Positions 1-64,000 of a stretch of DNA of 64,000 nt are shown piece after piece. How positions within the stretch are numbered: position 1 is the first letter of the stretch; each line of letters opens with the position of its first letter. The stretch is taken from positions 3,534,001 to 3,598,000 of the forward strand of contig NZ_HG938353.1 of NCBI RefSeq assembly GCF_000731315.1, written 5' to 3'. Both the position numbers and the translations under genes were made by a program. The notes below the pieces were generated by a model. The model saw only the letters and a list, made by a program, of their open reading frames with translations. It had not been told where the DNA came from and ran no database searches. The stretch is from Neorhizobium galegae bv. orientalis str. HAMBI 540 (GTDB taxonomy: Bacteria > Pseudomonadota > Alphaproteobacteria > Rhizobiales > Rhizobiaceae).

Positions 1-1698
1 CGGCACCGCGGCCATCAGTTTCTTCGTATATTCGTGCTGCGGATTGCCGAACACCGAAGCACGCGGTCCGATCTCAACGATCTCGCCGAGATACATCACC
101 GCCACCCGATGGCTGACCCGCTCGACCACTGCCATATCGTGGCTGATGAACAGGAAGGCGAGATTCAGGCTCTGCTGCAGGTCGAGCATCAGATTGATGA
201 CCTGCGCCTTGATCGACACGTCGAGCGCCGAGACGCTTTCGTCGGCAACGATCACCTTCGGTTCAAGCGCAAGCGCCCGGGCAATGCAGATACGCTGGCG
301 TTGGCCGCCGGAGAATTCGTGCGGATAGCGGTTCACCATGTCGGGCGTCAGCCCTACCTTGCGCAGCATGTCAGCGACGACTTCCTTCGCCTGTTTCGCC
401 GTCCCCATCTTGTGTTCGAGATAGGGTTCGGCGATCGCCTGGCCGATCGTCATGCGCGGATTGAGCGAGGCGAACGGATCCTGGAAGATCATCTGCACGG
501 ATTTGCGCATCTCGCGCATCTCCCGCTTGTCGAGCGCCAGCACATCCCGGCCCTCGACGACCACCGAACCGGCGTCCGGCTCGATCAGCCGCATGATGGC
601 GCGGCCCGTCGTCGACTTGCCGCAGCCGCTTTCGCCGACCAGCGACAGCGTCTCGCCGGCCTGCAGATCGAAGGAGACATTCTCGACCGCATGCACCCGG
701 CCGCTCACGCGACCAAACAGGCCGGAATGAATGTCGAACCGCTTGGTGAGGTTCTTCACCTCCAGAATGGGCCGGTCGTTGGCGGCAACCGTATCGGCCA
801 CTTCCACCTGGACGTCGGATTCACCGGTCGCCGTGTTGACGACGGGAAAGCGCAGCGGCCGCTCATATTTCTGCATCGAACCGAGCACCGGCACCGCGGC
901 GAGCAGCGCCCGCGTATAGGGATGCTTGCCGCGATGAAAAATGTCCGGCGTGTCACCCGTCTCCACCTGCTCGCCGCGATACATCACGATCGTCCGGTCG
1001 GCGACTTCGGCGACGACGCCCATGTCATGGGTGATGAACAGGACCGACGTCCCCTCCTCATCCTGCAGCAGCTTGATGAGATCGAGAATCTGGCCCTGGA
1101 TGGTCACATCGAGCGCGGTGGTCGGCTCGTCGGCAATCAGCAGCTTCGGCTTCGATGCCAAGGCCATGGCGATCATCACCCGCTGGCGCATGCCGCCCGA
1201 GAAACGGTGAGGATATTCGTCGAAACGCGACGCGGCCGAGGGGATACGGACCTTTTCGAGCAGCCGGATGGTTTCGGCCTTGGCTTGCGCCGCCGACATC
1301 GCCTTGTGGCAGAGCAGCGCCTCGGAAATCTGGTCGCCGATGGTGAAGAGCGGATTGAGGCTCGTCATCGGCTCCTGGAAGATCATCGCCACATCGTTGC
1401 CGCGCACCTTGCGCATTTCGTGTTCGGGAAGCGCCAGAAGATCGCGCCCGCCGAGCATGATCTTGCCTTCGATGCGGCTGGTGCCTTCCTGCAGCAGTCG
1501 CATGATCGACAACGAGGTGACGCTCTTGCCCGACCCGCTTTCGCCGACGATCGCCACGGTCTCGCCGGGAGCGACGGTGAAGGAAACGTCACGCACGACC
1601 GACTTCCACTCCCCGTCCACATTGAACGAGGTGGTCAGGTTCTCGACGGAGAGGACCGGCTGAGTGGACTGGACGGCTTGTGCTTGCGAAATGGCCAT
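1..1698 (-). CDS. Dipeptide-type ABC importer ATPase with two fused ATP-binding domains (C-terminus cut by window edge)
   Basis: Energises import through a peptide/nickel-family (Dpp/Opp) permease on the cytoplasmic face of the inner membrane. Two complete ATPase domains sit in one chain. The first has Walker [10 protein letters not shown], signature FSGGMRQR and Walker [13 protein letters not shown]; the second has [10 protein letters not shown], signature FSGGQRQR and a Walker B of the form [12 protein letters not shown]. This is a DppD-DppF fusion. The ATG at 1698 follows an AGGAAGGGA ribosome-binding site. 566 codons are visible and the frame is still open at base 1, so probably only a short tail is missing. 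It lies 30 bp downstream of the SelA-like gene on the same strand. The matching permeases and binding protein are at 5601-9180, in a separate transcript beyond the iclR gene. Confidence 0.93.
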
Positions 1699-1728
1699 GA
1701 TCGTTCCCTTCCTGTCGTTGTTGTCAGT

Positions 1729-2925
1729 TCAGTCCGGCCAGCGAAGAGCACCGTCGAAACGGTGGCGGCTGCGCTCTTCGATCGGCGTCGCGATGATCTC
1801 GTTAGAGGCCCGCGCCTTGTCGAGCTCTTCGGTCAGGCGGGCCGCGACGATGGCTTCCTGGCCAGGATGCAGGTTGCAGGGATCGAGGTAGAAGTAGTGA
1901 TGCTCTACCTCGTGGTCGCGGACGATGATCGGCGGGTTACCACGGCCGAGTGCGGTGGCAAGATCCCAGGCGGTAATGTGCGCTTCCGGCGCGGAGATGA
2001 TCACCCGCATGCGGTCTAGCGGATTGTTGGTCGGATCCGGCTCGATCAGTGCGGTGACGCCGGGGCGGCCGTCGAGCGTCCGTTTCCACAGATCGAGATA
2101 GCCGGTTTCGCGTTCGCGGATGCCCGCGTGGTCACGCTTCTCCCAGGCTTCCAGCGCCGCCATGACGCCGAACACGCTCTCTTTGCCGACCTTCATGCCG
2201 CGGCCGATGCCCATGTTCTGCAGGAAGGCGCTGCGCACGAGGTCTTTCTTGCCCGCGACGATGCCCGAAGTCGGACCGCCGAGGAACTTGTGGCCGGAAT
2301 AAAGGACGATATCGGCACCCTGCGAAAGGAAGAGCTTGAGGTCGTATTCCGAGGCGGCGTCGACGATGACCGGCACACCCTTCGCGTGGGCGATCTCGAC
2401 GAATTCGACAAGGTTGAGCAGGCCATAGTCGACGACGTGATGCGAGACGACATAGACCGCCGCGGCCGTCTTTTCGGTGATCGCATGTTCCATATGATAA
2501 CGGTGCGTCGAGGTCGCCTGGCCAATCAGCACGACCTTGCCGCCGGCGAGCCGGATCGCCTGGTCCACCGGTGCGCCATAGCTCACCACATGGCCCATCT
2601 GCACGAGCACCTGATTCTTGTCCGGCACCGTGTCCGGCAGTTTCTCGATTGCCAGCAGGTTGTTGCCGGTAATCGCGCCAGCGACCGCGAGGCTGATGCC
2701 GGAGGAGCAGGAAGCCGTGACGAAGCCCGCCTCACCGCCGGTCAACCGAGAGATGATCGCGCTTGCCTTGCGCTGCAGATCGTTGATCTCGACGAATTGC
2801 GGCAGGATCGCCGACATCGCCGCGACCGCCTCCGGAACCACGATCGAAGCCCCGAGGCTGGTCATCGTACCGGAAACATTGATGACCGGCCGAAGACCGA
2901 TCTGGGTGCGAATATCATCGGACAT
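1729..2925 (-). CDS. SelA-like PLP-dependent enzyme (D-glucosaminate-6-phosphate ammonia-lyase / EF_0838 type)
   Basis: A 398-residue fold-type I PLP enzyme of the family related to selenocysteine synthase. The PLP lysine is in [12 protein letters not shown], preceded by an aspartate-containing [11 protein letters not shown] segment. Known relatives include DgaE, an ammonia-lyase acting on glucosaminate-6-phosphate, and EF_0838-type proteins of unknown role encoded beside EF_0837-type amidohydrolases, which is the arrangement here. The ATG at 2925 is preferred to an upstream in-frame ATG because it has GGAG at the right distance. It is divergent from the IclR gene and cotranscribed with the importer ATPase. 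The probable role is deamination or ammonia elimination on an imported amino compound; the substrate cannot be told from sequence. Confidence 0.8.
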
Positions 2926-3021
2926 TGTCGTTCTCCAAAGTGACGGCCAACCGCGAATTGCCATCGACAGTTATGCCATAATAATGTAATAGGCTCTCGA
3001 AATCGCACGAGGAGCGTTGAA

Positions 3022-3849
3022 TTGGACGCAAAGACTTCATCCGCAGACCTCTCCGGTGAGGCAGGTTCCGAAGTGGAAGCCCAGGGCGCGCGTCGCACGC
3101 GCGTGAGCGGCATCGACCGCGCGCTGCAGGTGATCGATTATCTCTACGAAACGGGTGCGCCGACCGGCGCCTATGCGATCGCCAAGGCGGTCAAGGCGCC
3201 ACTGTCGACCGTCTACGTGATTATCGACGATCTGGTCGAGAAGAACATGCTCGCCCGCAATGCCGACGGTTCGATCTGGCTCGGCGCCCGCCTCTACCAC
3301 TACGGCCTCGCTTATGCCCGGTCGCTGGATTTCATGAGCGTCGCGACCCACGAAATGCACGACCTCTGCCGGCAGGCCGGCGAAACCGTGCAGGTCTGCG
3401 GCCGCGACGGCGACTACATGCTGGTGCTCGCCATGGCGGACGGCCCGAGCCATTACCAGGTCGCTTCGCGCGTCGGCACCCGTGTGCCGCTCAACTGGAC
3501 GGCCTCCGGCCGGCTTCTCGTCGGGCACTTGGCCGAGGCCGAGCGGATCGAGCTTTTCAAGCGCTGCGCCCGCACCTCGCCGACCGGCCGCGCCGAGATC
3601 GACGCCCGCACGTTGTCCGACTCGGCCGGCAAGGCGTTCGAGGAGCGGCTGTCGATCCAGGTGGCGGAGTCCGATTATGCGGTTGCCTGCATCGCCTCGC
3701 CGGTCTGCGACCGGAGCGGTGAGTGCGTCGCCACCATCTCCATCGTGCTGCCTGAACAGAAAGTCGTGTCCGACGGGAACCACTATACGGAGCACGTCCG
3801 CGCTTCCGCCCAGCGGATCGAGAAGCTGATGGGTTGGCGCAACCACTGA
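3022..3849 (+). CDS. IclR-family transcriptional regulator
   Basis: A 275-residue regulator. The N-terminal winged helix-turn-helix (about residues 28-90, beginning near SGIDRALQVIDYL) is followed by the IclR effector-binding domain (to the end, with typical segments such as VPLNWTASGRLLVGHL). The start is TTG at 3022, with GAGGAG 7-8 bp upstream and no better ATG nearby. It is divergent from the SelA-like enzyme and transporter ATPase and convergent with ridA, so it sits between the two halves of the same catabolic and import system and very probably controls both. The effector is unknown. Confidence 0.88.
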   Translation: MDAKTSSADLSGEAGSEVEAQGARRTRVSGIDRALQVIDYLYETGAPTGAYAIAKAVKAPLSTVYVIIDDLVEKNMLARNADGSIWLGARLYHYGLAYARSLDFMSVATHEMHDLCRQAGETVQVCGRDGDYMLVLAMADGPSHYQVASRVGTRVPLNWTASGRLLVGHLAEAERIELFKRCARTSPTGRAEIDARTLSDSAGKAFEERLSIQVAESDYAVACIASPVCDRSGECVATISIVLPEQKVVSDGNHYTEHVRASAQRIEKLMGWRNH

Positions 3850-3859
3850 CCTTGTCTCC

Positions 3860-4372
3860 TTAATCGTTCAGCGAGACGATCGCCTCGATTTCCACGGTGA
3901 TGTTGCCCGGCAGCGAGCCGAAACCGACCGCCGAACGGGCATGCTGGCCCGCATCGCCGAACACCGCAATGAAGAGGTCCGAGCAGCCGTTGATGACGCT
4001 CGGATGATCTTCGAAGTCCGGTACGGCATTGACCATGCCGAGCAGTTTCACGACCCGCTTCACCCGTGAAAGGTCGCCAAGCGCCTCGTGCATGACGGCA
4101 AGCAGGTTGATGCCCACCAGCCGCGCATGCTGATAGGCGAGATCGACGCTGACATCGGCGCCAACCTTGCCGGCATGCAGATGGCCATCCGCCTCGCGCG
4201 GCCCCTGGCCGGAGAGGTAGAGCATATTGCCTTCACGGACATGCGTGACGAAATTGGCGATCGGCGGCGGTGGCGGCGGTAGCTTGATGCCGAGCTCGAT
4301 CAGCCGATCGTAAGGTGTCTGTGCCGTGGGAGCGGCCTTTGCTGAAGACGTATTCACGTCAACTCCTGTCAT
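3860..4372 (-). CDS. RidA/YjgF family protein (enamine/imine deaminase-like)
   Basis: A 170-residue protein of the RidA (YER057c/UK114) superfamily. The core has LYLSGQGPRE near residues 52-61 and the C-terminal GNITVEIEAIVSL. RidA proteins hydrolyse reactive enamine/imine intermediates released by PLP enzymes, which fits its position 19 bp downstream of the amidohydrolase and in the same locus as a SelA-like PLP enzyme. The N-terminal ~30 residues with a run of six prolines are longer than in short RidA proteins. It is the last gene of the minus-strand binding protein-permease-amidohydrolase operon. Family assignment is firm; the exact reaction is inferred. Confidence 0.85.
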   Translation of the reverse strand: MTGVDVNTSSAKAAPTAQTPYDRLIELGIKLPPPPPPIANFVTHVREGNMLYLSGQGPREADGHLHAGKVGADVSVDLAYQHARLVGINLLAVMHEALGDLSRVKRVVKLLGMVNAVPDFEDHPSVINGCSDLFIAVFGDAGQHARSAVGFGSLPGNITVEIEAIVSLND

Positions 4373-4391
4373 GCGATTTTAAGGAAACGCC

Positions 4392-5600
4392 TCAGCGCCA
4401 CGAATAACCGTGGCTGTGGCGGACGAGCTTGCGGGCCCGTGGAATGTAGCGGCTGGCGGTGATGGCTTCCGAACCGATGACCGCGTAACGCGGCTCGAAC
4501 AGTTTCTGGAGACGCGAGACGTCGCCGTTGGAATCGGTCGCTTCGAGATCGGCATCGACGAGATCGAAGATCGTGAAATCGGCGCGCTCGCCAACCGACA
4601 GCCGGTTTTCCATTGAGAGCTTGATGACCGAGGCCGGCGCCTGGGTGACCGCTTCGACAACCTTGTCGAACGGCATGCCGACCGACAGCAGCTTGGACAT
4701 GGTAGTCGCCAAGTCCCAGACCGGGAAGTTCATCGAATGGCTGTGCAGGTCGGTCGAGATCGAATAGGGCAGCAGCCCCCGGGCAATCGCCGCTTCCGCC
4801 ACCTTGAAGGAGAAGGACGCGCCGCCATGGCCGATGTCGAGGCGAATGCCTTCGCCGGCGCAGCGTTCGGCAAGATTGTAGAGATCCTCGTCTTCCATGA
4901 TGCTCGAACCGGCCTTGCCGTTGAAGCAATGGGTGACGACGTCGCCGGGGCCGAGGATTTCCAGCACTTCGTCGTAGAGCGCCGGCGGTTCGCCGACATG
5001 CACCATCATCGGAACCTTGAGGATCTTGGCGATCTTCTTGCCGAGCTTGACCGGTGTGACACCCCAAGAACCGGTGATCACATGGCTCGCCCGCACCTTG
5101 ATGCCGACGATATGCTCCTTGTTTTCCGCATAACATTCGAGGATGCGGTCGAGGTCGATATCGCGGATATCACGCAATTCGGCAACGCGGTTGCAGGCAA
5201 CCAGGCCGATCGAGCCGAGGTTCAGGAACGCCTTGATGCGCTCCTTGGACGGCTCGATGATATATTCGCGAAAACCATGGAAATTGGCTTCGCCGGCAGA
5301 ACCCGCATCGACCAGCGTCGTCACGCCGCGCTCGGCGCCGCATTCCGACGGACGGAGCGAGATATCGGTGCCGCCATGCCAGATATGCACATGCAGGTCG
5401 ATCCAACCGGGCGAGATGAAGGCGCCCTTGCCGTTGACCCGGATTGCGTCCGCGGGTGCTGCAAGCGACGGGCCGATGGCGGAAATCCGCCCGTCGGCGC
5501 CGACCAGGATGTCGATCGTGCCGGAGGCCGCATTGTCGCCGAAAGCCATCGGCTTCACGTTGGTGAGGAGGAGCGGCTGGCCCGCTGTTTCACCGGTCAT
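4392..5600 (-). CDS. Amidohydrolase/deacetylase-family metallohydrolase (EF_0837/AHA_3915 type)
   Basis: A 402-residue TIM-barrel amidohydrolase resembling dihydroorotase. Metal-site residues visible in order: DLHVHIWHG (HxH, ~residue 68), a candidate carbamylated lysine in GIKVRAS, MVHVGEP, VTHCFNG, and the catalytic aspartate in ISTDLHSHS. The family is usually encoded with a SelA-like PLP enzyme, as here, but I know of no firmly established reaction. Its ATG directly follows the TAA of the upstream permease gene, so the two are translationally linked. Likely role: hydrolysing an amide, deacetylating or opening a ring on the imported compound before the PLP enzyme acts (inference). Confidence 0.85.
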   Translation of the reverse strand: MTGETAGQPLLLTNVKPMAFGDNAASGTIDILVGADGRISAIGPSLAAPADAIRVNGKGAFISPGWIDLHVHIWHGGTDISLRPSECGAERGVTTLVDAGSAGEANFHGFREYIIEPSKERIKAFLNLGSIGLVACNRVAELRDIRDIDLDRILECYAENKEHIVGIKVRASHVITGSWGVTPVKLGKKIAKILKVPMMVHVGEPPALYDEVLEILGPGDVVTHCFNGKAGSSIMEDEDLYNLAERCAGEGIRLDIGHGGASFSFKVAEAAIARGLLPYSISTDLHSHSMNFPVWDLATTMSKLLSVGMPFDKVVEAVTQAPASVIKLSMENRLSVGERADFTIFDLVDADLEATDSNGDVSRLQKLFEPRYAVIGSEAITASRYIPRARKLVRHSHGYSWR

Positions 5601-6473
5601 TTAAAGGTCCTTTCGAAGTCTTGGATCGAGCATGTCCCGCAATCCATCGCCGACCATCTGCAGCGACAGAACGGAAAGAATGATGGCGAAGCCCGGAAAA
5701 TAGGTCATCCAGTCGGCTTGGCCGATATATTGGCGCCCGCTGGCGATCATCGTTCCCCAGGTCGGAATTTCCGGGCTGACGCCGAGGCCGAGGAAGGAAA
5801 GCCCGGCTTCGGCAAGCATGGCGCTGGCAAACAGGAATGTGCCCTGCACCAGGATCGGCGATATCAGGTTGCGCAGCACGTGCCGCGTCATGATGTGGAA
5901 GGTCGAGATACCCAGCGCCTTTGCCGCCTCCACGTAAGGCAGCTCGCGGATGACCAGCGTCGAAGCCCGGACGATACGGGCAAGCCGCGGCGAATAGACT
6001 ATCGACAAGGCGATGATCACAGTCACCAGCGATGGCCCGAGCGCCGCGACAAGCGCGATGGCAAGCAGAATATCCGGAAAGGCCATCATCGCATCGATCA
6101 GCCGGGCGATCGGCGTATCGAGCCTCTGGAAAAAACCGGCAAGCAGACCGAGCGTTACGCCGATGATCGCCGAAAGAGTGACGACGGCAGCGCCGACCAA
6201 TAGCGACAGACGCCCCGCAAAAATCGTGCGCGAAAAGATATCGCGGCCGAACTCGTCGGTGCCGAACCAGTAGATCTCGCTCGGCGGCTTCAGCCGGTTG
6301 ACGATCGACAGTTTCGACGGCGAATAGGGCGCTATCCATGGCGCCAGAACCGCCAGCAGGACGAAGATCACGATGACGACCAGCCCGAGCGCGACCGTCT
6401 TGCGTTTCAGGAACCGGCGGAAGAACTTGGCTCCCTCGCTTAGCCCCGGCTTGGTGGTGACAATTTCCGCCAT
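5601..6473 (-). CDS. Dipeptide-type ABC importer permease (DppC-like)
   Basis: A 290-residue inner-membrane permease of the DppC/OppC family. The N-terminal transmembrane segment is at ~residues 28-50, followed by the family's WFGTDEFGRDIFSR periplasmic motif, five further hydrophobic segments and the EAA loop around YVEAAKALGIS that contacts the ATPase. It ends with the usual GDGLRDMLDPRL tail. Its start overlaps the stop of the DppB-like gene by one base (TGATG). It forms the membrane channel with that protein; the ATPase is at 1-1698. Confidence 0.94.
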   Translation of the reverse strand: MAEIVTTKPGLSEGAKFFRRFLKRKTVALGLVVIVIFVLLAVLAPWIAPYSPSKLSIVNRLKPPSEIYWFGTDEFGRDIFSRTIFAGRLSLLVGAAVVTLSAIIGVTLGLLAGFFQRLDTPIARLIDAMMAFPDILLAIALVAALGPSLVTVIIALSIVYSPRLARIVRASTLVIRELPYVEAAKALGISTFHIMTRHVLRNLISPILVQGTFLFASAMLAEAGLSFLGLGVSPEIPTWGTMIASGRQYIGQADWMTYFPGFAIILSVLSLQMVGDGLRDMLDPRLRKDL

Positions 6474-7414
6474 CAGTAGCGCACCCTTGGATCGACCAGC
6501 AGATAGAGCATGTCGATCGCGAAATTGATCAGGACATAGAGGGCGGCGATGACGAGCAGCGCGCCCTGGATGACGGGATAGTCACGCCGCAAAACCGCCG
6601 AGACCACCAGATTGCCGACGCCCGGCAGGCCGAACACGGTTTCGGTGACCACGGCGCCGGAAATCAGCACCGCAGCCGTCAGGCCGAGCACGGTGAGGAT
6701 CGGGATCAGCGCGTTCTTCAACGCATGTTTCAGCACGACGCGTCGCTCGATCAGCCCCTTCGCGCGGGCAGTGCGGATATAATCGTCACCGAGCACATCG
6801 AGCATAGAGGCCCGGGTAAAACGCAGGATCAGCGCCGAGGAGACCAGGCCGAGTGCGAAGGCCGGCAATGTCAGGTGATACATGCGCTCACCAAAGCTCG
6901 CGCCCGGCCCGCCGTAACCGGAAACCGGGAAGATGTTGAGCCGCACCGCGAAGAACTGCATCAGGATGAGCCCGAGCCAGAAGCTCGGAATACTGGCAGC
7001 CAGCATCGCCACCATCATCGCAGCCTGGTCGACGAAGGATCCACGCCGATAGGCGGCATAGATGCCGATCGGCAGCGCGATGAGACTGGCAATCGCCAGC
7101 GAGAAAATCGTCAGGAAGAAAGTCGGTTCGGCGCGGTCGAGTAGCGCTGACGTCACCGGCATGTTGAGGAAGATCGACTGGCCGAGATCGCCCTTCAGAA
7201 GCTGGCCGATATAGAAGACGTATTGAACCGCGATCGACTGATCGAGGCCGAGACGCGTGCGCAGCTGGGCGACGTCCTGGGCCGTGGCATCCGGGCCGAG
7301 CATGACCGCGGCCGGATCGCCAGGCGTCACACGAACGATCACGAAGACGATCGTGACGACGAGGAACATCACCACGATCATGCCGGCAAGGCGTTGGAGA
7401 ATGTAGCGTATCAT
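6473..7414 (-). CDS. Dipeptide-type ABC importer permease (DppB-like)
   Basis: A 313-residue inner-membrane permease of the DppB/OppB family, with a hydrophobic N-terminal segment (residues 9-30), the typical TPGDPAAVMLGPDAT region, five further membrane segments, an EAA loop near DYIRTARAKGL and a C-terminal LVDPRVRY. It follows the binding-protein gene on the same strand across a 239-bp gap that contains a large inverted repeat. It pairs with the DppC-like protein. Confidence 0.94.
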   Translation of the reverse strand: MIRYILQRLAGMIVVMFLVVTIVFVIVRVTPGDPAAVMLGPDATAQDVAQLRTRLGLDQSIAVQYVFYIGQLLKGDLGQSIFLNMPVTSALLDRAEPTFFLTIFSLAIASLIALPIGIYAAYRRGSFVDQAAMMVAMLAASIPSFWLGLILMQFFAVRLNIFPVSGYGGPGASFGERMYHLTLPAFALGLVSSALILRFTRASMLDVLGDDYIRTARAKGLIERRVVLKHALKNALIPILTVLGLTAAVLISGAVVTETVFGLPGVGNLVVSAVLRRDYPVIQGALLVIAALYVLINFAIDMLYLLVDPRVRY

Positions 7415-7474
7415 GCGGGCATGGCCCTGTTTGCTGCGTTCTGTTGAAGAAGGTAAGCGGCGGCAAGAACCTCT

Positions 7475-7610
7475 CCCTCATTCCTGTGCTTGTCACAGGA
7501 ATCCAGCGTGCCCAAGTCTTTGGGCGCAAAAGACTCTTTGAAGGAATTGAAGTCTCTCACGGCGCAGACGCGCCGTGGCTGGATCCCTGTGACAAGCACA
7601 GGGATGAGGG
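7475..7610. repeat. Long inverted repeat between binding-protein and permease genes
   Basis: Arms of 33 bp at 7475-7507 and 7578-7610 are complementary except for two positions. Each arm contains the internal palindrome CCTGTGCTTGTCACAGG. The 70-bp interior contains smaller inverted repeats (for example AGACTC...GAGTCT-like and GGCGC...GCGCC). It resembles the dispersed palindromic elements found between genes in Rhizobiales. As RNA it would form a long hairpin that could stabilise or limit transcription between the binding-protein gene and the permeases; there is no obvious T-run. Confidence 0.85.
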
Positions 7611-7653
7611 AGTATGGGGTTGCCGCCGCGATCATTGTTACCGGCCCACTATA

Positions 7654-9180
7654 TTACTTCTTGATCGAGGCGTTCCAGAAATAGGGCCACGGAGCTGGAT
7701 CGACGCCCTGAAGCTTGGTCGAGATCGCAGAGACCGCGTTGAAATCGCCGATCTTCATGAAAGGCGCTTCGTCATACATCGCCTTCTGGACATTGGCCCA
7801 GAGCTCGATGCGCTTCTTCGGATCCGACTCTGCCGAGAAAGCATCCACGGCCGTCTTTCTGGCAGGCGTATCCCACCAGCCCGGCGAGGTGGGGGCCAGC
7901 GAACCGATCAATGCCGGCTCCGGCAGGAAGGGGCTGTGGGTGATGTAGATGTCCCAGAGCGCCTTGTCGGTGCGGCGCTGGGTGAGAGTCGCCCAGTCGA
8001 CCACCTGCATGTCGACGGCAAAGCCGGCAAGCTTCAGATATTCGGCAGCGACCTGCGCCATCTTGTAGTGGAACTCGTATTGGCGGCTGGTCAGGATACG
8101 GATCGGTTTGCCGTCATAGCCTGCGGCCTTGGCAGCCTTGGCAGCACCTTCCGGATCGGCGACGTTATAATTGCCCTTTACGCCGGCATCCGTGCTCCAG
8201 GTGAAGGAGGCCGGATAGATGTTGCCGTCGAGGGCGTAGAAGTCCTTGCTGCCGAAGGCGGCGGCAAGCATGTCTTCCATGCTGAGCGCCTGGCGGATCG
8301 CCTTGCGGACGCCAAGGCTTTTGGCAGCGCCTTCGGCGGTATTGAAGACGAAGACCGGATAGCCGAACGGCTTCAGGAGCAGCGGCTGAGTGGCCTTCGA
8401 GGCCTTCACCTTGTCGAAGGATTCGACCGGCAGCGAGTCGATATAGTCGTACTGGCCGGAAATAGCGGCCTCTACGCGCGTGTTCGGGTCCGGAACCGGC
8501 ACGAAACGGATCTCGTCGAGATACTGGTGGCGGGCGCCGCCATAACCGTCGCTCTCGCCCGAACGCGGCTTATAGTCCTTGAAGCGGACGAGCTGGATAT
8601 ACTGGTCGGCCTTGCGCTCCTTCAGCATATAAGGCCCGGTGCCGATGAAATCGGTCATCGTATCGGCCTGCTTCTCCGACGGGATGATGATCGCGGCGGA
8701 GTTGTTGAAGGCAAGCAACGAGACAAGCGGCGCATACGGCTGCTTCAGCTTGATCGTCACGGTCGTCGGGTCGGCGGCGGAAATGGTGTCGATGAAGCCG
8801 ACGGCCTGCTTGCCCCGCGAGGCGAGCTTGGTCCAGCGGGTCAGCGAGGCGATCACGTCTTCCGAAGTCATGTCGCTGCCGTCATGGAACTTGATACCGG
8901 TGCGCAGCTTGATCGTATAGGTCTTGCCGTCGGCGCTGACCTCCGGAAGGCTTTCCGCCAGAAGCGGCGTGACATCCCACTTCTTGTTGAATGTGTAGAG
9001 CGTCTCGAAAATGTGCTGGGTGACGATACCCACGAGGTCGGCCGTCGATGTCATCGGATCGAGCGTCGGCGGTTCGCCGATAGTCGCGACGTTGACGACG
9101 CCGCCTTTCTCTTGCGCCATCAGAAATGACGGCGTGGCGACGAGCGCCGTTGCAACCAGGAATGCAAGCTTTAATCTCAT
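7654..9180 (-). CDS. ABC importer periplasmic solute-binding protein (family 5, DppA-like)
   Basis: A 508-residue periplasmic binding protein of the peptide/nickel family. The signal peptide covers ~residues 1-22 (MRLKLAFL..., cleavage after SFLMA), then the family 5 region with GTGPYMLKERK, and KIRTG-type and TSEDVIASL segments. The ATG at 9180 is chosen over an upstream in-frame ATG because it gives a clean signal peptide and has GGGAG 6 bp upstream. It is the first gene of the operon with DppB/DppC-like permeases, amidohydrolase and RidA, so it probably captures the compound they degrade. Ligands of this family range from peptides to sugars and opines, so the ligand is open. Confidence 0.93.
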   Translation of the reverse strand: MRLKLAFLVATALVATPSFLMAQEKGGVVNVATIGEPPTLDPMTSTADLVGIVTQHIFETLYTFNKKWDVTPLLAESLPEVSADGKTYTIKLRTGIKFHDGSDMTSEDVIASLTRWTKLASRGKQAVGFIDTISAADPTTVTIKLKQPYAPLVSLLAFNNSAAIIIPSEKQADTMTDFIGTGPYMLKERKADQYIQLVRFKDYKPRSGESDGYGGARHQYLDEIRFVPVPDPNTRVEAAISGQYDYIDSLPVESFDKVKASKATQPLLLKPFGYPVFVFNTAEGAAKSLGVRKAIRQALSMEDMLAAAFGSKDFYALDGNIYPASFTWSTDAGVKGNYNVADPEGAAKAAKAAGYDGKPIRILTSRQYEFHYKMAQVAAEYLKLAGFAVDMQVVDWATLTQRRTDKALWDIYITHSPFLPEPALIGSLAPTSPGWWDTPARKTAVDAFSAESDPKKRIELWANVQKAMYDEAPFMKIGDFNAVSAISTKLQGVDPAPWPYFWNASIKK

Positions 9181-9210
9181 GGTAGTCTCCCGTTTATGTT
9201 CCACAATTAT

Positions 9211-9230
9211 GTTATATAGGCTTTTATAAC
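9211..9230. promoter_or_regulatory. Candidate operator: imperfect 20-bp palindrome upstream of the binding-protein gene
   Basis: GTTATATAGGCTTTTATAAC has perfect 6-bp outer arms and 16 of 20 symmetric positions. It lies 30 bp upstream of the binding-protein start in the AT-rich stretch of the 286-bp divergent region (9181-9466). An ATAGGCT core also occurs at 2989-2995 between the IclR gene and the SelA-like gene, so it may be an IclR site. The rest of 9181-9466 shows no gene. Confidence 0.35.
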
Positions 9231-9466
9231 AGAATATAGAACGCGGCCGCTCTGTCAATGGGCACATGGGAACATGCGCTGGTCCTATGCAAATTGCCCG
9301 AATTGCAATGATGGATATCGCCTGTAGCAGCCCTCAATGTTACGTGAAGTCGCTGACAGCCTCTCACAAAATTTCGCGCTCTCTGTTACGTGGAGGCTGG
9401 ACGAACGCGTCTTCGACGGCGAAAGCAGATAGCCTTCGCGTCCTCTACAAATGCTAGGAGCCAGAA

Positions 9467-10336
9467 GTGACCGATTCCAATTACACTCCGCCGAAAGTAT
9501 GGACCTGGGACAAATCCAATGGAGGTCAGTTCGCGAGCATCAATCGCCCGATCGCCGGCCCGACCCATGACAAGGAATTGCCGGTCGGACGTCACCCCCT
9601 CCAGCTCTATTCGCTGGCGACGCCGAACGGCCAGAAGGTCACGATCATGCTGGAAGAATTGCTGGCGCTCGGGCATTCCGGCGCCGAATACGACGCCTGG
9701 CTGATCAAGATCGGCGACGGAGACCAGTTCGGCTCCGGCTTTGTCGAGGTCAATCCCAATTCCAAGATCCCGGCGCTGATGGACCGGTCCGGCCCTGAGC
9801 CGATCAGGGTCTTCGAATCGGGCGCCATCCTCGTCTATCTCGCGGAGAAATTTGGCGCCTTCCTGCCGACTGAGCCTGCCAAGCGCGCCGAATGCCTGTC
9901 CTGGCTGTTCTGGCAGATGGGCAGCGCCCCCTATCTCGGTGGCGGCTTCGGGCACTTTTATGCCTACGCCCCGACCAAGATCGAATACGCGATCGACCGC
10001 TTCGCGATGGAAACCAAGCGCCAGCTCGATGTCCTCGACCGGCGGCTTGCCGAAAGCGAATACATCGCAGGCAGCGCCTACACGATCGCCGACATGGCGA
10101 TCTGGCCCTGGTACGGCGGCCTCGCGAAGGGCTGGCAGTATGGCGCCGGCGAATTCCTTTCGGTCCAGGACTACACCCACGTCCAGCGTTGGGCCGACGC
10201 CATCCTGGATCGCCCCGCCGTCAAGCGCGGCCGAATGGTCAATCGCCTCAGCGGCGATCCGTCCGGCCAGCTTCACGAGCGCCACGACGCCAGCGATTTC
10301 GAGACCAAAACCCAGGACAAACTGGCCGCGAGCTGA
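9467..10336 (+). CDS. yghU: Glutathione S-transferase family protein, YghU-type disulfide-bond oxidoreductase
   Basis: A 289-residue cytoplasmic GST-like protein. It has the extended N-terminus typical of YghU (TPPKVWTWDK), a thioredoxin-like domain (TPNGQKVTIMLEELL; the glutathione-binding FESGAILVYLAEKF) and the helical C-terminal domain ending in a YghU-like acidic/basic tail. Characterised YghU proteins reduce disulfides with two bound glutathiones. The start is GTG at 9467 with AGGAG 6-7 bp upstream. The next gene follows after 83 bp that includes a perfect hairpin. Confidence 0.88.
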   Translation: MTDSNYTPPKVWTWDKSNGGQFASINRPIAGPTHDKELPVGRHPLQLYSLATPNGQKVTIMLEELLALGHSGAEYDAWLIKIGDGDQFGSGFVEVNPNSKIPALMDRSGPEPIRVFESGAILVYLAEKFGAFLPTEPAKRAECLSWLFWQMGSAPYLGGGFGHFYAYAPTKIEYAIDRFAMETKRQLDVLDRRLAESEYIAGSAYTIADMAIWPWYGGLAKGWQYGAGEFLSVQDYTHVQRWADAILDRPAVKRGRMVNRLSGDPSGQLHERHDASDFETKTQDKLAAS

Positions 10337-10372
10337 AAACAGCGCTTCGAACCAGATGGACAAAACGAGATG

Positions 10373-10396
10373 GATGTGGCCCATTCGGGCCACATC
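10373..10396 (+). other. Perfect hairpin between the yghU-like and FAH-family genes
   Basis: GATGTGGCCC-ATTC-GGGCCACATC: a 10-bp perfect stem and 4-base loop just before the GGGAGG ribosome-binding site of the next gene. No T-run follows, so it is not a standard terminator. It may act as an mRNA processing or stability element. Confidence 0.5.
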
Positions 10397-10419
10397 GTCT
10401 GGGAGGCATATTTTTCAAC

Positions 10420-11577
10420 ATGACCGACAATCTTATCGACACTTCCACGAACGGCCTTTTCCTCGGCCGGGTCTGGAATCCCGCTGCTTCAGGCCCTAGC
10501 CTCGTCACGTTGCGCAACGGCGATCTGATCGACATTACCAGCAAGGAGACGCCGACCGTCAGCGCGCTCCTGGAGCGCGGCGATACCGCGGATTTCGTCC
10601 GCAACGCGGCCGGCCCTGTACTCGGCACCTTGGAAGACATTGCCAGAAACAGCACGGGCCGGCCCGACCTGTCGCGTCCCCATCTTCTGGCACCGGCCGA
10701 CCTGCAGGCAATCAAGGCCTGCGGCGTCACCTTCGCGCAGTCGATGATCGAGCGGGTCATCGAGGAAAAAGCGGCCGGCAATCCCGACAAGGCGGCAGCG
10801 ATCCGCGAGACGGTCAGCACGATCATCGGCGGCAGCCTCAAGGACCTGAAGGCCGGCTCCCCGCAATCCGCGAAAGTCAAGGAAGCCTTGATCCGGGAAG
10901 GCATGTGGTCGCAATATCTCGAAGTCGGGATCGGGCCGGATGCAGAAGTCTTTACGAAGGCGCCGGTGCTTTCCTCGATGGGGTGGGGAGCGGATGTCGG
11001 CCTGCACCCGGTATCAACCTGGAACAATCCGGAGCCGGAAATCGTGCTCGCGGTCAACAGCCGCGGCGAGATCAAGGGCGCGACGCTCGGCAACGACGTC
11101 AACCTGCGCGATGTCGAAGGACGCTCGGCGCTTCTGCTCGGCAAGGCGAAGGACAACAACGCCTCCTGCTCGATCGGACCTTTCATCCGCCTCCTCGATG
11201 AAAGTTATGGACTGGACGACGTCCGCAATGCCGAACTCGACCTGCGGGTTACCGGCCCGGATGGTTATATCCTCAACGGCAAGAGCTCCATGTCGAAGAT
11301 CAGCCGCGACCCGCTCGAACTCGTCAAACACACCTGCGGTGATCACCATCAATATCCCGACGGCTTCATGCTGTTCCTCGGCACCTTGTTTGCGCCGACC
11401 GAGGATCGCGATGTTCCGAACCAGGGCTTTACCCATAAGATCGGCGACATCGTCGATATCTCGTCTCCGGGCCTCGGCACGCTGCGCAACACGGTGCGCC
11501 TCTCCACCGAATGCCCACCGTGGAGCTTCGGCATCTCGGCGCTGATGAAGAATCTCGCCGCGCGAGGATTGCTCTGA
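10420..11577 (+). CDS. Fumarylacetoacetate hydrolase family protein (possible 2-keto-3-deoxy-sugar-acid dehydratase)
   Basis: A 385-residue protein with the FAH-fold catalytic region in the C-terminal two thirds: PEPEIVLAV (metal-binding acidic pair), GNDVNLRDVEGR (the FAH NDVSxRD-like motif) and a lysine in the following segment. Its length and the GMWSQYLEVGIGPDAEVF segment resemble FAH-type 2-keto-3-deoxy-pentonate dehydratases such as XylX rather than the short hydrolases. The ATG at 10420 has GGGAGG upstream; the frame is open far upstream but lacks a signal. Its neighbours give no substrate clue. The dehydratase reading is inference; FAH membership is secure. Confidence 0.8.
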   Translation: MTDNLIDTSTNGLFLGRVWNPAASGPSLVTLRNGDLIDITSKETPTVSALLERGDTADFVRNAAGPVLGTLEDIARNSTGRPDLSRPHLLAPADLQAIKACGVTFAQSMIERVIEEKAAGNPDKAAAIRETVSTIIGGSLKDLKAGSPQSAKVKEALIREGMWSQYLEVGIGPDAEVFTKAPVLSSMGWGADVGLHPVSTWNNPEPEIVLAVNSRGEIKGATLGNDVNLRDVEGRSALLLGKAKDNNASCSIGPFIRLLDESYGLDDVRNAELDLRVTGPDGYILNGKSSMSKISRDPLELVKHTCGDHHQYPDGFMLFLGTLFAPTEDRDVPNQGFTHKIGDIVDISSPGLGTLRNTVRLSTECPPWSFGISALMKNLAARGLL

Positions 11578-11655
11578 GCGGGTCAGCCTCCGTCTCGCCA
11601 CGGCCGTCAAACCGGTCTATGAGACCGACACACACGAGACGGGATACTTGAGAGA

Positions 11656-11901
11656 ATGAACACGCCTTGGACCAAGCCGGTCGTCATATCGATCGGCGAC
11701 CCGCCGGTCGAGACCGCGATCGAAACGACGCAGGGCGCCGCCTGGGCGATGATCGAGGACTGGCCGGTGGAGGATGGCACGGCCCTTGACCGGGCGCTTA
11801 CCGTTTGTGCCGCGGTGGACGCCGGAAAGAGCAAGCCGGAAGACGCCAGAAAGGCCTTTGTCGAGGCCGCGAAGGAAGCGCATATCCTGGTCCGCGCCTA
11901 G
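11656..11901 (+). CDS. DUF982 domain protein
   Basis: An 81-residue protein with the DUF982 pattern: an N-terminal strand segment (KPVVISIGDPPVETAIE), then AAWAMIEDWPVEDGTALDRAL and a C-terminal DARKAFVEAAKEAHILV. DUF982 is a small family found almost only in Rhizobiales and usually multicopy; its function is unknown. It stands alone, ending 35 bp from the convergent RND operon. Confidence 0.8.
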   Translation: MNTPWTKPVVISIGDPPVETAIETTQGAAWAMIEDWPVEDGTALDRALTVCAAVDAGKSKPEDARKAFVEAAKEAHILVRA

Positions 11902-11936
11902 GCTTTCTACCTGCGGCGATGCCACGCTATCCCCGA

Positions 11937-14900
11937 CTACCGAACCGGATCACCCGCTCCTTCGCCGGAAACAAGTGCCCGGCGGTTCGATCGCCGGTTA
12001 TGCAGCTTTGCCAGGATCAGGTAGATGATCGGCGTCGTGTAGAGGGTGAGGATCTGCGAGATGATCAGCCCGCCGACGATGGTGATGCCGAGCGGACGCC
12101 TGAGCTCCGAACCCGGCCCGGTGGCGATGATCAGCGGGACGGCGCCCATGATCGCCGCAAGCGTCGTCATCAGGATCGGCCGGAAACGCTGCAGGCACGC
12201 CTGGAAGATCGCCTCGTCCGGGGGAAGTCCCAGCCGACGCTCAGCCTGTAGCGCGAAATCGACCAGCATGATGCCGTTCTTCTTGACGATACCGATCAGC
12301 AGAACGATGCCGATGAAGGCGATGATCGTCAGCTCCGTGCCGCTGATCATCAGGGCAAGCAGCGCCCCGAGCCCCGCAGATGGCAGCGTCGATATGATCG
12401 TCAGCGGATGCGCGAGGCTCTCGTAGAGAATACCGAGCACGATATAGACCGTCAGGATGGCGGCGACCATCAACAGCGGCTGGTTGTTCGACGAGCTGCC
12501 GGCCCCGGCATCCCCGGCAAATTCGGCATGCAGCGTGTCCGGAATGTGCAATTCGCCGACCGCATGCAGCACCGCATCATTGGCATCCTGTAGCGTGCCC
12601 CCCAGCTTGACGTTGTAGGACATCGTCACCGAGGGAAACTGGCCCTGATGATTGACGACGAGCGGCGCGAGCGTACGCTCGATCGAGGTGACGCTTGAGA
12701 TCGGCACCAGCTTCCCGCCCGCCGCCGGCACGTAGAGCCCGGAGATATCGGACGGGTCGCGCGCAAAGCGCGGATCGGCTTCCAGCACGACCCTATATTG
12801 ATTGCGTTGTGTATAGATCGTCGAGACCTGCCGCTGGGCAAAGGCGCTGTTCAGCGCATTGTCGATCGACTGGATGCTGACCCCGAGGCGCGCGGCCTCG
12901 TCTCGATTGATGTTGACCGTCGCCTGCAGCCCGTTCGGCTGGCGGTCTGAATTGACGTCCGTGAGGATCGGCTCCTTGCGCAGCGCTTCGAGAACCTTGG
13001 GCGCCCAGGTTGTCAGCTCGTTGAAATCCTCGTCCCAGAGCGTGAACTGAAACGGCGACGGCGCCGAACGGGCGCCGATGCGGATATCGGACGGCGAAAA
13101 CAGATAGGAGCTGAGACCGGGAATGGTCGCCAGTTCCTTTCGCATCCGCTCGATCACCTCCGCAGTCGACGCCCGCTCGGAGGGCGGCTTCAGCGCGATC
13201 GTCAGCTGACCCCGATTGACCGAACCGAAAAACCCGCCGCCGGCCGAAGAACCGATGCCTGAGACCGCCGGGTCCCGGCCCGCGATCTCGGCCGCCTGCC
13301 GCTGCAGGGCGACCATGGCCGGATAGGATATGTCGGTCGAGGCCTCCGTGCCGCCCTGGATGAAGCCCGTATCATCCTGCGGAATAAAGCCCTTCGGAAT
13401 TTTCACATAAAGGTAGGCGGTCAGGCCGATACAGGCGAGGATGACAATGACGGCCGCAACCTGGTGATGGAGCACGGATTTCAGGCTGCGGCCATAAAAG
13501 CCGATAACCGCTCCCAGCATTCCCGCACGTTCCTTATCCCCCGTATGAGCCCGTCTCTCATGCGCACGCAGGCGGTGTGCGCAGATCATCGGCGTCAGCG
13601 TCAGCGAAACCGCCGTGGAGATGACGATCGCAAAACCGAGCGTCAGCGAAAAGCTCTGGAAGAATTTGCCGATGATGCCGCCGAGGAAAAACATCGGTAT
13701 GAAGGCGGCGAGCAAGGAAGCGCTGATCGAGATGACCGTGAAGCCGATCTGCCGTGCCCCCTCCGTCGCCGCCTGCATCGGCTTCATGCCGGCTTCGAGA
13801 TTGGCATAGATATTCTCGATCATCACGATCGCATCATCGACCACGAAACCGACCGACACCGCCAGCGCCATCAGCGACAGGTTGTCGAGCGAAAGGCCGC
13901 AGGCCCACATCGCAGCAAACGTGCCGGCAAGCGACAGCGGCACGGTGACGCCCGCCGCAACCGTTGGCGTCGCGCGGCGCAGGAACAGGAAGACCACCAT
14001 CATGACAAGCACGACGGTGATCAGCAGCGTCCACTGCATGTCGTCGACGCTCGCATGAATGGTCGTGGTGCGATCGGCAAGGATGGCGATCTCGACGCCC
14101 GCCGGCATCAGCGCCTGGAGTTCCGGGATCAGCGCCTTCACCGCATCTACCGTCTTGATGACATTGGCGTCCGTTCCCTTGGTGATGTTGAGCAGCACTG
14201 CCGGCTTGCCATTGTACCAGGCATCCGAACGCCGGTTGCGCACGCCCGGCTCGACGATCGCGATGTCCGACAGGCGCGTGGCGACCCCGTTATTGCTGCG
14301 GATGACGATCCGGCCATATTCTTCCGGCGTCCGCAACTGGTTGTTCATGCCGATCGAAAAAGCGAGATCGTTGCCGTTGATCGAGCCGATCGGCCCCAAT
14401 GTGGCGGCGCTGACGATGGCCGTGCGGACCGCATCGAGCGACAGGCCGATCGCCGCAAGCCGGCTGGGATCGAGTTGCACCCGGATCGCCGGCTGGTCTG
14501 CACCGCTGACGCTGACGTCCCCCACCCCCTCCACCTGCGATATGCGTTGCACCACCAGCGTATCGGCAGCATCGTAGATCGCGCTCGGCGCGACATTGTC
14601 GGATGTCAGCGCAAGACTGAGAATCGGCGCAGCGGCGGGATTGACCTTGCGGAACGACGGCAGCGACGGGAGATCGGCAGGCAGATCGACCGCGGCCGCA
14701 TTGAGCGCCGCCTGCACATCCTGCGCCGCCCCGTCGATCGTCCGCGCAATATCGAACTGGATGGTGATGTTGGTCGAACCCAGCGCGCTGGACGAGGTCA
14801 GTTCGGTGACACCCGCAATCGCGCCGAGATGCCGTTCCAATGGAGCTGCGACGCTCGCCGCCATGCTGGAGGGATCGGCGCCCGGCCGGCTTGCCGTCAC

Positions 14901-15038
14901 CCGGATGGTCGGGAGATCGACCGAGGGAAGATTGGAGACCGGCAGGAAATGGTAGGCGGCGATGCCGAGGATCATCAAGCCGATCGCCAGCAGCATCGTG
15001 CCGACCGGCCTGCGGATGAAGGTCTCCGAGAGGTTCAC
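11937..15038 (-). CDS. RND efflux pump, inner-membrane transporter (MdtC/MuxC-like)
   Basis: A 1033-residue resistance-nodulation-division pump of full family length. The N-terminal membrane segment starts FIRRPVGTMLLAIGL. The proton-relay aspartates are in SVGFVVDDAIVMIEN, and two large periplasmic loops and the second six-helix half are present. It is the third gene of a three-gene operon, overlapping the preceding pump gene by 4 bp (ATGA). Two non-identical RND subunits in tandem match the MdtBC/MuxBC arrangement, in which they form a heterotrimer exporting drugs or bile-salt-like compounds. No outer-membrane TolC gene is nearby. Confidence 0.92.
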   Translation of the reverse strand: MNLSETFIRRPVGTMLLAIGLMILGIAAYHFLPVSNLPSVDLPTIRVTASRPGADPSSMAASVAAPLERHLGAIAGVTELTSSSALGSTNITIQFDIARTIDGAAQDVQAALNAAAVDLPADLPSLPSFRKVNPAAAPILSLALTSDNVAPSAIYDAADTLVVQRISQVEGVGDVSVSGADQPAIRVQLDPSRLAAIGLSLDAVRTAIVSAATLGPIGSINGNDLAFSIGMNNQLRTPEEYGRIVIRSNNGVATRLSDIAIVEPGVRNRRSDAWYNGKPAVLLNITKGTDANVIKTVDAVKALIPELQALMPAGVEIAILADRTTTIHASVDDMQWTLLITVVLVMMVVFLFLRRATPTVAAGVTVPLSLAGTFAAMWACGLSLDNLSLMALAVSVGFVVDDAIVMIENIYANLEAGMKPMQAATEGARQIGFTVISISASLLAAFIPMFFLGGIIGKFFQSFSLTLGFAIVISTAVSLTLTPMICAHRLRAHERRAHTGDKERAGMLGAVIGFYGRSLKSVLHHQVAAVIVILACIGLTAYLYVKIPKGFIPQDDTGFIQGGTEASTDISYPAMVALQRQAAEIAGRDPAVSGIGSSAGGGFFGSVNRGQLTIALKPPSERASTAEVIERMRKELATIPGLSSYLFSPSDIRIGARSAPSPFQFTLWDEDFNELTTWAPKVLEALRKEPILTDVNSDRQPNGLQATVNINRDEAARLGVSIQSIDNALNSAFAQRQVSTIYTQRNQYRVVLEADPRFARDPSDISGLYVPAAGGKLVPISSVTSIERTLAPLVVNHQGQFPSVTMSYNVKLGGTLQDANDAVLHAVGELHIPDTLHAEFAGDAGAGSSSNNQPLLMVAAILTVYIVLGILYESLAHPLTIISTLPSAGLGALLALMISGTELTIIAFIGIVLLIGIVKKNGIMLVDFALQAERRLGLPPDEAIFQACLQRFRPILMTTLAAIMGAVPLIIATGPGSELRRPLGITIVGGLIISQILTLYTTPIIYLILAKLHNRRSNRRALVSGEGAGDPVR

Positions 15039-18000
15039 GGCGACCCTCCGAGTTCGCTTACGGCTGGAGAAGGCGCTTGCCCCGTCGGCCGGCCGACAAT
15101 GCGGCTGCGCAGGGTCTCGAATGCCAGATAGATGACCGGCGTCGTATAGAGCGTCAGAAGCTGGCTGAGGAGCAGGCCGCCGATGATGCTGATGCCGAGC
15201 GGGATGCGCAGTTCGGAGCCCGTTCCTTCCGCCATCGCCAGCGGCAGCGCGCCGAAGAGCGCGGCAAGCGTCGTCATCATGATCGGGCGGAAACGCAGGA
15301 TCGAGGCCTTGAGGATCGCCTCGCGGGGAGACAGCCCCTCGACGCGCTCAGCCTCGAGCGCGAAATCGATCATCATGATCGCGTTCTTCTTGACGATGCC
15401 CATCAGGAGCACGATGCCGATCAACGCGATCAGCGACAGATCCTGGCCGAACAGCATCAGGGCCAAAAGTGCGCCGACGCCCGCGGACGGCAGGGTCGAC
15501 AGGATAGTGACCGGATGGATGGCGCTTTCATAAAGCAGCCCGAGAACGATGTAGATGGTGACGATCGCCGCCAGGATCAGCCAGGGCTCTCCGGCCAGCG
15601 AATTGGCGAATTCCTCGGCATCGCCGAAATAGTCCCGCTGGATCGTCACCGGGACCCCGATCTCCTGCTCCGCCGCCTTGATGGCGCTGACGGCCTCACT
15701 GAGCGAAGCGCCCGCAGCGAGGTCGAAGCTGATCGTTACCGACGGAAACTGCTCGTTGTGGCTGATCACCAGCGGCGCCGCCGTGAACGATGTCCTGGCG
15801 AAGGCCCCGAGGGGGATCTGCGTATTCGAGGCGCCGGAGACATAGAGCCTTTCGAGCGATTTCGGATCGGACTGATATTGCGGCGCCGCCTCCAGGATCA
15901 CCCGGTACTGGTTGGATTGCGCATAGATCGTGCTGATCTGGCGCTGGCCGAACGCGTCGTTGAGCGTGTCGCTGATCGCCTGCATCGAGACGCCGAGACG
16001 CGAGGCGGTCTCGCGATCGATATCGAGCAGGAGGCGCCCTCCGCCCATCTCGACCTCCGATGAGACGTCGACCAGTTCCGGAAGCTGCTCCAGCCGTGTC
16101 GCCAGCCTGTCAGCCCAATCCGCCACGCTTGCTGCCGTGGCGCCGGTCAGGATGTATTGATAGGGCGCCCGGCTGACGCGGGTGCTGATGCTGATATCCC
16201 GCACGCCCTGGAAGGTGACGCGTACGCCGGGCAATTGCGAAACCTCCCGCCGCAGCCGGTCGATGACATCTGGTACGGACGACGTCCGCTCGCTGCGCGG
16301 CTTGAGCACGAGGCTCAGCGTGCCGGTGTTGAGCGTCAGGTTGTTCGCGCTCGCACCGATCACGGAGACGATGCCGGTTACGTCCTCATCCTGCCGCAGC
16401 CTGTCGGTGACGACAGCCTGGGTCCGCTTCATCGCGTCAAACGATGTCGTCGGCTCCGTTTCGATGACTGCGGTGATCAGGCCCGTATCCTGAGGCGGCA
16501 GAAAACCCTTGGGAATGAAGACGTAAAGCGCGAGCGTGGCCGCCAGCGTTGCGACGGTCAGGATCAGCATCAGCGCACTACGGTCGATCACCCAGACCAA
16601 GCTTCGGTGATAACCTGCAATAACCCGGTCCATGACGCGATCGGCACCGGCAAGCACCCCGCGGCGTCCTTCGGCCGGTTTGCGCAAAATGCGGGCGCAC
16701 ATCATCGGCGTCAGCGTCAGCGAAATCACCGCGGAGACGACGACGGCGATCGTCAGCGTCAGGGCGAATTCACGGAACATCCGGCCGACAATGCCCGACA
16801 TGAACAGCAGCGGGATGAACACGGCAATCAGCGAGGCGGTCAGCGAAATGATCGTGAAACCGATCTCGCCCGCCCCTTTCAGGGCCGCATGCATCGGGTT
16901 CTCGCCCTCTTCGATATGCCGCGCGATATTCTCGATCATCACGATCGCATCGTCGACCACGAACCCGGTGCCGATCGTCAGCGCCATCAGCGACAGGTTG
17001 TCGAGGGAGAATCCGGCAAACCACATCACCCCGAAGGTGGCGACCAGCGACAGCGGCAGCGCCACCGCCGCGATGATCGTCGCCGTCAGCGTCCGCAGGA
17101 ACACGAAGACGACGAGGATGACGAGGCCGATACTGACTCCGAGCGTCCACTGGACGTCATGGATCGACGCCCGGATCGTCTCGGTGCGATCGTTGACGAT
17201 ATCGAGCGAAATGCCCGCCGGCAGCACCTCCCTCAGGCGCGGTACCTGCCTCAGGATGCTGCCGACCGTATCGATGACATTGGCGCCCGGCTGCTTCATG
17301 ACATCCAGGATCACCGCCGGCTCACCCTGATACCAGGCGCCGACGCGGGTGTTTTCGAGCCCCTGGACGATATCCGCCACGTCCTTCAGCCGCACCGGCG
17401 CATTGTTCCGGTAGGCGACGACGACATTGCCGTAGATTTCGGGGTCGATGATCTGGTCGTTGGCGGCAAGCGTGAAGGACTGGTGCGCGCCGTCAAGCGC
17501 GCCTTTGGCACCGGCGACGCTGGCGCTGGAGATCGCGGTCCGAAGATCTTCCAGGCCGATGCCATAGGCGGCAAGGCGCGGAATATCGGCCTGGACGCGG
17601 ATCGCCGGCCGCACCCCGCCCTGGATCGAGACATTGCCGACGCCGGAAACCTGCGCAAGCCGCTGCGCCAGCAGCGTATCGGCAAAATCGCTGAGGTCTC
17701 GGATCGGGTAGCTGGTCGAACGCAAGGCGAGCGTGATGATCGGCGTGTCGGCCGGGTTCACCTTGGCATAGGTCGGCGGATAGGGCAGGTTGCGCGGCAG
17801 GCCCGAGCCGGCGGCATTGATGGCCGACTGGACGTCTTGGGCGGCGCCGTCGATATCCCGGCCGAGCGCGAATTGCAGCGTCACCTGGCTGATGCCGAAG
17901 GCGCTTGACGAGGTCATCGAGGTCAGCGACGGGATCTGGCCGAGCGGCCGTTCGAGCGGTGCGGTCACCAGCGCCGCCATCGTCTCGGGATCGGCACCCG

Positions 18001-18154
18001 GCAACTGCGTCGTCACCCGGATCGTCGGAAAATCCACCTGCGGCAGCGGCGCGACGGGAAGATTGATATAACCGAGAATGCCGCCCAGCAGAACGGCGAC
18101 GCCGAGCAGCGAAGTCGCGATCGGGCGTTTGATGAACAGCGTCGACGTGTTCAT
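15035..18154 (-). CDS. RND efflux pump, inner-membrane transporter (MdtB/MuxB-like)
   Basis: A 1039-residue RND transporter beginning FIKRPIATSLLGVAVLLGG. The proton-relay motif is TGFVVDDAIVMIENI. It has twelve predicted membrane segments in two halves and two periplasmic porter/docking loops. It overlaps the adaptor gene upstream and the second pump gene downstream by 4 bp each, indicating translational coupling. By analogy with MdtB it would form a mixed trimer with the neighbouring pump. The substrate is unknown. Confidence 0.92.
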   Translation of the reverse strand: MNTSTLFIKRPIATSLLGVAVLLGGILGYINLPVAPLPQVDFPTIRVTTQLPGADPETMAALVTAPLERPLGQIPSLTSMTSSSAFGISQVTLQFALGRDIDGAAQDVQSAINAAGSGLPRNLPYPPTYAKVNPADTPIITLALRSTSYPIRDLSDFADTLLAQRLAQVSGVGNVSIQGGVRPAIRVQADIPRLAAYGIGLEDLRTAISSASVAGAKGALDGAHQSFTLAANDQIIDPEIYGNVVVAYRNNAPVRLKDVADIVQGLENTRVGAWYQGEPAVILDVMKQPGANVIDTVGSILRQVPRLREVLPAGISLDIVNDRTETIRASIHDVQWTLGVSIGLVILVVFVFLRTLTATIIAAVALPLSLVATFGVMWFAGFSLDNLSLMALTIGTGFVVDDAIVMIENIARHIEEGENPMHAALKGAGEIGFTIISLTASLIAVFIPLLFMSGIVGRMFREFALTLTIAVVVSAVISLTLTPMMCARILRKPAEGRRGVLAGADRVMDRVIAGYHRSLVWVIDRSALMLILTVATLAATLALYVFIPKGFLPPQDTGLITAVIETEPTTSFDAMKRTQAVVTDRLRQDEDVTGIVSVIGASANNLTLNTGTLSLVLKPRSERTSSVPDVIDRLRREVSQLPGVRVTFQGVRDISISTRVSRAPYQYILTGATAASVADWADRLATRLEQLPELVDVSSEVEMGGGRLLLDIDRETASRLGVSMQAISDTLNDAFGQRQISTIYAQSNQYRVILEAAPQYQSDPKSLERLYVSGASNTQIPLGAFARTSFTAAPLVISHNEQFPSVTISFDLAAGASLSEAVSAIKAAEQEIGVPVTIQRDYFGDAEEFANSLAGEPWLILAAIVTIYIVLGLLYESAIHPVTILSTLPSAGVGALLALMLFGQDLSLIALIGIVLLMGIVKKNAIMMIDFALEAERVEGLSPREAILKASILRFRPIMMTTLAALFGALPLAMAEGTGSELRIPLGISIIGGLLLSQLLTLYTTPVIYLAFETLRSRIVGRPTGQAPSPAVSELGGSP

Positions 18155-19524
18155 TGTTTTGCTTCGGGTAATGCGACCGGCGCAGCACTCGCGGCTTCGG
18201 GCCCGCCTGTCTTCTGAGGTCGGCGGTTTGGTTTGCGTTCCTCATTGGGATTACCGGGGGGATTGCCGGGCGTTGCTGCCGGCGGCTGCGAGGCGGCAAC
18301 CTCGACATGCTCCCCGTCCCTCAGGCGTGAAAAGCCGGTGGTCACCACCTTGTCGCCATCCGCCACGCCCTCGGCAATGACGGTTTGCACATCGTCCTGC
18401 TGGCCCAGCTTGACCATCTTCATGCCGACCGTCTGGTCGGGTTTCAGGAGATAGACGAAAGTGCCACTGGGTCCTCGCTGGACGGCGGCCGTCGGCACGA
18501 CGATCACGCCTCTCAGCGTCTCGACGAGAAGGCGGGCGTTGACGAAGGCGCCGGGCCACAGCGCCAGCTTGTCGTTCGGGAAGTTGGCCTTGATCCTGAC
18601 CGTTCCCGTGGTCGCGTCGACCTGATTGTCCACCGCCGCGAGCACGCCGTTGTCGATCACGCTCTTGCCGTCGCCGGCGATCGCCTCGACCGAAAGCTGC
18701 CCGCCGCCGCTCGCCGCATTGACCTTCGCAAGCTGCTGCTGCGGAATGGAAAAGACCACCGAGATCGGCCTGATCTGCGACAGCGTGACGATGCCCGCCG
18801 CATCGGAAGAACTGACGATATTGCCGACATCGACATTGCGGATGCCGGTGCGGCCGTCGATCGGCGCCCGGATCGTCGTATAGTCGAGCGAGGCCTGGGC
18901 GCTGGCGATCGCCGCGTCGTCGGACTGGACGGCCGCCCGGTACTGCTCGACCTGCGAGCGCGCCGTATCGACCTGCTGCTGCGTGCCCGAGCTCGACTGA
19001 ACCAGTTTCAGGGACCGGTCTAGAGCAAGTTCGGCATTTTGCAGCAGCGCTTGATCCTGCGCCTTCTTGCCGATCGCCTGGTCGAGCTGGGCGCGATAGA
19101 CCGCATCGTCGATCCGCACCAGGACATCGCCCTTCCTGACGTCCTGCCCCTCCTCGAAATGCAGTTCGACCAGCTTGCCACTGACCTGCGGGCGAATGGT
19201 GACCGTGCTCAACGGCCGGACCGAGCCGACGCCATCGATGAACACCGGCACGTCACTCGCCTTGGCATCGGCCACCAGCACCGGAACCGGCTCCGATTGA
19301 CCCGATTGACGACCAGGGCGCCGGCGCCCGCCGGCAGGTCGTCCCGCCGGCTGCGCTGCGGTTGCCTCCGTCGGCGCCCACCCGAGCATGGTTTCCACAC
19401 GGCCCAGCCAGCGATCCCGAAGCGCATAGGCTCCGAAGCCCGCTGTGCCCAGGATTATCACGGAAACCAGGACCCAATGCCTACGCGCCATCGACCGCAA
19501 CTTCTTGAATGCTTGAAAAATCAA
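18151..19524 (-). CDS. RND efflux periplasmic adaptor (membrane fusion protein, MdtA-like)
   Basis: A 457-residue adaptor that links the RND pumps to an outer-membrane channel. There is an N-terminal membrane anchor (HWVLVSVIILGTAGFGAYAL), a basic Pro/Gly/Arg-rich linker, a biotinyl-lipoyl half motif (VSGKLVELHFEEGQDVRKGD), a coiled-coil hairpin (~residues 130-200), a beta-barrel and a Pro/Asn-rich C-terminal tail. The longest frame starts with TTG at 19524, which has no clear ribosome-binding site; an ATG at 19491 (MARRHW) would remove 11 residues and is equally possible. It is the first gene of the operon. No dedicated regulator is seen in the 254-bp gap to the divergent aminotransferase gene. 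Confidence 0.9.
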   Translation of the reverse strand: MIFQAFKKLRSMARRHWVLVSVIILGTAGFGAYALRDRWLGRVETMLGWAPTEATAAQPAGRPAGGRRRPGRQSGQSEPVPVLVADAKASDVPVFIDGVGSVRPLSTVTIRPQVSGKLVELHFEEGQDVRKGDVLVRIDDAVYRAQLDQAIGKKAQDQALLQNAELALDRSLKLVQSSSGTQQQVDTARSQVEQYRAAVQSDDAAIASAQASLDYTTIRAPIDGRTGIRNVDVGNIVSSSDAAGIVTLSQIRPISVVFSIPQQQLAKVNAASGGGQLSVEAIAGDGKSVIDNGVLAAVDNQVDATTGTVRIKANFPNDKLALWPGAFVNARLLVETLRGVIVVPTAAVQRGPSGTFVYLLKPDQTVGMKMVKLGQQDDVQTVIAEGVADGDKVVTTGFSRLRDGEHVEVAASQPPAATPGNPPGNPNEERKPNRRPQKTGGPEAASAAPVALPEAKQ

Positions 19525-19778
19525 CTGGATTGAACGCTACTGGTCTAATGCCTGCAATGGAAGGCGCTTTCAGCGGACCTGGATTACAAATTGGAGAGAT
19601 TAGGCCGGATGCGGAAAACGCCGAACGGCTCACCAAAGCGAAGAAAGGCGTTGACAGCCGCGCGGTTGGTTAGGGACAAGCTAAGGGTAATTTCACGCTT
19701 TGCCCTGTTCGCGGCAGGCGCATACCAGGGTTGTCGATCCGCATCGATCGGCAACATAATAACAGGGGACTTGAGAAC

Positions 19779-20927
19779 ATGACCGATTTCGACGCCGTGC
19801 ACGAACGCCGGGGCACCGGTAGCTCGAAGTGGAGCAAGTATCCGGACGACGTGCTGCCCATGTGGGTCGCCGACATGGACTTCCCCGCGGCACCGGAGAT
19901 CGTCGACGCCATCCGCAACCGGCTCGAACATCCGATGCTCGGCTACGGCGTCGCCCGCGATGAACTGCGAGCCCAAATCATCTCCGACATGCAGGAAAAA
20001 TACGGCTGGACCGTCTCGCCCGACGAGATCGTCTTCCTTCCCGGCGTCGTGCCCGGATTCAACATGGCGCTACACGCGATGCTTCAGCCCGGCGACGGCG
20101 TACTGGTGCAGACGCCGGTCTACCGTCCCATCCTCGAAGCCCCCGCGAATTGGAATCTCGTCCGGCACGAAGCGCCGCTTACCCCGGCCGCTGAAGGCTA
20201 TGTGATGGATGCCGGGGCCTTCGCGGCGGAACTGGCAAAATCGAAGGCGCTGCTGTTCTGCAACCCGCAGAACCCGACGGGCAAGGTGTTCACCGCCGAC
20301 GAACTCAAGACAATCACCGATCTCTGCCGCCAGAACGATACGCTGATCATCTCCGACGAAATCCATTGCGACCTTCTGTTCGACGGCCGCCGCCACGTGC
20401 CGATCGCCACGCTTTCGCAAGATGCGGCCAACCGCACGATCACCCTGATGGCTGCCAGCAAGACCTACAACATAGCCGGCCTGAAGACCGCCTTCGCGAT
20501 CATCGGCAACAAGGCGATCCGCGAAAAATTCAACCAGGCGCGGCTTGGAATGGTCGACAACGCCAATATTATCGGGCTCGAGGCGACGCTTGCGGCCTTC
20601 TCGAAGGCGGGCGACTGGAAGACGCGGATGCTCGCTTATATCGAGGCCAACCGCGATTTTCTATCGGCTGAGTTGGCGCGCCGGTTTCCCAAGATCAAGC
20701 TCATCCCGTCGGAAGGCACGTTCCTCGCCTGGCTCGACTGCACGGAACTCGGTCTGGAACCGGATGCGCAGAGTTATTTCCTCGAACATGGCAAGGTCGG
20801 CTTCAATGCCGGCTCGGAATTCGGCGCGGCCTACGGCAACTTCGTCCGCATCAATTTCGGATGCCCACGCACCCTGCTTGAGGAAGGCCTGAGCCGCATG
20901 GAGCGCGCAATCGGCCGGAATACCTGA
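19779..20927 (+). CDS. PatB/MalY-type PLP-dependent cystathionine beta-lyase/aminotransferase
   Basis: A 382-residue fold-type I PLP enzyme. The PLP lysine is in MAASKTYNIAGLKTAF; a substrate-binding segment LPGVVPGFN and the SDEIHCDLL aspartate motif are present. Members of the MalY/PatB group cleave C-S bonds of cystathionine or cysteine conjugates, releasing pyruvate and ammonia. The ATG at 19779 (MTDFDAVHERR) has AGGGGAC 8 bp upstream and matches the family N-terminus, so the in-frame upstream extension is not used. It is divergent from the RND operon and followed by a terminator hairpin. Confidence 0.87.
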   Translation: MTDFDAVHERRGTGSSKWSKYPDDVLPMWVADMDFPAAPEIVDAIRNRLEHPMLGYGVARDELRAQIISDMQEKYGWTVSPDEIVFLPGVVPGFNMALHAMLQPGDGVLVQTPVYRPILEAPANWNLVRHEAPLTPAAEGYVMDAGAFAAELAKSKALLFCNPQNPTGKVFTADELKTITDLCRQNDTLIISDEIHCDLLFDGRRHVPIATLSQDAANRTITLMAASKTYNIAGLKTAFAIIGNKAIREKFNQARLGMVDNANIIGLEATLAAFSKAGDWKTRMLAYIEANRDFLSAELARRFPKIKLIPSEGTFLAWLDCTELGLEPDAQSYFLEHGKVGFNAGSEFGAAYGNFVRINFGCPRTLLEEGLSRMERAIGRNT

Positions 20928-20960
20928 TCGGAACTCATCGCTGTCATATACATAAGGATT

Positions 20961-20988
20961 GGCCACGGCCGGAAACCCGTGGCCTTTT
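20961..20988 (+). terminator. Rho-independent terminator after the PatB/MalY-like gene
   Basis: Stem GGCCACGG/CCGTGGCC with an 8-base loop, followed by TTTT. It begins 33 bp after the stop codon. Confidence 0.8.
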
Positions 20989-21012
20989 CCTACCCGCTGG
21001 CGGAACCCATCG

Positions 21013-21034
21013 CCCCCATCGAGGCGGATGGGGG
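21013..21034 (-). terminator. Possible terminator/stability hairpin after rhaI
   Basis: Perfect 8-bp stem CCCCCATC/GATGGGGG with a 6-base loop just beyond the rhaI stop. No T-run follows on the minus strand, so termination is uncertain. Confidence 0.4.
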
Positions 21035-21036
21035 GA

Positions 21037-22329
21037 TCAGATGATCCCTCCACCACCGCTGATCGAAACCGGACGTTCGAGCGCGACCTTTTTCCGATAC
21101 CCGCTGGCGCGATAGGCCGCAACCGGATCGATCGCGCCGCCGGAGCGGCGGCGGGCTTCGGCAAGGATCGGTTCGACATCGGTGCGATAGGCGCGCTTCA
21201 GCGTCTCGGAGGCCATCAGCGCGTCATTTTCCTGCTGGAAACCGTCAAGTGCTACTCGATCGACCAGCAATGCCTGCGCATAGGCACGGCGGATCTCGTT
21301 GGCGCTGGAAATCAGGCTTTCGATCGGGTCCGTGACATTGTGCGACTGGTCGATCATATGCGCCGGGCGAAAATCCTTGATGCCGCGATGCTCCGCATCC
21401 ACCAACTCGTTGAAGACGAGGAACAGGCGGTAGGGCTCGATCGCACCGGCATCAAGATCGTCGTCGCCATATTTGGAATCGTTGAAGTGGAAGCCGCCGA
21501 GCTTGCCGAACTGGATGAGCCGGGCAACGATCATCTCGATATTGGTGTTCGGCGCGTGGTGGCCGAGATCGACGAGGCAGAAGGCTTTCGGTCCCAGCGT
21601 ATTGGCGATCAGGTAATTCGTGCCCCAATCCTGCACCACCGTCGAATAGAAGGCCGGCTCGTACATCTTGTGCTCGGAAAACAGCCGCCAATCGTCCGGC
21701 AACGCCTTGTAGATCTCCGCCATCGAAGCGAGATAACGTTCGAACATCCGCGTGAAATGGCTCTGGCCCGGAAAGTTCGAGCCGTCGCCAATCCACACCG
21801 TCAGCGCCTTGGAACCGATCGCCTTGCCGATCTCGATACATTCGAGATTGTGCTCGATCGCCTGGGCGCGTGTCGCAGCATTCGTGTGGCTAAGCGAGCC
21901 GTATTTATAGGAATGCGCCTGTCCCGGTGCATCTGAAAACGTATTCGAGTTCATCGCGTCGAAACCGAGACCCAGCGCATCGCCCTTGGCCAGCAATTCC
22001 TTCGGATCCGCCTTGTCCCACGGGATATGCAGCGAAACGGTCGGCGTCGCGCGGGTCAACTGATGGATGACCGAGCAGTCATCGAGCTTGTCAAAAATGC
22101 CGCGCGGCTCGCCTTGGCCCGGAAAACGGGCGAAACGCGTGCCGCCGGTGCCGACACCCCAGGAGGGTACGGCGACAAAGAACTTTTCGACATCCCGGGT
22201 GATCGTTTCGATATCGACGCCGCGCCGCGACAGGTTCTCGCCGAGCGCATCGTAGTCGGATTTGAGCGCTGCGGAGCGCTTATCGTTTTCAGCGGCGATC
22301 ACATTGGTCGTGATCTTGAGCTCAGTCAT
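21037..22329 (-). CDS. rhaI: L-rhamnose isomerase (rhizobial/Pseudomonas RhaI type)
   Basis: A 430-residue TIM-barrel isomerase converting L-rhamnose to L-rhamnulose in the cytoplasm. Metal-site segments include SLHIPWDK, FSEHKMYEPAF, LVDLGHHAPNTN and FHFNDSKYGDDD, as in the broad-specificity P. stutzeri-type L-rhamnose isomerase rather than E. coli RhaA. The ATG at 22329 (MTELKITTN) has GGAGGA 8 bp upstream. It is downstream of rhaD on the minus strand, separated by a RIME-like repeat; this rhaDI arm is divergent from rhaRSTPQUK. Confidence 0.95.
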   Translation of the reverse strand: MTELKITTNVIAAENDKRSAALKSDYDALGENLSRRGVDIETITRDVEKFFVAVPSWGVGTGGTRFARFPGQGEPRGIFDKLDDCSVIHQLTRATPTVSLHIPWDKADPKELLAKGDALGLGFDAMNSNTFSDAPGQAHSYKYGSLSHTNAATRAQAIEHNLECIEIGKAIGSKALTVWIGDGSNFPGQSHFTRMFERYLASMAEIYKALPDDWRLFSEHKMYEPAFYSTVVQDWGTNYLIANTLGPKAFCLVDLGHHAPNTNIEMIVARLIQFGKLGGFHFNDSKYGDDDLDAGAIEPYRLFLVFNELVDAEHRGIKDFRPAHMIDQSHNVTDPIESLISSANEIRRAYAQALLVDRVALDGFQQENDALMASETLKRAYRTDVEPILAEARRRSGGAIDPVAAYRASGYRKKVALERPVSISGGGGII

Positions 22330-22354
22330 TGAAAAGTCCTCCCTTGGGGGTCTG

Positions 22355-22495
22355 CCCCTCATCCGGCTGCCGCCACCTTCTCCCCATCATGATGGGGAGA
22401 AGGGATATGCCGCGCTGTCATCAAGTCCCTTGAACGTACCGTGTGCCACGTCCCCTCTCCCCGCATGCGGGGAGAGGGCTAGGGTGAAGGGCAAG
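22355..22495. repeat. RIME-like intergenic palindromic repeat between rhaD and rhaI
   Basis: Two perfect palindromes, 28 bp at 22376-22403 (CCTTCTCCCCATCA and its complement) and 26 bp at 22453-22478 (CCCTCTCCCCGCA and its complement). They are flanked by outer arms GCCCCTCATCCGGC and a matching AGGGTGAAGGGC. The same architecture with a shared ATATGYCGCGC core recurs at 26696-26818. It lies in the transcribed spacer of the rhaDI operon. Confidence 0.9.
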
Positions 22496-22501
22496 TTCGG
22501 C

Positions 22502-24598
22502 CTACCGCGTAAAGCTCTGGGCGTTGCCGGCATCCACGTTGATGATATTCCCCGTCGACTTGGCCGAGGCATCGCTGGCGAGGAAATAAATCGCCTCCGC
22601 GATATCCTCCGGGAAGACATTGAGCTTGAGCAGCGACCGCTTGCGGTAGTGCTCCTCAAGGTCGTCCACCTCGATCTTGGACGAGGCGGCCCGCTGTTCG
22701 CGCCATTCGCCGTTCCAGATCTTCGATCCGCGCAGCACGGCGTCCGGATTGACCGTATTGACGCGGATGCCGGCCTCGGCGCCTTCGAGCGCCAGGCAGC
22801 GGGCGAGATGGATTTCGGCGGCCTTGGCGGTGCAGTAGGCCGACGCATTCGGAGAAGAGGCAAGCCCGTTCTTGGAAGCAACAAAGACGACGTTGCCCCC
22901 GAGCTTTTGGCGCCGGAACAACCGGAAGGCCTCACGCGAAACGAGGAAATAACCCGTCGCCAGGATGTCGATATTCTTGCTCCACATGGCAAGCGTGGTT
23001 TCCTCGACCGGCGCGGAAGACGCGATCCCGGCATTCGAGACGAGGATATCGACGCCGCCGAATTCGACGCAGGCCTCGGCAAACGCAGTGATCACCGCGT
23101 CCTCGGTCGTCACGTCGAGCAGGACCCCGCGCACCGCATCCTTGCCGAACGACTTTTCGAAATCGGCTTTGGTCGTGTCGAGCGCACTGCCGTCGATATC
23201 GGCAAGTACCACGCAGGCACCCTCGCCCATCAGCCTGGCCGCGGTTGCCCGCCCGATGCCGCCGGCGCCGCCGGTGACCAAGGCCACCTGTCCGGCAAGG
23301 CTCTTCGGCTTCGGCATGCGCTGCAGCTTCGCCTCTTCGAGCAGCCAGTATTCGATGTCAAAGGCCTCCTGCTCCGGCAGGCCCTGATATTCGGAAACCG
23401 TGGACGCCCCGCGCATCACGTTGATGGCGTTGACGTAGAACTCGCCGGCAATCCGGGCAGTCGCCTTGTCACGCGCAAACGACAGCAGTCCGACGCCCGG
23501 AACCAGGAAGATCACCGGGTTGGGGTCGCGCATGGCGGGTGAATTGGCGTGTTTGCATGCCTCATAATAACGGCCGTAATCGGCGCGATAATCTTCGAGC
23601 GCCGTGTCGAGCGCAGCGATCACCGCATCGACATCCGGCTTGGCAGGATCGAAATCGATGATCAGCGGACGGATTTTCGTGCGCAGGAAATGGTCAGGGC
23701 AGGAGGTGCCGAGGCTCCCAAGCGGCTTCAGGTCCTTGGAATTGATGAATTCCAGCACCGCATCCTGGTCGTCGAAATGGCCGAGCTTGCGCTCCGCCTT
23801 GCCGATCCGACCGCGGATCTCCGGCATCAGTTTCGCGACGATCGCCCGACGTTCCGGTGCAGGCAGGCTCTTCGCCACGGGCCCGCCGAAGATCGTCTTG
23901 CCTTCGGTCTCTTTGGCGAACCATTCGATCGCCTTGTTGATGATGTCGAGCGTCAGTTCGTAGCAGGCCTTGGCATCATTTGCCCAGGTGAACAGGCCAT
24001 GACTTTCCAGCACGACGCCCTTGGCATTCGGGTTAGCCTTGACGAACGCTTCGAGATCGAGCCCGAGCTGGAAACCCGGCCGCCGCCAGGGCAGCCAGCC
24101 GATTTCGGCACCGAAGACCTGCTGCGTCAGTTCCCTTGAGTTTTTGGAAGCCGCAATCGCAATGATCGCGTCCGGGTGCATGTGGTCCACATGGGTGAAC
24201 GGCACGAAACCGTGTAGCGGGGTATCGATGGAAGCGGCGCGCGGATTGAGGTTGAAGGTGCAATGCGGCAGGAAGCCGACCATGCGGTCCTCGTCCTCGA
24301 CGCCCTTGTAGAGCCCCTTCAGCGCTTCCAGCTTGTCCATGTAGAGGGTGGCGAAACCGTCGAGCTTGATCGTGCCGACATCGCCGCCCGATCCCTTCAC
24401 CCACATGACCTTCACTTTTTCGCCGGTCAGCGGATCGGTTTCCATCACCTTGGCGGAAGTATTGCCGCCGCCGTAATTGGTGATGCGCTTGTCGGCACCG
24501 AGAAGATTGGAGCGATAGAGCAGCTTGCCGGGCTCATCGAGCTTGGCGGCTTGAGCATCGTTCCAACGGTTTTCGAGAAGGCGGGTTTGGCCCGACAT
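22502..24598 (-). CDS. rhaD: Bifunctional rhamnulose-1-phosphate aldolase / lactaldehyde dehydrogenase (RhaD)
   Basis: A 698-residue fusion. Residues ~1-420 are a class II (zinc) aldolase domain with the metal-binding HVDHMHPDAII and VVLESHGLFTW. The remainder is a short-chain dehydrogenase with the NAD motif VTGGAGGIGRA, SNAGIAS and catalytic Tyr/Lys in SAYCTAKAAE. It cleaves rhamnulose-1-phosphate to dihydroxyacetone phosphate and L-lactaldehyde, and the second domain is credited with oxidising the lactaldehyde. The ATG at 24598 follows GGAGGA. It is the first gene of the arm divergent from rhaR and is preceded by one half of the inverted operator. Confidence 0.96.
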   Translation of the reverse strand: MSGQTRLLENRWNDAQAAKLDEPGKLLYRSNLLGADKRITNYGGGNTSAKVMETDPLTGEKVKVMWVKGSGGDVGTIKLDGFATLYMDKLEALKGLYKGVEDEDRMVGFLPHCTFNLNPRAASIDTPLHGFVPFTHVDHMHPDAIIAIAASKNSRELTQQVFGAEIGWLPWRRPGFQLGLDLEAFVKANPNAKGVVLESHGLFTWANDAKACYELTLDIINKAIEWFAKETEGKTIFGGPVAKSLPAPERRAIVAKLMPEIRGRIGKAERKLGHFDDQDAVLEFINSKDLKPLGSLGTSCPDHFLRTKIRPLIIDFDPAKPDVDAVIAALDTALEDYRADYGRYYEACKHANSPAMRDPNPVIFLVPGVGLLSFARDKATARIAGEFYVNAINVMRGASTVSEYQGLPEQEAFDIEYWLLEEAKLQRMPKPKSLAGQVALVTGGAGGIGRATAARLMGEGACVVLADIDGSALDTTKADFEKSFGKDAVRGVLLDVTTEDAVITAFAEACVEFGGVDILVSNAGIASSAPVEETTLAMWSKNIDILATGYFLVSREAFRLFRRQKLGGNVVFVASKNGLASSPNASAYCTAKAAEIHLARCLALEGAEAGIRVNTVNPDAVLRGSKIWNGEWREQRAASSKIEVDDLEEHYRKRSLLKLNVFPEDIAEAIYFLASDASAKSTGNIINVDAGNAQSFTR

Positions 24599-24683
24599 TG
24601 CTTGTCCTCCAACGTGTTTCGGCTCACGGCGACGAGGCGGCCGCCATCTCCCTGCTGCCGGTATCGCGCATTGTCGCGACGTC

Positions 24684-24756
24684 TGTCAATCATAAACGAT
24701 CATAAAGTTTCATTGTGCAGCGCAGTAAAAGCGAATTTGATCGTTTGTGATTGACA
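24684..24756. promoter_or_regulatory. rhaR-rhaD divergent operator: two inverted 19-bp half-sites with overlapping promoters
   Basis: TGTCAATCATAAACGATCA at 24684-24702 and the reverse complement of TGTCAATCACAAACGATCA at 24738-24756 match at 18 of 19 bases and face each other across 35 bp. The outer end of each half-site is a TTGACA -35 hexamer: on the plus strand 24751-24756 for rhaR, on the minus strand 24684-24689 for rhaD. This suits a DeoR-type repressor holding both promoters. Assigning RhaR as the binder is inference from position. Confidence 0.85.
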
Positions 24757-24797
24757 ACGTAAATTTTCCGGTAATAGTTGACGCCAAGGAGGAACCA

Positions 24798-25613
24798 ATG
24801 CACGAACGTGAACGCCATCGCATCATCTTGAGCGCTATCCAGGAAAAGCCCGTCATCACGGTGCAGGATATCGCCGAATTGACCGAGGCATCGGAAGCGA
24901 CGATCCGGCGCGACATCGCTTCGCTGCACGTTCAGGGCAAGCTCCGGCGCGTCCGCGGCGGCGCCGAAGCAATGCATCCTCCGCAGATCGGTCAGCTTTC
25001 GGCCCGATCGTTCCGGGTGTCGGAATCGGTCAATATCGACAAGAAGCGCGCAATCGCCCGCCGCGCGGTCGAACTCTGTGACGAAGGCGACAGCGTCATC
25101 ATCAACGGCGGCACGACGACGTTCCAGATGGTGCATTTCATGTCGGCGCGACGCCTGCAGGTGATGACCAATTCGTTTGCGATCGCCGAACACCTAGTCA
25201 AGCATTCGAAGAACACGGTGACGATACCGGGCGGCGCGATCTACCGCGAGCAGAGCCTGATCCTGTCGCCCTTCGACAATGATGCGATCCGCAATTTTTA
25301 CGCACGGCGCATGTTCATCGGCGCGCAGGGGGTCGGCCCGCTCGGCGTGATGGAAGCCGACGCGCTGGTAATCCAGAGCGAGCAGAAGCTGATGCACCAG
25401 GCTGAGGAACTGATCGTGATGGTGGATTCGTCGAAGTTTTCGCGCCGATCGAGCCTCATCCTCTGCCCGCTCGATCGGGTGACGACTGTCATCACCGATG
25501 ACGGCGTGACCGACGACGCCGCACGGATGATCGAGGATGCGGGCGTCAGACTGATTATTGCCGGTGCCGCCGCAGCGGACACGGCCAGGGAGGATTCTTC
25601 GTCGGCCGCGTGA
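24798..25613 (+). CDS. rhaR: DeoR-family regulator of rhamnose catabolism (RhaR)
   Basis: A 271-residue DeoR regulator. The N-terminal helix-turn-helix (residues ~1-60) has the family motif EASEATIRRDIASL and the GKLRRVRGGA wing. It is followed by the DeoRC sugar-phosphate-sensing domain with DSVIINGGTTT and PGGAIYREQ. The ATG at 24798 (MHERERHR) has AAGGAGG 7 bp upstream; an earlier in-frame start lacks one. It heads the rhaRSTPQUK run and faces rhaD, and in R. leguminosarum the homologue represses both transcripts. A phosphorylated sugar intermediate is the probable inducer. Confidence 0.93.
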   Translation: MHERERHRIILSAIQEKPVITVQDIAELTEASEATIRRDIASLHVQGKLRRVRGGAEAMHPPQIGQLSARSFRVSESVNIDKKRAIARRAVELCDEGDSVIINGGTTTFQMVHFMSARRLQVMTNSFAIAEHLVKHSKNTVTIPGGAIYREQSLILSPFDNDAIRNFYARRMFIGAQGVGPLGVMEADALVIQSEQKLMHQAEELIVMVDSSKFSRRSSLILCPLDRVTTVITDDGVTDDAARMIEDAGVRLIIAGAAAADTAREDSSSAA

Positions 25614-25661
25614 GGAGCGACCGGCGGGAGAAGATTAAACTATCAACTGGGAGGACCAACC

Positions 25662-26666
25662 ATGAAACTTGCAAAGAAACTCGCTCTCGGCGCGGCATTC
25701 GCCTTCGCCGCCCTGACATCGACAATGACGACGGCAAGCGCCGCCGACATGAAGATTGCGCTGGTCGTCAAATCGCTCGGCAACGGCTTCTTCGAAGCCG
25801 CCAACAAGGGCGCGCAGGAAGCTGCCAAGGAACTCGGCGGCGTCCAGGTCATCTATACTGGCCCGACCTCCACGACGGCCGAAGGCCAGATCGAAGTGAT
25901 CAACTCGCTGATCGCACAAGGCGTCGATGCGATTGCCATCTCCGCCAACGATCCGGACGCCGTCATACCGGCGCTGAAGAAGGCCACCCAGCGCGGCATC
26001 AAAGTGATCTCCTGGGATTCGGCGGTCGCCAAGGAAGGCCGCATCATGCACCTGAACCCGTCTTCCAACGAGCTGATCGGTAAGATGTGCCTGACGCTCG
26101 CCAAGGACCACCTGGATGGCGGCAAGGGCGGTTTCGCGATCCTTTCGGCCACCACCACCTCGACGAACCAGAACACCTGGATCGCCGAGATGAAGAAGCA
26201 GCTCAAGGATTTTCCGGGCCTGAACCTCGTCACGACAGTCTATGGTGACGACCTCGCCGACAAGTCCTATCGCGAAGCACAGGGCCTCTTGACCTCGCAG
26301 CCGAACGTCAAGGTCATCGTTGCTCCGACCACGGTCGGCGTGCTCGCCGCCTCGCAGGCCGTCAAGGATGCCGGCAAGATCGGCCAGGTCTATGTGACAG
26401 GTCTCGGCTTGCCATCTGAAATGGCCGGTGCCATCAAGTCCGGCGCCACCAAGGAATTTGCCATCTGGAACCCGATCGACCTCGGTTATTCTGCCACCCA
26501 GATTGCCTATCACCTCGTCAAGGGTGATGCGGACGGCAAGCCGGGCTCGGACATCAAGGCCGGCCGCATGGGCTCGATCAAGATCGGCGACAATGGCGAA
26601 GCCGCCATGGCCGACCCCTTCGTCTACAACGCCAAGAACATCGACGAGTTCTCGAAGATCTTCTGA
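25662..26666 (+). CDS. rhaS: L-rhamnose ABC importer, periplasmic binding protein (RhaS)
   Basis: A 334-residue RbsB/LacI-type periplasmic sugar-binding protein. Signal peptide residues ~1-28 (cleavage after TTASAAD). The core segments ALVVKSLGNGFFEAANKG, DAIAISANDPDAV and VISWDSAV are typical of CUT2 sugar importers. It lies 48 bp after rhaR with a GGGAGG ribosome-binding site, and is followed by a RIME-like repeat before rhaT, which may help keep its transcript more abundant than those of the membrane genes. Confidence 0.95.
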   Translation: MKLAKKLALGAAFAFAALTSTMTTASAADMKIALVVKSLGNGFFEAANKGAQEAAKELGGVQVIYTGPTSTTAEGQIEVINSLIAQGVDAIAISANDPDAVIPALKKATQRGIKVISWDSAVAKEGRIMHLNPSSNELIGKMCLTLAKDHLDGGKGGFAILSATTTSTNQNTWIAEMKKQLKDFPGLNLVTTVYGDDLADKSYREAQGLLTSQPNVKVIVAPTTVGVLAASQAVKDAGKIGQVYVTGLGLPSEMAGAIKSGATKEFAIWNPIDLGYSATQIAYHLVKGDADGKPGSDIKAGRMGSIKIGDNGEAAMADPFVYNAKNIDEFSKIF

Positions 26667-26695
26667 TCTGGAGAACTCCCCTTGCCGGCAGGCGC

Positions 26696-26818
26696 GAGCC
26701 CCCTCATCCGCCTGCCGGCACCTTCTCCCCGTCGGGAGAAGAAATATGTCGCGCCTTCGCTATTCCACCCTCACCCCTCGGGGAGAGGTTGGCGGAGCGG
26801 CGGCCGGGTGAGGGGCTC
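26696..26818. repeat. RIME-like intergenic palindromic repeat between rhaS and rhaT
   Basis: Two inner inverted repeats (CTTCTCCC/GGGAGAAG near 26722-26741 and CACCCCTC/GGGGAGAGG near 26768-26788) sit inside outer arms GAGCCCCCTCATCCG and CGGGTGAGGGGCTC. It has the same family layout and ATATGYCGCGC core as the repeat at 22355-22495. The 221-bp rhaS-rhaT gap holds nothing else. Confidence 0.88.
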
Positions 26819-26887
26819 CAAACTCAGAGCCATCGGCTTTGTGCTGCCGAAAAATAACCAGACGTAATCTCAAAGACTCGTCGGAAA

Positions 26888-28441
26888 ATGTCCCTGATGA
26901 ACGGCGTTACGAACATTCAAGACCGATCGCTTCGACCGGCACCGACGACGGAAGCAATGCCGATCCTGGAAATGCGCGGCATCAGCCAGATCTTTCCGGG
27001 CGTCAAAGCCCTCGATGGGGTCAGCATCAAGCTTTACCCCGGCCAGGTGACGGCGCTGATCGGCGAAAACGGCGCCGGCAAGTCGACGCTCGTCAAGATT
27101 TTGACCGGTATCTACCGCCCGAACGAGGGCGAGATCCTGATCGACGGTCAGCCCACCACATTCGCGAGCGCGCAGGCGGCGATCGACGCCGGTGTTACCG
27201 CAATCCATCAGGAAACCGTCCTCTTCGACGAGTTGAGTGTCGCGGAAAACATCTTTCTCGGCCATGCGCCGCGCACCCGTTTCGGCACGATCGACTGGCG
27301 CAGGATCAATTCCGGCGCCAAGGCCCTCATGCTTCAGCTCGAAAGCGATATCGACCCGACGATCCGACTGCGCGACCTGTCGATCGCCCAGCGCCACCTT
27401 GTGGCCATCGCTCGGGCGCTGTCGGTCGAGGCCCGCATCGTCATCATGGACGAGCCGACCGCCGCCCTCTCCCGCAAGGAGATCGATGACCTCTTCCGCA
27501 TCGTCGAGAACCTGAAGCGGCAGGGCAAGGCGATCCTCTTCATCAGCCACAAGTTCGACGAGGTCTATGAGATCGCTGAGAACTACGCGGTTTTTCGCGA
27601 TGGCCGCGCCGTCGGCCAGGGCCGGCTGAGGGAGACGCCTCAGGACGAGATCGTCCGGCTGATGGTCGGCCGCGACGTCAAGGACGTCTTTCCCAAGGTC
27701 GAGGTCCAGATCGGCGCGCCGGTTTTCCGCGTCGAGAACTATTGCCATCCGACCGAATTCCGTGACATTTCCTTCGAGCTTCGTCGCGGCGAAATCCTGG
27801 GGCTCTACGGCCTGATCGGCGCCGGGCGTTCGGAACTCTGCCAGTCGCTATTCGGCGTGACCCGGCCCTCATCCGGCCGGCTGGTGCTGGAAGGCAGGCC
27901 GCTCGACATCCGCTCCTCGGGCGACGCGATCCGCGCCGGCATCGTCTATGTGCCGGAGGAGCGCGGCCGCCACGGTCTGGCGCTGCCCATGCCGATCTTC
28001 CAGAACATGTCGCTGCCATCACTTGGCAAGACCTCCCGCTCTGGCTTTCTCAAGGCTGCTAACGAACTTGCGCTTGCACGAAAATATGCCGAGCGGCTGG
28101 ACCTGCGCGCTGCAGCTCTTTCAGTGCCCGTCGGCACGTTGTCCGGCGGCAACCAGCAGAAGGTCGTCATCGGCAAATGGCTGGCGACCCAGCCGAAGGT
28201 GATCATTCTCGACGAGCCAACCAAGGGCATCGACATCGGCTCCAAGGCCGCCGTTCACGCCTTCATCGGTGAACTCGCCGCCGAAGGTCTGTCGATCATC
28301 ATGGTATCATCCGAGCTTCCGGAAATCCTCGGCATGTCCGACCGGGTGATGGTGATGCGCGAGGGCCTCTCCGCTGGCGTCTTCGAGCGTGAAGCCTTGA
28401 GCGCCGAAGCGCTGGTGCGCGCCGCGACGGGCAACCAGTGA
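26888..28441 (+). CDS. rhaT: L-rhamnose ABC importer ATPase, two-domain (RhaT)
   Basis: A 517-residue CUT2-type (RbsA/AraG-like) sugar ATPase. Domain 1 has Walker A GENGAGKST and Walker B VIMDEPTAALS. Domain 2 has the degenerate GLIGAGRSEL Walker A usual in this family, signature LSGGNQQKV and Walker B IILDEPTKGID. Start ATG 26888 is the longest; an ATG three codons later or MPILEM about 24 codons in are possible because no strong ribosome-binding site is visible. It energises rhamnose uptake with RhaP and RhaQ; in R. leguminosarum the uptake also needs the kinase RhaK. Confidence 0.94.
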   Translation: MSLMNGVTNIQDRSLRPAPTTEAMPILEMRGISQIFPGVKALDGVSIKLYPGQVTALIGENGAGKSTLVKILTGIYRPNEGEILIDGQPTTFASAQAAIDAGVTAIHQETVLFDELSVAENIFLGHAPRTRFGTIDWRRINSGAKALMLQLESDIDPTIRLRDLSIAQRHLVAIARALSVEARIVIMDEPTAALSRKEIDDLFRIVENLKRQGKAILFISHKFDEVYEIAENYAVFRDGRAVGQGRLRETPQDEIVRLMVGRDVKDVFPKVEVQIGAPVFRVENYCHPTEFRDISFELRRGEILGLYGLIGAGRSELCQSLFGVTRPSSGRLVLEGRPLDIRSSGDAIRAGIVYVPEERGRHGLALPMPIFQNMSLPSLGKTSRSGFLKAANELALARKYAERLDLRAAALSVPVGTLSGGNQQKVVIGKWLATQPKVIILDEPTKGIDIGSKAAVHAFIGELAAEGLSIIMVSSELPEILGMSDRVMVMREGLSAGVFEREALSAEALVRAATGNQ

Positions 28442-28451
28442 GGAAAACCCG

Positions 28452-29441
28452 ATGAACCGCCTCCTGAAGAACCGCCAAATCCTGCTCACCGTCATCATTG
28501 CCATGATGATCGTCGGCTTCGCGACACGCGCGCAGGGCTTTGCCGCTCCCGGCAATCTCGCCAATATCTTCAACGACACCTCGATCCTGATCATCCTGGC
28601 GCTCGGCCAGATGACGGTGATCCTGACCAAATCGATCGATCTTTCGGTCGCCGCCAACCTTGCCTTCACCGGCATGGCGGTCGCCATGACCAATGCCGCC
28701 TATCCCGACCTGCCGCTGGCCCTGCTCATCGTCATGGCGGTCGGCATCGGCGCCTTTCTCGGCGCGATCAACGGTTACCTCGTCTGGGTGCTGCGTATCC
28801 CGCCGATCGTCGTGACGCTTGGAACGCTGACGATCTATCGCGGCATGGCCTTCGTGCTGTCGGGCGGCGGCTGGGTGAACGCCCACCAGATGGCCCCTTC
28901 CTTCCTCAACGTCCCCCGAATGCCGGTACTCGGCCTGCCGATCCTTTCCTGGATCGCTATCCTCATCGTGCTCGGCGCCTGGTTCGTGCTGACCCGCCTG
29001 CCCTTCGGCCGGGCGGCCTATGCATCCGGTGGCAACCCGACCGCGGCGATCTATGCCGGCATCGATATCGGTTGGACCAAGTTCATCGCCTTCGTGGTGT
29101 CGGGCGCGCTCGCCGGCCTCTCCGGTTATCTCTGGGTGTCGCGTTATGCGGTCGCCTATGTGGATATCGCCGCCGGCTTCGAGCTGGATACGGTCGCGGC
29201 CTGTGTCATCGGCGGCATCTCGATCGCCGGCGGCATCGGCTCGGTCGGCGGCGCCGTGCTCGGCGCGCTTTTCCTGGGCGTCATCAAGAACGCGCTGCCC
29301 GTCATCGGCATCTCGCCATTCGCACAGATGGCGATCTCCGGCATCGTCATCGTGCTCGCCGTCGTCTTCAACGCCCGCGCCGAGCGCAAGGCCGGCCGCA
29401 TCATCCTGCGCGATCGCGGCGCGAAAGAGGTGTCCGCATGA
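28452..29441 (+). CDS. rhaP: L-rhamnose ABC importer permease (RhaP)
   Basis: A 329-residue hydrophobic CUT2 permease with 8-10 membrane segments. It contains the family motifs GEIDLSVG-like [15 protein letters not shown] and the EAA-equivalent [17 protein letters not shown]. It begins 10 bp after rhaT with a GAGG site and overlaps rhaQ by 4 bp. Confidence 0.94.
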
Positions 29442-30439
29442 GCGATGTCGTTTCCTCAAAACGGGTCATTCCCGACCGGCTCGGCAGCAAGACATCGCGC
29501 CTCCTGGCGAGCTGGGAAGTGCTGCTCTTCGGCGTGGCGGTGCTGATCTTTGTCTTCAATTCGTTCGCCTCGCCTTACTTTCTGAATGCCTGGAACCTCT
29601 CCGACGCCACCTTCAACTTCACCGAAAAGGCGATGATCGCCTTTGCCATGGCGCTGCTCGTCATCGCCGGCGAGATCGATCTGTCAGTGGCGGCGATCAT
29701 CGCGCTCGCCTCGACCGCCATGGGTGCGGCGGCCCAGGCCGGCATCGGCACGCCGGGACTGGTGGCGATCGGCATCGGCACCGGCCTTCTCTGCGGCGCG
29801 TTCAACGGCCTGCTTGTCGCCGCCCTCAGGCTGCCGTCGATCGTCGTGACCATCGGCACGATGAGCCTCTTCCGCGGCATTTCCTATATCGTGCTGGGCG
29901 ATCAGGCCTATGGCAAATATCCGGCAAGCTTCGCCTATTTCGGCCAGGGCTATGTTGCCTGGGTGTTTTCCTTCGAATTCGTACTGTTCCTCGTGTTTGC
30001 CGCAGCTTTCGGCATCCTCCTGCACGCGACGAATTTCGGCCGGCAGGTCTATGTGATCGGCAACAACGAGTTCGCGGCACGCTTTTCCGGCATTCCAGTG
30101 GAACGGGTGAAGTTCATCCTCTTCCTGTTGACCGGCGTGATGGCGGGTGTCGCATCCGTCTGCCTCACCTCCCGCCTTGGCTCGACCCGCCCCTCGATCG
30201 CCCAAGGCTGGGAACTGGAAGTCGTCACCATGGTCGTGCTCGGCGGCGTCTCCATCCTTGGCGGCGCGGGCACGATTGCCGGCGTGGTCATCGCCGCTTT
30301 CGTCATGGGCCTCGTCACCTTTGGGCTGGGCCTCCTGAACGTGCCCGGCATCGTCATGTCGATCTTCGTCGGCCTGCTTTTGATCATCACCATCGCCATC
30401 CCGATCATCGCCCGCCGCATCAAGGAAATGAGCCGATGA
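29438..30439 (+). CDS. rhaQ: L-rhamnose ABC importer permease (RhaQ)
   Basis: A 333-residue CUT2 permease partner of RhaP, with [18 protein letters not shown], several membrane segments and the cytoplasmic loop [14 protein letters not shown]. The ATG at 29438 overlaps the rhaP stop (ATGA) and its own stop overlaps rhaU, so translation of rhaP-Q-U-K is coupled throughout. Confidence 0.94.
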
Positions 30440-30756
30440 CGCTCGAAAAGCACGCCTTCAAGATGAAGCTCAATCCGGGCATGGAAGCGGAATACCGCAG
30501 ACGCCATGACGAGATCTGGCCGGAGCTTGTCGATCTCCTGCACCAGGCCGGCGCCAGCGACTATTCCATCCATCTCGACCGCGAGACGAACATTCTGTTC
30601 GGTGTGCTGACACGGCCGGCCGACCACACTCTGGCGAGCCTGCCCGACCATCCGGTGATGAAGAAATGGTGGGCGCATATGGCCGATATCATGGAATCCA
30701 ACCCGGACAATTCGCCGGTCCAGAGCGATCTGGTGACGGTGTTCCACCTGCCATGA
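30436..30756 (+). CDS. rhaU: L-rhamnose mutarotase (RhaU)
   Basis: A 106-residue RhaM/RhaU dimeric mutarotase converting alpha and beta anomers of L-rhamnose. It has the family N-terminus [34 protein letters not shown] and the C-terminal [11 protein letters not shown] containing the conserved tryptophan pair. It overlaps rhaQ and rhaK by 4 bp each. Confidence 0.95.
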
Positions 30757-32126
30757 CGATACCGGCAAAGATCGCCGTTCTCGATATCGGCAAGACCAAT
30801 GCCAAGGTTGTCGTGCTCGACTGCGCGACCGGCGAGGAGATCGCCGAAAGGCGCAGCCCGAACCGGGTTCTGCCGGGTCCACCCTATCCGCACTACGATA
30901 TCGAAGCCCTGTGGGAGTTCGTGCTCCAAGCGCTGTCCGACTTTGCAAAACAGCCCGGGTTCGACGCGATCTCCATCACCACCCACGGCGCATCGGCGGT
31001 GCTTCTCGATGCCGAGGGTGGACTGGCCCTGCCGGTGCTCGATTACGAGCACGAGTATCCGGAAGACATCCGCAGGGCCTATCAGTTGATCCGCCCGCCC
31101 TTTTCGGAAACCTTCTCGCCGTCCCTCTCCGGTGGGCTGAATGTCGGCGCCCAGCTTCACTACCAGAAGACCGCCTTTCCTGAAGCCTTTGCCCGCGTCC
31201 GCACCATCCTCACCTATCCGCAATATTGGGCGTTCAGGCTGACCGGTGTCGCGGCGAACGAAGTTACCTCGCTCGGCTGCCACACCGATCTCTGGCTCCC
31301 ACGTGAAGGCGCCTATTCTCCGCTGGTGGATACGCTCGGCATCCGCGACCTGATGGCCCCGGTCCATTCGGCCTTCGAGACGCTCGGTCCTCTCCTGCCA
31401 AGCATTGCGGCGCAGATCGGAACGACGAAACCGATCCCGGCCCATTGCGGCATCCACGATTCCAACGCTTCGCTGCTGGCTCATCTGGTGGGACGCGAGC
31501 CGCCCTTCGCGGTCGTCTCCACCGGCACCTGGGTCATCAATTTCGCGGTCGGCGGCGACCTCGACCATCTCGATCCGCAGCGCGACGCGCTTGCCAATGT
31601 AGATGCCTATGGCCGCGCCGTGCCCTCGAGCCGCTTCATGGGCGGGCGCGAATTCGAGATGCTGACGGCCGAACTCGGTCCATTGTCGCCGGACGCGGCG
31701 CTTGCAGCCATTCCTCATGTCATCGAAAAAGGCCTGACGCTTCTGCCGAACGTTTCAGGCGGCTCCGGCCCCTTCCCGGCCCATCAGCAGCAATGGGTCA
31801 ACGACATAGAAGTCTCGACCGACCAGCGCTGGGCGGCCGCCTGCCTCTACCTCGCGCTGATGACGGAGACCTGCCTCGACCTCATCGGCACCAAGGGACC
31901 GGTTCTGGTCGAAGGCCCTTTCTCGACCAACCCGGCCTATCTTCAGGCGCTGACAGCTCTGCTTGGCCGCCAGGTTGTCGCCCTCCCCGGCTCGACGGGC
32001 ACCAGCCAGGGTGCAGCGCTTCTGGCCGGCATTTCGCCGAACACCAAGCCCGGCCGCGCCGTGCCCGCGCCATCCTGGGACGTTGCAGCCTATCGCACCG
32101 CCTGGCACGAAAGGCTGGAGCGCTGA
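30753..32126 (+). CDS. rhaK: L-rhamnulose kinase, FGGY family (RhaK)
   Basis: A 457-residue FGGY-family carbohydrate kinase. The N-terminal phosphate-binding motif is [16 protein letters not shown], followed by [20 protein letters not shown] and the C-terminal ATP-binding [14 protein letters not shown]. It phosphorylates L-rhamnulose (rhizobial RhaK also acts on rhamnose). The ATG at 30753 overlaps the rhaU stop. It is the last gene of the operon; its stop is immediately adjacent to the convergent GntR gene end at 32127, leaving no room for a terminator. Confidence 0.95.
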
Positions 32127-32897
32127 TCAGCCCGCGCTGGCCGGCCGCCGGTTGCGGCGAAGGCGCCGGCCGGTCTGCTCCTCAAGCGCATTTTCCAGAA
32201 TGCCGAGACGCCGCTCGGTAATATTGGCAATCTGCGCCGGGTCGCCGGCTTCGATCGCCTGCATCATGGTCTCGACCAGTTCGAGCGACAGGACGAGGTC
32301 GGCGCGGGTATGCAGCGTCCCGTGCCGCATCGGCTCAACCCATTGCAGCAGCAGTTCCATCAGTTCCAGCACGAGGCCATTGCGGGTCGCCCGTGCCAGG
32401 GCGAGGTCGAAGCGCATCGAAGCGATGATGATCGAGCTGATGTGCTCGGGGCTGCTTTTGGTCACCTCCGGCGGCGGCAGCGAATCCCGGCCGAACCGGA
32501 TTGCCTCCCGCATCCGGTCGAAATCCGCATCCTCGGCATATTGCGAGGCGATCTGCGCCACCCAGGGCAGGATCAGCCGGCGCACCTCGATCGCCTCGTC
32601 GATATCGCCCGGTCGCATGTCGGGCCTCGATACGATCAGGTCGAGCGGCACGATCTCGCTGCTGACGAACGTGCCGCCGCCGGCGCCTGGCCTGACGGTC
32701 AGAATGTTCGCCTCGACCAGCAGCTTCACCGCCTCGCGCACGGTCGGGCGGCTGACCTGCATCTGCTCGGCAATGCTGCGTTCGGAGGGAAGGCGGGAAC
32801 CGAGCCGAAAAAACCCGGTCCGGATGGCGTCGGCAAGCCGGCGCGCGACCTCTTCGTTCGGAAGCAGCACTTTGACGGGCTGAAAATGTCGGTCCAC
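32127..32897 (-). CDS. GntR-family regulator, FadR subfamily
   Basis: A 256-residue regulator: N-terminal winged helix with LGSRLPSERSIAEQMQVSRPTVREAV, and a C-terminal all-helical FCD domain (VRRLILPWVAQIAS and a histidine-containing metal/ligand pocket). The start is taken as GTG 32897 because AGGAGG lies 5 bp upstream; a GTG two codons earlier would overlap that site. It is 17 bp downstream of the FAD-linked oxidase gene in the same direction and so probably controls that operon in response to a hydroxyacid such as lactate or glycolate (inference from FadR-type LldR/GlcC relatives). Confidence 0.88.
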   Translation of the reverse strand: MDRHFQPVKVLLPNEEVARRLADAIRTGFFRLGSRLPSERSIAEQMQVSRPTVREAVKLLVEANILTVRPGAGGGTFVSSEIVPLDLIVSRPDMRPGDIDEAIEVRRLILPWVAQIASQYAEDADFDRMREAIRFGRDSLPPPEVTKSSPEHISSIIIASMRFDLALARATRNGLVLELMELLLQWVEPMRHGTLHTRADLVLSLELVETMMQAIEAGDPAQIANITERRLGILENALEEQTGRRLRRNRRPASAG

Positions 32898-32914
32898 CAG
32901 CACCTCCTATCCGC

Positions 32915-34306
32915 TCAGACGGAAAGCACTTTGCCGGTATTCAGAATGTTGTTGGGATCGAGCGCCAGCTTGATACGCGCCATCAGCGCCAGCTCCTCCG
33001 GCGTGCGCGACAGCTTGAGATACGGCTTCTTCAGGAGGCCGATCCCGTGTTCGGCGGAAATCGTGCCGCCTTCGCGCGCAATCGAGCCGAAGACGAGTTC
33101 GGTGATCTCCTTGTGCGGCTGGTCGTTGCCGGCAGACGGAATGTTGCAGACGAGATGCAGGTTGCTGTCGCCGATATGGCCATAGCTCAGCGCAATCGCG
33201 TCCGGCCAGCGGACCTTCATCGCGGCTTCGATCTCGTCGACCACCCGGCCGGCGGCGCTGGTCGGCAGGCCGACGTCGAAGGCGGTCAGCGGTCCCATCA
33301 GCTTGCCGTATTCGGATACGCTCTCGCGCACCGCCCAAAGGTCCTTGGTCTCGCGCTCCGAAGATGGCAGAACCGCATCGGAAACCCAGCCGGCTTCGAG
33401 CGCATCCGACAGCACCTGCTCCAGCAGCGCCCGGTTTTCTTCGGCATTGCGCCCGCCGGTTTCGATCAGCACATAGATCCCGTGCGGCTCCTTGAAGGCG
33501 CGGCGCAGGTCAGGAAGCTTACCCGTCATGAAGTCGTAAAAGCTCGGCCACATCACCTCGAACGAGGTCAGCGCCGAGCCCATGCCCTGGCGAGCGCTCT
33601 TTAGGAGCTCCAGAAGCGAAGGAAAATCCGGGCAGCCGCAGAAGGCGCTGGCGAGTTCCGCGGGCTTCGCCTGCAGCCGCAGCACGGCGCGGGTGATGAC
33701 GCCGAGCGTGCCTTCCGAGCCGATGAAAAGCTGCTTCAGGTCATAGCCCGCATTGTTCTTCAGCATCTTGTTCAGTGATCTGACGATCGTGCCGTCCGGC
33801 ACCACCACTTCGAGGCCCAGCACATGCTCGCGCGCCATGCCGAACCGGATGACGCGATTGCCGCCAGCATTGGTGGCAAGGTTGCCGCCGATGACGCAGG
33901 AATCGCGGGCGCCGAGATCGAGGCCGAAGAACAGCCCCACCTCTTCCGCCTTCGCCTGGATGACGCTGAGCGGCGTGCCCGCCAGAACCGTCATCGTCGC
34001 CATCACCGTATCGACTTCCTCGATACCGTTCATGCGGTCGAGCGACAGCGCCACGCCATTTTCGATCGGCCGTGCCCCGCCGGCAAGGCCGGTCAACCCA
34101 CCCTGCGGCACGACCGGCACCTTGAACTCGTTGCAGAGGCGCAGCGTCACCGAGACCTGCTCCGTCGTGCGCGGCCGCACCAAAGCCAGCGGTATGACCG
34201 GAGAAAGACCGCCCCAATCGTTGTGGAAGCGGACAGGAATATCCTCACCGAAAAAGACATCGGGAGCGAGTTCGCGCTGGAGCGCCTGGATGAATTCATG
34301 CGTCAT
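32915..34306 (-). CDS. FAD-binding 2-hydroxyacid dehydrogenase (GlcD / D-lactate dehydrogenase family)
   Basis: A 463-residue flavoprotein. The PCMH-type FAD-binding domain has VVPQGGLTGLAGGA, GGNLATNAGGNRVIRFGM and FIGSEGTLGVIT. The C-terminal GlcD domain contains YGHIGDSNLHL and ISAEHGIGLLKKPYL. Family members oxidise D-lactate, glycolate or D-2-hydroxyglutarate and pass electrons to the respiratory chain. The ATG at 34306 is preferred because AGAGGT precedes it. It is cotranscribed with the GntR regulator. Lactate from rhamnose breakdown is a plausible substrate by proximity, though that lactate is L-configured, so glycolate or D-lactate remains open. Confidence 0.88.
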   Translation of the reverse strand: MTHEFIQALQRELAPDVFFGEDIPVRFHNDWGGLSPVIPLALVRPRTTEQVSVTLRLCNEFKVPVVPQGGLTGLAGGARPIENGVALSLDRMNGIEEVDTVMATMTVLAGTPLSVIQAKAEEVGLFFGLDLGARDSCVIGGNLATNAGGNRVIRFGMAREHVLGLEVVVPDGTIVRSLNKMLKNNAGYDLKQLFIGSEGTLGVITRAVLRLQAKPAELASAFCGCPDFPSLLELLKSARQGMGSALTSFEVMWPSFYDFMTGKLPDLRRAFKEPHGIYVLIETGGRNAEENRALLEQVLSDALEAGWVSDAVLPSSERETKDLWAVRESVSEYGKLMGPLTAFDVGLPTSAAGRVVDEIEAAMKVRWPDAIALSYGHIGDSNLHLVCNIPSAGNDQPHKEITELVFGSIAREGGTISAEHGIGLLKKPYLKLSRTPEELALMARIKLALDPNNILNTGKVLSV

Positions 34307-34360
34307 GAAAAGCATACCTCTGGAGGCCATTGATAAATGGTAAGCCTAACTGCCATCTTC

Positions 34361-34377
34361 GGTAAAATAAATATACC
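34361..34377. promoter_or_regulatory. Weak candidate GntR operator upstream of the FAD-oxidase operon
   Basis: GGTAAAATAAATATACC has GGTA/TACC arms in an AT-rich stretch about 55 bp upstream of the oxidase start, compatible with the GGT...ACC sites of FadR-subfamily regulators. Short arms make it only suggestive. Confidence 0.3.
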
Positions 34378-34463
34378 TCTGAATTTTATCTGGGAGGAGC
34401 GTAGTAAGGCGCGCAGCCACCATCGACTCCGGGACTTGCAAAATTCCCGACAGCCCAAAATGA

Positions 34464-34498
34464 AATCGGCGGACTGGCAACAAGCCGGCCCGCCGATT
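34464..34498 (-). terminator. Terminator-like hairpin after the HyuA-like gene
   Basis: Perfect 9-bp stem AATCGGCGG/CCGCCGATT with a 17-base loop, followed on the minus strand by the T-rich TTTCATTTT. It lies before the upstream region of the FAD-oxidase gene. Confidence 0.55.
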
Positions 34499-34520
34499 CT
34501 CCCTGGGAGGAGATTGGGGT

Positions 34521-36095
34521 TCAGCGCAAGGCCCCGGCCACGCGCTTCTGTTCGTCCTTCATGAAGGCGATGTCGCCGACGACCCGGACGCGCACCCGCC
34601 GCGCGTCACCCGGCAGATAGGCGATCGGGATATCCTCGGTGTCGAGCGTCACGATCGTATCGGGGCTGGCGCCCGCTTCGACCGCACGGGCGCGGGCAAT
34701 GCGCTCGGCCTCGGCAATCGCCTTTTCGCGCGACATGCCGGAAAACACCTGATCGACTTCGCCGGACACCTGCGCCATCGCCGCGCCGAGCGCGTTCGCG
34801 ACACCGGCATGCTCGACGCGCAGCACTTCGCTCGCACCTTTGAGCTTTTCCGGGATCAGGAAGGCGCCACCGCCGACAGCGATCAGTTGGACACCCTCGG
34901 CCGAAGTCTTCATCCGGTCGACGCCGTCTTCCACCATCGCCTCGACGCGCTTCAGAAGGTCGGCAACCAGCGCCTTGTCGAGATGCTTGACCCGGTCGCG
35001 GTCGCCGATCTCGACGAGGCCCGCAGCCACCGCCACGTCGGTCGTCGTCAGCGTATCCCCGCCGAAGACCAGCGCCTTTTCGGTGATCCGGTAGCCGACC
35101 GAACGCGGGCCGATCTTGCGGGTGTCCGGATCGATGATCGTGCCGCCGCCGAGCGCCATCGGCAGCAGGTCCGGCATGCGGAACAGCGTGCGCACGCCGC
35201 CGACCTCGACGACATTGTTCGCCTCGCGCGGAAAGCCGCCGACCAGGCAGCCGACATCCGAGGTCGTGCCGCCGACGTCGATGACCATCGCCTCCTTGAG
35301 ACCGGTCAGGAACGCCGCGCCACGCATCGAATTGGTCGGGCCGGAGGCAAAGCTGTAAACCGGGTTGGCGGCCGCGACATCCGCCAGCACCACCGTGCCG
35401 TCGTTCTGGGTCAGATAGAACGGCGCGTCGATGCCGGCTTGCTTCAGCGCATCCTTGAAGGCGTCGATCGTCTTGCGGCCGAGCCCCTGCAGGGCAGCGT
35501 TCAGAAGCGTGACGTTCTCACGTTCCAGAAGGCCGATACGGCCGAGCGTGTGGGACAGCGTGATACGCGCGTTCGGGATCACCGAGCGGACGATCTCGGC
35601 CGCTTCCAGCTCGCATTCCGCCGTCAGCGGCGAAAAGAGCGCGGTGATGCCGACCGAATCGACGCCGGCGTCGCGGATCTTCATCGCCGCGTCGCGCACT
35701 TCGTCGCGGGCGAGCGGCACCAGCGGCCGGCCGTCATATTCGTGGCCGCCGTGCACCATGAAGGTGAGCGGATCGACGGCATCGCGCAACTCATCCGGCC
35801 AGTCGACCATCGGCGGCAGGGAAGCCCCGGCCGGCATGGCGATGCGGATCGCCGCGATCCGATCGAGACGGGCACGCTCGACCACCGCATTGGTGAAATG
35901 CGTCGTGCCGATCATCACCGCATCGACCGGTGCCGAACCCGGCGCCTGCGAGGCGACCACATGGCCGATCGCATTGACCACGCCCTGCATCACGTCCGAC
36001 GTGGTGGGAAACTTGATGGCCGAGAGAACCTTCTCGCCATCGATGAGCACGGCATCCGTATTGGTGCCGCCGACGTCAATTCCGATCCGCTTCAT
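34521..36095 (-). CDS. Hydantoinase/oxoprolinase-family protein (HyuA-like, short form)
   Basis: A 524-residue HyuA-type ATPase-fold protein. It begins GIDVGGTNTDAVLIDG and carries a second phosphate-binding motif VIDVGGTTSDVG and the FASGPTNSMRGAAF segment. It is shorter than ~690-residue N-methylhydantoinase A subunits, matching the subgroup encoded with DUF917 proteins. Its start overlaps the DUF917 gene end by 4 bp. Probable role: ATP-dependent opening of a hydantoin- or lactam-like ring (family inference). It has no HyuB partner here. Confidence 0.86.
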   Translation of the reverse strand: MKRIGIDVGGTNTDAVLIDGEKVLSAIKFPTTSDVMQGVVNAIGHVVASQAPGSAPVDAVMIGTTHFTNAVVERARLDRIAAIRIAMPAGASLPPMVDWPDELRDAVDPLTFMVHGGHEYDGRPLVPLARDEVRDAAMKIRDAGVDSVGITALFSPLTAECELEAAEIVRSVIPNARITLSHTLGRIGLLERENVTLLNAALQGLGRKTIDAFKDALKQAGIDAPFYLTQNDGTVVLADVAAANPVYSFASGPTNSMRGAAFLTGLKEAMVIDVGGTTSDVGCLVGGFPREANNVVEVGGVRTLFRMPDLLPMALGGGTIIDPDTRKIGPRSVGYRITEKALVFGGDTLTTTDVAVAAGLVEIGDRDRVKHLDKALVADLLKRVEAMVEDGVDRMKTSAEGVQLIAVGGGAFLIPEKLKGASEVLRVEHAGVANALGAAMAQVSGEVDQVFSGMSREKAIAEAERIARARAVEAGASPDTIVTLDTEDIPIAYLPGDARRVRVRVVGDIAFMKDEQKRVAGALR

Positions 36096-37171
36096 GCTGC
36101 AAACACCGATTTGAAATCCAGGTCATATCCGAAGGCGCGCGGGCCGACATGTTCGAGGCCCTTGGCGCTGGTCAGCACGTCAGGTGCCGGCAGCGCCACG
36201 ACCGTGACGCGCTGGCCGTACCGCACCGTCTCGGTGCCGATCGCTTCACCCGACACCGTGTCGAGCAGGCAGATCAGGTCCGGCGTCATGGCGATCGGCT
36301 GGCCGTCGCGGAAGGCGACCGCCCATTCATTCTGGAAGGCGAGCTCGACCTTCGAGCCGCGATCGTCGTCGAGGCCTTCGATCATCGCCGAACCGCGCAG
36401 GAAGCCGCCCGTCGTGGTACGGTCGACATCGGCGATCTTGCCCTTGAACAGCACCTTGCCGCCTTCATGGGCGAGCACGGCCTCGACCGGATCAGTGTGG
36501 GCGGCGCGGGCCTCAAGCACGGCGCGGCCGAGGCTGACCGCCTTGGTGACCGTGTAAAGCACGCCCCAATCCTTGACTTCCCGGCCGGTGCGCGGCGCCT
36601 TGCAGGTCGCCGCCGTCGAACCGACCTCGGTGCAGATCTTGCGGGAAATCCGTTCCATCCACTTCCAGGACGCGGCCTTGGCGACGATCGCCTCGTTGTC
36701 GCGGCAATCGACCAGCGTCAGCGGATACATCGGCAGGTCGCCGATCGCAAAGCTCGTCATCTGCGCTTCCGGATAGGCGCGGCCCATCGCATCCGCATCG
36801 ACGACCGGGATGTCCAGCATGGCGCCGGCGAGGAACGGCGACAGCGCATTGCCGCCGCCGATCTCCACGCTCATCACGGCGCGGAACTTGCGGCCGGTAT
36901 ATTCTTCCATCAGCTGCATGGCCCGGGCGAGATGCGCGGGATCGACGAGGCGCTCCTGGCCAACCAGCGGCGCACCCATCTTGGAGACGACCGCGACGGC
37001 ATCGCCGTCATCGAGCGCCTGGGGATCGATCAGCTTGACGCGCTTGCCGTCCTTGTAGAGTTTTTTCAGGTTGAGCTGCGCCAGATAGGGGCTGCCGCCG
37101 CCGCCGGTGCCGAGAATCCAGGCGCCAACGGCAAGCGGGTCGATCTCGCCCGCTTCGAAATCACGGATCAT
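36092..37171 (-). CDS. DUF917 (S-Me-THD-like) domain protein
   Basis: A 359-residue DUF917 family protein: N-terminal GAWILGTGGGGSPYLA, central EIGGGNALSPFLAGAMLDIPVVDADAMGR-type region, and a C-terminal beta-rich domain ending LDFKSVFAA. A characterised relative, as I recall it, removes sulfur from a thiohydantoin in ergothioneine breakdown; most members have no known reaction and are encoded beside HyuA-like proteins, as here. It is the first gene of a two-gene minus-strand operon divergent from the AroM-LuxR regulator, sharing a 145-bp intergenic region that carries a palindromic box. Confidence 0.85.
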   Translation of the reverse strand: MIRDFEAGEIDPLAVGAWILGTGGGGSPYLAQLNLKKLYKDGKRVKLIDPQALDDGDAVAVVSKMGAPLVGQERLVDPAHLARAMQLMEEYTGRKFRAVMSVEIGGGNALSPFLAGAMLDIPVVDADAMGRAYPEAQMTSFAIGDLPMYPLTLVDCRDNEAIVAKAASWKWMERISRKICTEVGSTAATCKAPRTGREVKDWGVLYTVTKAVSLGRAVLEARAAHTDPVEAVLAHEGGKVLFKGKIADVDRTTTGGFLRGSAMIEGLDDDRGSKVELAFQNEWAVAFRDGQPIAMTPDLICLLDTVSGEAIGTETVRYGQRVTVVALPAPDVLTSAKGLEHVGPRAFGYDLDFKSVFAA

Positions 37172-37225
37172 GTTTACCTCCGAAGAATGTGCTAGAACCT
37201 AGCCATGAGTGACGAAGGATGCCTA

Positions 37226-37241
37226 TAGGGGACTGCCCCTA
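37226..37241. promoter_or_regulatory. Candidate LuxR-type operator TAGGGG-N4-CCCCTA (copy 1)
   Basis: TAGGGGACTGCCCCTA, with perfect 6-bp arms, followed by GAGTGA. It sits between the DUF917 gene (55 bp away) and the AroM-LuxR gene (about 75 bp to its ATG). An almost identical box, followed by TAGTGA, precedes the stand-alone aroM gene. Confidence 0.7.
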
Positions 37242-37316
37242 GAGTGAGCTTGCCTTGATTTTAGGCATGCCCGGCGCCATCATGGTTTGACGATCGAAAG
37301 GACCGATTCCCTGCAC

Positions 37317-38273
37317 ATGTCGAAGAGCCCATATGCGCTGGCCCCGACCTCGCCGGAAGGTGCGGAACCGCACCACCGGGTGATGTTCCTGAGCGTCGGC
37401 CAGACGCCGCGTGCCGATCTCATCGGGGACATGCTGACCAATCTCGACGTATCCATCGAAGCTCTCGAAATCGGCGCGCTGGACGGGCTTTCCAAGGCAG
37501 AAATCGACGATCTGAAAGTGCGGCCGGGCGAACAAAGCATCATCACCCGGCTTGCCGACAATACCGATATCGTCGTGTCCAAACCGCGGATCGCCGAGCG
37601 CATGGCGAAGATCGCCGCCGCCTTCCACCCCAATGAATTCGATCTGGTCGTCATCCTCTCGACCGGCCTGTTTCGCGATTTCGAAAGCACCTGCCCGACA
37701 GTCAACGCCCAGCGCGCCATGGAATCGGCGGTGATTTCGCTCGCCGCGCATGGCGCTTCCGTCGGTCTCATCCAGCCGCTGCAGCAGCAGATCGCCGAAC
37801 TCGATATCCCGGCGCTGGCGCCCTACAAGATCTGCGCCAGCTATGCCGCCGACGGCGACCGGAAACTGCTTGCCGGCGCGCTCGTCGATCTCGCCGATGC
37901 GGAAATCATCGTCCTGAATTCCGTGAGCTTTACCGAGGCCGACCGGCAGATGGTCGCGAAGGCAAGCGGCAAGCCGGTGGTTCTCGCCCGCCGCATCGTC
38001 GCAAGCGCCATCCGGCTTCTCCTGCACCGTTCGCAGCCCGTGACGCTGCCGGGCGTTTCGCCGGAATTTGCGGAAAAGCTTCTGCGTCTGACGCCGCGTG
38101 AGCGGCAGGTCCTGTCATTGGTGGCGGAAGGCCTGTCCAACAAGGCGATCGCCCGCCAGCTCGGCATCAGCCCGAAGACGGTCGAGATCCACCGCTCGAA
38201 CGTCATGAGCAAGATGGAAGTCACCTCTTCCAATGCGCTGATCCGCATGGTCATCTCCGCCGGCCATCCCTGA
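37317..38273 (+). CDS. AroM domain fused to a C-terminal LuxR-type DNA-binding domain (putative regulator)
   Basis: A 318-residue protein. Residues ~20-235 form an AroM domain: signature SVGQTPRADLIGDM near residue 26, LVVILSTGLFRDF, and a final PVVLARRIVASAIR resembling the end of stand-alone AroM. Residues ~258-318 are a LuxR/FixJ helix-turn-helix (LTPRERQVL, GLSNKAIARQLGISPKTVEI). There is no receiver domain. I infer the AroM part senses a small ligand. ATG 37317 is taken as the start; an in-frame TTG at 37287 has no ribosome-binding site, and AAGGA lies a rather long 14 bp before the ATG. It is divergent from DUF917 and HyuA-like genes and followed by aroM and an importer operon. Confidence 0.88.
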   Translation: MSKSPYALAPTSPEGAEPHHRVMFLSVGQTPRADLIGDMLTNLDVSIEALEIGALDGLSKAEIDDLKVRPGEQSIITRLADNTDIVVSKPRIAERMAKIAAAFHPNEFDLVVILSTGLFRDFESTCPTVNAQRAMESAVISLAAHGASVGLIQPLQQQIAELDIPALAPYKICASYAADGDRKLLAGALVDLADAEIIVLNSVSFTEADRQMVAKASGKPVVLARRIVASAIRLLLHRSQPVTLPGVSPEFAEKLLRLTPRERQVLSLVAEGLSNKAIARQLGISPKTVEIHRSNVMSKMEVTSSNALIRMVISAGHP

Positions 38274-38366
38274 TCGAAAATAAACGGTTTAGCGCAAGAA
38301 AATTGCGTCAGATGACCTATTTGCCTAAAAATTGGTCGCCTTGACCATGTCAGAATCATGTCGTTC

Positions 38367-38382
38367 TAGGGGCATTACCCTA
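38367..38382. promoter_or_regulatory. Candidate LuxR-type operator TAGGGG-N4-ACCCTA (copy 2)
   Basis: TAGGGGCATTACCCTA, five of six arm positions paired, followed by TAGTGA. It lies 66 bp upstream of the aroM start, about the same distance as copy 1 from the AroM-LuxR start. The overlapping TATAGT at 38381-38386 could be a -10 hexamer. Confidence 0.68.
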
Positions 38383-38448
38383 TAGTGAAGCCGCGCTTCC
38401 GGGCGTTAGGCTCCCTGTCGATAATGCCGTGCAGGGAACGATGAGAGC

Positions 38449-39129
38449 ATGCCTTCCACATCCAAGATCGCCTTCGTGACCATCGGCCAGACGCCGCGTA
38501 TCGACGTCGTCCCGGAAATGATGACCGAGATCTGCATCGGCCTGCCGGAAGGCCGCGTCGAGTTCCGCGAATTCGGCGTGCTTGACGGCCTGAACCTGGC
38601 TGAACTGGACGCGATGCGGGCCGTGGACGGCGAACATTCCTTCGCGACGCGCCTGAAGAGCGGGCAGGAGATCGTCACCTCCAAGGCCCGGACGGAAGAG
38701 AAACTCAATGTGCTTCTGGGCCAGATCGACAAGCAGGGCTTCGACCTCGTCGTTCTTCTGTGCACCGGCACGGCGATCGATCCGCTCGAAAACACCCTGG
38801 TCGTCGAAGCTCAGCGGATCGTCGATTCGACCGTCGAGGCGCTGGCCGCCTCCTCCCGCAAGCTCGGCGTCATCCTGCCGCTCGAACGGCAGGTCAAGGA
38901 TTTCGCCGATCGCCATGTCTTCAGCGGCGAGCCCAAATTCGTGGCCGCCTCGCCCTATGCCGGCGACGATATGGGTGAGCGGGCGAAGACGCTCGAAGGC
39001 TGCGACCTTATCGTCATGCATTGCATGGGCTATTCCGCCGGAATGCTGGACGAGGTGCGACGCGCGGTCGATGCCCCGGTCCTATTGTCGCGCCGCGTCG
39101 TCGCGGGCGTCGTCCGCCAAATGATCTGA
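38449..39129 (+). CDS. AroM family protein
   Basis: A 226-residue stand-alone AroM protein, the usual family length. The N-terminal signature is VTIGQTPRIDVVPEM, with the central LVVLLCTGTAIDPL and C-terminal PVLLSRRVVAGVVRQMI. The E. coli namesake is encoded beside aroL and has no established activity; the fold appears related to Asp/Glu racemases (inference). It is the first gene of the importer operon, 32 bp before the binding-protein gene. Its resemblance to the N-terminal domain of the upstream regulator suggests both bind the same or related ligands. Confidence 0.88.
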   Translation: MPSTSKIAFVTIGQTPRIDVVPEMMTEICIGLPEGRVEFREFGVLDGLNLAELDAMRAVDGEHSFATRLKSGQEIVTSKARTEEKLNVLLGQIDKQGFDLVVLLCTGTAIDPLENTLVVEAQRIVDSTVEALAASSRKLGVILPLERQVKDFADRHVFSGEPKFVAASPYAGDDMGERAKTLEGCDLIVMHCMGYSAGMLDEVRRAVDAPVLLSRRVVAGVVRQMI

Positions 39130-39161
39130 TACCGAGCCACATGAAAAACAGAGGGAACCAA

Positions 39162-40754
39162 ATGTTCGGAAAAATCCTGAAAACCGTCGCGGTCGCGGGG
39201 CTGCTCGCCTCCTCGATCCTCGCCGCGCCCGCCGGCGCTTTCGAGCGCACCGACAAGGGCAATGTCATCGTCTTCGGCGGCCGCCAGGCGATCCCCGTCC
39301 TCGATCCGCATGTCCGCTACGACTGGTCGACGCGCATGATCCAGCAGTCGGTCTATGACGGCCTGGTCAAATACGAAGGCAACCCGGCCGAGATCAAGCC
39401 ATGGCTCGCCGAGAAGTGGGAAACCAGCGCCGACGGTAAGAGCTGGACCTTCCACCTTGCCAAGAATGCCAAATTCCACAACGGCGACCCGGTGACCGCC
39501 GAAGCCGTACGCTACTCCTTCGAGCGCGGCCTGAAGCTCAACAAGGGCGTCGCCTGGATGCTCAAGGACTTCCTGGCACCTGAAAACATCGTCGCCGTCG
39601 ATGCCAATACGGTCCGCTTCGACCTCAGGGCGCCCTACGCACCTTTCCTGTCCTTCCTGCCCTGGTGGTTCGTCGTCAACCCGGCGGAAGTGAAGGCCCA
39701 TGAAGTGGATGGCGACTACGGCCAGAAGTGGCTGACCGACCATGCCGCCGGCTCCGGCCCGTTCAAGCTCGGCCGCTGGGAACCGAACGTTCTCTATGAA
39801 ATCGAAGCCAATGACGGCTACTGGAAGGGTTGGCCGCAGGGCGAAAAGAACCGCCCGGCCGGCGTCATCTACAAGATCATCCGCGAACCGGCCGCCCAGA
39901 AGGCCGCCCTGCAGCGCGGCGAAGCCGACATCGTCGAAGGTCTGACGCCGGACGACTACATCCAGATCAAGCGCGTACCCGGCGTGGTCATCCAGGACCA
40001 CAAGGGCATGACCACCTTCGGCATCAAGTTCAACACCCAGAAGGGCCCGACCGCCGACATCAACCTGCGCAAGGCGATCGCCTATGCGGTCGATTACGAT
40101 GCGCTGATCCAGATCTACAACGGCGCTGCGTCGCTCGAGAGCAGCCCGCTGCCGGACGCCATGAAGGGCTTCGTCTCCGTTCCGGGCATCCCCCGCAAGG
40201 ATCTCGCCAAGGCCAAGGAATACCTGGCGAAATCCGCCTACCCGAACGGCGGCATCACGCTTCCCTACGTCCATGTCGCCGGCCTCGAAGAAGCCCGCCG
40301 CATCGGCCTCGTCCTGCTCGACAACCTGAAGGAACTCGGCATCACCGTCGAGGTCAAGCCGGAACAGTGGCCGAACATGGTCGCCGCCGGTTCCAAGGTC
40401 GAGACTTCGCCGGCCATGACCTCGGTCTTCACCACACCGGTCTCGACCGACCCGGACGCCGTCGCCTACCAGTATCACAAGGCGAGCTGGGGCCAGTATT
40501 ACGCGATGATGTTCTACGACAATCCGAAGGTCTCGGAGATGATCGACCAGGCCCGTGCCGCCACCAACTGGGATGACCGCGCCAAGCTTTATGCCGACAT
40601 CCAGAAGCAGATCGTCGCCGACCAGCCGGAGGTCTTCGGCATGCTGCAGAACCGCCGCTGGGCGCATCGCGACTATCTGCAGGGCTTCCAGTTCAGCCCG
40701 GTCCGCTTCACCGGCGAAGTCGATCTTTACCCGATGTGGGTGAAGGCCGAATAG
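39162..40754 (+). CDS. ABC importer periplasmic solute-binding protein (family 5)
   Basis: A 530-residue DppA-type periplasmic binding protein. Signal peptide residues ~1-25 (MFGKILKTVAVAGLLASS..., cleavage after APAGAF). Family motifs include YDGLVKYEGNPAEIKPWLAE, FHNGDPVTAEAV, AGSGPFKLGRWEPN and LRKAIAYAVDYDAL. The ATG at 39162 has GAGGGA 6 bp upstream. It lies between aroM and the permeases, so the ligand is probably the compound processed by the DUF917/HyuA-like/AroM proteins. A hairpin with a T-run follows. Confidence 0.93.
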   Translation: MFGKILKTVAVAGLLASSILAAPAGAFERTDKGNVIVFGGRQAIPVLDPHVRYDWSTRMIQQSVYDGLVKYEGNPAEIKPWLAEKWETSADGKSWTFHLAKNAKFHNGDPVTAEAVRYSFERGLKLNKGVAWMLKDFLAPENIVAVDANTVRFDLRAPYAPFLSFLPWWFVVNPAEVKAHEVDGDYGQKWLTDHAAGSGPFKLGRWEPNVLYEIEANDGYWKGWPQGEKNRPAGVIYKIIREPAAQKAALQRGEADIVEGLTPDDYIQIKRVPGVVIQDHKGMTTFGIKFNTQKGPTADINLRKAIAYAVDYDALIQIYNGAASLESSPLPDAMKGFVSVPGIPRKDLAKAKEYLAKSAYPNGGITLPYVHVAGLEEARRIGLVLLDNLKELGITVEVKPEQWPNMVAAGSKVETSPAMTSVFTTPVSTDPDAVAYQYHKASWGQYYAMMFYDNPKVSEMIDQARAATNWDDRAKLYADIQKQIVADQPEVFGMLQNRRWAHRDYLQGFQFSPVRFTGEVDLYPMWVKAE

Positions 40755-40789
40755 AAACTGGCTTGCGTCCCCTCCTGCAGCCAGCATGA

Positions 40790-40837
40790 TGCGCATGGTC
40801 CGGCTTTCCCAACCGGCCGGGCCATGCGCAGTTTTTT
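40790..40837 (+). terminator. Intra-operon terminator/attenuator between binding-protein and permease genes
   Basis: Stem TGCGCATGGTCCGG / CCGGGCCATGCGCA (one G-U pair) followed by TTTTTT at 40832-40837. Partial termination here would give more binding protein than permease. Confidence 0.8.
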
Positions 40838-40861
40838 AGAAGATAGCCACCGGAGAAGACG

Positions 40862-41869
40862 ATGTTGACATTCGCCTTCCGCAAAGTGCTGACGCTGGTC
40901 GGAACCATGATCGGCATTGCGGCACTCACCTTCGTCATCACCAATGTCGCGCCGGGCGATCCCGCCCGCCTGGTCGCCGGCCCCAACGCGACCGAGGACA
41001 TGGTGACGACGATCCGCACCGAATACGGCCTCGACAAGTCGCTGCCCGAACAGTTCGTCGTCTATATGGGCGACCTCATCACCGGCGATCTCGGCAAGTC
41101 GATCGTCACCACGAGGCCGGTGCTGGAAGAAGTGCTGCGTTATGCGCCGGCAACGCTGGAACTGGTCTTCGTCGCCATGACGCTCGGCATCGTCATCGGC
41201 GTGCCGCTGGGCATGGTGTCGGCCGTCTACAAGGACGGCCCGATCGACCACGCGACCCGCATCTTCTCGATCTCGGGCGTCGCTCTGCCGGCCTTCTGGT
41301 TCGGCATCATCCTGCAGCTGACATTCGCGGTCGATCTCGGCTGGCTGCCGGTCTCCGGCCGGCTGCCGCTGGTCACCCGCCCGCCGCAAACCGTTACCGG
41401 CCTGCTCCTCGTCGACAGCCTGTTCGCCGGCCGGCTGGATACGTTCTGGACGTCGCTGCGGCACATCATCCTTCCGGCAATCGTGCTCTCCTTCCCCTGC
41501 CTTGCCTCGATCCTGCGCGTCAACCGCGCCGAGATGATCGAAGTGCTGCAGTCCGACTACATCGTCGCGGCACGCGCCCACGGCATCGCCTCGTTCCGCA
41601 TCGTCGCCATCTACGCGCTGAAGAACGCGCTGCTGCCGACGCTTGCGATGATCGGCCTGCGTTTCGGCTGGATGCTCGGCTCCACCGTTCTCGTCGAAAC
41701 CGTCTTCGACTGGCCCGGCATCGGGCTTTATGCCGTCTCCTCGGCGCTTTCATCGGATTTCAAGCCCGTCATCGGCGTCACGCTGGTGATCGGCTTCTTC
41801 TTCATCGTCGCCAACACCCTTGTCGATCTCGCCTATGCGTGGATCGATCCCCGCCTCAGGAGCGCCTGA
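40862..41869 (+). CDS. Dipeptide-type ABC importer permease (DppB-like)
   Basis: A 335-residue inner-membrane permease: N-terminal segment LTLVGTMIGIAALTFVITNVAPGDP, further membrane segments, an EAA loop near DYIVAARAHGIASF and C-terminal AWIDPRLRSA. GGAG lies 7 bp upstream of the ATG. Its stop shares one base with the start of the DppC-like gene. Confidence 0.94.
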   Translation: MLTFAFRKVLTLVGTMIGIAALTFVITNVAPGDPARLVAGPNATEDMVTTIRTEYGLDKSLPEQFVVYMGDLITGDLGKSIVTTRPVLEEVLRYAPATLELVFVAMTLGIVIGVPLGMVSAVYKDGPIDHATRIFSISGVALPAFWFGIILQLTFAVDLGWLPVSGRLPLVTRPPQTVTGLLLVDSLFAGRLDTFWTSLRHIILPAIVLSFPCLASILRVNRAEMIEVLQSDYIVAARAHGIASFRIVAIYALKNALLPTLAMIGLRFGWMLGSTVLVETVFDWPGIGLYAVSSALSSDFKPVIGVTLVIGFFFIVANTLVDLAYAWIDPRLRSA

Positions 41870-42780
41870 TGACGACGCCCGTGGAACTCTCCCGGCCGCT
41901 CACCTTCCGCGAACGGCATGAAAGCAAGATCCGCCAGTGGCGGCTCTATGCCCACATGTTCGGCAAGAGCTTTTCCTCCATGCTCGGCCTCGGCCTGGTC
42001 GTGCTCTTCCTGTTGCTTGCCGCTCTCGGACCATGGCTTGCGCCCTATCCGGAAGATACGGTCGGCGCCTTCAACATGGCCAACAAGCTGATGGGACCGA
42101 GCGCCGGCCACTGGTTCGGCACCGACGAAATGGGCAGCGACATCCTTTCGCGCGTCATCATCGGTGCCCGCACGTCGCTCTGGATCGGCCTGATCATCAC
42201 CGGCGTCGGCGCCGTCATCGGCGTGCCGCTCGGCATCATCGCCGGTTATCGCGGCGGCTGGGTGCGCGCCGTCATCATGCGCATCACGGAGCTTTTCCTC
42301 GCCGTGCCGGGCTTGGCTCTCGCGCTGGCGATCGTCGCCGCGCTTGGCCCCGGCATCACCAATTGCGTGCTGGCTCTGTCGCTCGTCTGGTGGCCTGGTT
42401 ATGTGCGGCTGGTGGAGGCGAAGACCCTCTCCGTTAAGGAGGAACTGTTCGTGGAATCGGCCCGCTCGATCGGCGCCAAAACTCCGTGGATCCTCTGGCA
42501 CCACATCCTGCCCAACTGCATGTCGCCGATCATCGTCAAGATGAGCATGGACATGGGTATGGCGATCCTGTCCGCCGCAAGCCTCGGCTTCATAGGCCTT
42601 GGCGCCCAGCCGCCCGCACCCGAATGGGGCGCGATGATCTCGGTCGCCCGCACCTACATGCCGGACTGGTGGTGGTATTCGCTGTTTCCGGGTGCCGCGA
42701 TCTTCCTGACCGTGCTCGGCTTCAACCTTCTCGGCGACGGCCTGCGCGACATTCTCGATCCCCGGAGCCGCGACCGATGA
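41869..42780 (+). CDS. Dipeptide-type ABC importer permease (DppC-like)
   Basis: A 303-residue permease with WFGTDEMGSDILSRV after the first membrane segment, GLGAQPPAPEWGAMI near the C-terminus and the terminal GDGLRDILDPRSR. The ATG at 41869 overlaps the preceding stop (TGATG) and its own end overlaps the ATPase gene (ATGA). Confidence 0.94.
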   Translation: MTTPVELSRPLTFRERHESKIRQWRLYAHMFGKSFSSMLGLGLVVLFLLLAALGPWLAPYPEDTVGAFNMANKLMGPSAGHWFGTDEMGSDILSRVIIGARTSLWIGLIITGVGAVIGVPLGIIAGYRGGWVRAVIMRITELFLAVPGLALALAIVAALGPGITNCVLALSLVWWPGYVRLVEAKTLSVKEELFVESARSIGAKTPWILWHHILPNCMSPIIVKMSMDMGMAILSAASLGFIGLGAQPPAPEWGAMISVARTYMPDWWWYSLFPGAAIFLTVLGFNLLGDGLRDILDPRSRDR

Positions 42781-44438
42781 CCGGACCTCTTCTCGACATC
42801 CAGAACTACAGGCTCGACATCGGCACGTTCGACGGCCCGGTGCATGTGCTGAAGGACATTAACCTCACCGTCAACCGCGGCGATACGCTCGGCATCGTCG
42901 GCGAAAGCGGCTCCGGCAAGACGGTGCTGGTGCGCTCGGTGCTCGGCATCGGACCGAAGGCATCCAAGGTCGTCCAGGGCAACATCGCCTTCGACGGGCA
43001 GGATATCACGGCACTTTCGGAAAAAGACTGGAGGAAGATCCGCGGCATCCGAATCTCGATGATCTTCCAGGATCCGATGACCTATCTGAACCCGCTCTTC
43101 ACCATCGGGCAGCAGATCTCCGACGTCATCGCCGCCCATGAAAAGGCAGCCGGTCACGGCGTCTCCTCGAAGGCCACCCGCCGCGCCCGGACCGAAGACC
43201 TGCTCGATCAGGTCGGCCTGCCCAACCCGGCGATGTTGTTCGACCAGTATCCGCACCAGCTTTCCGGCGGCATGCGCCAGCGGGTGCTGATCGCCATGGC
43301 GCTGTCCGGCAAGCCGGACCTGCTGATCGCCGACGAGCCGACGACGGCGCTCGACGTCACGGTCCAGGCGCAGGTGCTCGACCTCATCAATTCGCTGGTC
43401 GAGAAACTCAACCTCACCGTCATCATGATCAGCCACGATATCGGCGCCATCGCGACGATCGCGAAACGCTGTGCGGTCATGTACAAGGGCGAGATCGTCG
43501 AACAGGGCCTGACAGCGGATATCCTGAGCGCCCCGAAACACGAATACACAAAGCGGCTGCTCGCCGCCGTGCCGGACATCGATACCGCTGCGGCGAAGGT
43601 CGCCGCCGAACCGGCGGTCGGCAAACCGGCCAAACCGGGCGTGCTTCTGGAAGCGATCGACCTCAAAAAGGTCTATCGCAGCCAATCGGGCAGCGAGGTG
43701 ACGGCGGTCGACGGCATCAACCTGTCTGTCGCGACCGGCGAGATCTTCGGCGTGGTCGGCGAATCCGGCTCCGGCAAGTCGACGCTCGCCCGCATGCTGC
43801 TGCGGCTGATCGAGCCGACCTCCGGCGACATCATCTTCGACGGCAGGAACATTTCCGGCCTGACCGGCGAGCCCATGCGGTTGATGCGCCGGCATATGCA
43901 GTTCGTCTTCCAGAACCCGCATTCGGCGCTCAACGGCCGCCACACGATCGGTGACGCGATCGGCGAACCGCTGCGCATCCAGACAAGCATGGGCCGTCGT
44001 GACATCGAGGCCCGCGTCGAAGCGCTGCTCGATATCGTCCAGCTGCCGAAAATGTTCAAGTACCGCTATCCGCACGAACTCTCCGGCGGCCAGAAGCAGC
44101 GCATCTGCATCGCCCGTGCCATCGCCCTCAATCCACGCCTGCTGATCCTCGACGAACCGACTTCGGCGCTCGACATCTCGGTGCAGGCGCAGGTGCTTGA
44201 TTTCCTGCAGGAACTGCGCGCCGAGCTCGATCTCACCTATGTCTTCATCTCGCACAACCTCGCCGTCATCCGGCAGATCTGCGACCGGACCATCGTGATG
44301 AAACGCGGCGTGATCGTCGAACAGGGCGAGACTGAACGCCTTTTCCTGTCGCCGCAGCACGAATACACCAGGGCGCTGATCGAAAGCGGACGTAAAACCT
44401 CGCGCGCGGCCAACTTGTCGGCCCCCGCCGGCTCGTGA
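42777..44438 (+). CDS. Dipeptide-type ABC importer ATPase with two fused ATP-binding domains
   Basis: A 553-residue DppD-DppF fusion. Domain 1: Walker A GESGSGKTV, signature LSGGMRQR, Walker [13 protein letters not shown]. Domain 2: Walker [10 protein letters not shown], signature LSGGQKQR, Walker B LILDEPTSALD. An alanine/proline-rich linker (~residues 265-290) joins them. It is the last gene of the aroM-importer operon. It has the same architecture as the ATPase at 1-1698, so one chain supplies both nucleotide-binding sites. Confidence 0.94.
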   Translation: MTGPLLDIQNYRLDIGTFDGPVHVLKDINLTVNRGDTLGIVGESGSGKTVLVRSVLGIGPKASKVVQGNIAFDGQDITALSEKDWRKIRGIRISMIFQDPMTYLNPLFTIGQQISDVIAAHEKAAGHGVSSKATRRARTEDLLDQVGLPNPAMLFDQYPHQLSGGMRQRVLIAMALSGKPDLLIADEPTTALDVTVQAQVLDLINSLVEKLNLTVIMISHDIGAIATIAKRCAVMYKGEIVEQGLTADILSAPKHEYTKRLLAAVPDIDTAAAKVAAEPAVGKPAKPGVLLEAIDLKKVYRSQSGSEVTAVDGINLSVATGEIFGVVGESGSGKSTLARMLLRLIEPTSGDIIFDGRNISGLTGEPMRLMRRHMQFVFQNPHSALNGRHTIGDAIGEPLRIQTSMGRRDIEARVEALLDIVQLPKMFKYRYPHELSGGQKQRICIARAIALNPRLLILDEPTSALDISVQAQVLDFLQELRAELDLTYVFISHNLAVIRQICDRTIVMKRGVIVEQGETERLFLSPQHEYTRALIESGRKTSRAANLSAPAGS

Positions 44439-44546
44439 TGAAATATACCTTTGCAAAAAAATAATTGTGCAGTGCAGCAACGCTTCCCATATAGGGGACG
44501 TTGTCGTTGATCACTGCCATCCCGGCAATGATTGCCAGGAGGCATG

Positions 44547-45629
44547 ATGAGATCGTTGTCGGATACGCTGGAGCGGCTCGCCCGCTTGAAATCACTGGGT
44601 TGGGAACCGACCGACGCGCCCAGCCATCTGGAGGCGCTCGAGGGCTTCGGATCCAACCCCGGAGCGCTGGCAGCCAAGGTTTACGTCCCCTCCCTGCTTC
44701 CCAAACATCCCGCCCTCGTCGTGGTTCTTCACGGATGCACGCAAACCGCCTCCGGTTATGATCACGGCACCGGATGGTCGAAGCTCGCCGAACGGCACGG
44801 CTTCGTGGTGCTCCTCCCCGAACAGGTCCGCGCCAACAACGGCAATCTCTGTTTCAACTGGTTCGTTCCAGGCGACACGCGCCGCGGCCAAGGCGAAGCG
44901 CACTCGATCCGCCAGATGATCGATGCCGTGGTCTCCCGGCACGGGATCGACACTTCGCGCATCTATGTGAGCGGCCTGTCCGCAGGCGGCGGCATGGCCA
45001 ATGCCATGTTGGCCGCCTATCCCGAGGTTTTCGCGGGTGGCGCAATCATCGCAGGACTGCCCTATGGCGTCGCCGCGACGGTTCCCGAAGCATTCGACCG
45101 GATGCGCGGGCACGGCCTGCCGGCACCGTCGGCGCTTCAGTCACGGCTGAAAGCCGCCTCCACCCATCAGGGGCCTTGGCCGATCATCTCGGTGTGGCAG
45201 GGCACCCAGGACAACACGGTCGCGGCGGCAAATGCACAGGCGATCATCGACCAGTGGCGCGGCGTTCACGAAGTTGGCTCGCGGCCGGACCTGGAGGAGA
45301 AGGTCGACGGCCAGTCGAAAACCGTCTGGAAGGATGCCCGCGGCAAGCAGGTCATCGAATATAACAGCATTGCTGGAATGGGCCATGGAACGCCGATCGA
45401 TACCGCACTCGGCGACGAGAACGTCGCGCCTTATCTGCTGGATGTCGGCATATCGTCGACGCTTCATTCGGCAAAAAGCTGGGGCCTGCTTCGCCAAGGT
45501 GTAGAGCCGTTGCAGGCGAAGACCGGCGGCGCCAAGCGGCCATCCGTTTCTTCTCAGGAGGCAAAAGAGCCTGAAGGCATCCAACAGATCATCGAGAGCG
45601 CGCTTCGCATGGCGGGCCTGATGCGCTGA
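44547..45629 (+). CDS. PHB-depolymerase-family esterase (LpqC/type 1 depolymerase-like)
   Basis: A 360-residue alpha/beta hydrolase. The oxyanion-hole region is VVVLHGCTQTASGYDHGTGW, the nucleophile serine is in VSGLSAGGGMANA, the acid is probably in WQGTQDNTV and the histidine in GMGHGTPID. The family includes intracellular and extracellular poly(3-hydroxybutyrate) depolymerases and feruloyl/acetyl esterases. No signal peptide is visible, suggesting a cytoplasmic location. ATG 44547 has AGGAGG 4 bp upstream; an ATG one codon earlier is too close. It stands alone between two operons. Confidence 0.87.
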   Translation: MRSLSDTLERLARLKSLGWEPTDAPSHLEALEGFGSNPGALAAKVYVPSLLPKHPALVVVLHGCTQTASGYDHGTGWSKLAERHGFVVLLPEQVRANNGNLCFNWFVPGDTRRGQGEAHSIRQMIDAVVSRHGIDTSRIYVSGLSAGGGMANAMLAAYPEVFAGGAIIAGLPYGVAATVPEAFDRMRGHGLPAPSALQSRLKAASTHQGPWPIISVWQGTQDNTVAAANAQAIIDQWRGVHEVGSRPDLEEKVDGQSKTVWKDARGKQVIEYNSIAGMGHGTPIDTALGDENVAPYLLDVGISSTLHSAKSWGLLRQGVEPLQAKTGGAKRPSVSSQEAKEPEGIQQIIESALRMAGLMR

Positions 45630-45697
45630 TAGGGCCGGGAGAATAGGCGCGGCGACGGCCGGGGGAGAGGGAATGGCCGCCGCCGAACGCTCCCGGC

Positions 45698-46144
45698 TTA
45701 AACGCCGGAAGCTGCAATATCCGCGTCGAGACGTTCGCGAGCCTTCTTGGGCAGTTTCGCGGTCTTGACGGCCTCCAGGTTGGCTGGCGCGTTGCCGACA
45801 ACGATGAGGCCAATCATGCCCATGCCGACATGCGGCGAGCATTTCACGGCATATGCCCCCTCGATGTCGAAGGTGATCTTCACGCTTTCGTTCATCTGGC
45901 CCTTGAACGGCTTTGCACCTTCCGGGATCAGGCCGTCGATTGTTTCGGCGTTGTGAGACTTGTCCGTCGGGATGAAGGTGACGGTATCGCCCTTGGCGAT
46001 CTTCAGGGAACCCGGTTCGAATACCATCGCGCCGTCCTTGCCCTTGTTGAGCATATGCACTTCGAAATCGGCAGCCGACGCCACAGTTCCGCAGACAGCC
46101 GCGACGATCGCCGCACCGACCAGGGATGCCAGAATCTTCTTCAT
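45698..46144 (-). CDS. Pseudoazurin (periplasmic type 1 copper electron carrier)
   Basis: A 148-residue periplasmic cupredoxin. Signal peptide residues 1-24 (cleavage after ASAAD), then the pseudoazurin N-terminus [19 protein letters not shown]. Copper ligands: the first His in DKSHNAET, then Cys, His and Met in [12 protein letters not shown]. Pseudoazurin passes electrons to copper nitrite reductase NirK, which is encoded 1.1 kb upstream. Its own upstream region carries a TTG-N8-CAA box like that of nirK, indicating joint induction under low oxygen and nitrite/NO. Confidence 0.94.
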
Positions 46145-46214
46145 TTCGTTACTCCTTTTCTAAAAGCCCTCGGCTTCGTTGAAATTCACACTAGAGCAAA
46201 AAGGCCGGTCCTCT

Positions 46215-46228
46215 TTGACCTGCGACAA
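46215..46228. promoter_or_regulatory. NnrR/FNR-type box upstream of the pseudoazurin gene
   Basis: TTGACCTGCGACAA fits TTG-N8-CAA and sits about 78 bp upstream of the pseudoazurin ATG. Its flanks match the nirK box (CTCTTTGAC.TG...ACAAAC in both). A 9-bp hairpin (GCGACAAAC/GTTTGTCGC, 46222-46247) overlaps it. Confidence 0.72.
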
Positions 46229-46291
46229 ACGGTTTTGAGTTTGTCGCGGCTCGCTTTTGCGTCGGTTTGGGCTCGGATGGCGACGTGATGG

Positions 46292-47197
46292 TCACGTTGT
46301 CCAGCCCACGTGCCGAAGCGTCTTGAGAAGGGGCGCATACCAGCGGGTGGATTTGACCAGGCGAAAGCCCAGATTGTCCGGCGGGGTCCCCACTGCGCAG
46401 CCGCCGCCTTTCGGATCGCGGATGAAGGAACTCATCGGCGATCGATGGGTGCCGACCGTCACGTAGACGCCGCAAATCTCCTCGGAGGCGCGAACGGACC
46501 CGTTCACGTAAAGATGGACCCTGCGATGGCAGGTGGACGTCCATTCCCAGATGTTGCCGCCAAAGTCGGCCAGGCCATATTCGTTCTCTCCGAAACTTCC
46601 GGTCGGCCGGGGCACCGGATCGCCTGTCGCCCGCTCGCGCGCTTCGCGCTCGTAGTCGGCAAGCCACCGCAGCGCGGGGTTCTTGCTGTCCGGATCGAGA
46701 CCGAGAGCATCGTCCGGAAACCTCTTGCCCGCGGCCTGAGCCAGTTGTTCGTCTGTCGGCAAGGTCCAGTATTCACCGGTCACCTCGGAGAGCCAGTGGG
46801 CGTAAGCCGTGGCATCGTCGAAGCTCACGCCGGTGGCGGGAACGTCGGCTCTTGACGTGGCCGTCTCGGAAGATCTGCAGGCGCCCCCGGAAACGCACGC
46901 CCGGTATTCCGAGGCAGTGACATGATATTTCGTGATCGTGAGGCTCGGTCCTGCGACCACCGTCTTCATCGGCGCGTCGATCGGTGCCGTACCCTTCAGG
47001 AACTCTCCGTCGCTCCTGTAGCTGTAGCTGCGGGGAGGAACAGCGATCGTCGCGGGCTCATAGACCGCGCCCTCTGGGGGCGCCGACATCATGAAACCCG
47101 CCTGGTGGACGATACCCGCCGCCAGCACGGCGATCAGCGTGATCGGAAGCCCGGTATGGAGGAGCGAGAGCTTTGGCTTGTCGTGTGTGCATGGCAT
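46292..47197 (-). CDS. nirV: NirV-like formylglycine-generating-enzyme (SUMF1) family protein
   Basis: A 301-residue protein: N-terminal membrane anchor/signal (PITLIAVLAAGIVHQAGFM), then an FGE-sulfatase domain with TITKYHVTASEYRACV, VSFDDATAYAHWLSEVTG, FGENEYGLADFGGNIWEWT and DNLGFRLVKS. NirV is regularly encoded right after nirK in denitrifiers; its exact role in NirK maturation is unresolved. It lies 85 bp downstream of nirK on the same strand. Confidence 0.9.
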   Translation of the reverse strand: MPCTHDKPKLSLLHTGLPITLIAVLAAGIVHQAGFMMSAPPEGAVYEPATIAVPPRSYSYRSDGEFLKGTAPIDAPMKTVVAGPSLTITKYHVTASEYRACVSGGACRSSETATSRADVPATGVSFDDATAYAHWLSEVTGEYWTLPTDEQLAQAAGKRFPDDALGLDPDSKNPALRWLADYEREARERATGDPVPRPTGSFGENEYGLADFGGNIWEWTSTCHRRVHLYVNGSVRASEEICGVYVTVGTHRSPMSSFIRDPKGGGCAVGTPPDNLGFRLVKSTRWYAPLLKTLRHVGWTT

Positions 47198-47282
47198 GTT
47201 CGCCTCCCGAGGCGAAATCTAGCTTGCAGGGGGTGAAGGCCGGTCGGGAACAGGCTCATGCCATGCTCCCGGCCGTTTCCGA

Positions 47283-48416
47283 TCAGGTGCCGCTCGGCGC
47301 CAGGACCGACGTCATCAAGTCGTCGTTCCAATCCCCTGTGACCTTGAAATGCGCCGCCGCACCCAGTTCGAAGGCCTCGATCAGGTTATGGTTGACGTAG
47401 GCGTATATGCCGGGCTGCTGGAAGGTGTAGAACGCAGCGCCTGCTGCGCCGCCCGGGATGAACCATGTTTCCTGGTCGAGGTCCGGAGGGTTGGCGAACT
47501 TGCCCGTAGCCCAGACATAGTCGCCATGGCCGCCGATAAGGTGAGGCCGGGTGTCCCGGTTTGCCTGCGAATGGACGATCAGCACCTTTTCGCCGACAGC
47601 GGCGGTCATGGCGTTCTGGCCAGTCAAGGCACCGACCGCCCCGTTGAAGACGATATGCGTCGGGGTCAGCGTCCGCATCACCTTGACGGTGTCTTCATAA
47701 GCTTCGCCGGCGCTGTCATATTTCTTGAACTTGCCGTTCTCGTCCCGCGGGACGTAGAAATCCTGCTCACCCACATAGTAAATATTGTCGTAGGTGAGCG
47801 GTTTCCCGTTGCCGTCCTTGAGGCCGTCGCGCGGGAGCACCATGATGGCGCCGTTCATGCCCGAGGTGACGTGCCACGGCACCATTCCGGGAGGTGCGCA
47901 GTGGTAAACGAAGACGCCGGCCTTGGTTGCCTTGAACCTCAGAACGGTTTTCTCGCCTGGGTTCACCACGGTCAGCGCACCGCCACCCAAGCCGCCGGTT
48001 GCCGAATGGAAGTCGATATTGTGCTGGAGCTCGTTGGTGTCGGGGTTGATGAGTGTCAGCTCGACATAGTCGTCCTGATGGACGACCATAAGCGGGCCCG
48101 GAACCGACCCGTTGAAGGTCATCGCATTGATCTCGGTGCCTTCCTTGTCGATGACGAGCTTCTTCTCCTGGATGGTCAGCGTAACTTCGATCACCTTTGG
48201 CGGGCCGTCTGCTTTCTGAGCATGGGCATGCACGAAAGGCGGCTTCACCAGCTCGATTTTCTCGCGACGGAGGCGCGATAGGTCCACCAGTTTCATCTTC
48301 GCCGGGGGCGCTTCGTCCGCATAAGCGAAAGAAGCCTGCACGACCGGTGCGATTGCGCCAACGAAGGCTGCCCCCGCAAGGATCGAGCGTCTGGTCATCT
48401 GAATCGTGTCGGTCAT
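47283..48416 (-). CDS. nirK: Copper-containing nitrite reductase (NirK)
   Basis: A 377-residue periplasmic enzyme reducing nitrite to nitric oxide. A Tat-type signal is visible ([18 protein letters not shown]). Type 1 copper ligands: His in LQHNIDFH, then Cys, His and Met within [13 protein letters not shown] and SGMNGA. Type 2 ligands: the His of DFH, the His before the Cys, and the His of YVNHNL. The catalytic Asp is in NIDFH and the active-site His in [12 protein letters not shown] 48416 has AAGGA upstream. It is the first gene of nirKV. Confidence 0.97.
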
Positions 48417-48498
48417 GGTTTCTGTCCTTCGGAACAAGGGGCGGAGTAAATCGCCGTCCTCTGGAAGCAGAATCTATGTCCATATCCCCATCTACTCT

Positions 48499-48512
48499 TT
48501 GACGTGAAACAA
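48499..48512. promoter_or_regulatory. NnrR/FNR-type box upstream of nirK
   Basis: TTGACGTGAAACAA fits TTG-N8-CAA, about 83 bp upstream of the nirK start, a distance suiting activation from -41.5 with a ~45-base leader. The flanking CTCTTTGAC and ACAAAC bases are shared with the pseudoazurin box. No nnrR-like gene is in the window. Confidence 0.75.
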
Positions 48513-48639
48513 ACAGAGCATCGGCTTTTGCTTGCGCTTCCGCAAGAAAACGAGGCAAAGCTGGGCCGATTGAGCGGTTAACGGTGAATCCCTCACGACC
48601 GATCTCTTGTCCGGCCGGACGCGGGGCGGCAGCTGCCGC

Positions 48640-49719
48640 CTAAAGAGCGTGGCGGTGGATCGCATCCCGGTCGAGGGACATTCCCCAGCCAGGCGCATCC
48701 GGGATCTGGGCCGTACCGTCGACGAGCTTTATCTTTTCCTCGTAGAGCGGCGCGAACCATTCCACGTATTCCAGGGAATGGGCCGTCGGGACGTGGGCGA
48801 GCAGCTGCAGGCTCATTTCAGGGAAAAGATGCGAGGAGATCGGCAGATCAAAACTTGCCGCCAGTGCGCCGACGCGGGCGAATTCGGTAACACCGCCAAC
48901 CCGCTGGAGATCCGGCATGAGAACGGAGGCGGCACCCGTTTCGATCATCCGGCGGAAACCGTAGCGCGTATATTCGTTTTCACCGGAGGCGATCGGCATG
49001 CGCAGGGCTCTTGCCACCTTGGCCGAATCCTCCAATGCGTGGGCCGGCACCGGTTCCTCGAACCAGGCGATATCCAGGGGCGCCAAAGCATCGCCGAGCT
49101 TGATCGCCGCATCGACGTCGAGCGCCTGGTTGGCGTCGATCATCAACCCGATATCGCTGCCGATCGCCGCCCGAACGGCCTTCACACGCGGCAGGTCGAC
49201 GTCGATTCGCCCGGCAAGCCGCAGCTTCATCGCCTTGAAGCCGGCTGCAACAAAACCTTCCGCCTGCCGAACGAGCGAAGGAATGTCCTGGGTCAGCCAG
49301 AGACCGCCGCTCGCATAGGCTGGAATAGTCTCACGGCACCGGCCCAGCATCCGCGAGATCGAAAGCCCGGCGCGCTTGGCTCTCAGATCCCACATGGCGC
49401 CATCGATCGCGGAAATGCCCATGATCGAGACGCCCGTGAAGCCGATGAAGTTGATGCGCCGCCAGGCATCGGCCCAGAAGGCGCCCGTATCGTCCGGATC
49501 GCGTCCGATCACCGCATCCCGCAGCACGTGCACCATGCTATCCAGCAGCTTCACCTGCTCCGGCCGGATGGTGAAGATCAGGTTTTCGCCCCGTAATCCT
49601 TCGTCGGTGACGAGATCGACGACGATGCAGGAGAATTGATGGATGGTCGCCGTGGCATTGCCGAGCGGTTCGGCAAGCGGCAGGCTGACGGCGGTGGTGG
49701 TGAGATCAGTGATTTTCAT
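48640..49719 (-). CDS. Enolase-superfamily enzyme (mandelate racemase/muconate lactonizing group), probably acting on an aldarate or its lactone
   Basis: A 359-residue enolase-superfamily protein. A capping domain is followed by a barrel with the catalytic lysine in FKAMKLRLAG, metal-binding MIDANQAL (Asp), FEEPV (Glu) and SGENE (Glu), and a histidine in PISSHLFPE. It begins 7 bp after the uronate dehydrogenase gene. In Agrobacterium the enzyme following uronate dehydrogenase opens and isomerises galactarolactone (Gci); that role is plausible here, but a dehydratase or racemase is equally consistent with the motifs. Confidence 0.83.
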   Translation of the reverse strand: MKITDLTTTAVSLPLAEPLGNATATIHQFSCIVVDLVTDEGLRGENLIFTIRPEQVKLLDSMVHVLRDAVIGRDPDDTGAFWADAWRRINFIGFTGVSIMGISAIDGAMWDLRAKRAGLSISRMLGRCRETIPAYASGGLWLTQDIPSLVRQAEGFVAAGFKAMKLRLAGRIDVDLPRVKAVRAAIGSDIGLMIDANQALDVDAAIKLGDALAPLDIAWFEEPVPAHALEDSAKVARALRMPIASGENEYTRYGFRRMIETGAASVLMPDLQRVGGVTEFARVGALAASFDLPISSHLFPEMSLQLLAHVPTAHSLEYVEWFAPLYEEKIKLVDGTAQIPDAPGWGMSLDRDAIHRHAL

Positions 49720-49726
49720 GGGATCG

Positions 49727-50542
49727 TTACCGGTTCAGGGCACGGGGAGGTTCGGTGTAGATGGGATCATCGACGAAACCGCCGCCCTGCCACTTGGCTT
49801 GCGATGATCCCCGATCAGGAATGCCGGGATTGCGTTCCAGTTCCGAGCGGTAAATCTCCGAACTGTCCTTCGGAACCCAGCCCAGATAGGCGGAAGCGGA
49901 ATTATCCCACCATTTCGGCTGATTGTCCGACACGCCCCAGATCGTCGGGCAACCGAGATAAGGAGCCTTGAAGACCCTCTCCGCAAGCGAAGCCATGTCG
50001 TCGAAACTCAGCCAGATCGACAGCATCCGCACCGTCGTCGGCCTAGGCCAGCAAGCACCGATGCGGACGATCGCCGTTTCCTGGCCGAATTTGTGAAAAT
50101 ACATCTGCGCCAGACCCTCGCCGAAGCATTTCGAGGCGCCATAAAGGCCGTCCGGCCTGGTCGGCTGATCGACGCCGATGAACTGGTCCTGCCGATAGAA
50201 GCCGACCGTATGGTTGCTGCTGGCAAACAGGATGCGCGGTTTACTGTGCTTTCGCGCCGCTTCATAGAGATTGTGCAGTCCGCGGATATTGCTGTCGAGA
50301 ATGCTGGCGAAGGTGTTTTCGGAAGGAACGCCGCCGAAATGCAGGATGCCGTCGCATCCTTCCACCATGCGCAGGACGGCATCGGAATCCGCCAGGTCGC
50401 AGGCAAACGGCTCCTCGTTGGCCGCGGCATCGTCCAGTGGGGCGATATCGGAAATGCGGATGGTCTCCGCCAGATGCCCGAGCCGCTGGCGCATAGCCTT
50501 GCCCATGTTGCCGGCCGCCCCGGTGATCAGAAGCCGCTTCAT
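49727..50542 (-). CDS. udh: Uronate dehydrogenase (NAD-dependent epimerase/dehydratase fold)
   Basis: A 271-residue short-chain-type oxidoreductase. The NAD-binding motif is LLITGAAGNMGKAM; the catalytic Tyr/Lys are in GLYGASKCFGE, after FASSNHTVGFYR as in Agrobacterium Udh. It oxidises galacturonate/glucuronate at C1 to the aldarolactone. The ATG at 50542 has GGAGGGGTGGAG directly upstream. It is divergent from the orphan binding-protein gene over a region with a GntR-type palindrome. A paralogue is at 54486. Confidence 0.88.
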   Translation of the reverse strand: MKRLLITGAAGNMGKAMRQRLGHLAETIRISDIAPLDDAAANEEPFACDLADSDAVLRMVEGCDGILHFGGVPSENTFASILDSNIRGLHNLYEAARKHSKPRILFASSNHTVGFYRQDQFIGVDQPTRPDGLYGASKCFGEGLAQMYFHKFGQETAIVRIGACWPRPTTVRMLSIWLSFDDMASLAERVFKAPYLGCPTIWGVSDNQPKWWDNSASAYLGWVPKDSSEIYRSELERNPGIPDRGSSQAKWQGGGFVDDPIYTEPPRALNR

Positions 50543-50599
50543 CTCCACCCCTCCTCGATATGCTGCCTGCAATCTAGAAGGTGCCCCAAAGGCACGTCA

Positions 50600-50614
50600 A
50601 CTCATAATATGACT
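50600..50614. promoter_or_regulatory. Candidate GntR operator between udh and the orphan binding-protein gene
   Basis: ACTCATAATATGACT differs from the perfect palindrome at 53517-53531 at only two of 15 positions, one of them the central base. It lies 58 bp upstream of udh and 180 bp upstream of the divergent binding-protein gene. The 251-bp gap 50543-50793 shows nothing else of note. Confidence 0.75.
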
Positions 50615-50793
50615 TAAGGACCTAAATAGGATGCCAGGGCATTGACTGCCCGACGTCGAGATCAAAAGAACGCAAAATGCGTTGTTTTATCGGCCCGTAT
50701 CGATTGACGAAGGTTATCTTTTCGGTCTTCATATAGCACAGCAGTCATGTGACGTCATACTCTCACTTGAGTGCCTGGATGGAGGAACCCCAG

Positions 50794-52386
50794 ATGAAAT
50801 GGATGAAGCATGTGGCTCTGGCCACGGCTCTGACGCTGTCTGCGCCGGTCGGCGCATACGCAGATACCCCCGCCGACCAGCTGATCGTCGGCCTCAGCAT
50901 GAACAATATCCTGACCCTCGACCCGGCGGCGATTTCAGGCCGCGAGGCGACAGGCGTCATCGCCAATCTCTATGACACGCTGGTGGAACTCGCCCCGGAC
51001 AAGAAGACCGTCAATCCGGGTCTCGCCAGCTCCTGGACGGTCGCGGATGACGGCTCGATCACCTTCACGCTGAGGGATGGCGCGAAGTTCACGTCCGGCA
51101 ATCCGGTCCGGACCGAAGACGTCGTCTGGTCGATCAAACGCAACATCAGCCTCGGCCTGGTCGGTGCGGGCGTCTGGTCGTCCTTCGGTTACAAGGCCAA
51201 CAATATCGACCAGCTGCTGACGGCCGACGGCAACAAGATCACCCTCAAGCCGGCTCAGCCGACCGATCCGCAGCTCACGCTCGACATTTTTGGCAAGCCG
51301 GATGCAAGCGCGGTCATCGACATGAAGACCGCCATGAGCCATGAGACAAACGGCGACAAGGCAGCGGCCTGGCTGAAGATCAACGCCGCCGGTTCCGGGG
51401 CCTTCAGCCTGACGCGCTGGTCCTCCAACGAAATGCTGATCCTGACGCGTTTCGACGATTACTGGGGCGAAAAGCCCAGGATGAAGCGCGTGATCTTCCG
51501 GCACATGCCGGAATCCCAGACCAAGCGCCTGATGCTGGAAAAGGGCGACGTGGATGTCGCGATCGGCCTTTCGGTTCCCGATATCGCCGCCCTCGGCAAG
51601 AACAAGGACGTCGAAGTGCAGAGCACGCCGAGCTCAGGCTTCTATTTCCTCGCCGTGAGCATGAAGGACGAGCGCTTCAAGAACCCGGACGTGCGCCTCG
51701 CGATCCGCTACCTGATCGACTACGACGGCATCAACAAGTCGATCATGCCGAACTACGGCACCAAACGTCTTCGCCCGGTCGCCGACGGCGTCATCGGCAG
51801 CTTGGCCGATCCGGACTACAAGCTCGATGTCGCCAAGGCAAAGGAACTGCTCGCCAAGGCAGGTTATCCCGACGGTTTCCCGGTCAGGCTGCTGACGCTC
51901 AACGAGCCGCCTTTCACGGACACCGCCACCGCGATCCAGGCAACCCTTGCCCAGGCCGGCATCAAGGCTGAAATCGTCCAGGGCGCCGGTGACCAGATCT
52001 ATGGCCCGATGCGCGAGCGCAAGTTCGAAATGCTCGTCGGTCGCGGCGGCGGCGGCCAGGAGCCGCATCCGCATTCCAACCTGCGCGCCCTCGTCATCAA
52101 CCCGAACAACGCCGACGACGCCAAGCTCAGCGGCATTATCGGCTGGCGCACGTCCTTCTTCGACCAGCAGCTGAACGACATGTCGGCTAAGGCACTGGTA
52201 GAGCGTGACCAGGCGAAGCAGAAGACGGCCTATGAAGACATTCAGAAGCGATATGAGGAAGTCGTTCCTGCGCTGCAGCCGATCTCGGCGGTTGTCGACA
52301 GTGTCGTCTATCGTGCCGACGTGAAGGGCTATGTGAACCACTACGGCTGGACGGTTCGCCTGCGCAGCGTGTCCAAGCAGCGCTGA
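50794..52386 (+). CDS. ABC importer periplasmic solute-binding protein (family 5), orphan copy
   Basis: A 530-residue DppA-type binding protein. Signal peptide residues ~1-23 (MKWMKHVALATALTLSAP..., cleavage after GAYAD). Core segments include FTSGNPVRTEDVVWSIKR, AAGSGAFSLTRWSSNE and MRERKFEMLVGRGGGGQ. The ATG at 50794 has GGAGG 8 bp upstream. No permease or ATPase gene is adjacent. The protein closely resembles the binding protein at 62923-64000, which is encoded with a complete transporter, so the two may share it. Its place among uronate genes suggests an (oligo)uronate or related ligand, which is inference. Confidence 0.92.
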   Translation: MKWMKHVALATALTLSAPVGAYADTPADQLIVGLSMNNILTLDPAAISGREATGVIANLYDTLVELAPDKKTVNPGLASSWTVADDGSITFTLRDGAKFTSGNPVRTEDVVWSIKRNISLGLVGAGVWSSFGYKANNIDQLLTADGNKITLKPAQPTDPQLTLDIFGKPDASAVIDMKTAMSHETNGDKAAAWLKINAAGSGAFSLTRWSSNEMLILTRFDDYWGEKPRMKRVIFRHMPESQTKRLMLEKGDVDVAIGLSVPDIAALGKNKDVEVQSTPSSGFYFLAVSMKDERFKNPDVRLAIRYLIDYDGINKSIMPNYGTKRLRPVADGVIGSLADPDYKLDVAKAKELLAKAGYPDGFPVRLLTLNEPPFTDTATAIQATLAQAGIKAEIVQGAGDQIYGPMRERKFEMLVGRGGGGQEPHPHSNLRALVINPNNADDAKLSGIIGWRTSFFDQQLNDMSAKALVERDQAKQKTAYEDIQKRYEEVVPALQPISAVVDSVVYRADVKGYVNHYGWTVRLRSVSKQR

Positions 52387-52416
52387 TCGCCAACCTATAA
52401 GTCCCTCCCAGGACGG

Positions 52417-52446
52417 CGCTCGCAACTTCGGTTGCGGGCGTTTTTT
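52417..52446 (+). terminator. Rho-independent terminator after the orphan binding-protein gene
   Basis: Stem CGCTCGCAAC/GTTGCGGGCG (one G-U pair), TTCG tetraloop, then TTTTTT. Confidence 0.92.
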
Positions 52447-52476
52447 ATTTGCCGCCAACGCTCGGCCGCGGACGCG

Positions 52477-52504
52477 AAAAAGCCGGCAGGGTGGACCTGC
52501 CGGC
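52477..52504 (-). terminator. Rho-independent terminator after the kdgD-like gene
   Basis: On the minus strand: GCCGGCAGG stem, short loop, CCTGCCGGC, then TTTTT. It lies back to back with the opposing terminator 30 bp away. Confidence 0.88.
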
Positions 52505-52540
52505 TGATGCACTCGGGGAGAGGGTTGGAGAGGAGGACGC

Positions 52541-53531
<991 letters not shown>

Positions 53532-53561
53532 GTCAATAGTTGTATTATCTTTGTGGGAAAC

Positions 53562-54326
53562 TCACGGACGCCGTATCAGCGATCGATAGCGTTGCTGGCT
53601 CCCCTTGAGATGCATGCGCATGGCGTCGCGAGCAGCCGAATCATCGCCATCCGTGATTGCGCGGGCGATGCGGGCATGTTCGTCCTGGATCTGGGCCAGG
53701 TATTCGGCCGGCGAAATCTCGACCTCGCCCTCCTGCAGCAGCGATCTCGGAATCATTTGCTTGCCGATCGCTTCCAGGAGCTCCCGGAAACGCGGGTTAT
53801 TGGTCGCATCCGCGATGGCAAGATGGAAAGCCCGATCGCTTTCAACCGTTGGCGCACCGGCGGCGATCTGCCGTTTGATCGTTTCGAGACATTCGAAGAT
53901 CAACTCCTGCTGCGCCGGCGACGAGCGAACGGCGGCAAGGCCCGAGGCCTCGATCTCGATGGCGGCGCGGACTTCCAGCATCTCGATGATCGAGGAAACG
54001 CGGCTGGCATCCACGGTGCGAAACCCGCCCTGAAGCCCGGCTTGCGGCGCCAGCACGAAGACGCCGACGCCATGGCGGACCTCGACGAGGTTATCGGCCC
54101 GCAACGAGGCGATCGCCTCGCGGATGACCGTGCGACTGACCTCATATTGCTGGGTCAGTCCGCTTTCCGTGGGCAGTTTGTCACCGGGTTTCAACGCACC
54201 ACTCGTGATCGCATCCCGCATCCGCCGACCAACCGTCTCGACCAGGTTGCGGCCTTTTCGCGAGGGTGCCTCCCCAGTGATGTTATCTGCTCTCTTCAAT
54301 GTCTGTCCGCTCGCTCGCTTTGCCAT
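53562..54326 (-). CDS. GntR-family regulator, FadR subfamily, of the hexuronate genes
   Basis: A 254-residue regulator. An N-terminal extension is followed by a winged helix with PGDKLPTESGLTQQYEVSRTVIREAI, and the FCD effector domain has VRAAIEIEASGLAA and DRAFHLAIADATNNPRF (metal/ligand histidine). The start is ambiguous: ATG 54326 is used here, but a GTG three codons upstream is in frame and neither has a strong ribosome-binding site. It is flanked by kdgD and a second uronate dehydrogenase; the palindromes at 50600 and 53517 are the likely targets. Confidence 0.87.
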   Translation of the reverse strand: MAKRASGQTLKRADNITGEAPSRKGRNLVETVGRRMRDAITSGALKPGDKLPTESGLTQQYEVSRTVIREAIASLRADNLVEVRHGVGVFVLAPQAGLQGGFRTVDASRVSSIIEMLEVRAAIEIEASGLAAVRSSPAQQELIFECLETIKRQIAAGAPTVESDRAFHLAIADATNNPRFRELLEAIGKQMIPRSLLQEGEVEISPAEYLAQIQDEHARIARAITDGDDSAARDAMRMHLKGSQQRYRSLIRRP

Positions 54327-54402
54327 TTCAGCCACTTAGAGGGGTAAAACCTGCCCGTGTTGTCAAGCGCCGGGCAAGAAATTTATTGACGCCCGGCCAT
54401 GG

Positions 54403-54417
54403 ACCTATAGTATGAGA
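54403..54417 (+). promoter_or_regulatory. Promoter and weak operator-like sequence upstream of the second udh gene
   Basis: A TTGACG hexamer at 54386-54391 and TAGTAT at 54408-54413 (16-bp spacing) form a plausible sigma-70 promoter. The -10 region overlaps a degenerate relative of the AGTCATANTATGACT palindrome. Confidence 0.4.
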
Positions 54418-54485
54418 TGACCTATGAGGTATGATGACATGTCGGACCGACGCATATTCACCGTCGACCCGCCCACGAGGGAAGA

Positions 54486-55286
54486 ATGCTCAAGAGACTT
54501 CTTTTAACCGGCGCCGCGGGTGGTGTTGGCCGGGCAATCCGGCCGATGCTGAAAGAAATCGCCGAACATGTCGTGCTGTCGGATATCGGTGAGATCGCCG
54601 ATGCAGGCGCAAACGAAACCTTCATCCGATGCGATCTAGCGGATGCCGCTGGTGTCGCAAGGCTGGTCGAGGGCGTCGACGGCATCATTCATCTCGGCGG
54701 CATTTCCCTCGAAAAGACGTTCGATCTCATCGTCCAAGGCAATATCGTCGGCCTCTACAATATCTACGAAGCCGCCCGCCACAACGGCCTGCCGCGCATC
54801 GTCTTCGCAAGCTCCAACCACGTCGTCGGCTACTATCGGTGCGATGAAAGGCTGGACAACACCGTCGTGCCGAAGCCGGACTCGCTCTACGGGGCTTCGA
54901 AGGTTTTCGGAGAGGCGATTGCCAGCCTCTATTTCGAAAAATTTGGACAGGAGACCTTGTCCGTCCGCATCGGTTCGTGCTTCGAAAAGCCGGTCAACAC
55001 GCGCATGCTGGCGACCTGGCTCAGCTATCGTGATTTCTTTTCCCTCTGCCGGCGCGCCTTTGCTGCGCCGCGGATCGCACACACCATCGTCTACGGCTCC
55101 TCTGCCAACGACGAGCAGTGGTGGGACAACCGCAATGCCGCTTTCCTCGGCTGGAAACCTGAGGACACATCCGCAAAGTGGCGCGTCGAAGTGGAAACGG
55201 CAGCCGGCAGACAAGACCCGACCGATCCCGCCGTCATCTATCAAGGCGGCGCCTTCGCATTGGCCGGCCATCCGGACGATGCGTGA
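54486..55286 (+). CDS. Uronate dehydrogenase paralogue (NAD-dependent epimerase/dehydratase fold)
   Basis: A 266-residue paralogue of the enzyme at 49727. NAD motif LLLTGAAGGVGRAI, ASSNHVVGYYR, Tyr/Lys in SLYGASKVFGEA, and the C-terminal YQGGAFALAG. It is the same length as characterised Udh (about 265 residues). It starts with ATG 54486 after GAGGGA. It is followed by an enolase-superfamily gene after 105 bp, repeating the udh-enolase order found at 48640-50542. The two copies may differ in preferred uronic acid. Confidence 0.87.
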   Translation: MLKRLLLTGAAGGVGRAIRPMLKEIAEHVVLSDIGEIADAGANETFIRCDLADAAGVARLVEGVDGIIHLGGISLEKTFDLIVQGNIVGLYNIYEAARHNGLPRIVFASSNHVVGYYRCDERLDNTVVPKPDSLYGASKVFGEAIASLYFEKFGQETLSVRIGSCFEKPVNTRMLATWLSYRDFFSLCRRAFAAPRIAHTIVYGSSANDEQWWDNRNAAFLGWKPEDTSAKWRVEVETAAGRQDPTDPAVIYQGGAFALAGHPDDA

Positions 55287-55391
55287 AAGACAGACTTCCG
55301 CCGCCCGACGGGCGGCTCCGATCCGGCCCCCGCCGGGTCCCGACATGAAATGGCGGAGGTTCGTCCCTCCGCTTCTGACAGGAGGAATTTC

Positions 55392-56540
55392 GTGAAGATC
55401 ATAGACGTCAATGTGCGCGTATTCTCCCATACCACGCGCCGCCACCAGGATACCGCCGGCCACGCCCATCCGGGCCCGCCGCACAAGGTCAACCTGGCGC
55501 TGCTGACCATCGTCGACGACGACGGTGCGGAAGGCTATTGCTTTGCCGCGCCGGAAGTCGTTCGCCCGCATGTGATCGACAAGTTCGTCAAGAAGGTGCT
55601 GATCGGCGAAGATCCGTTCGCCCGCGAAAGGCTGTGGCAGGACCTCGCTCACTGGCAGCGCGGCAGCGCGATGCAGTTGACCGACCGGACGCTCGCGATC
55701 GTCGATTGCGCCCTGTGGGATCTTGCCGGCCGCAAGCTGAACATGCCGGTCCACAAACTGATCGGCAGCTACCGTGAAAAAATCCCGGCCTATGGCTCGA
55801 TCATGTGTGGCGACGAGCTGGAGAACGGCCTCGCGACGCCGGAAGATTACGGCCGGTTTGGCGAAATGCTCGTCAAGCGCGGCTACAAGGGTATCAAGCT
55901 GCACACCTGGATGCCGCCGGTCTCCTGGGCACCGGACGTCAAGATGGATCTCAAGGCCTGCGCCGCAGTCCGCGAGGCGGTCGGCCCGGATATCCACCTG
56001 ATGATCGACGCCTTCCACTGGTACACCCGCACGGAAGCGCTAGAACTCGGCAGGGGCCTCGAAAAGCTTGGCTTCGACTGGATCGAGGAGCCGATGGACG
56101 AGCAGAGCTCGGCTTCCTACGCCTGGCTTGCCGAAAACCTCGACATCCCGGTCCTCGGCCCGGAAAGCGCCGGCGGCAAGCATTTCAGCCGCGCCGAATG
56201 GATCACCTCGAAGGCCTGCGACATCCTGCGCACCGGTGTCCATGACGTCGGCGGCATCAGCCCGGCAATGAAGACCATGCATCTGGCCGAATCCTTCGGC
56301 ATGAACTGCGAAATTCACGGCAATGGCGCTCCGAACCTGATCGTCGCGGCCTGCACCAAAAATGCGAAATGGTACGAGCGCGGCCTGCTGCACCCGTTCC
56401 TCGAATATGACGACGGCTTCGAATACCTGAACGCCCTCGTCGACCCGATGGACGAAGACGGTTTCGTTCATATTTCCGACAAGCCGGGCATGGGCGAAGA
56501 CATCAACTTCGACTTCATCAACGCCAATCTGGTTGAGTGA
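55392..56540 (+). CDS. Enolase-superfamily enzyme (mandelate racemase group, sugar-acid dehydratase-like)
   Basis: A 382-residue enolase-superfamily protein. Barrel residues: the catalytic KLH in YKGIKLHTWMPP, MIDAFHWY (Asp), WIEEPMDE (Glu), LGPESAGG (Glu) and the acid/base histidine in CEIHGNGAPN. This pattern is that of acid-sugar dehydratases and racemases rather than muconate cycloisomerases. The start is GTG 55392, with GGAGG 6 bp upstream; an upstream ATG in frame has no site. It is cotranscribed with the second uronate dehydrogenase. Substrate not determinable. Confidence 0.85.
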   Translation: MKIIDVNVRVFSHTTRRHQDTAGHAHPGPPHKVNLALLTIVDDDGAEGYCFAAPEVVRPHVIDKFVKKVLIGEDPFARERLWQDLAHWQRGSAMQLTDRTLAIVDCALWDLAGRKLNMPVHKLIGSYREKIPAYGSIMCGDELENGLATPEDYGRFGEMLVKRGYKGIKLHTWMPPVSWAPDVKMDLKACAAVREAVGPDIHLMIDAFHWYTRTEALELGRGLEKLGFDWIEEPMDEQSSASYAWLAENLDIPVLGPESAGGKHFSRAEWITSKACDILRTGVHDVGGISPAMKTMHLAESFGMNCEIHGNGAPNLIVAACTKNAKWYERGLLHPFLEYDDGFEYLNALVDPMDEDGFVHISDKPGMGEDINFDFINANLVE

Positions 56541-56568
56541 ACCGTTTATTCTGCCTCCCAAGCAGGAA

Positions 56569-56608
56569 AGAGGAGCCCGGTCCCGTTATGGCCGGGTTTC
56601 TTCTTTTT
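56569..56608 (+). terminator. Terminator-like hairpin after the enolase-superfamily gene
   Basis: Stem AGGAGCCCGG / CCGGGTTTCTT (several G-U pairs) around a 10-base loop, followed by CTTTTT. It lies about 30 bp past the stop codon. Confidence 0.65.
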
Positions 56609-56720
56609 GCAGTCGGTACAAGCTTGTCGTCGCCGAAATCAATCTCATCGATATCCGCCTTCGGCCAACACTTTGGAGCCCCGCGCAGTCGCCTGCCGTG
56701 GTTTTCAAAGATCGGAGAGC

Positions 56721-56776
56721 CCACACGAATGCGGAACCTCATTTTGTTTAGTATGTGTGGCTCCGCATTCGCGTGG
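56721..56776. repeat. Imperfect inverted repeat in the 56.5-57.5 kb gene-free interval
   Basis: Arms of 20 bp (56721-56740 and 56757-56776), 17 of 20 complementary, built on CGAATGCGGA/TCCGCATTCG with a 16-base spacer. There is no T-run and no adjacent gene on either side. Confidence 0.6.
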
Positions 56777-57180
56777 CCTTCGGCGTCTTGTCGAGGCTTC
56801 CGGCCTCTACAGGTGATCATCTCGCCTCGCTGCGTGGCTGTGTTCACGGCTTCCTTTCGGGAAACCTTGCCACTTGCACGGCTCAACCGAACCGGACATG
56901 GCTGTCCGGGGGAGGCTTGATAGGAATGGTCGTCTTTCGACTTGCACTCCATGGCTTTCACCTCCCTCACCTTCCCCGCACGTTACGGATCGAATGAGGG
57001 CGCCGGCTCCCGCTTGCCCGCGAACGTCTCGCGAAACACTCCGGCGACGGAAGCGAGGCAATTGTAGGCATGGGTTTGAAGGGCGGGGATGACGATGTGG
57101 TTAAGTCATTGGAGATGCTGGAGGGTGGCGATCAATTATCCACGAGCAAACACGGAAAGACAGCATTGGACGGCGCACCC

Positions 57181-57395
57181 TGCCATACCCCCCTCTGTCC
57201 TGCCGGACATCTCCCCCTCAAGGGGGGGAGATCGGCCGGAAGCAAGGTCTTGTCCCATCAAAAGCCCTGAGCTTGCCAGACTCCACTCCCTGCCAGCTTC
57301 CTGCCGTTGCACAAATCAAAGAGGTTCCGCTGAGCACGCCTCCTTCGATCTCCCCCCTTGAGGGGGAGATGCCCGGCAGGGCAGAGGGGGGTGCC
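57181..57395. repeat. Inverted pair of a dispersed GC-rich repeat element
   Basis: 57181-57233 and 57347-57395 are inverted copies of one element sharing CCCCCCTCTGYCCTGCCGGR and CATCTCCCCCTCAAGGGG. Each copy contains its own small palindrome (CTCCCCCTCAAGGGGGGGAG-like). The 113 bp between them hold no gene. This is a common type of interspersed repeat in Rhizobiales genomes. Confidence 0.85.
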
Positions 57396-57464
57396 TCACC
57401 GCATACTCGGACTCGGTCAAATCCAACCCCGCATTTCGCGAAAGGACCTGCCCTCCAACCCACC

Positions 57465-58523
57465 TCACATCGCCCGATCCAGCCAGTCGATCGCATGGTC
57501 CTGCTGGTCAATCGGGAATGCATGAGCCGCGCCGGGCCAAAGCCGCGTTTCGAGGCACCGTTCCGCCCCCGCTGCGCTCCAGATATCGTGGATCTGCTGG
57601 TGGGCCGCCAAGGCGGTAGGCTCCGGGAAATGCCGGTCTTCGGCGCCGCTGAAGATCAGCGTGGGTTTCGGCGCGGCAAGCCCTGCAAAATGCGGATAAT
57701 CGATCTTTCCGGCGATCGGCGGATGCAGCATGGAAAAGGCCGACTGGCCGCGAAGCTGGTTGTTGCCTGGCTGCATGAGGCCTTGCAGCGTCCCCATCCA
57801 GCCGCCGGCGACACAGGCCCTGGCATCGTCCGAAAGTGCTGCCGCCTGCCAGGCGCGCGAGCCGCCCATCGAATAACCGAAGCTCGCCACACGGTTTCCA
57901 TCGACGCCGGGCAGCGCGCGAAGCCATGTCATGGCCTCAAGGTCTTCGAGCAGGATGACGGAGGCGTAGGAAACGCCGAACTGCATGAGATTGGCCGCCA
58001 GCGCCTGCTGCGTTTCGTAACCGTTGCCTTTCCGACTGCCCCAGCCGAGCGTGTCGGCGCAAAGCACGGTGTAACCGCGCCGGGCGAGTTCATTGCCGAC
58101 ATGCCGACCGCCATAAAGTTTCGCCGCCCATCGATCCATGTCCGCTGCGACCTCGCAAGCTTCGCCGGAGCGGCGGATCATCTTCTCCTTGCCGATCGAG
58201 AAGAACGAGCCGTGGTCGTGCAGGAGCAGCACGGCAGGTGTGACGCTAGCGGTGTCCGGACGAAGGAGATAGGCTTTCGTCGTTTCGCCGTTCGAAAAGG
58301 CAAGTTCGAGCTCCTGGCCCGTGCATCCGTCTTCAGCCCACTCCGTGAGGACGGACGCGCTTGCTGGCGCGATCCGCCCGACGCCGAGTGCGTGGCGCAC
58401 CTTGTTCCGTGTGCGGTCCTGCCAGTCGGAAAAACCTTCCGCCGCCGGGTGGAAATTCCAGTCGAACGAGAGGTTGTCGCGCAGCCTCGCCGCAAGGCTG
58501 GACATGTTCTCGCTGTCGATCAT
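57465..58523 (-). CDS. Alpha/beta hydrolase (dienelactone hydrolase/acetyl-esterase-like)
   Basis: A 352-residue hydrolase. Strand plus oxyanion region PAVLLLHDHGSFFSIGKEKM, nucleophile in VASFGYSMGGSRAW, probable acid in IFSGAEDRHFP and histidine in WPGAAHAFPIDQQ. The insertion after the first strand resembles large cytoplasmic acetyl-esterase-type proteins. No signal peptide. Its ATG overlaps the stop of the GntR gene (ATGA), placing it last in the importer operon; it probably de-esterifies an imported sugar acid or oligosaccharide (inference). Confidence 0.82.
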   Translation of the reverse strand: MIDSENMSSLAARLRDNLSFDWNFHPAAEGFSDWQDRTRNKVRHALGVGRIAPASASVLTEWAEDGCTGQELELAFSNGETTKAYLLRPDTASVTPAVLLLHDHGSFFSIGKEKMIRRSGEACEVAADMDRWAAKLYGGRHVGNELARRGYTVLCADTLGWGSRKGNGYETQQALAANLMQFGVSYASVILLEDLEAMTWLRALPGVDGNRVASFGYSMGGSRAWQAAALSDDARACVAGGWMGTLQGLMQPGNNQLRGQSAFSMLHPPIAGKIDYPHFAGLAAPKPTLIFSGAEDRHFPEPTALAAHQQIHDIWSAAGAERCLETRLWPGAAHAFPIDQQDHAIDWLDRAM

Positions 58524-59254
58524 TGCTGTTGCCGCAGCCGTTCGAGCATCCGGTCGCGGCTGTCGCCCAGGTGCTTGCGCATCGCTCCGCGCGCGCCTTC
58601 CACATCACGAGCCTCGATCGCCTTGAGAATGGCACGATGTTCTTCATTGACGCGCGCCAGATGCACGGAGAGGCTCGCGTCATCGACGGCATGGGTCGAA
58701 AGCCGCATGCGCGGCATCAGGGTCTCGCCGAGATAGTTGAAGATACGGAAAAAATGTTCGTTATGGCTGGCCGTGGCAACGGCGCGGTGAAAATCGAAAT
58801 CCGCCTGCGTGTCCCGGCTTGCACGGCGGACGGCGACATCCATGGCCTTGCAGGCCGCGGTCATCGCCTGGATATCCGCCTGGGTCCGCCGGTCGGCGGC
58901 AAGCGCTGCCGCTTCGGATTCGATGCCGATGCGCAGTTCGAGCCCCTTCACCAGGTTTTCGACCAGCATCAGGTTTTCGTCGCCGAGGCGGAAAGGCGTG
59001 ACACCCGCGTCCTGGCGAACGAAGACGCCGATCCCATGATGGATCGAGACGAGGCCGCTTGCCCGAAGATTGGCGATCGCCTCCCGGACGACCGTCCGGC
59101 TGACGCCCAGTTCATCGATCAGCGCCTTTTCCGTCGGAAGCTTCGAGCCGCGCGGATAGTCCCCAAGCTTGATACGCTCGGCGATCGTGCGAACGACCTG
59201 GGAACTCAGGGTCTCCCTGCGGCGCCAGGTAGAGGATGGGGCTTCGGCTGTCAT
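58520..59254 (-). CDS. GntR-family regulator, FadR subfamily
   Basis: A 244-residue regulator: winged helix with YPRGSKLPTEKALIDELGVSRTVVREAI and SIHHGIGVFV, then an FCD domain with LELRIGIESEAAALAA and DFDFHRAVATASHNEHFF. ATG 59254 is chosen because GGAG lies 6 bp upstream; an ATG four codons earlier is possible. It lies between the importer ATPase and hydrolase genes on the same strand and is similar in layout to the regulator at 53562. It probably controls its own operon. Confidence 0.88.
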   Translation of the reverse strand: MTAEAPSSTWRRRETLSSQVVRTIAERIKLGDYPRGSKLPTEKALIDELGVSRTVVREAIANLRASGLVSIHHGIGVFVRQDAGVTPFRLGDENLMLVENLVKGLELRIGIESEAAALAADRRTQADIQAMTAACKAMDVAVRRASRDTQADFDFHRAVATASHNEHFFRIFNYLGETLMPRMRLSTHAVDDASLSVHLARVNEEHRAILKAIEARDVEGARGAMRKHLGDSRDRMLERLRQQQ

Positions 59255-59286
59255 CGGGCACTCCATGGCGTCTCAGATGTGAAAAC

Positions 59287-60045
59287 TCAGACAGCGTGGT
59301 CGTATTCGAGGCTGGCCTGGATCAGTTCGCGGGCATAGGGATCCTTGGCCTGGCCTGTCGCCAGCAGGTCTCGGCTCATCACCTCGACCACGCGACCATG
59401 CTGCATGACCGCCAGCCGCTCGCACATATGATCGATCACCGCAAGATCATGGGAAACGAAGAGATAGGTCAAGTTGCGTTTTGCACGCAGATCGGCGAGC
59501 AGATTGAGCACTTCCGCCTGCACCGAGACGTCGAGCGCCGAGGTCGGCTCGTCGAGCAGCAGGATGCGCGGTTCGAGAATGAGCGCGCGGGCGATCGCCA
59601 CGCGCTGGCGCTGGCCGCCGGAAAGCTCGTGCGGATAACGCGACAGGAAGGCCGGATCGAGGCCGACATCGATCAGGGCCCGCTCCATGCGTTCGACCTG
59701 GCGGTCCATGCGATGGATGCGCAGCGGCTCCTGAAGCGCCGTGCGGATCGACTGGCGCGGATGCAGCGAACCGTAGGGATCCTGGAACACCATCTGGACC
59801 GCGCGGCAATATTCGACGAAGGGCATGTCGTTGACCGACCGTCCCTCGAGCTGGATATCGCCCTCCCAGACGTTCAGAAGACGGGCGATGCAGCGCAGGA
59901 TGGTCGATTTGCCGGAACCGGATTCGCCGACAAGACCGAAGGATTCGCCAGCCTCGACCGAAAAGCAGACATCGCCGAGAATGCGCCTCTTTGCCGGACC
60001 GTAGCCGAGATCGATCGAGAGATTGCGGACGTCGATGGCGGTCAT
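59287..60045 (-). CDS. Dipeptide-type ABC importer ATPase (DppF-like)
   Basis: A 252-residue single-domain ATPase: Walker [28 protein letters not shown], signature LSGGQRQRVAIA, Walker B ILLLDEPTSALD and the SHDLAVIDH switch. It overlaps the DppD-like gene by 4 bp. With that protein it powers the permease pair at 60926-62849. Confidence 0.94.
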   Translation of the reverse strand: MTAIDVRNLSIDLGYGPAKRRILGDVCFSVEAGESFGLVGESGSGKSTILRCIARLLNVWEGDIQLEGRSVNDMPFVEYCRAVQMVFQDPYGSLHPRQSIRTALQEPLRIHRMDRQVERMERALIDVGLDPAFLSRYPHELSGGQRQRVAIARALILEPRILLLDEPTSALDVSVQAEVLNLLADLRAKRNLTYLFVSHDLAVIDHMCERLAVMQHGRVVEVMSRDLLATGQAKDPYARELIQASLEYDHAV

Positions 60046-60899
60046 GCGCGCACCTCTTTGGTCTCTGGGGAGATGGTTTGGCGGTTCAGGACCGGAAGCG
60101 GCTTTCGGCTGCCGCCGATATGCGGCTGCGCGGCAAGCAACCCTTGAGTATAGGGATGCGTGCAGTTGCGCATGTCCCGGGCCGCCCGTTCCTCGACCAC
60201 TTCGCCATGGCGCATGACCAGAACGCGGTCGCAGAAATTGCGCACCAGGTTGAGGTCGTGGCTGATCATGATGAGGCCGATGCCCTTGTTGGTCACCAGC
60301 TCGTTGAGGATGTTGAGGACCTGCATGCGCACGGTGACGTCGAGCGCCGAGGTCGGCTCGTCGGCGATGATGATCTGCGGCTCGGGGATCAGCATCATGG
60401 CGATCATGATGCGCTGGCCCATGCCGCCCGAGACTTCATGCGGATAAAGGCCGAACACCCGTTCCGGATCGCGGATCTTCACCGCTTCCAGCATTTCCAG
60501 CGTCTTCTGCCGGGCGACCTGCGCCGAGGCCTTGTAATGAACACGATAGGCCTCGGCGATCTGGTCTCCGACGCGATGCACCGGGTTGAGCGAGAACTTC
60601 GGATCCTGGAGGATCATCGAAATGCGTCGGCCGCGGATCGTCAGCATCTGCTTTTCGCTGGCCGAGAGAAGGTCGATACCGCCGAAATCCATGCGGTCGG
60701 CCTCGATCTTGGCGGTCGGCAGCAGCTTCAGCAGCGCGCGGCCGATCGTCGACTTGCCGGAGCCGGATTCGCCGACGATGCCGAGCCGCTCGCGGCCGAG
60801 ATCGAAGGAGACGCCCTTGACGACGGTGTTGTAGGCTTTGCCAGCGCGATAGCTGACGCGGAGATTTTCGACCTTCAAGAGTGCTTGGCTGTTATCCAT
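60042..60899 (-). CDS. Dipeptide-type ABC importer ATPase (DppD-like)
   Basis: A 285-residue ATPase: Walker [29 protein letters not shown], a signature of the form VSGGMGQRIMIA, Walker B IIIADEPTSALD and the C-terminal oligopeptide-transporter extension with AAQPHIGG. In this operon the two ATPase chains are separate, unlike the fused forms at 1-1698 and 42777-44438. Confidence 0.94.
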   Translation of the reverse strand: MDNSQALLKVENLRVSYRAGKAYNTVVKGVSFDLGRERLGIVGESGSGKSTIGRALLKLLPTAKIEADRMDFGGIDLLSASEKQMLTIRGRRISMILQDPKFSLNPVHRVGDQIAEAYRVHYKASAQVARQKTLEMLEAVKIRDPERVFGLYPHEVSGGMGQRIMIAMMLIPEPQIIIADEPTSALDVTVRMQVLNILNELVTNKGIGLIMISHDLNLVRNFCDRVLVMRHGEVVEERAARDMRNCTHPYTQGLLAAQPHIGGSRKPLPVLNRQTISPETKEVRA

Positions 60900-60925
60900 G
60901 GCGGAATCCTAACGCTGTTTCGGGC

Positions 60926-61831
60926 CTATCTTTGCTTGGGATCCAGCGCGTCGCGCAGGCCGTCGCCGAGAAGGTTGAAGGCAAGGCTGACGAGCAGGAT
61001 GGCGCCGCCCGGGAAGGCGACCAGCCACCAGTTGTCCAGCATGTAGCGCCGGCCGGTGGCGATCATCGCCCCCCATTCGGGCAGCGGCGGCTGGGCACCG
61101 AGACCCAGGAAACCGAGGCCGGCCGCCGTCAGGATGACGGTTGCCATCGAAAGCGTGATGCGCACCAGAACCGAAGGCAGGCACATCGGCATGATCGACT
61201 TGATGATGATGCGCAGCGCCGATGCCCCCTGCATGCGCGAGGCCGAGATATAGTCGGCGCCGCGGAAGGTCAGCGTTTCGGCGCGGGCCAGGCGGGCGAT
61301 CGGCGGCCAGGTGGTGAGACCGATGGCGATGATCGCATTTTCGAGGCCGGCACCGAGGGCCGCCACGAAGGCGAGCGACAGGATGAGGCTCGGGAAGGAC
61401 AGGAAGATATCGGTGATCCGCATCATGATCGTGTCGTACCAGCCCCCGAAATAACCGGCCGTCGTGCCGACCAGCAGCCCGATCGGGCCGACGATCACCG
61501 ACACGATGGTGATGATCGTCAGGCTGATGCGCGTGCCGTAGATGATGCGGCTCATGATGTCGCGGCCGAGCTCGTCGGTTCCGAACCAGTGCTCGGCGCT
61601 CGGCGGCTTCAGCGTATTGCCGAGATCGATGACATTCGGGTCATAGGGCGCGATCAGCGGCGCGACGATCGCCGTCAGGACCAGGATGGTGATGACGACG
61701 AGGCCAAAGCCCGAAGACGGGTTGCCGAGAAGCTCGCGGATGACGGCGAGCAGCCGGCGGAAGGCCGAATTTGGGTTTGAGCGAGTACCGTTCATGGCCA
61801 CGTCCTGCATGTCGAGAGATTGAGCTGCCAT
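60926..61831 (-). CDS. Dipeptide-type ABC importer permease (DppC-like)
   Basis: A 301-residue permease: first membrane segment GFGLVVITILVLTAIVAPLI, HWFGTDELGRDIMSRI, five further segments, GLGAQPPLPEWGAMI and the terminal GDGLRDALDPKQR. The ATG at 61831 follows the TGA of the DppB-like gene by one base (TGACATG) with GAGGA upstream. Confidence 0.93.
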   Translation of the reverse strand: MAAQSLDMQDVAMNGTRSNPNSAFRRLLAVIRELLGNPSSGFGLVVITILVLTAIVAPLIAPYDPNVIDLGNTLKPPSAEHWFGTDELGRDIMSRIIYGTRISLTIITIVSVIVGPIGLLVGTTAGYFGGWYDTIMMRITDIFLSFPSLILSLAFVAALGAGLENAIIAIGLTTWPPIARLARAETLTFRGADYISASRMQGASALRIIIKSIMPMCLPSVLVRITLSMATVILTAAGLGFLGLGAQPPLPEWGAMIATGRRYMLDNWWLVAFPGGAILLVSLAFNLLGDGLRDALDPKQR

Positions 61832-61832
61832 G

Positions 61833-62849
61833 TCACCGCGTCCTCGGATCGAAGATCTTGTACAGCGCGTCGGAAAGCAGGTTGAGCGCAATGAAGATGA
61901 TGCCGACCAGCAGCACGCAGGTCATCACCGCGTTCATGTCGCCGATCAGCATGTTGTTGGTGATATATTGGCCGAAGCCCGGCCAGGAGAACACGGTCTC
62001 GATGAGGACGGCGCCCTCCAGCAGGCTGCCATAGGCGAGCGCCACGATCGTCACCAGCTGCACCCGGATATTCGCGAACGCGTGGTGCCAGATGGTGCGG
62101 CCCTTCGACAGCCCCTTCACCCGCGCCGTGGTCACGTATTCCTGGTTCAGCTGGTCCAGCATGAAACTGCGGGTCATGCGGGTGATATAAGCCATCGACG
62201 AATAACCGAGGATGCTCGCCGGCAGCAGCAGATGGTTGACCGCATCCCGCAAGACCTCCCAGTCGCCGGCGATGATCGCGTCGATCAGCAGGAAGCCGGT
62301 CGTTTCCGGCACAAGGCCGATATAATAATCCGACAGACGGCCGCCGCCGCCGACCAGATCCAGTGCCGCATAAAAGATGATCAGGCCGATCATGCCGGTC
62401 CAGAAGATCGGCATGGAATGGCCGATCAGGGTGAGGAAGCGGATGATGTGGTCGATCGGCCGGTTGCGGCGCACGGCGGCCAGAATGCCGAGCGGAATGC
62501 CCAGCCCCGCCCCGACGATGATCGCGAAGGTCGCAAGCTCGATCGTCGCCGGCATGACATGCAGGATGTCGTTGATGACCGGCTGCCCTGTCCGGATCGA
62601 CATCCCGAAATCGCCATGAGCCAAATCGTTCACATACCGGAAGAACTGCTGGTAGAGAGGAAGGTTGGCGCCGATCCGTTCCGCGACCATATTGTATGTG
62701 GCCTGGTCGGCCTCTTCGCCGACAATGGCGCGCACCGGATCGACCGGCATCAGCCGTCCGATGCAGAAGGTCAGGATCAGCAACCCGAGAAGGGTTGCCA
62801 ATATGGTGCCGGCCTGCCGCGTGAAAGCGGTGAGACGCTCGTTGTTCAT
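61833..62849 (-). CDS. Dipeptide-type ABC importer permease (DppB-like)
   Basis: A 338-residue permease: N-terminal segment ILATLLGLLILTFCIGRLMPVDPV, several further membrane segments, an EAA loop near EYVTTARVKGLSKG and C-terminal YKIFDPRTR. It follows the binding-protein gene by 73 bp, which contain a GC-rich hairpin without a T-run. Confidence 0.94.
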   Translation of the reverse strand: MNNERLTAFTRQAGTILATLLGLLILTFCIGRLMPVDPVRAIVGEEADQATYNMVAERIGANLPLYQQFFRYVNDLAHGDFGMSIRTGQPVINDILHVMPATIELATFAIIVGAGLGIPLGILAAVRRNRPIDHIIRFLTLIGHSMPIFWTGMIGLIIFYAALDLVGGGGRLSDYYIGLVPETTGFLLIDAIIAGDWEVLRDAVNHLLLPASILGYSSMAYITRMTRSFMLDQLNQEYVTTARVKGLSKGRTIWHHAFANIRVQLVTIVALAYGSLLEGAVLIETVFSWPGFGQYITNNMLIGDMNAVMTCVLLVGIIFIALNLLSDALYKIFDPRTR

Positions 62850-62922
62850 GGGGCTTCCTCAAGATCGTTTCGGACGCCGCGGCGCTGCCGGGCCACAAGG
62901 CCCACGCCGCGGCAGCCGACGA

Positions 62923-64000
62923 TTATCGTTCTTTCTTGACCGTCCGAAGCTGGGTCGACCAGGACGGGTTCAGTTCGAGACCCTTGATGTCGGCCCGGAA
63001 ACCGACACTGTCGACCACTTCCGAGAAGGGCTGGATCGCCGGCACCATCTCCGCGTAATAGGCCTGGATGTCCTGGTATTCCTTGATCTGCTTGTCCTTG
63101 TTGCCTTCGACGAGAGCGTCATCGATCATCTTGTTGATCTTCTCATCATAGAAGGACGTGCGCCAGCCCTGGAAGTTCGTCAGCTTCGCCTCATCCGCAT
63201 TGTTGGGATTGTAGACGATGGCGCGGAAGTTCGAGTCCGGATGCGGCAGCTGGCCGCCGCCGCCGCGGCCGACGACAAGTTCATATTTGCGTTCGCGCAT
63301 CGCGCCGTAGATCTGGTCGCCGGAGCCGGTGACGATCTCGGCCTTGATGCCGGCCTGCGCCAGCGTCGCCTGAATGGCGGTCGCAAGGCTCATGAACGGC
63401 ACGTCCGAAATGGCGCGCAGCGTTGTCGAGAAGCCGTTCGGATAACCGGCCTCGGCAAGAAGCGCCTTGGCCTTTGCGACATCGAGCTTGTAGCCGGCAT
63501 TCGGCAAGGCGCCGAAAATGCCCGCCGGAACCGGACGATCGCGCAGCTTGCCGAAATAGGGCAGCACGCTGTCGTTCAGGCCCTGGTAGTCGATGAGATA
63601 ACGCAGCGCCTCGCGAACCTTCGGCTTCTGGAACTTCTCGTCCTTCATGGAGACGGCGAGATAATAGAAGCCGCTGCCGCCATTCGTCTGGATCTTGACG
63701 TCTTTGCTGCTCTCGAGCGCCTTCAGATCGGCTGCGGACATGGAAAACGCGATGTCGATATCGCCCTTTTCGAGCATCAGCCGCTGGCTCTGCGATTCAG
63801 CCAGATGGCGCATCATGATCCGGCGCATGGCCGGTTTCTCGCCCCAGTATTTGGGGTTCTGCTCGAGCGTTACACGCTCGTTCGACTGCCACTGGCCGAG
63901 CGTGAACGGACCGGAGCCGGCGGAGTTGTTGGTGAGCCAGGCGGCGCCCATATCGCCGTTCTTGTCGTGCTCCATGACCGCCTTCATGTCGAGGATGGAG
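62923..64000 (-). CDS. ABC importer periplasmic solute-binding protein (family 5), N-terminus beyond window
   Basis: The C-terminal ~359 residues of a DppA-type binding protein. The frame is open to the window end, and upstream residues continue to align with the paralogue at 50794, so the real start lies outside. Near-identical stretches include LAQAGIKAEIV and GDQIYG.MRERK, VGRGGGGQ and NPNNAD. It is the first visible gene of the operon with DppB, DppC, DppD and DppF-like components, a GntR regulator and a hydrolase. Confidence 0.92.
   Translation of the reverse strand, partial: SILDMKAVMEHDKNGDMGAAWLTNNSAGSGPFTLGQWQSNERVTLEQNPKYWGEKPAMRRIMMRHLAESQSQRLMLEKGDIDIAFSMSAADLKALESSKDVKIQTNGGSGFYYLAVSMKDEKFQKPKVREALRYLIDYQGLNDSVLPYFGKLRDRPVPAGIFGALPNAGYKLDVAKAKALLAEAGYPNGFSTTLRAISDVPFMSLATAIQATLAQAGIKAEIVTGSGDQIYGAMRERKYELVVGRGGGGQLPHPDSNFRAIVYNPNNADEAKLTNFQGWRTSFYDEKINKMIDDALVEGNKDKQIKEYQDIQAYYAEMVPAIQPFSEVVDSVGFRADIKGLELNPSWSTQLRTVKKER

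Follow-up and report, generated by a model that had tools for sequence, protein, structure and literature searches.

An AroM domain fused to a FixJ-type DNA-binding domain in Neorhizobium galegae: a probable one-component regulator with a cysteine-less, racemase-like sensor

What does a protein do that joins a domain of the AroM family to a LuxR-type DNA-binding domain, and which genes would it control? This question is raised by a gene in the window, i.e., the whole 64,000-nucleotide stretch of Neorhizobium galegae DNA analyzed here, for which an original prediction had proposed a new class of one-component regulator. The open reading frame encodes 318 amino acids with no interruption, and an alternative TTG start located 30 bases upstream would extend the product to 328 residues. 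The fusion of an AroM domain with a complete LuxR/FixJ-type helix-turn-helix (HTH) was borne out by Pfam: residues 24–233 match AroM (PF07302) with 134.5 bits against a cut-off of 23.8, and residues 258–312 match GerE (PF00196) with 83.1 bits against a cut-off of 23.5. The strings VGQTPRAD and ILSTG, to which the prediction had drawn attention, are both present in the protein. As also predicted, neither a receiver domain nor an autoinducer-binding domain was detected among Pfam families at E ≤ 0.001, which sets the fusion apart from two-component response regulators and from LuxR-type quorum-sensing receptors, respectively. The presumed sensor and the DNA-binding output reside on one chain, as in one-component regulators. 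The NCBIfam equivalog model for AroM (PRK10481, cut-off 198) was reached neither by the fusion (123 bits) nor by the free AroM protein encoded beside it (173.4 bits).

Of 7997 candidates that were scored in a homologue search with the fusion protein, 626 reached E ≤ 0.001. Both domains were found, by Pfam labels and purpose-built HMMs, in 119 of the best 120 of these 626 homologues, the first of which is the window's own fusion protein. Together with the uninterrupted reading frame, this result rules out a frame error or an assembly artefact, the objection that the original prediction had itself anticipated. The remaining homologue (P0119, from Neorhizobium sp. DAR64861/K0K2) comprises the AroM domain only; its alignment covers 62% of the query with 76% identity, its end deviates from the family, and it is perhaps a truncated fusion. 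In one further record (L051:10001-10902), the fusion gene was matched as two overlapping pieces, and therefore seems to be frame-broken or misassembled there. Annotations, where the homologues carry one, include 'AroM family protein' and 'DNA-binding NarL/FixJ/CsgD family'.

In the AF2 model of the fusion (pLDDT 89.2, pTM 0.69), the sensor domain is predicted to adopt the fold of the Asp/Glu/hydantoin racemase superfamily, with hydantoin and allantoin racemases (2eq5, 5lfd) as the top structural matches. The model of the free AroM protein fits Asp/Glu/hydantoin racemases and maleate isomerases. The structural comparison with racemases envisaged in the original prediction hence held for the predicted fold and fell short for the ligand: with structural ranks closer than about 1 Z counted as ties, the top ranks were near ties, so that the fold cannot name the ligand, and its identification by this route was dropped. 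No solved AroM structure was found by sequence for either the free or the fused form, a profile search yielding chance matches only. The sensor domain of PrpR (2pju) appeared among the Foldseek matches and was set aside, as its TM-score on the query (0.28) was too weak.

The sensor differs from free AroM at two sites, which we take to be the acid/base positions of the Asp/Glu/hydantoin racemase superfamily. Cysteine occupies both sites in 120 of 120 free AroM proteins (the best 120 of 456) and neither of them in 119 fusions (among the best 120 of 626), where the Cys105-equivalent site holds Ser in 111 proteins and Thr in 8, and the Cys192-equivalent site holds Ser in all 119. Since both lists represent the best-scoring part of larger sets, a second sample was drawn by family as a check, with 33 sequences aligned after omission of duplicates (L001, L002, L068, L073 and L075) and of the sub-threshold L074. 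The 9 fusions of this sample again carried no Cys (first site: Ser in 7, Met in 2; second site: Ser in 8, Ala in 1), and both cysteines were kept in 16 free AroM proteins. All 7 free AroM proteins of the enterobacterial type (L077-L080, L082-L084) had Ser at the first site and Cys at the second; retaining the second cysteine only, these proteins may not be two-base racemases. We also noted a divergent AroM-like fragment (L067/L096, genome G035; 39 bits) that has Ser at both sites, and in which GerE was undetected by HMM.

The two sites occupy the same places in both structure models, directly after strands E110-114 and E197-200 in the fusion and after strands E100-103 and E187-190 in free AroM. 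Residues common to fusions and free AroM proteins comprise G28, P31, R32, D34, T116, G117, Q132, R133, G150, P154, Q158, R225 and R226, and the pocket motifs GQ[ST]PRxD, [ST]TG, QR and, close to the domain end, RR are retained in the fusions. These shared pocket residues suggest that binding was retained and catalysis lost. The presumed catalytic Cys pair of the superfamily, one per half, is present in free AroM and missing from the fusion, so that, judged by its residues, the fusion belongs to the AroM family but does not have the active site of a racemase; its sensor is probably a dead racemase.

To place the fusion among its relatives, a tree of 109 AroM domains was built by a quick method with no bootstrap, with the two cysteine columns removed and long branches flagged. 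The 47 fusions formed one side of a single branch (SH-aLRT 89) and the 62 free domains the other—a single fusion event being the simplest reading of these sequences. The window's genome holds two AroM genes, namely the fusion and its neighbor. Across an even sample of the class, AroM was found in 15 of 385 genomes, 9 of which (own genome included) carry at least one fusion according to the HMMs, with two in genome G342. An even sample of the phylum contained AroM in 14 of 398 genomes, the window's own fusion being the sole one there. None was found in the 1 same-genus and 15 same-family genomes listed for the phylum sample, and the cluster is thus patchy.

We then compared 44 loci with named records, mostly from Rhizobiales, with some from Methylobacterium, Rhodobacterales and MAGs; these loci are related, and counts drawn from them do not represent independent events. 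As predicted, a free AroM gene and an importer adjoin the fusion gene (Table 1), the importer lying downstream of free AroM and being of the dipeptide ABC type by Pfam. The original prediction had pointed to a survey of the fused architecture and its genomic neighbors as a check and, in addition to the architecture shared by the homologues above, this survey recovered the unit HydA-DUF917/fusion-AroM-importer in 42 to 43 of the 44 loci, depending on the gene. The exceptions concern mainly record ends: the L050 record begins 17 bases before the fusion (DUF917 and HydA), HydA of L015 is cut at the contig end, and the L049 record ends just past the fusion (free AroM and importer); L048 has a different ABC system. 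In the Rhizobiales loci, the fusion gene lies between the DUF917-HydA and AroM-importer operons. The association extends to 8 divergent fusion loci, with sensors about 32–51% identical, where HydA and DUF917 were found in 8/8, the family-5 solute-binding protein (SBP) in 6/8 and free AroM in 6/8. Two of the genomes that hold these divergent loci (G168 and G265) contain no free AroM anywhere, and the sensed compound therefore need not be an AroM substrate.

Table 1. Features of the fusion locus, with positions counted from the first letter of the window and locus counts referring to the 44 compared loci.
Feature	Position	Strand	Remarks
HydA-like hydantoinase/oxoprolinase	34521..36095	-	PF05378, PF01968; 43/44 loci
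DUF917/S-Me-THD-like protein	36092..37171	-	Divergent; PF06032, PF20906; with fusion in 43/44 loci
-10-like TAGGTT	37196..37201	-	Candidate -10 of DUF917-HydA; 24 bases from box 1
Box 1, TAGGGGACTGCCCCTA	37226..37241		Between DUF917 gene and fusion gene; exact TAGGG-N6-CCCTA
Fusion regulator gene	37317..38273	+	AroM-fold sensor 24-233, linker, FixJ-type GerE/LuxR HTH 258-312 (Pfam; AF2)
Ser115 codon	37659..37661	+	Aligns with Cys105 of free AroM
Ser202 codon	37920..37922	+	Aligns with Cys192 of free AroM
Box 2, TAGGGGCATTACCCTA	38367..38382		Upstream of free AroM gene; exact TAGGG-N6-CCCTA
-10-like TAGGCT	38407..38412	+	Candidate -10 of AroM-importer; 24 bases from box 2
Free AroM, C105 and C192	38449..39129	+	PF07302, 178 bits; 43/44 loci
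Family-5 SBP of importer	39162..40754	+	PF00496; 42/44 loci
ABC permease 1	40862..41869	+	PF00528, PF19300; 42/44 loci
ABC permease 2	41866..42780	+	PF00528, PF12911; 42/44 loci
ABC ATPase, two ATPase domains	42777..44438	+	PF00005, two stretches; 42/44 loci

Several observations concern the surroundings of the unit. In L089 (4062-5743), genes for DUF1177 and a peptidase S51 lie between DUF917 and the fusion, a hint of a peptide-derived substrate. In the Salipiger locus (L048:4669-11833), AroM, DUF917, HydA, the fusion and a second free AroM adjoin one another together with a nitroreductase-family protein, and the locus has an ABC importer of another type. The nitroreductase-type protein was matched over two stretches and may be a fused enzyme resembling cyclodipeptide oxidase. 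To the left of the cluster in the window (28452-32126), we found two rhamnose-type ABC permeases, a small rhamnose-mutarotase-like protein and a sugar kinase, presumably a rhamnose-type operon. This gene set adjoins the fusion cluster in close relatives only and was rejected as part of the system. A GntR/FCD regulator and a GlcD-like FAD oxidase are encoded between the rhamnose-type genes and HydA (32127-34330); both were likewise discarded, with the FAD oxidase found beside the cluster in 4/44 loci and the GntR gene in 3/44.

Candidate target boxes had been proposed on either side of the fusion gene, at 37226 and 38367. Both exist and, by their sequence and conservation, they are likely target sites. 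The exact box pattern occurs twice in the genome of 6,455,027 bases, flanking the fusion gene on both sides; for the two boxes in the window, 0.01 chance matches were expected, and 0 of 100 shuffles gave two. The reversed control pattern has 5 exact matches in the genome, so that the bare count of two is not striking, and it is the position and the conservation of the boxes that carry weight. With one mismatch allowed, there are 19 further genome sites for the box versus 156 for the control pattern. Across loci, the best box match had 0, 1, 2 or 3 mismatches in 22, 9, 9 and 2 of 42 DUF917/fusion intergenic regions, and in 26, 8, 4 and 4 of 42 fusion/AroM intergenic regions, respectively. An exact box appeared in 0 of 4200 shuffles of either region set, and a box with at most one mismatch in 0.4% (DUF917/fusion) and 0.3% (fusion/AroM) of them; none of 1511 random windows from the same loci had fewer than two mismatches.

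A TANNNT motif follows the boxes at a nearly fixed distance. On the DUF917 side, 32 of 33 distinct sequences have it 23 or 24 bases past the box (16 at each gap) and, on the AroM side, 34 of 34 do, with a gap of 24 in 32; at any other scanned offset, TANNNT was present in fewer than 40% of the sequences. If this motif is taken as the -10 element, each of the two boxes is centered around -44.5 relative to the predicted start of its operon, where a class-II activator would be expected. No conserved TANNNT faces the fusion gene at the box 1 spacing in the same distinct promoter sequences, and autoregulation of the fusion from box 1 at equal spacing was accordingly rejected. Among the divergent loci, the box is retained in L093 (1 mismatch) and perhaps in L088 and L048 (2 mismatches, which is chance level for L048). 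It was unrecognizable beyond chance in L050, L052 and L053, which together with L048 are the four most divergent of the named or MAG loci, and in 6 of the 8 divergent loci above (L089-L092, L094 and L095); the HTH has diverged there too. By eye, a recurring half-site TACGTA followed by TTT was seen upstream of DUF917 or the SBP gene in L090-L092, and this half-site may be the diverged box of the fusions there.

On this basis, we consider the fusion to be a one-component transcription regulator of the HydA-DUF917/fusion-AroM-importer unit, with a probability of roughly 0.68. In the model that we propose, a free AroM protein of Asp/Glu/hydantoin racemase fold would have acquired a FixJ-type HTH, probably in a single event; both presumed catalytic cysteines would have been replaced by Ser or another non-cysteine residue, with the other pocket motifs unchanged. 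Taken together, the loss of the cysteines and the retention of these motifs suggest that the dead pocket most likely binds a pathway compound without turnover. With its ligand bound, the protein would attach as a dimer to the palindromic boxes at both predicted promoters and aid RNA polymerase there, in the manner of class-II activation. The importer would take up a small peptide-like ring compound, the free AroM protein—a probable isomerase or racemase—would isomerize it, and DUF917 and HydA would open the ring. The inclusion of the divergent DUF917 and HydA genes in the putative regulated unit, like the cysteine loss and the apparently single fusion event, goes beyond the original prediction.

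The weakest step of this model is the class of the ligand, which we would place among hydantoin-like or cyclic-dipeptide-like molecules. According to PMC11055893, genes for AroM, DUF917, hydantoin racemase and peptide ABC importers are enriched near cyclodipeptide oxidase genes; this enrichment and the neighboring genes of the fusion point to a cyclic amide from peptides or hydantoins as the probable substrate. A thiohydantoin is not specifically indicated, given that the NCBIfam thiohydantoin desulfurase models scored far under their cut-offs on DUF917 (122.1 against 450, and 98 against 440). The fullest reading—that the fusion represents an undescribed family of one-component activators, arisen from a single alphaproteobacterial fusion, in which a cysteine-less racemase pseudoenzyme senses the substrate of the DUF917/HydA/AroM pathway, namely a cyclic amide with a ring of five or six members (hydantoin-like, thiohydantoin-like or derived from a diketopiperazine)—has, in our estimate, even odds of being correct as a whole.

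The direction of control deserves separate attention. LuxR-type proteins are capable of repression, and the unliganded fusion could sit on the boxes and block both promoters until released by the ligand. At about -37 to -52, the boxes are near the presumed -35 region, and a scan of 66 promoter sequences with spacers of 16–18 found a hexamer two mismatches away from TTGACA in 18 of them; a weak -35 element may be present. However, no hexamer came closer to the consensus, the activator-like geometry is identical at two promoters, and FixJ-type domains are mostly activators. We therefore clearly prefer activation and regard repression as unlikely. It is more doubtful still that the AroM part has remained an enzyme, or serves only as a dimerization scaffold, with another signal (protein contact or abundance) in control. 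Enterobacterial free AroM proteins with Ser at the first site indicate that the loss of one cysteine is tolerated, and many pocket motifs are kept in the fusions; yet the second cysteine is also gone in every fusion examined, in both samples (119/119 and 9/9), and with both sites lost a two-cysteine racemase mechanism is impossible in the fusion. The conserved pocket residues, in turn, speak against a scaffold role only.

A different regulator might also own the boxes, in which case the fusion would not control the cluster at all. The link between box and fusion is one of sequence, and several of the divergent fusion loci showed no such box, but three aspects of the locus make this the least probable of the alternatives: the box has the palindromic form that a dimeric HTH of the fusion's class would be expected to recognize; its exact form occurs only beside the fusion gene in the genome and travels with that gene; and the fusion gene sits between both operons in the Rhizobiales loci. 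Control of the unit by the fusion, through activation, remains our preferred reading. The fusion is real and under-described, and it offers a way into three protein families that are still poorly understood. If the model is correct, the inducer would reveal the substrate of three families with no settled function; the two boxes could be used as a reporter, and the inducers found could then probe the substrates of AroM, DUF917 and HydA. Moreover, a cysteine-bearing free AroM and a cysteine-less sensor at one locus constitute a natural paralogue pair for the transition from enzyme fold to sensor.

No characterization of an AroM-GerE fusion was found in the open-licence literature, which was the scope of the search, and PMC11055893 describes AroM proteins as lacking experimental characterization. 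The cyclodipeptide-oxidase clusters of that paper resemble the fusion cluster in their enzyme families and peptide-type ABC importers, and a nitroreductase-family gene adjoins the fusion cluster in L048; the term LuxR does not occur in that paper, and GerE-type fusions are not discussed. With the AroM family (PF07302), including the free neighbor and E. coli AroM, the fusion shares the fold and most conserved motifs, whereas it has gained an HTH and lost both cysteines. Hydantoin and allantoin racemases, close as they are in predicted fold, share only 13–14% sequence identity with the sensor, which lacks the cysteine pair of the free-AroM type. FixJ/NarL response regulators have the same C-terminal HTH (closest PDB match: FixJ, 1x3u, with 62.7 bits), but carry a receiver domain in the place of the AroM domain, and the NCBIfam FixJ model scored 78.2 bits on the fusion, under its cut-off of 255. 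Finally, calling the fusion a 'new class' proved too strong as to kind, because a one-component regulator with an inactive, enzyme-derived sensor is already known in BzdR. According to PMC3602430, the effector domain of BzdR descends from shikimate kinase and needed to lose catalysis to regulate well. Like BzdR, the fusion couples an enzyme-related effector domain that, from its residues, lacks the catalytic groups to an HTH and would control catabolic pathway genes. The two differ in construction—BzdR combines an N-terminal XRE-type HTH with a shikimate-kinase fold and responds to benzoyl-CoA, whereas the fusion combines the racemase-like AroM fold with a C-terminal FixJ-type GerE HTH.
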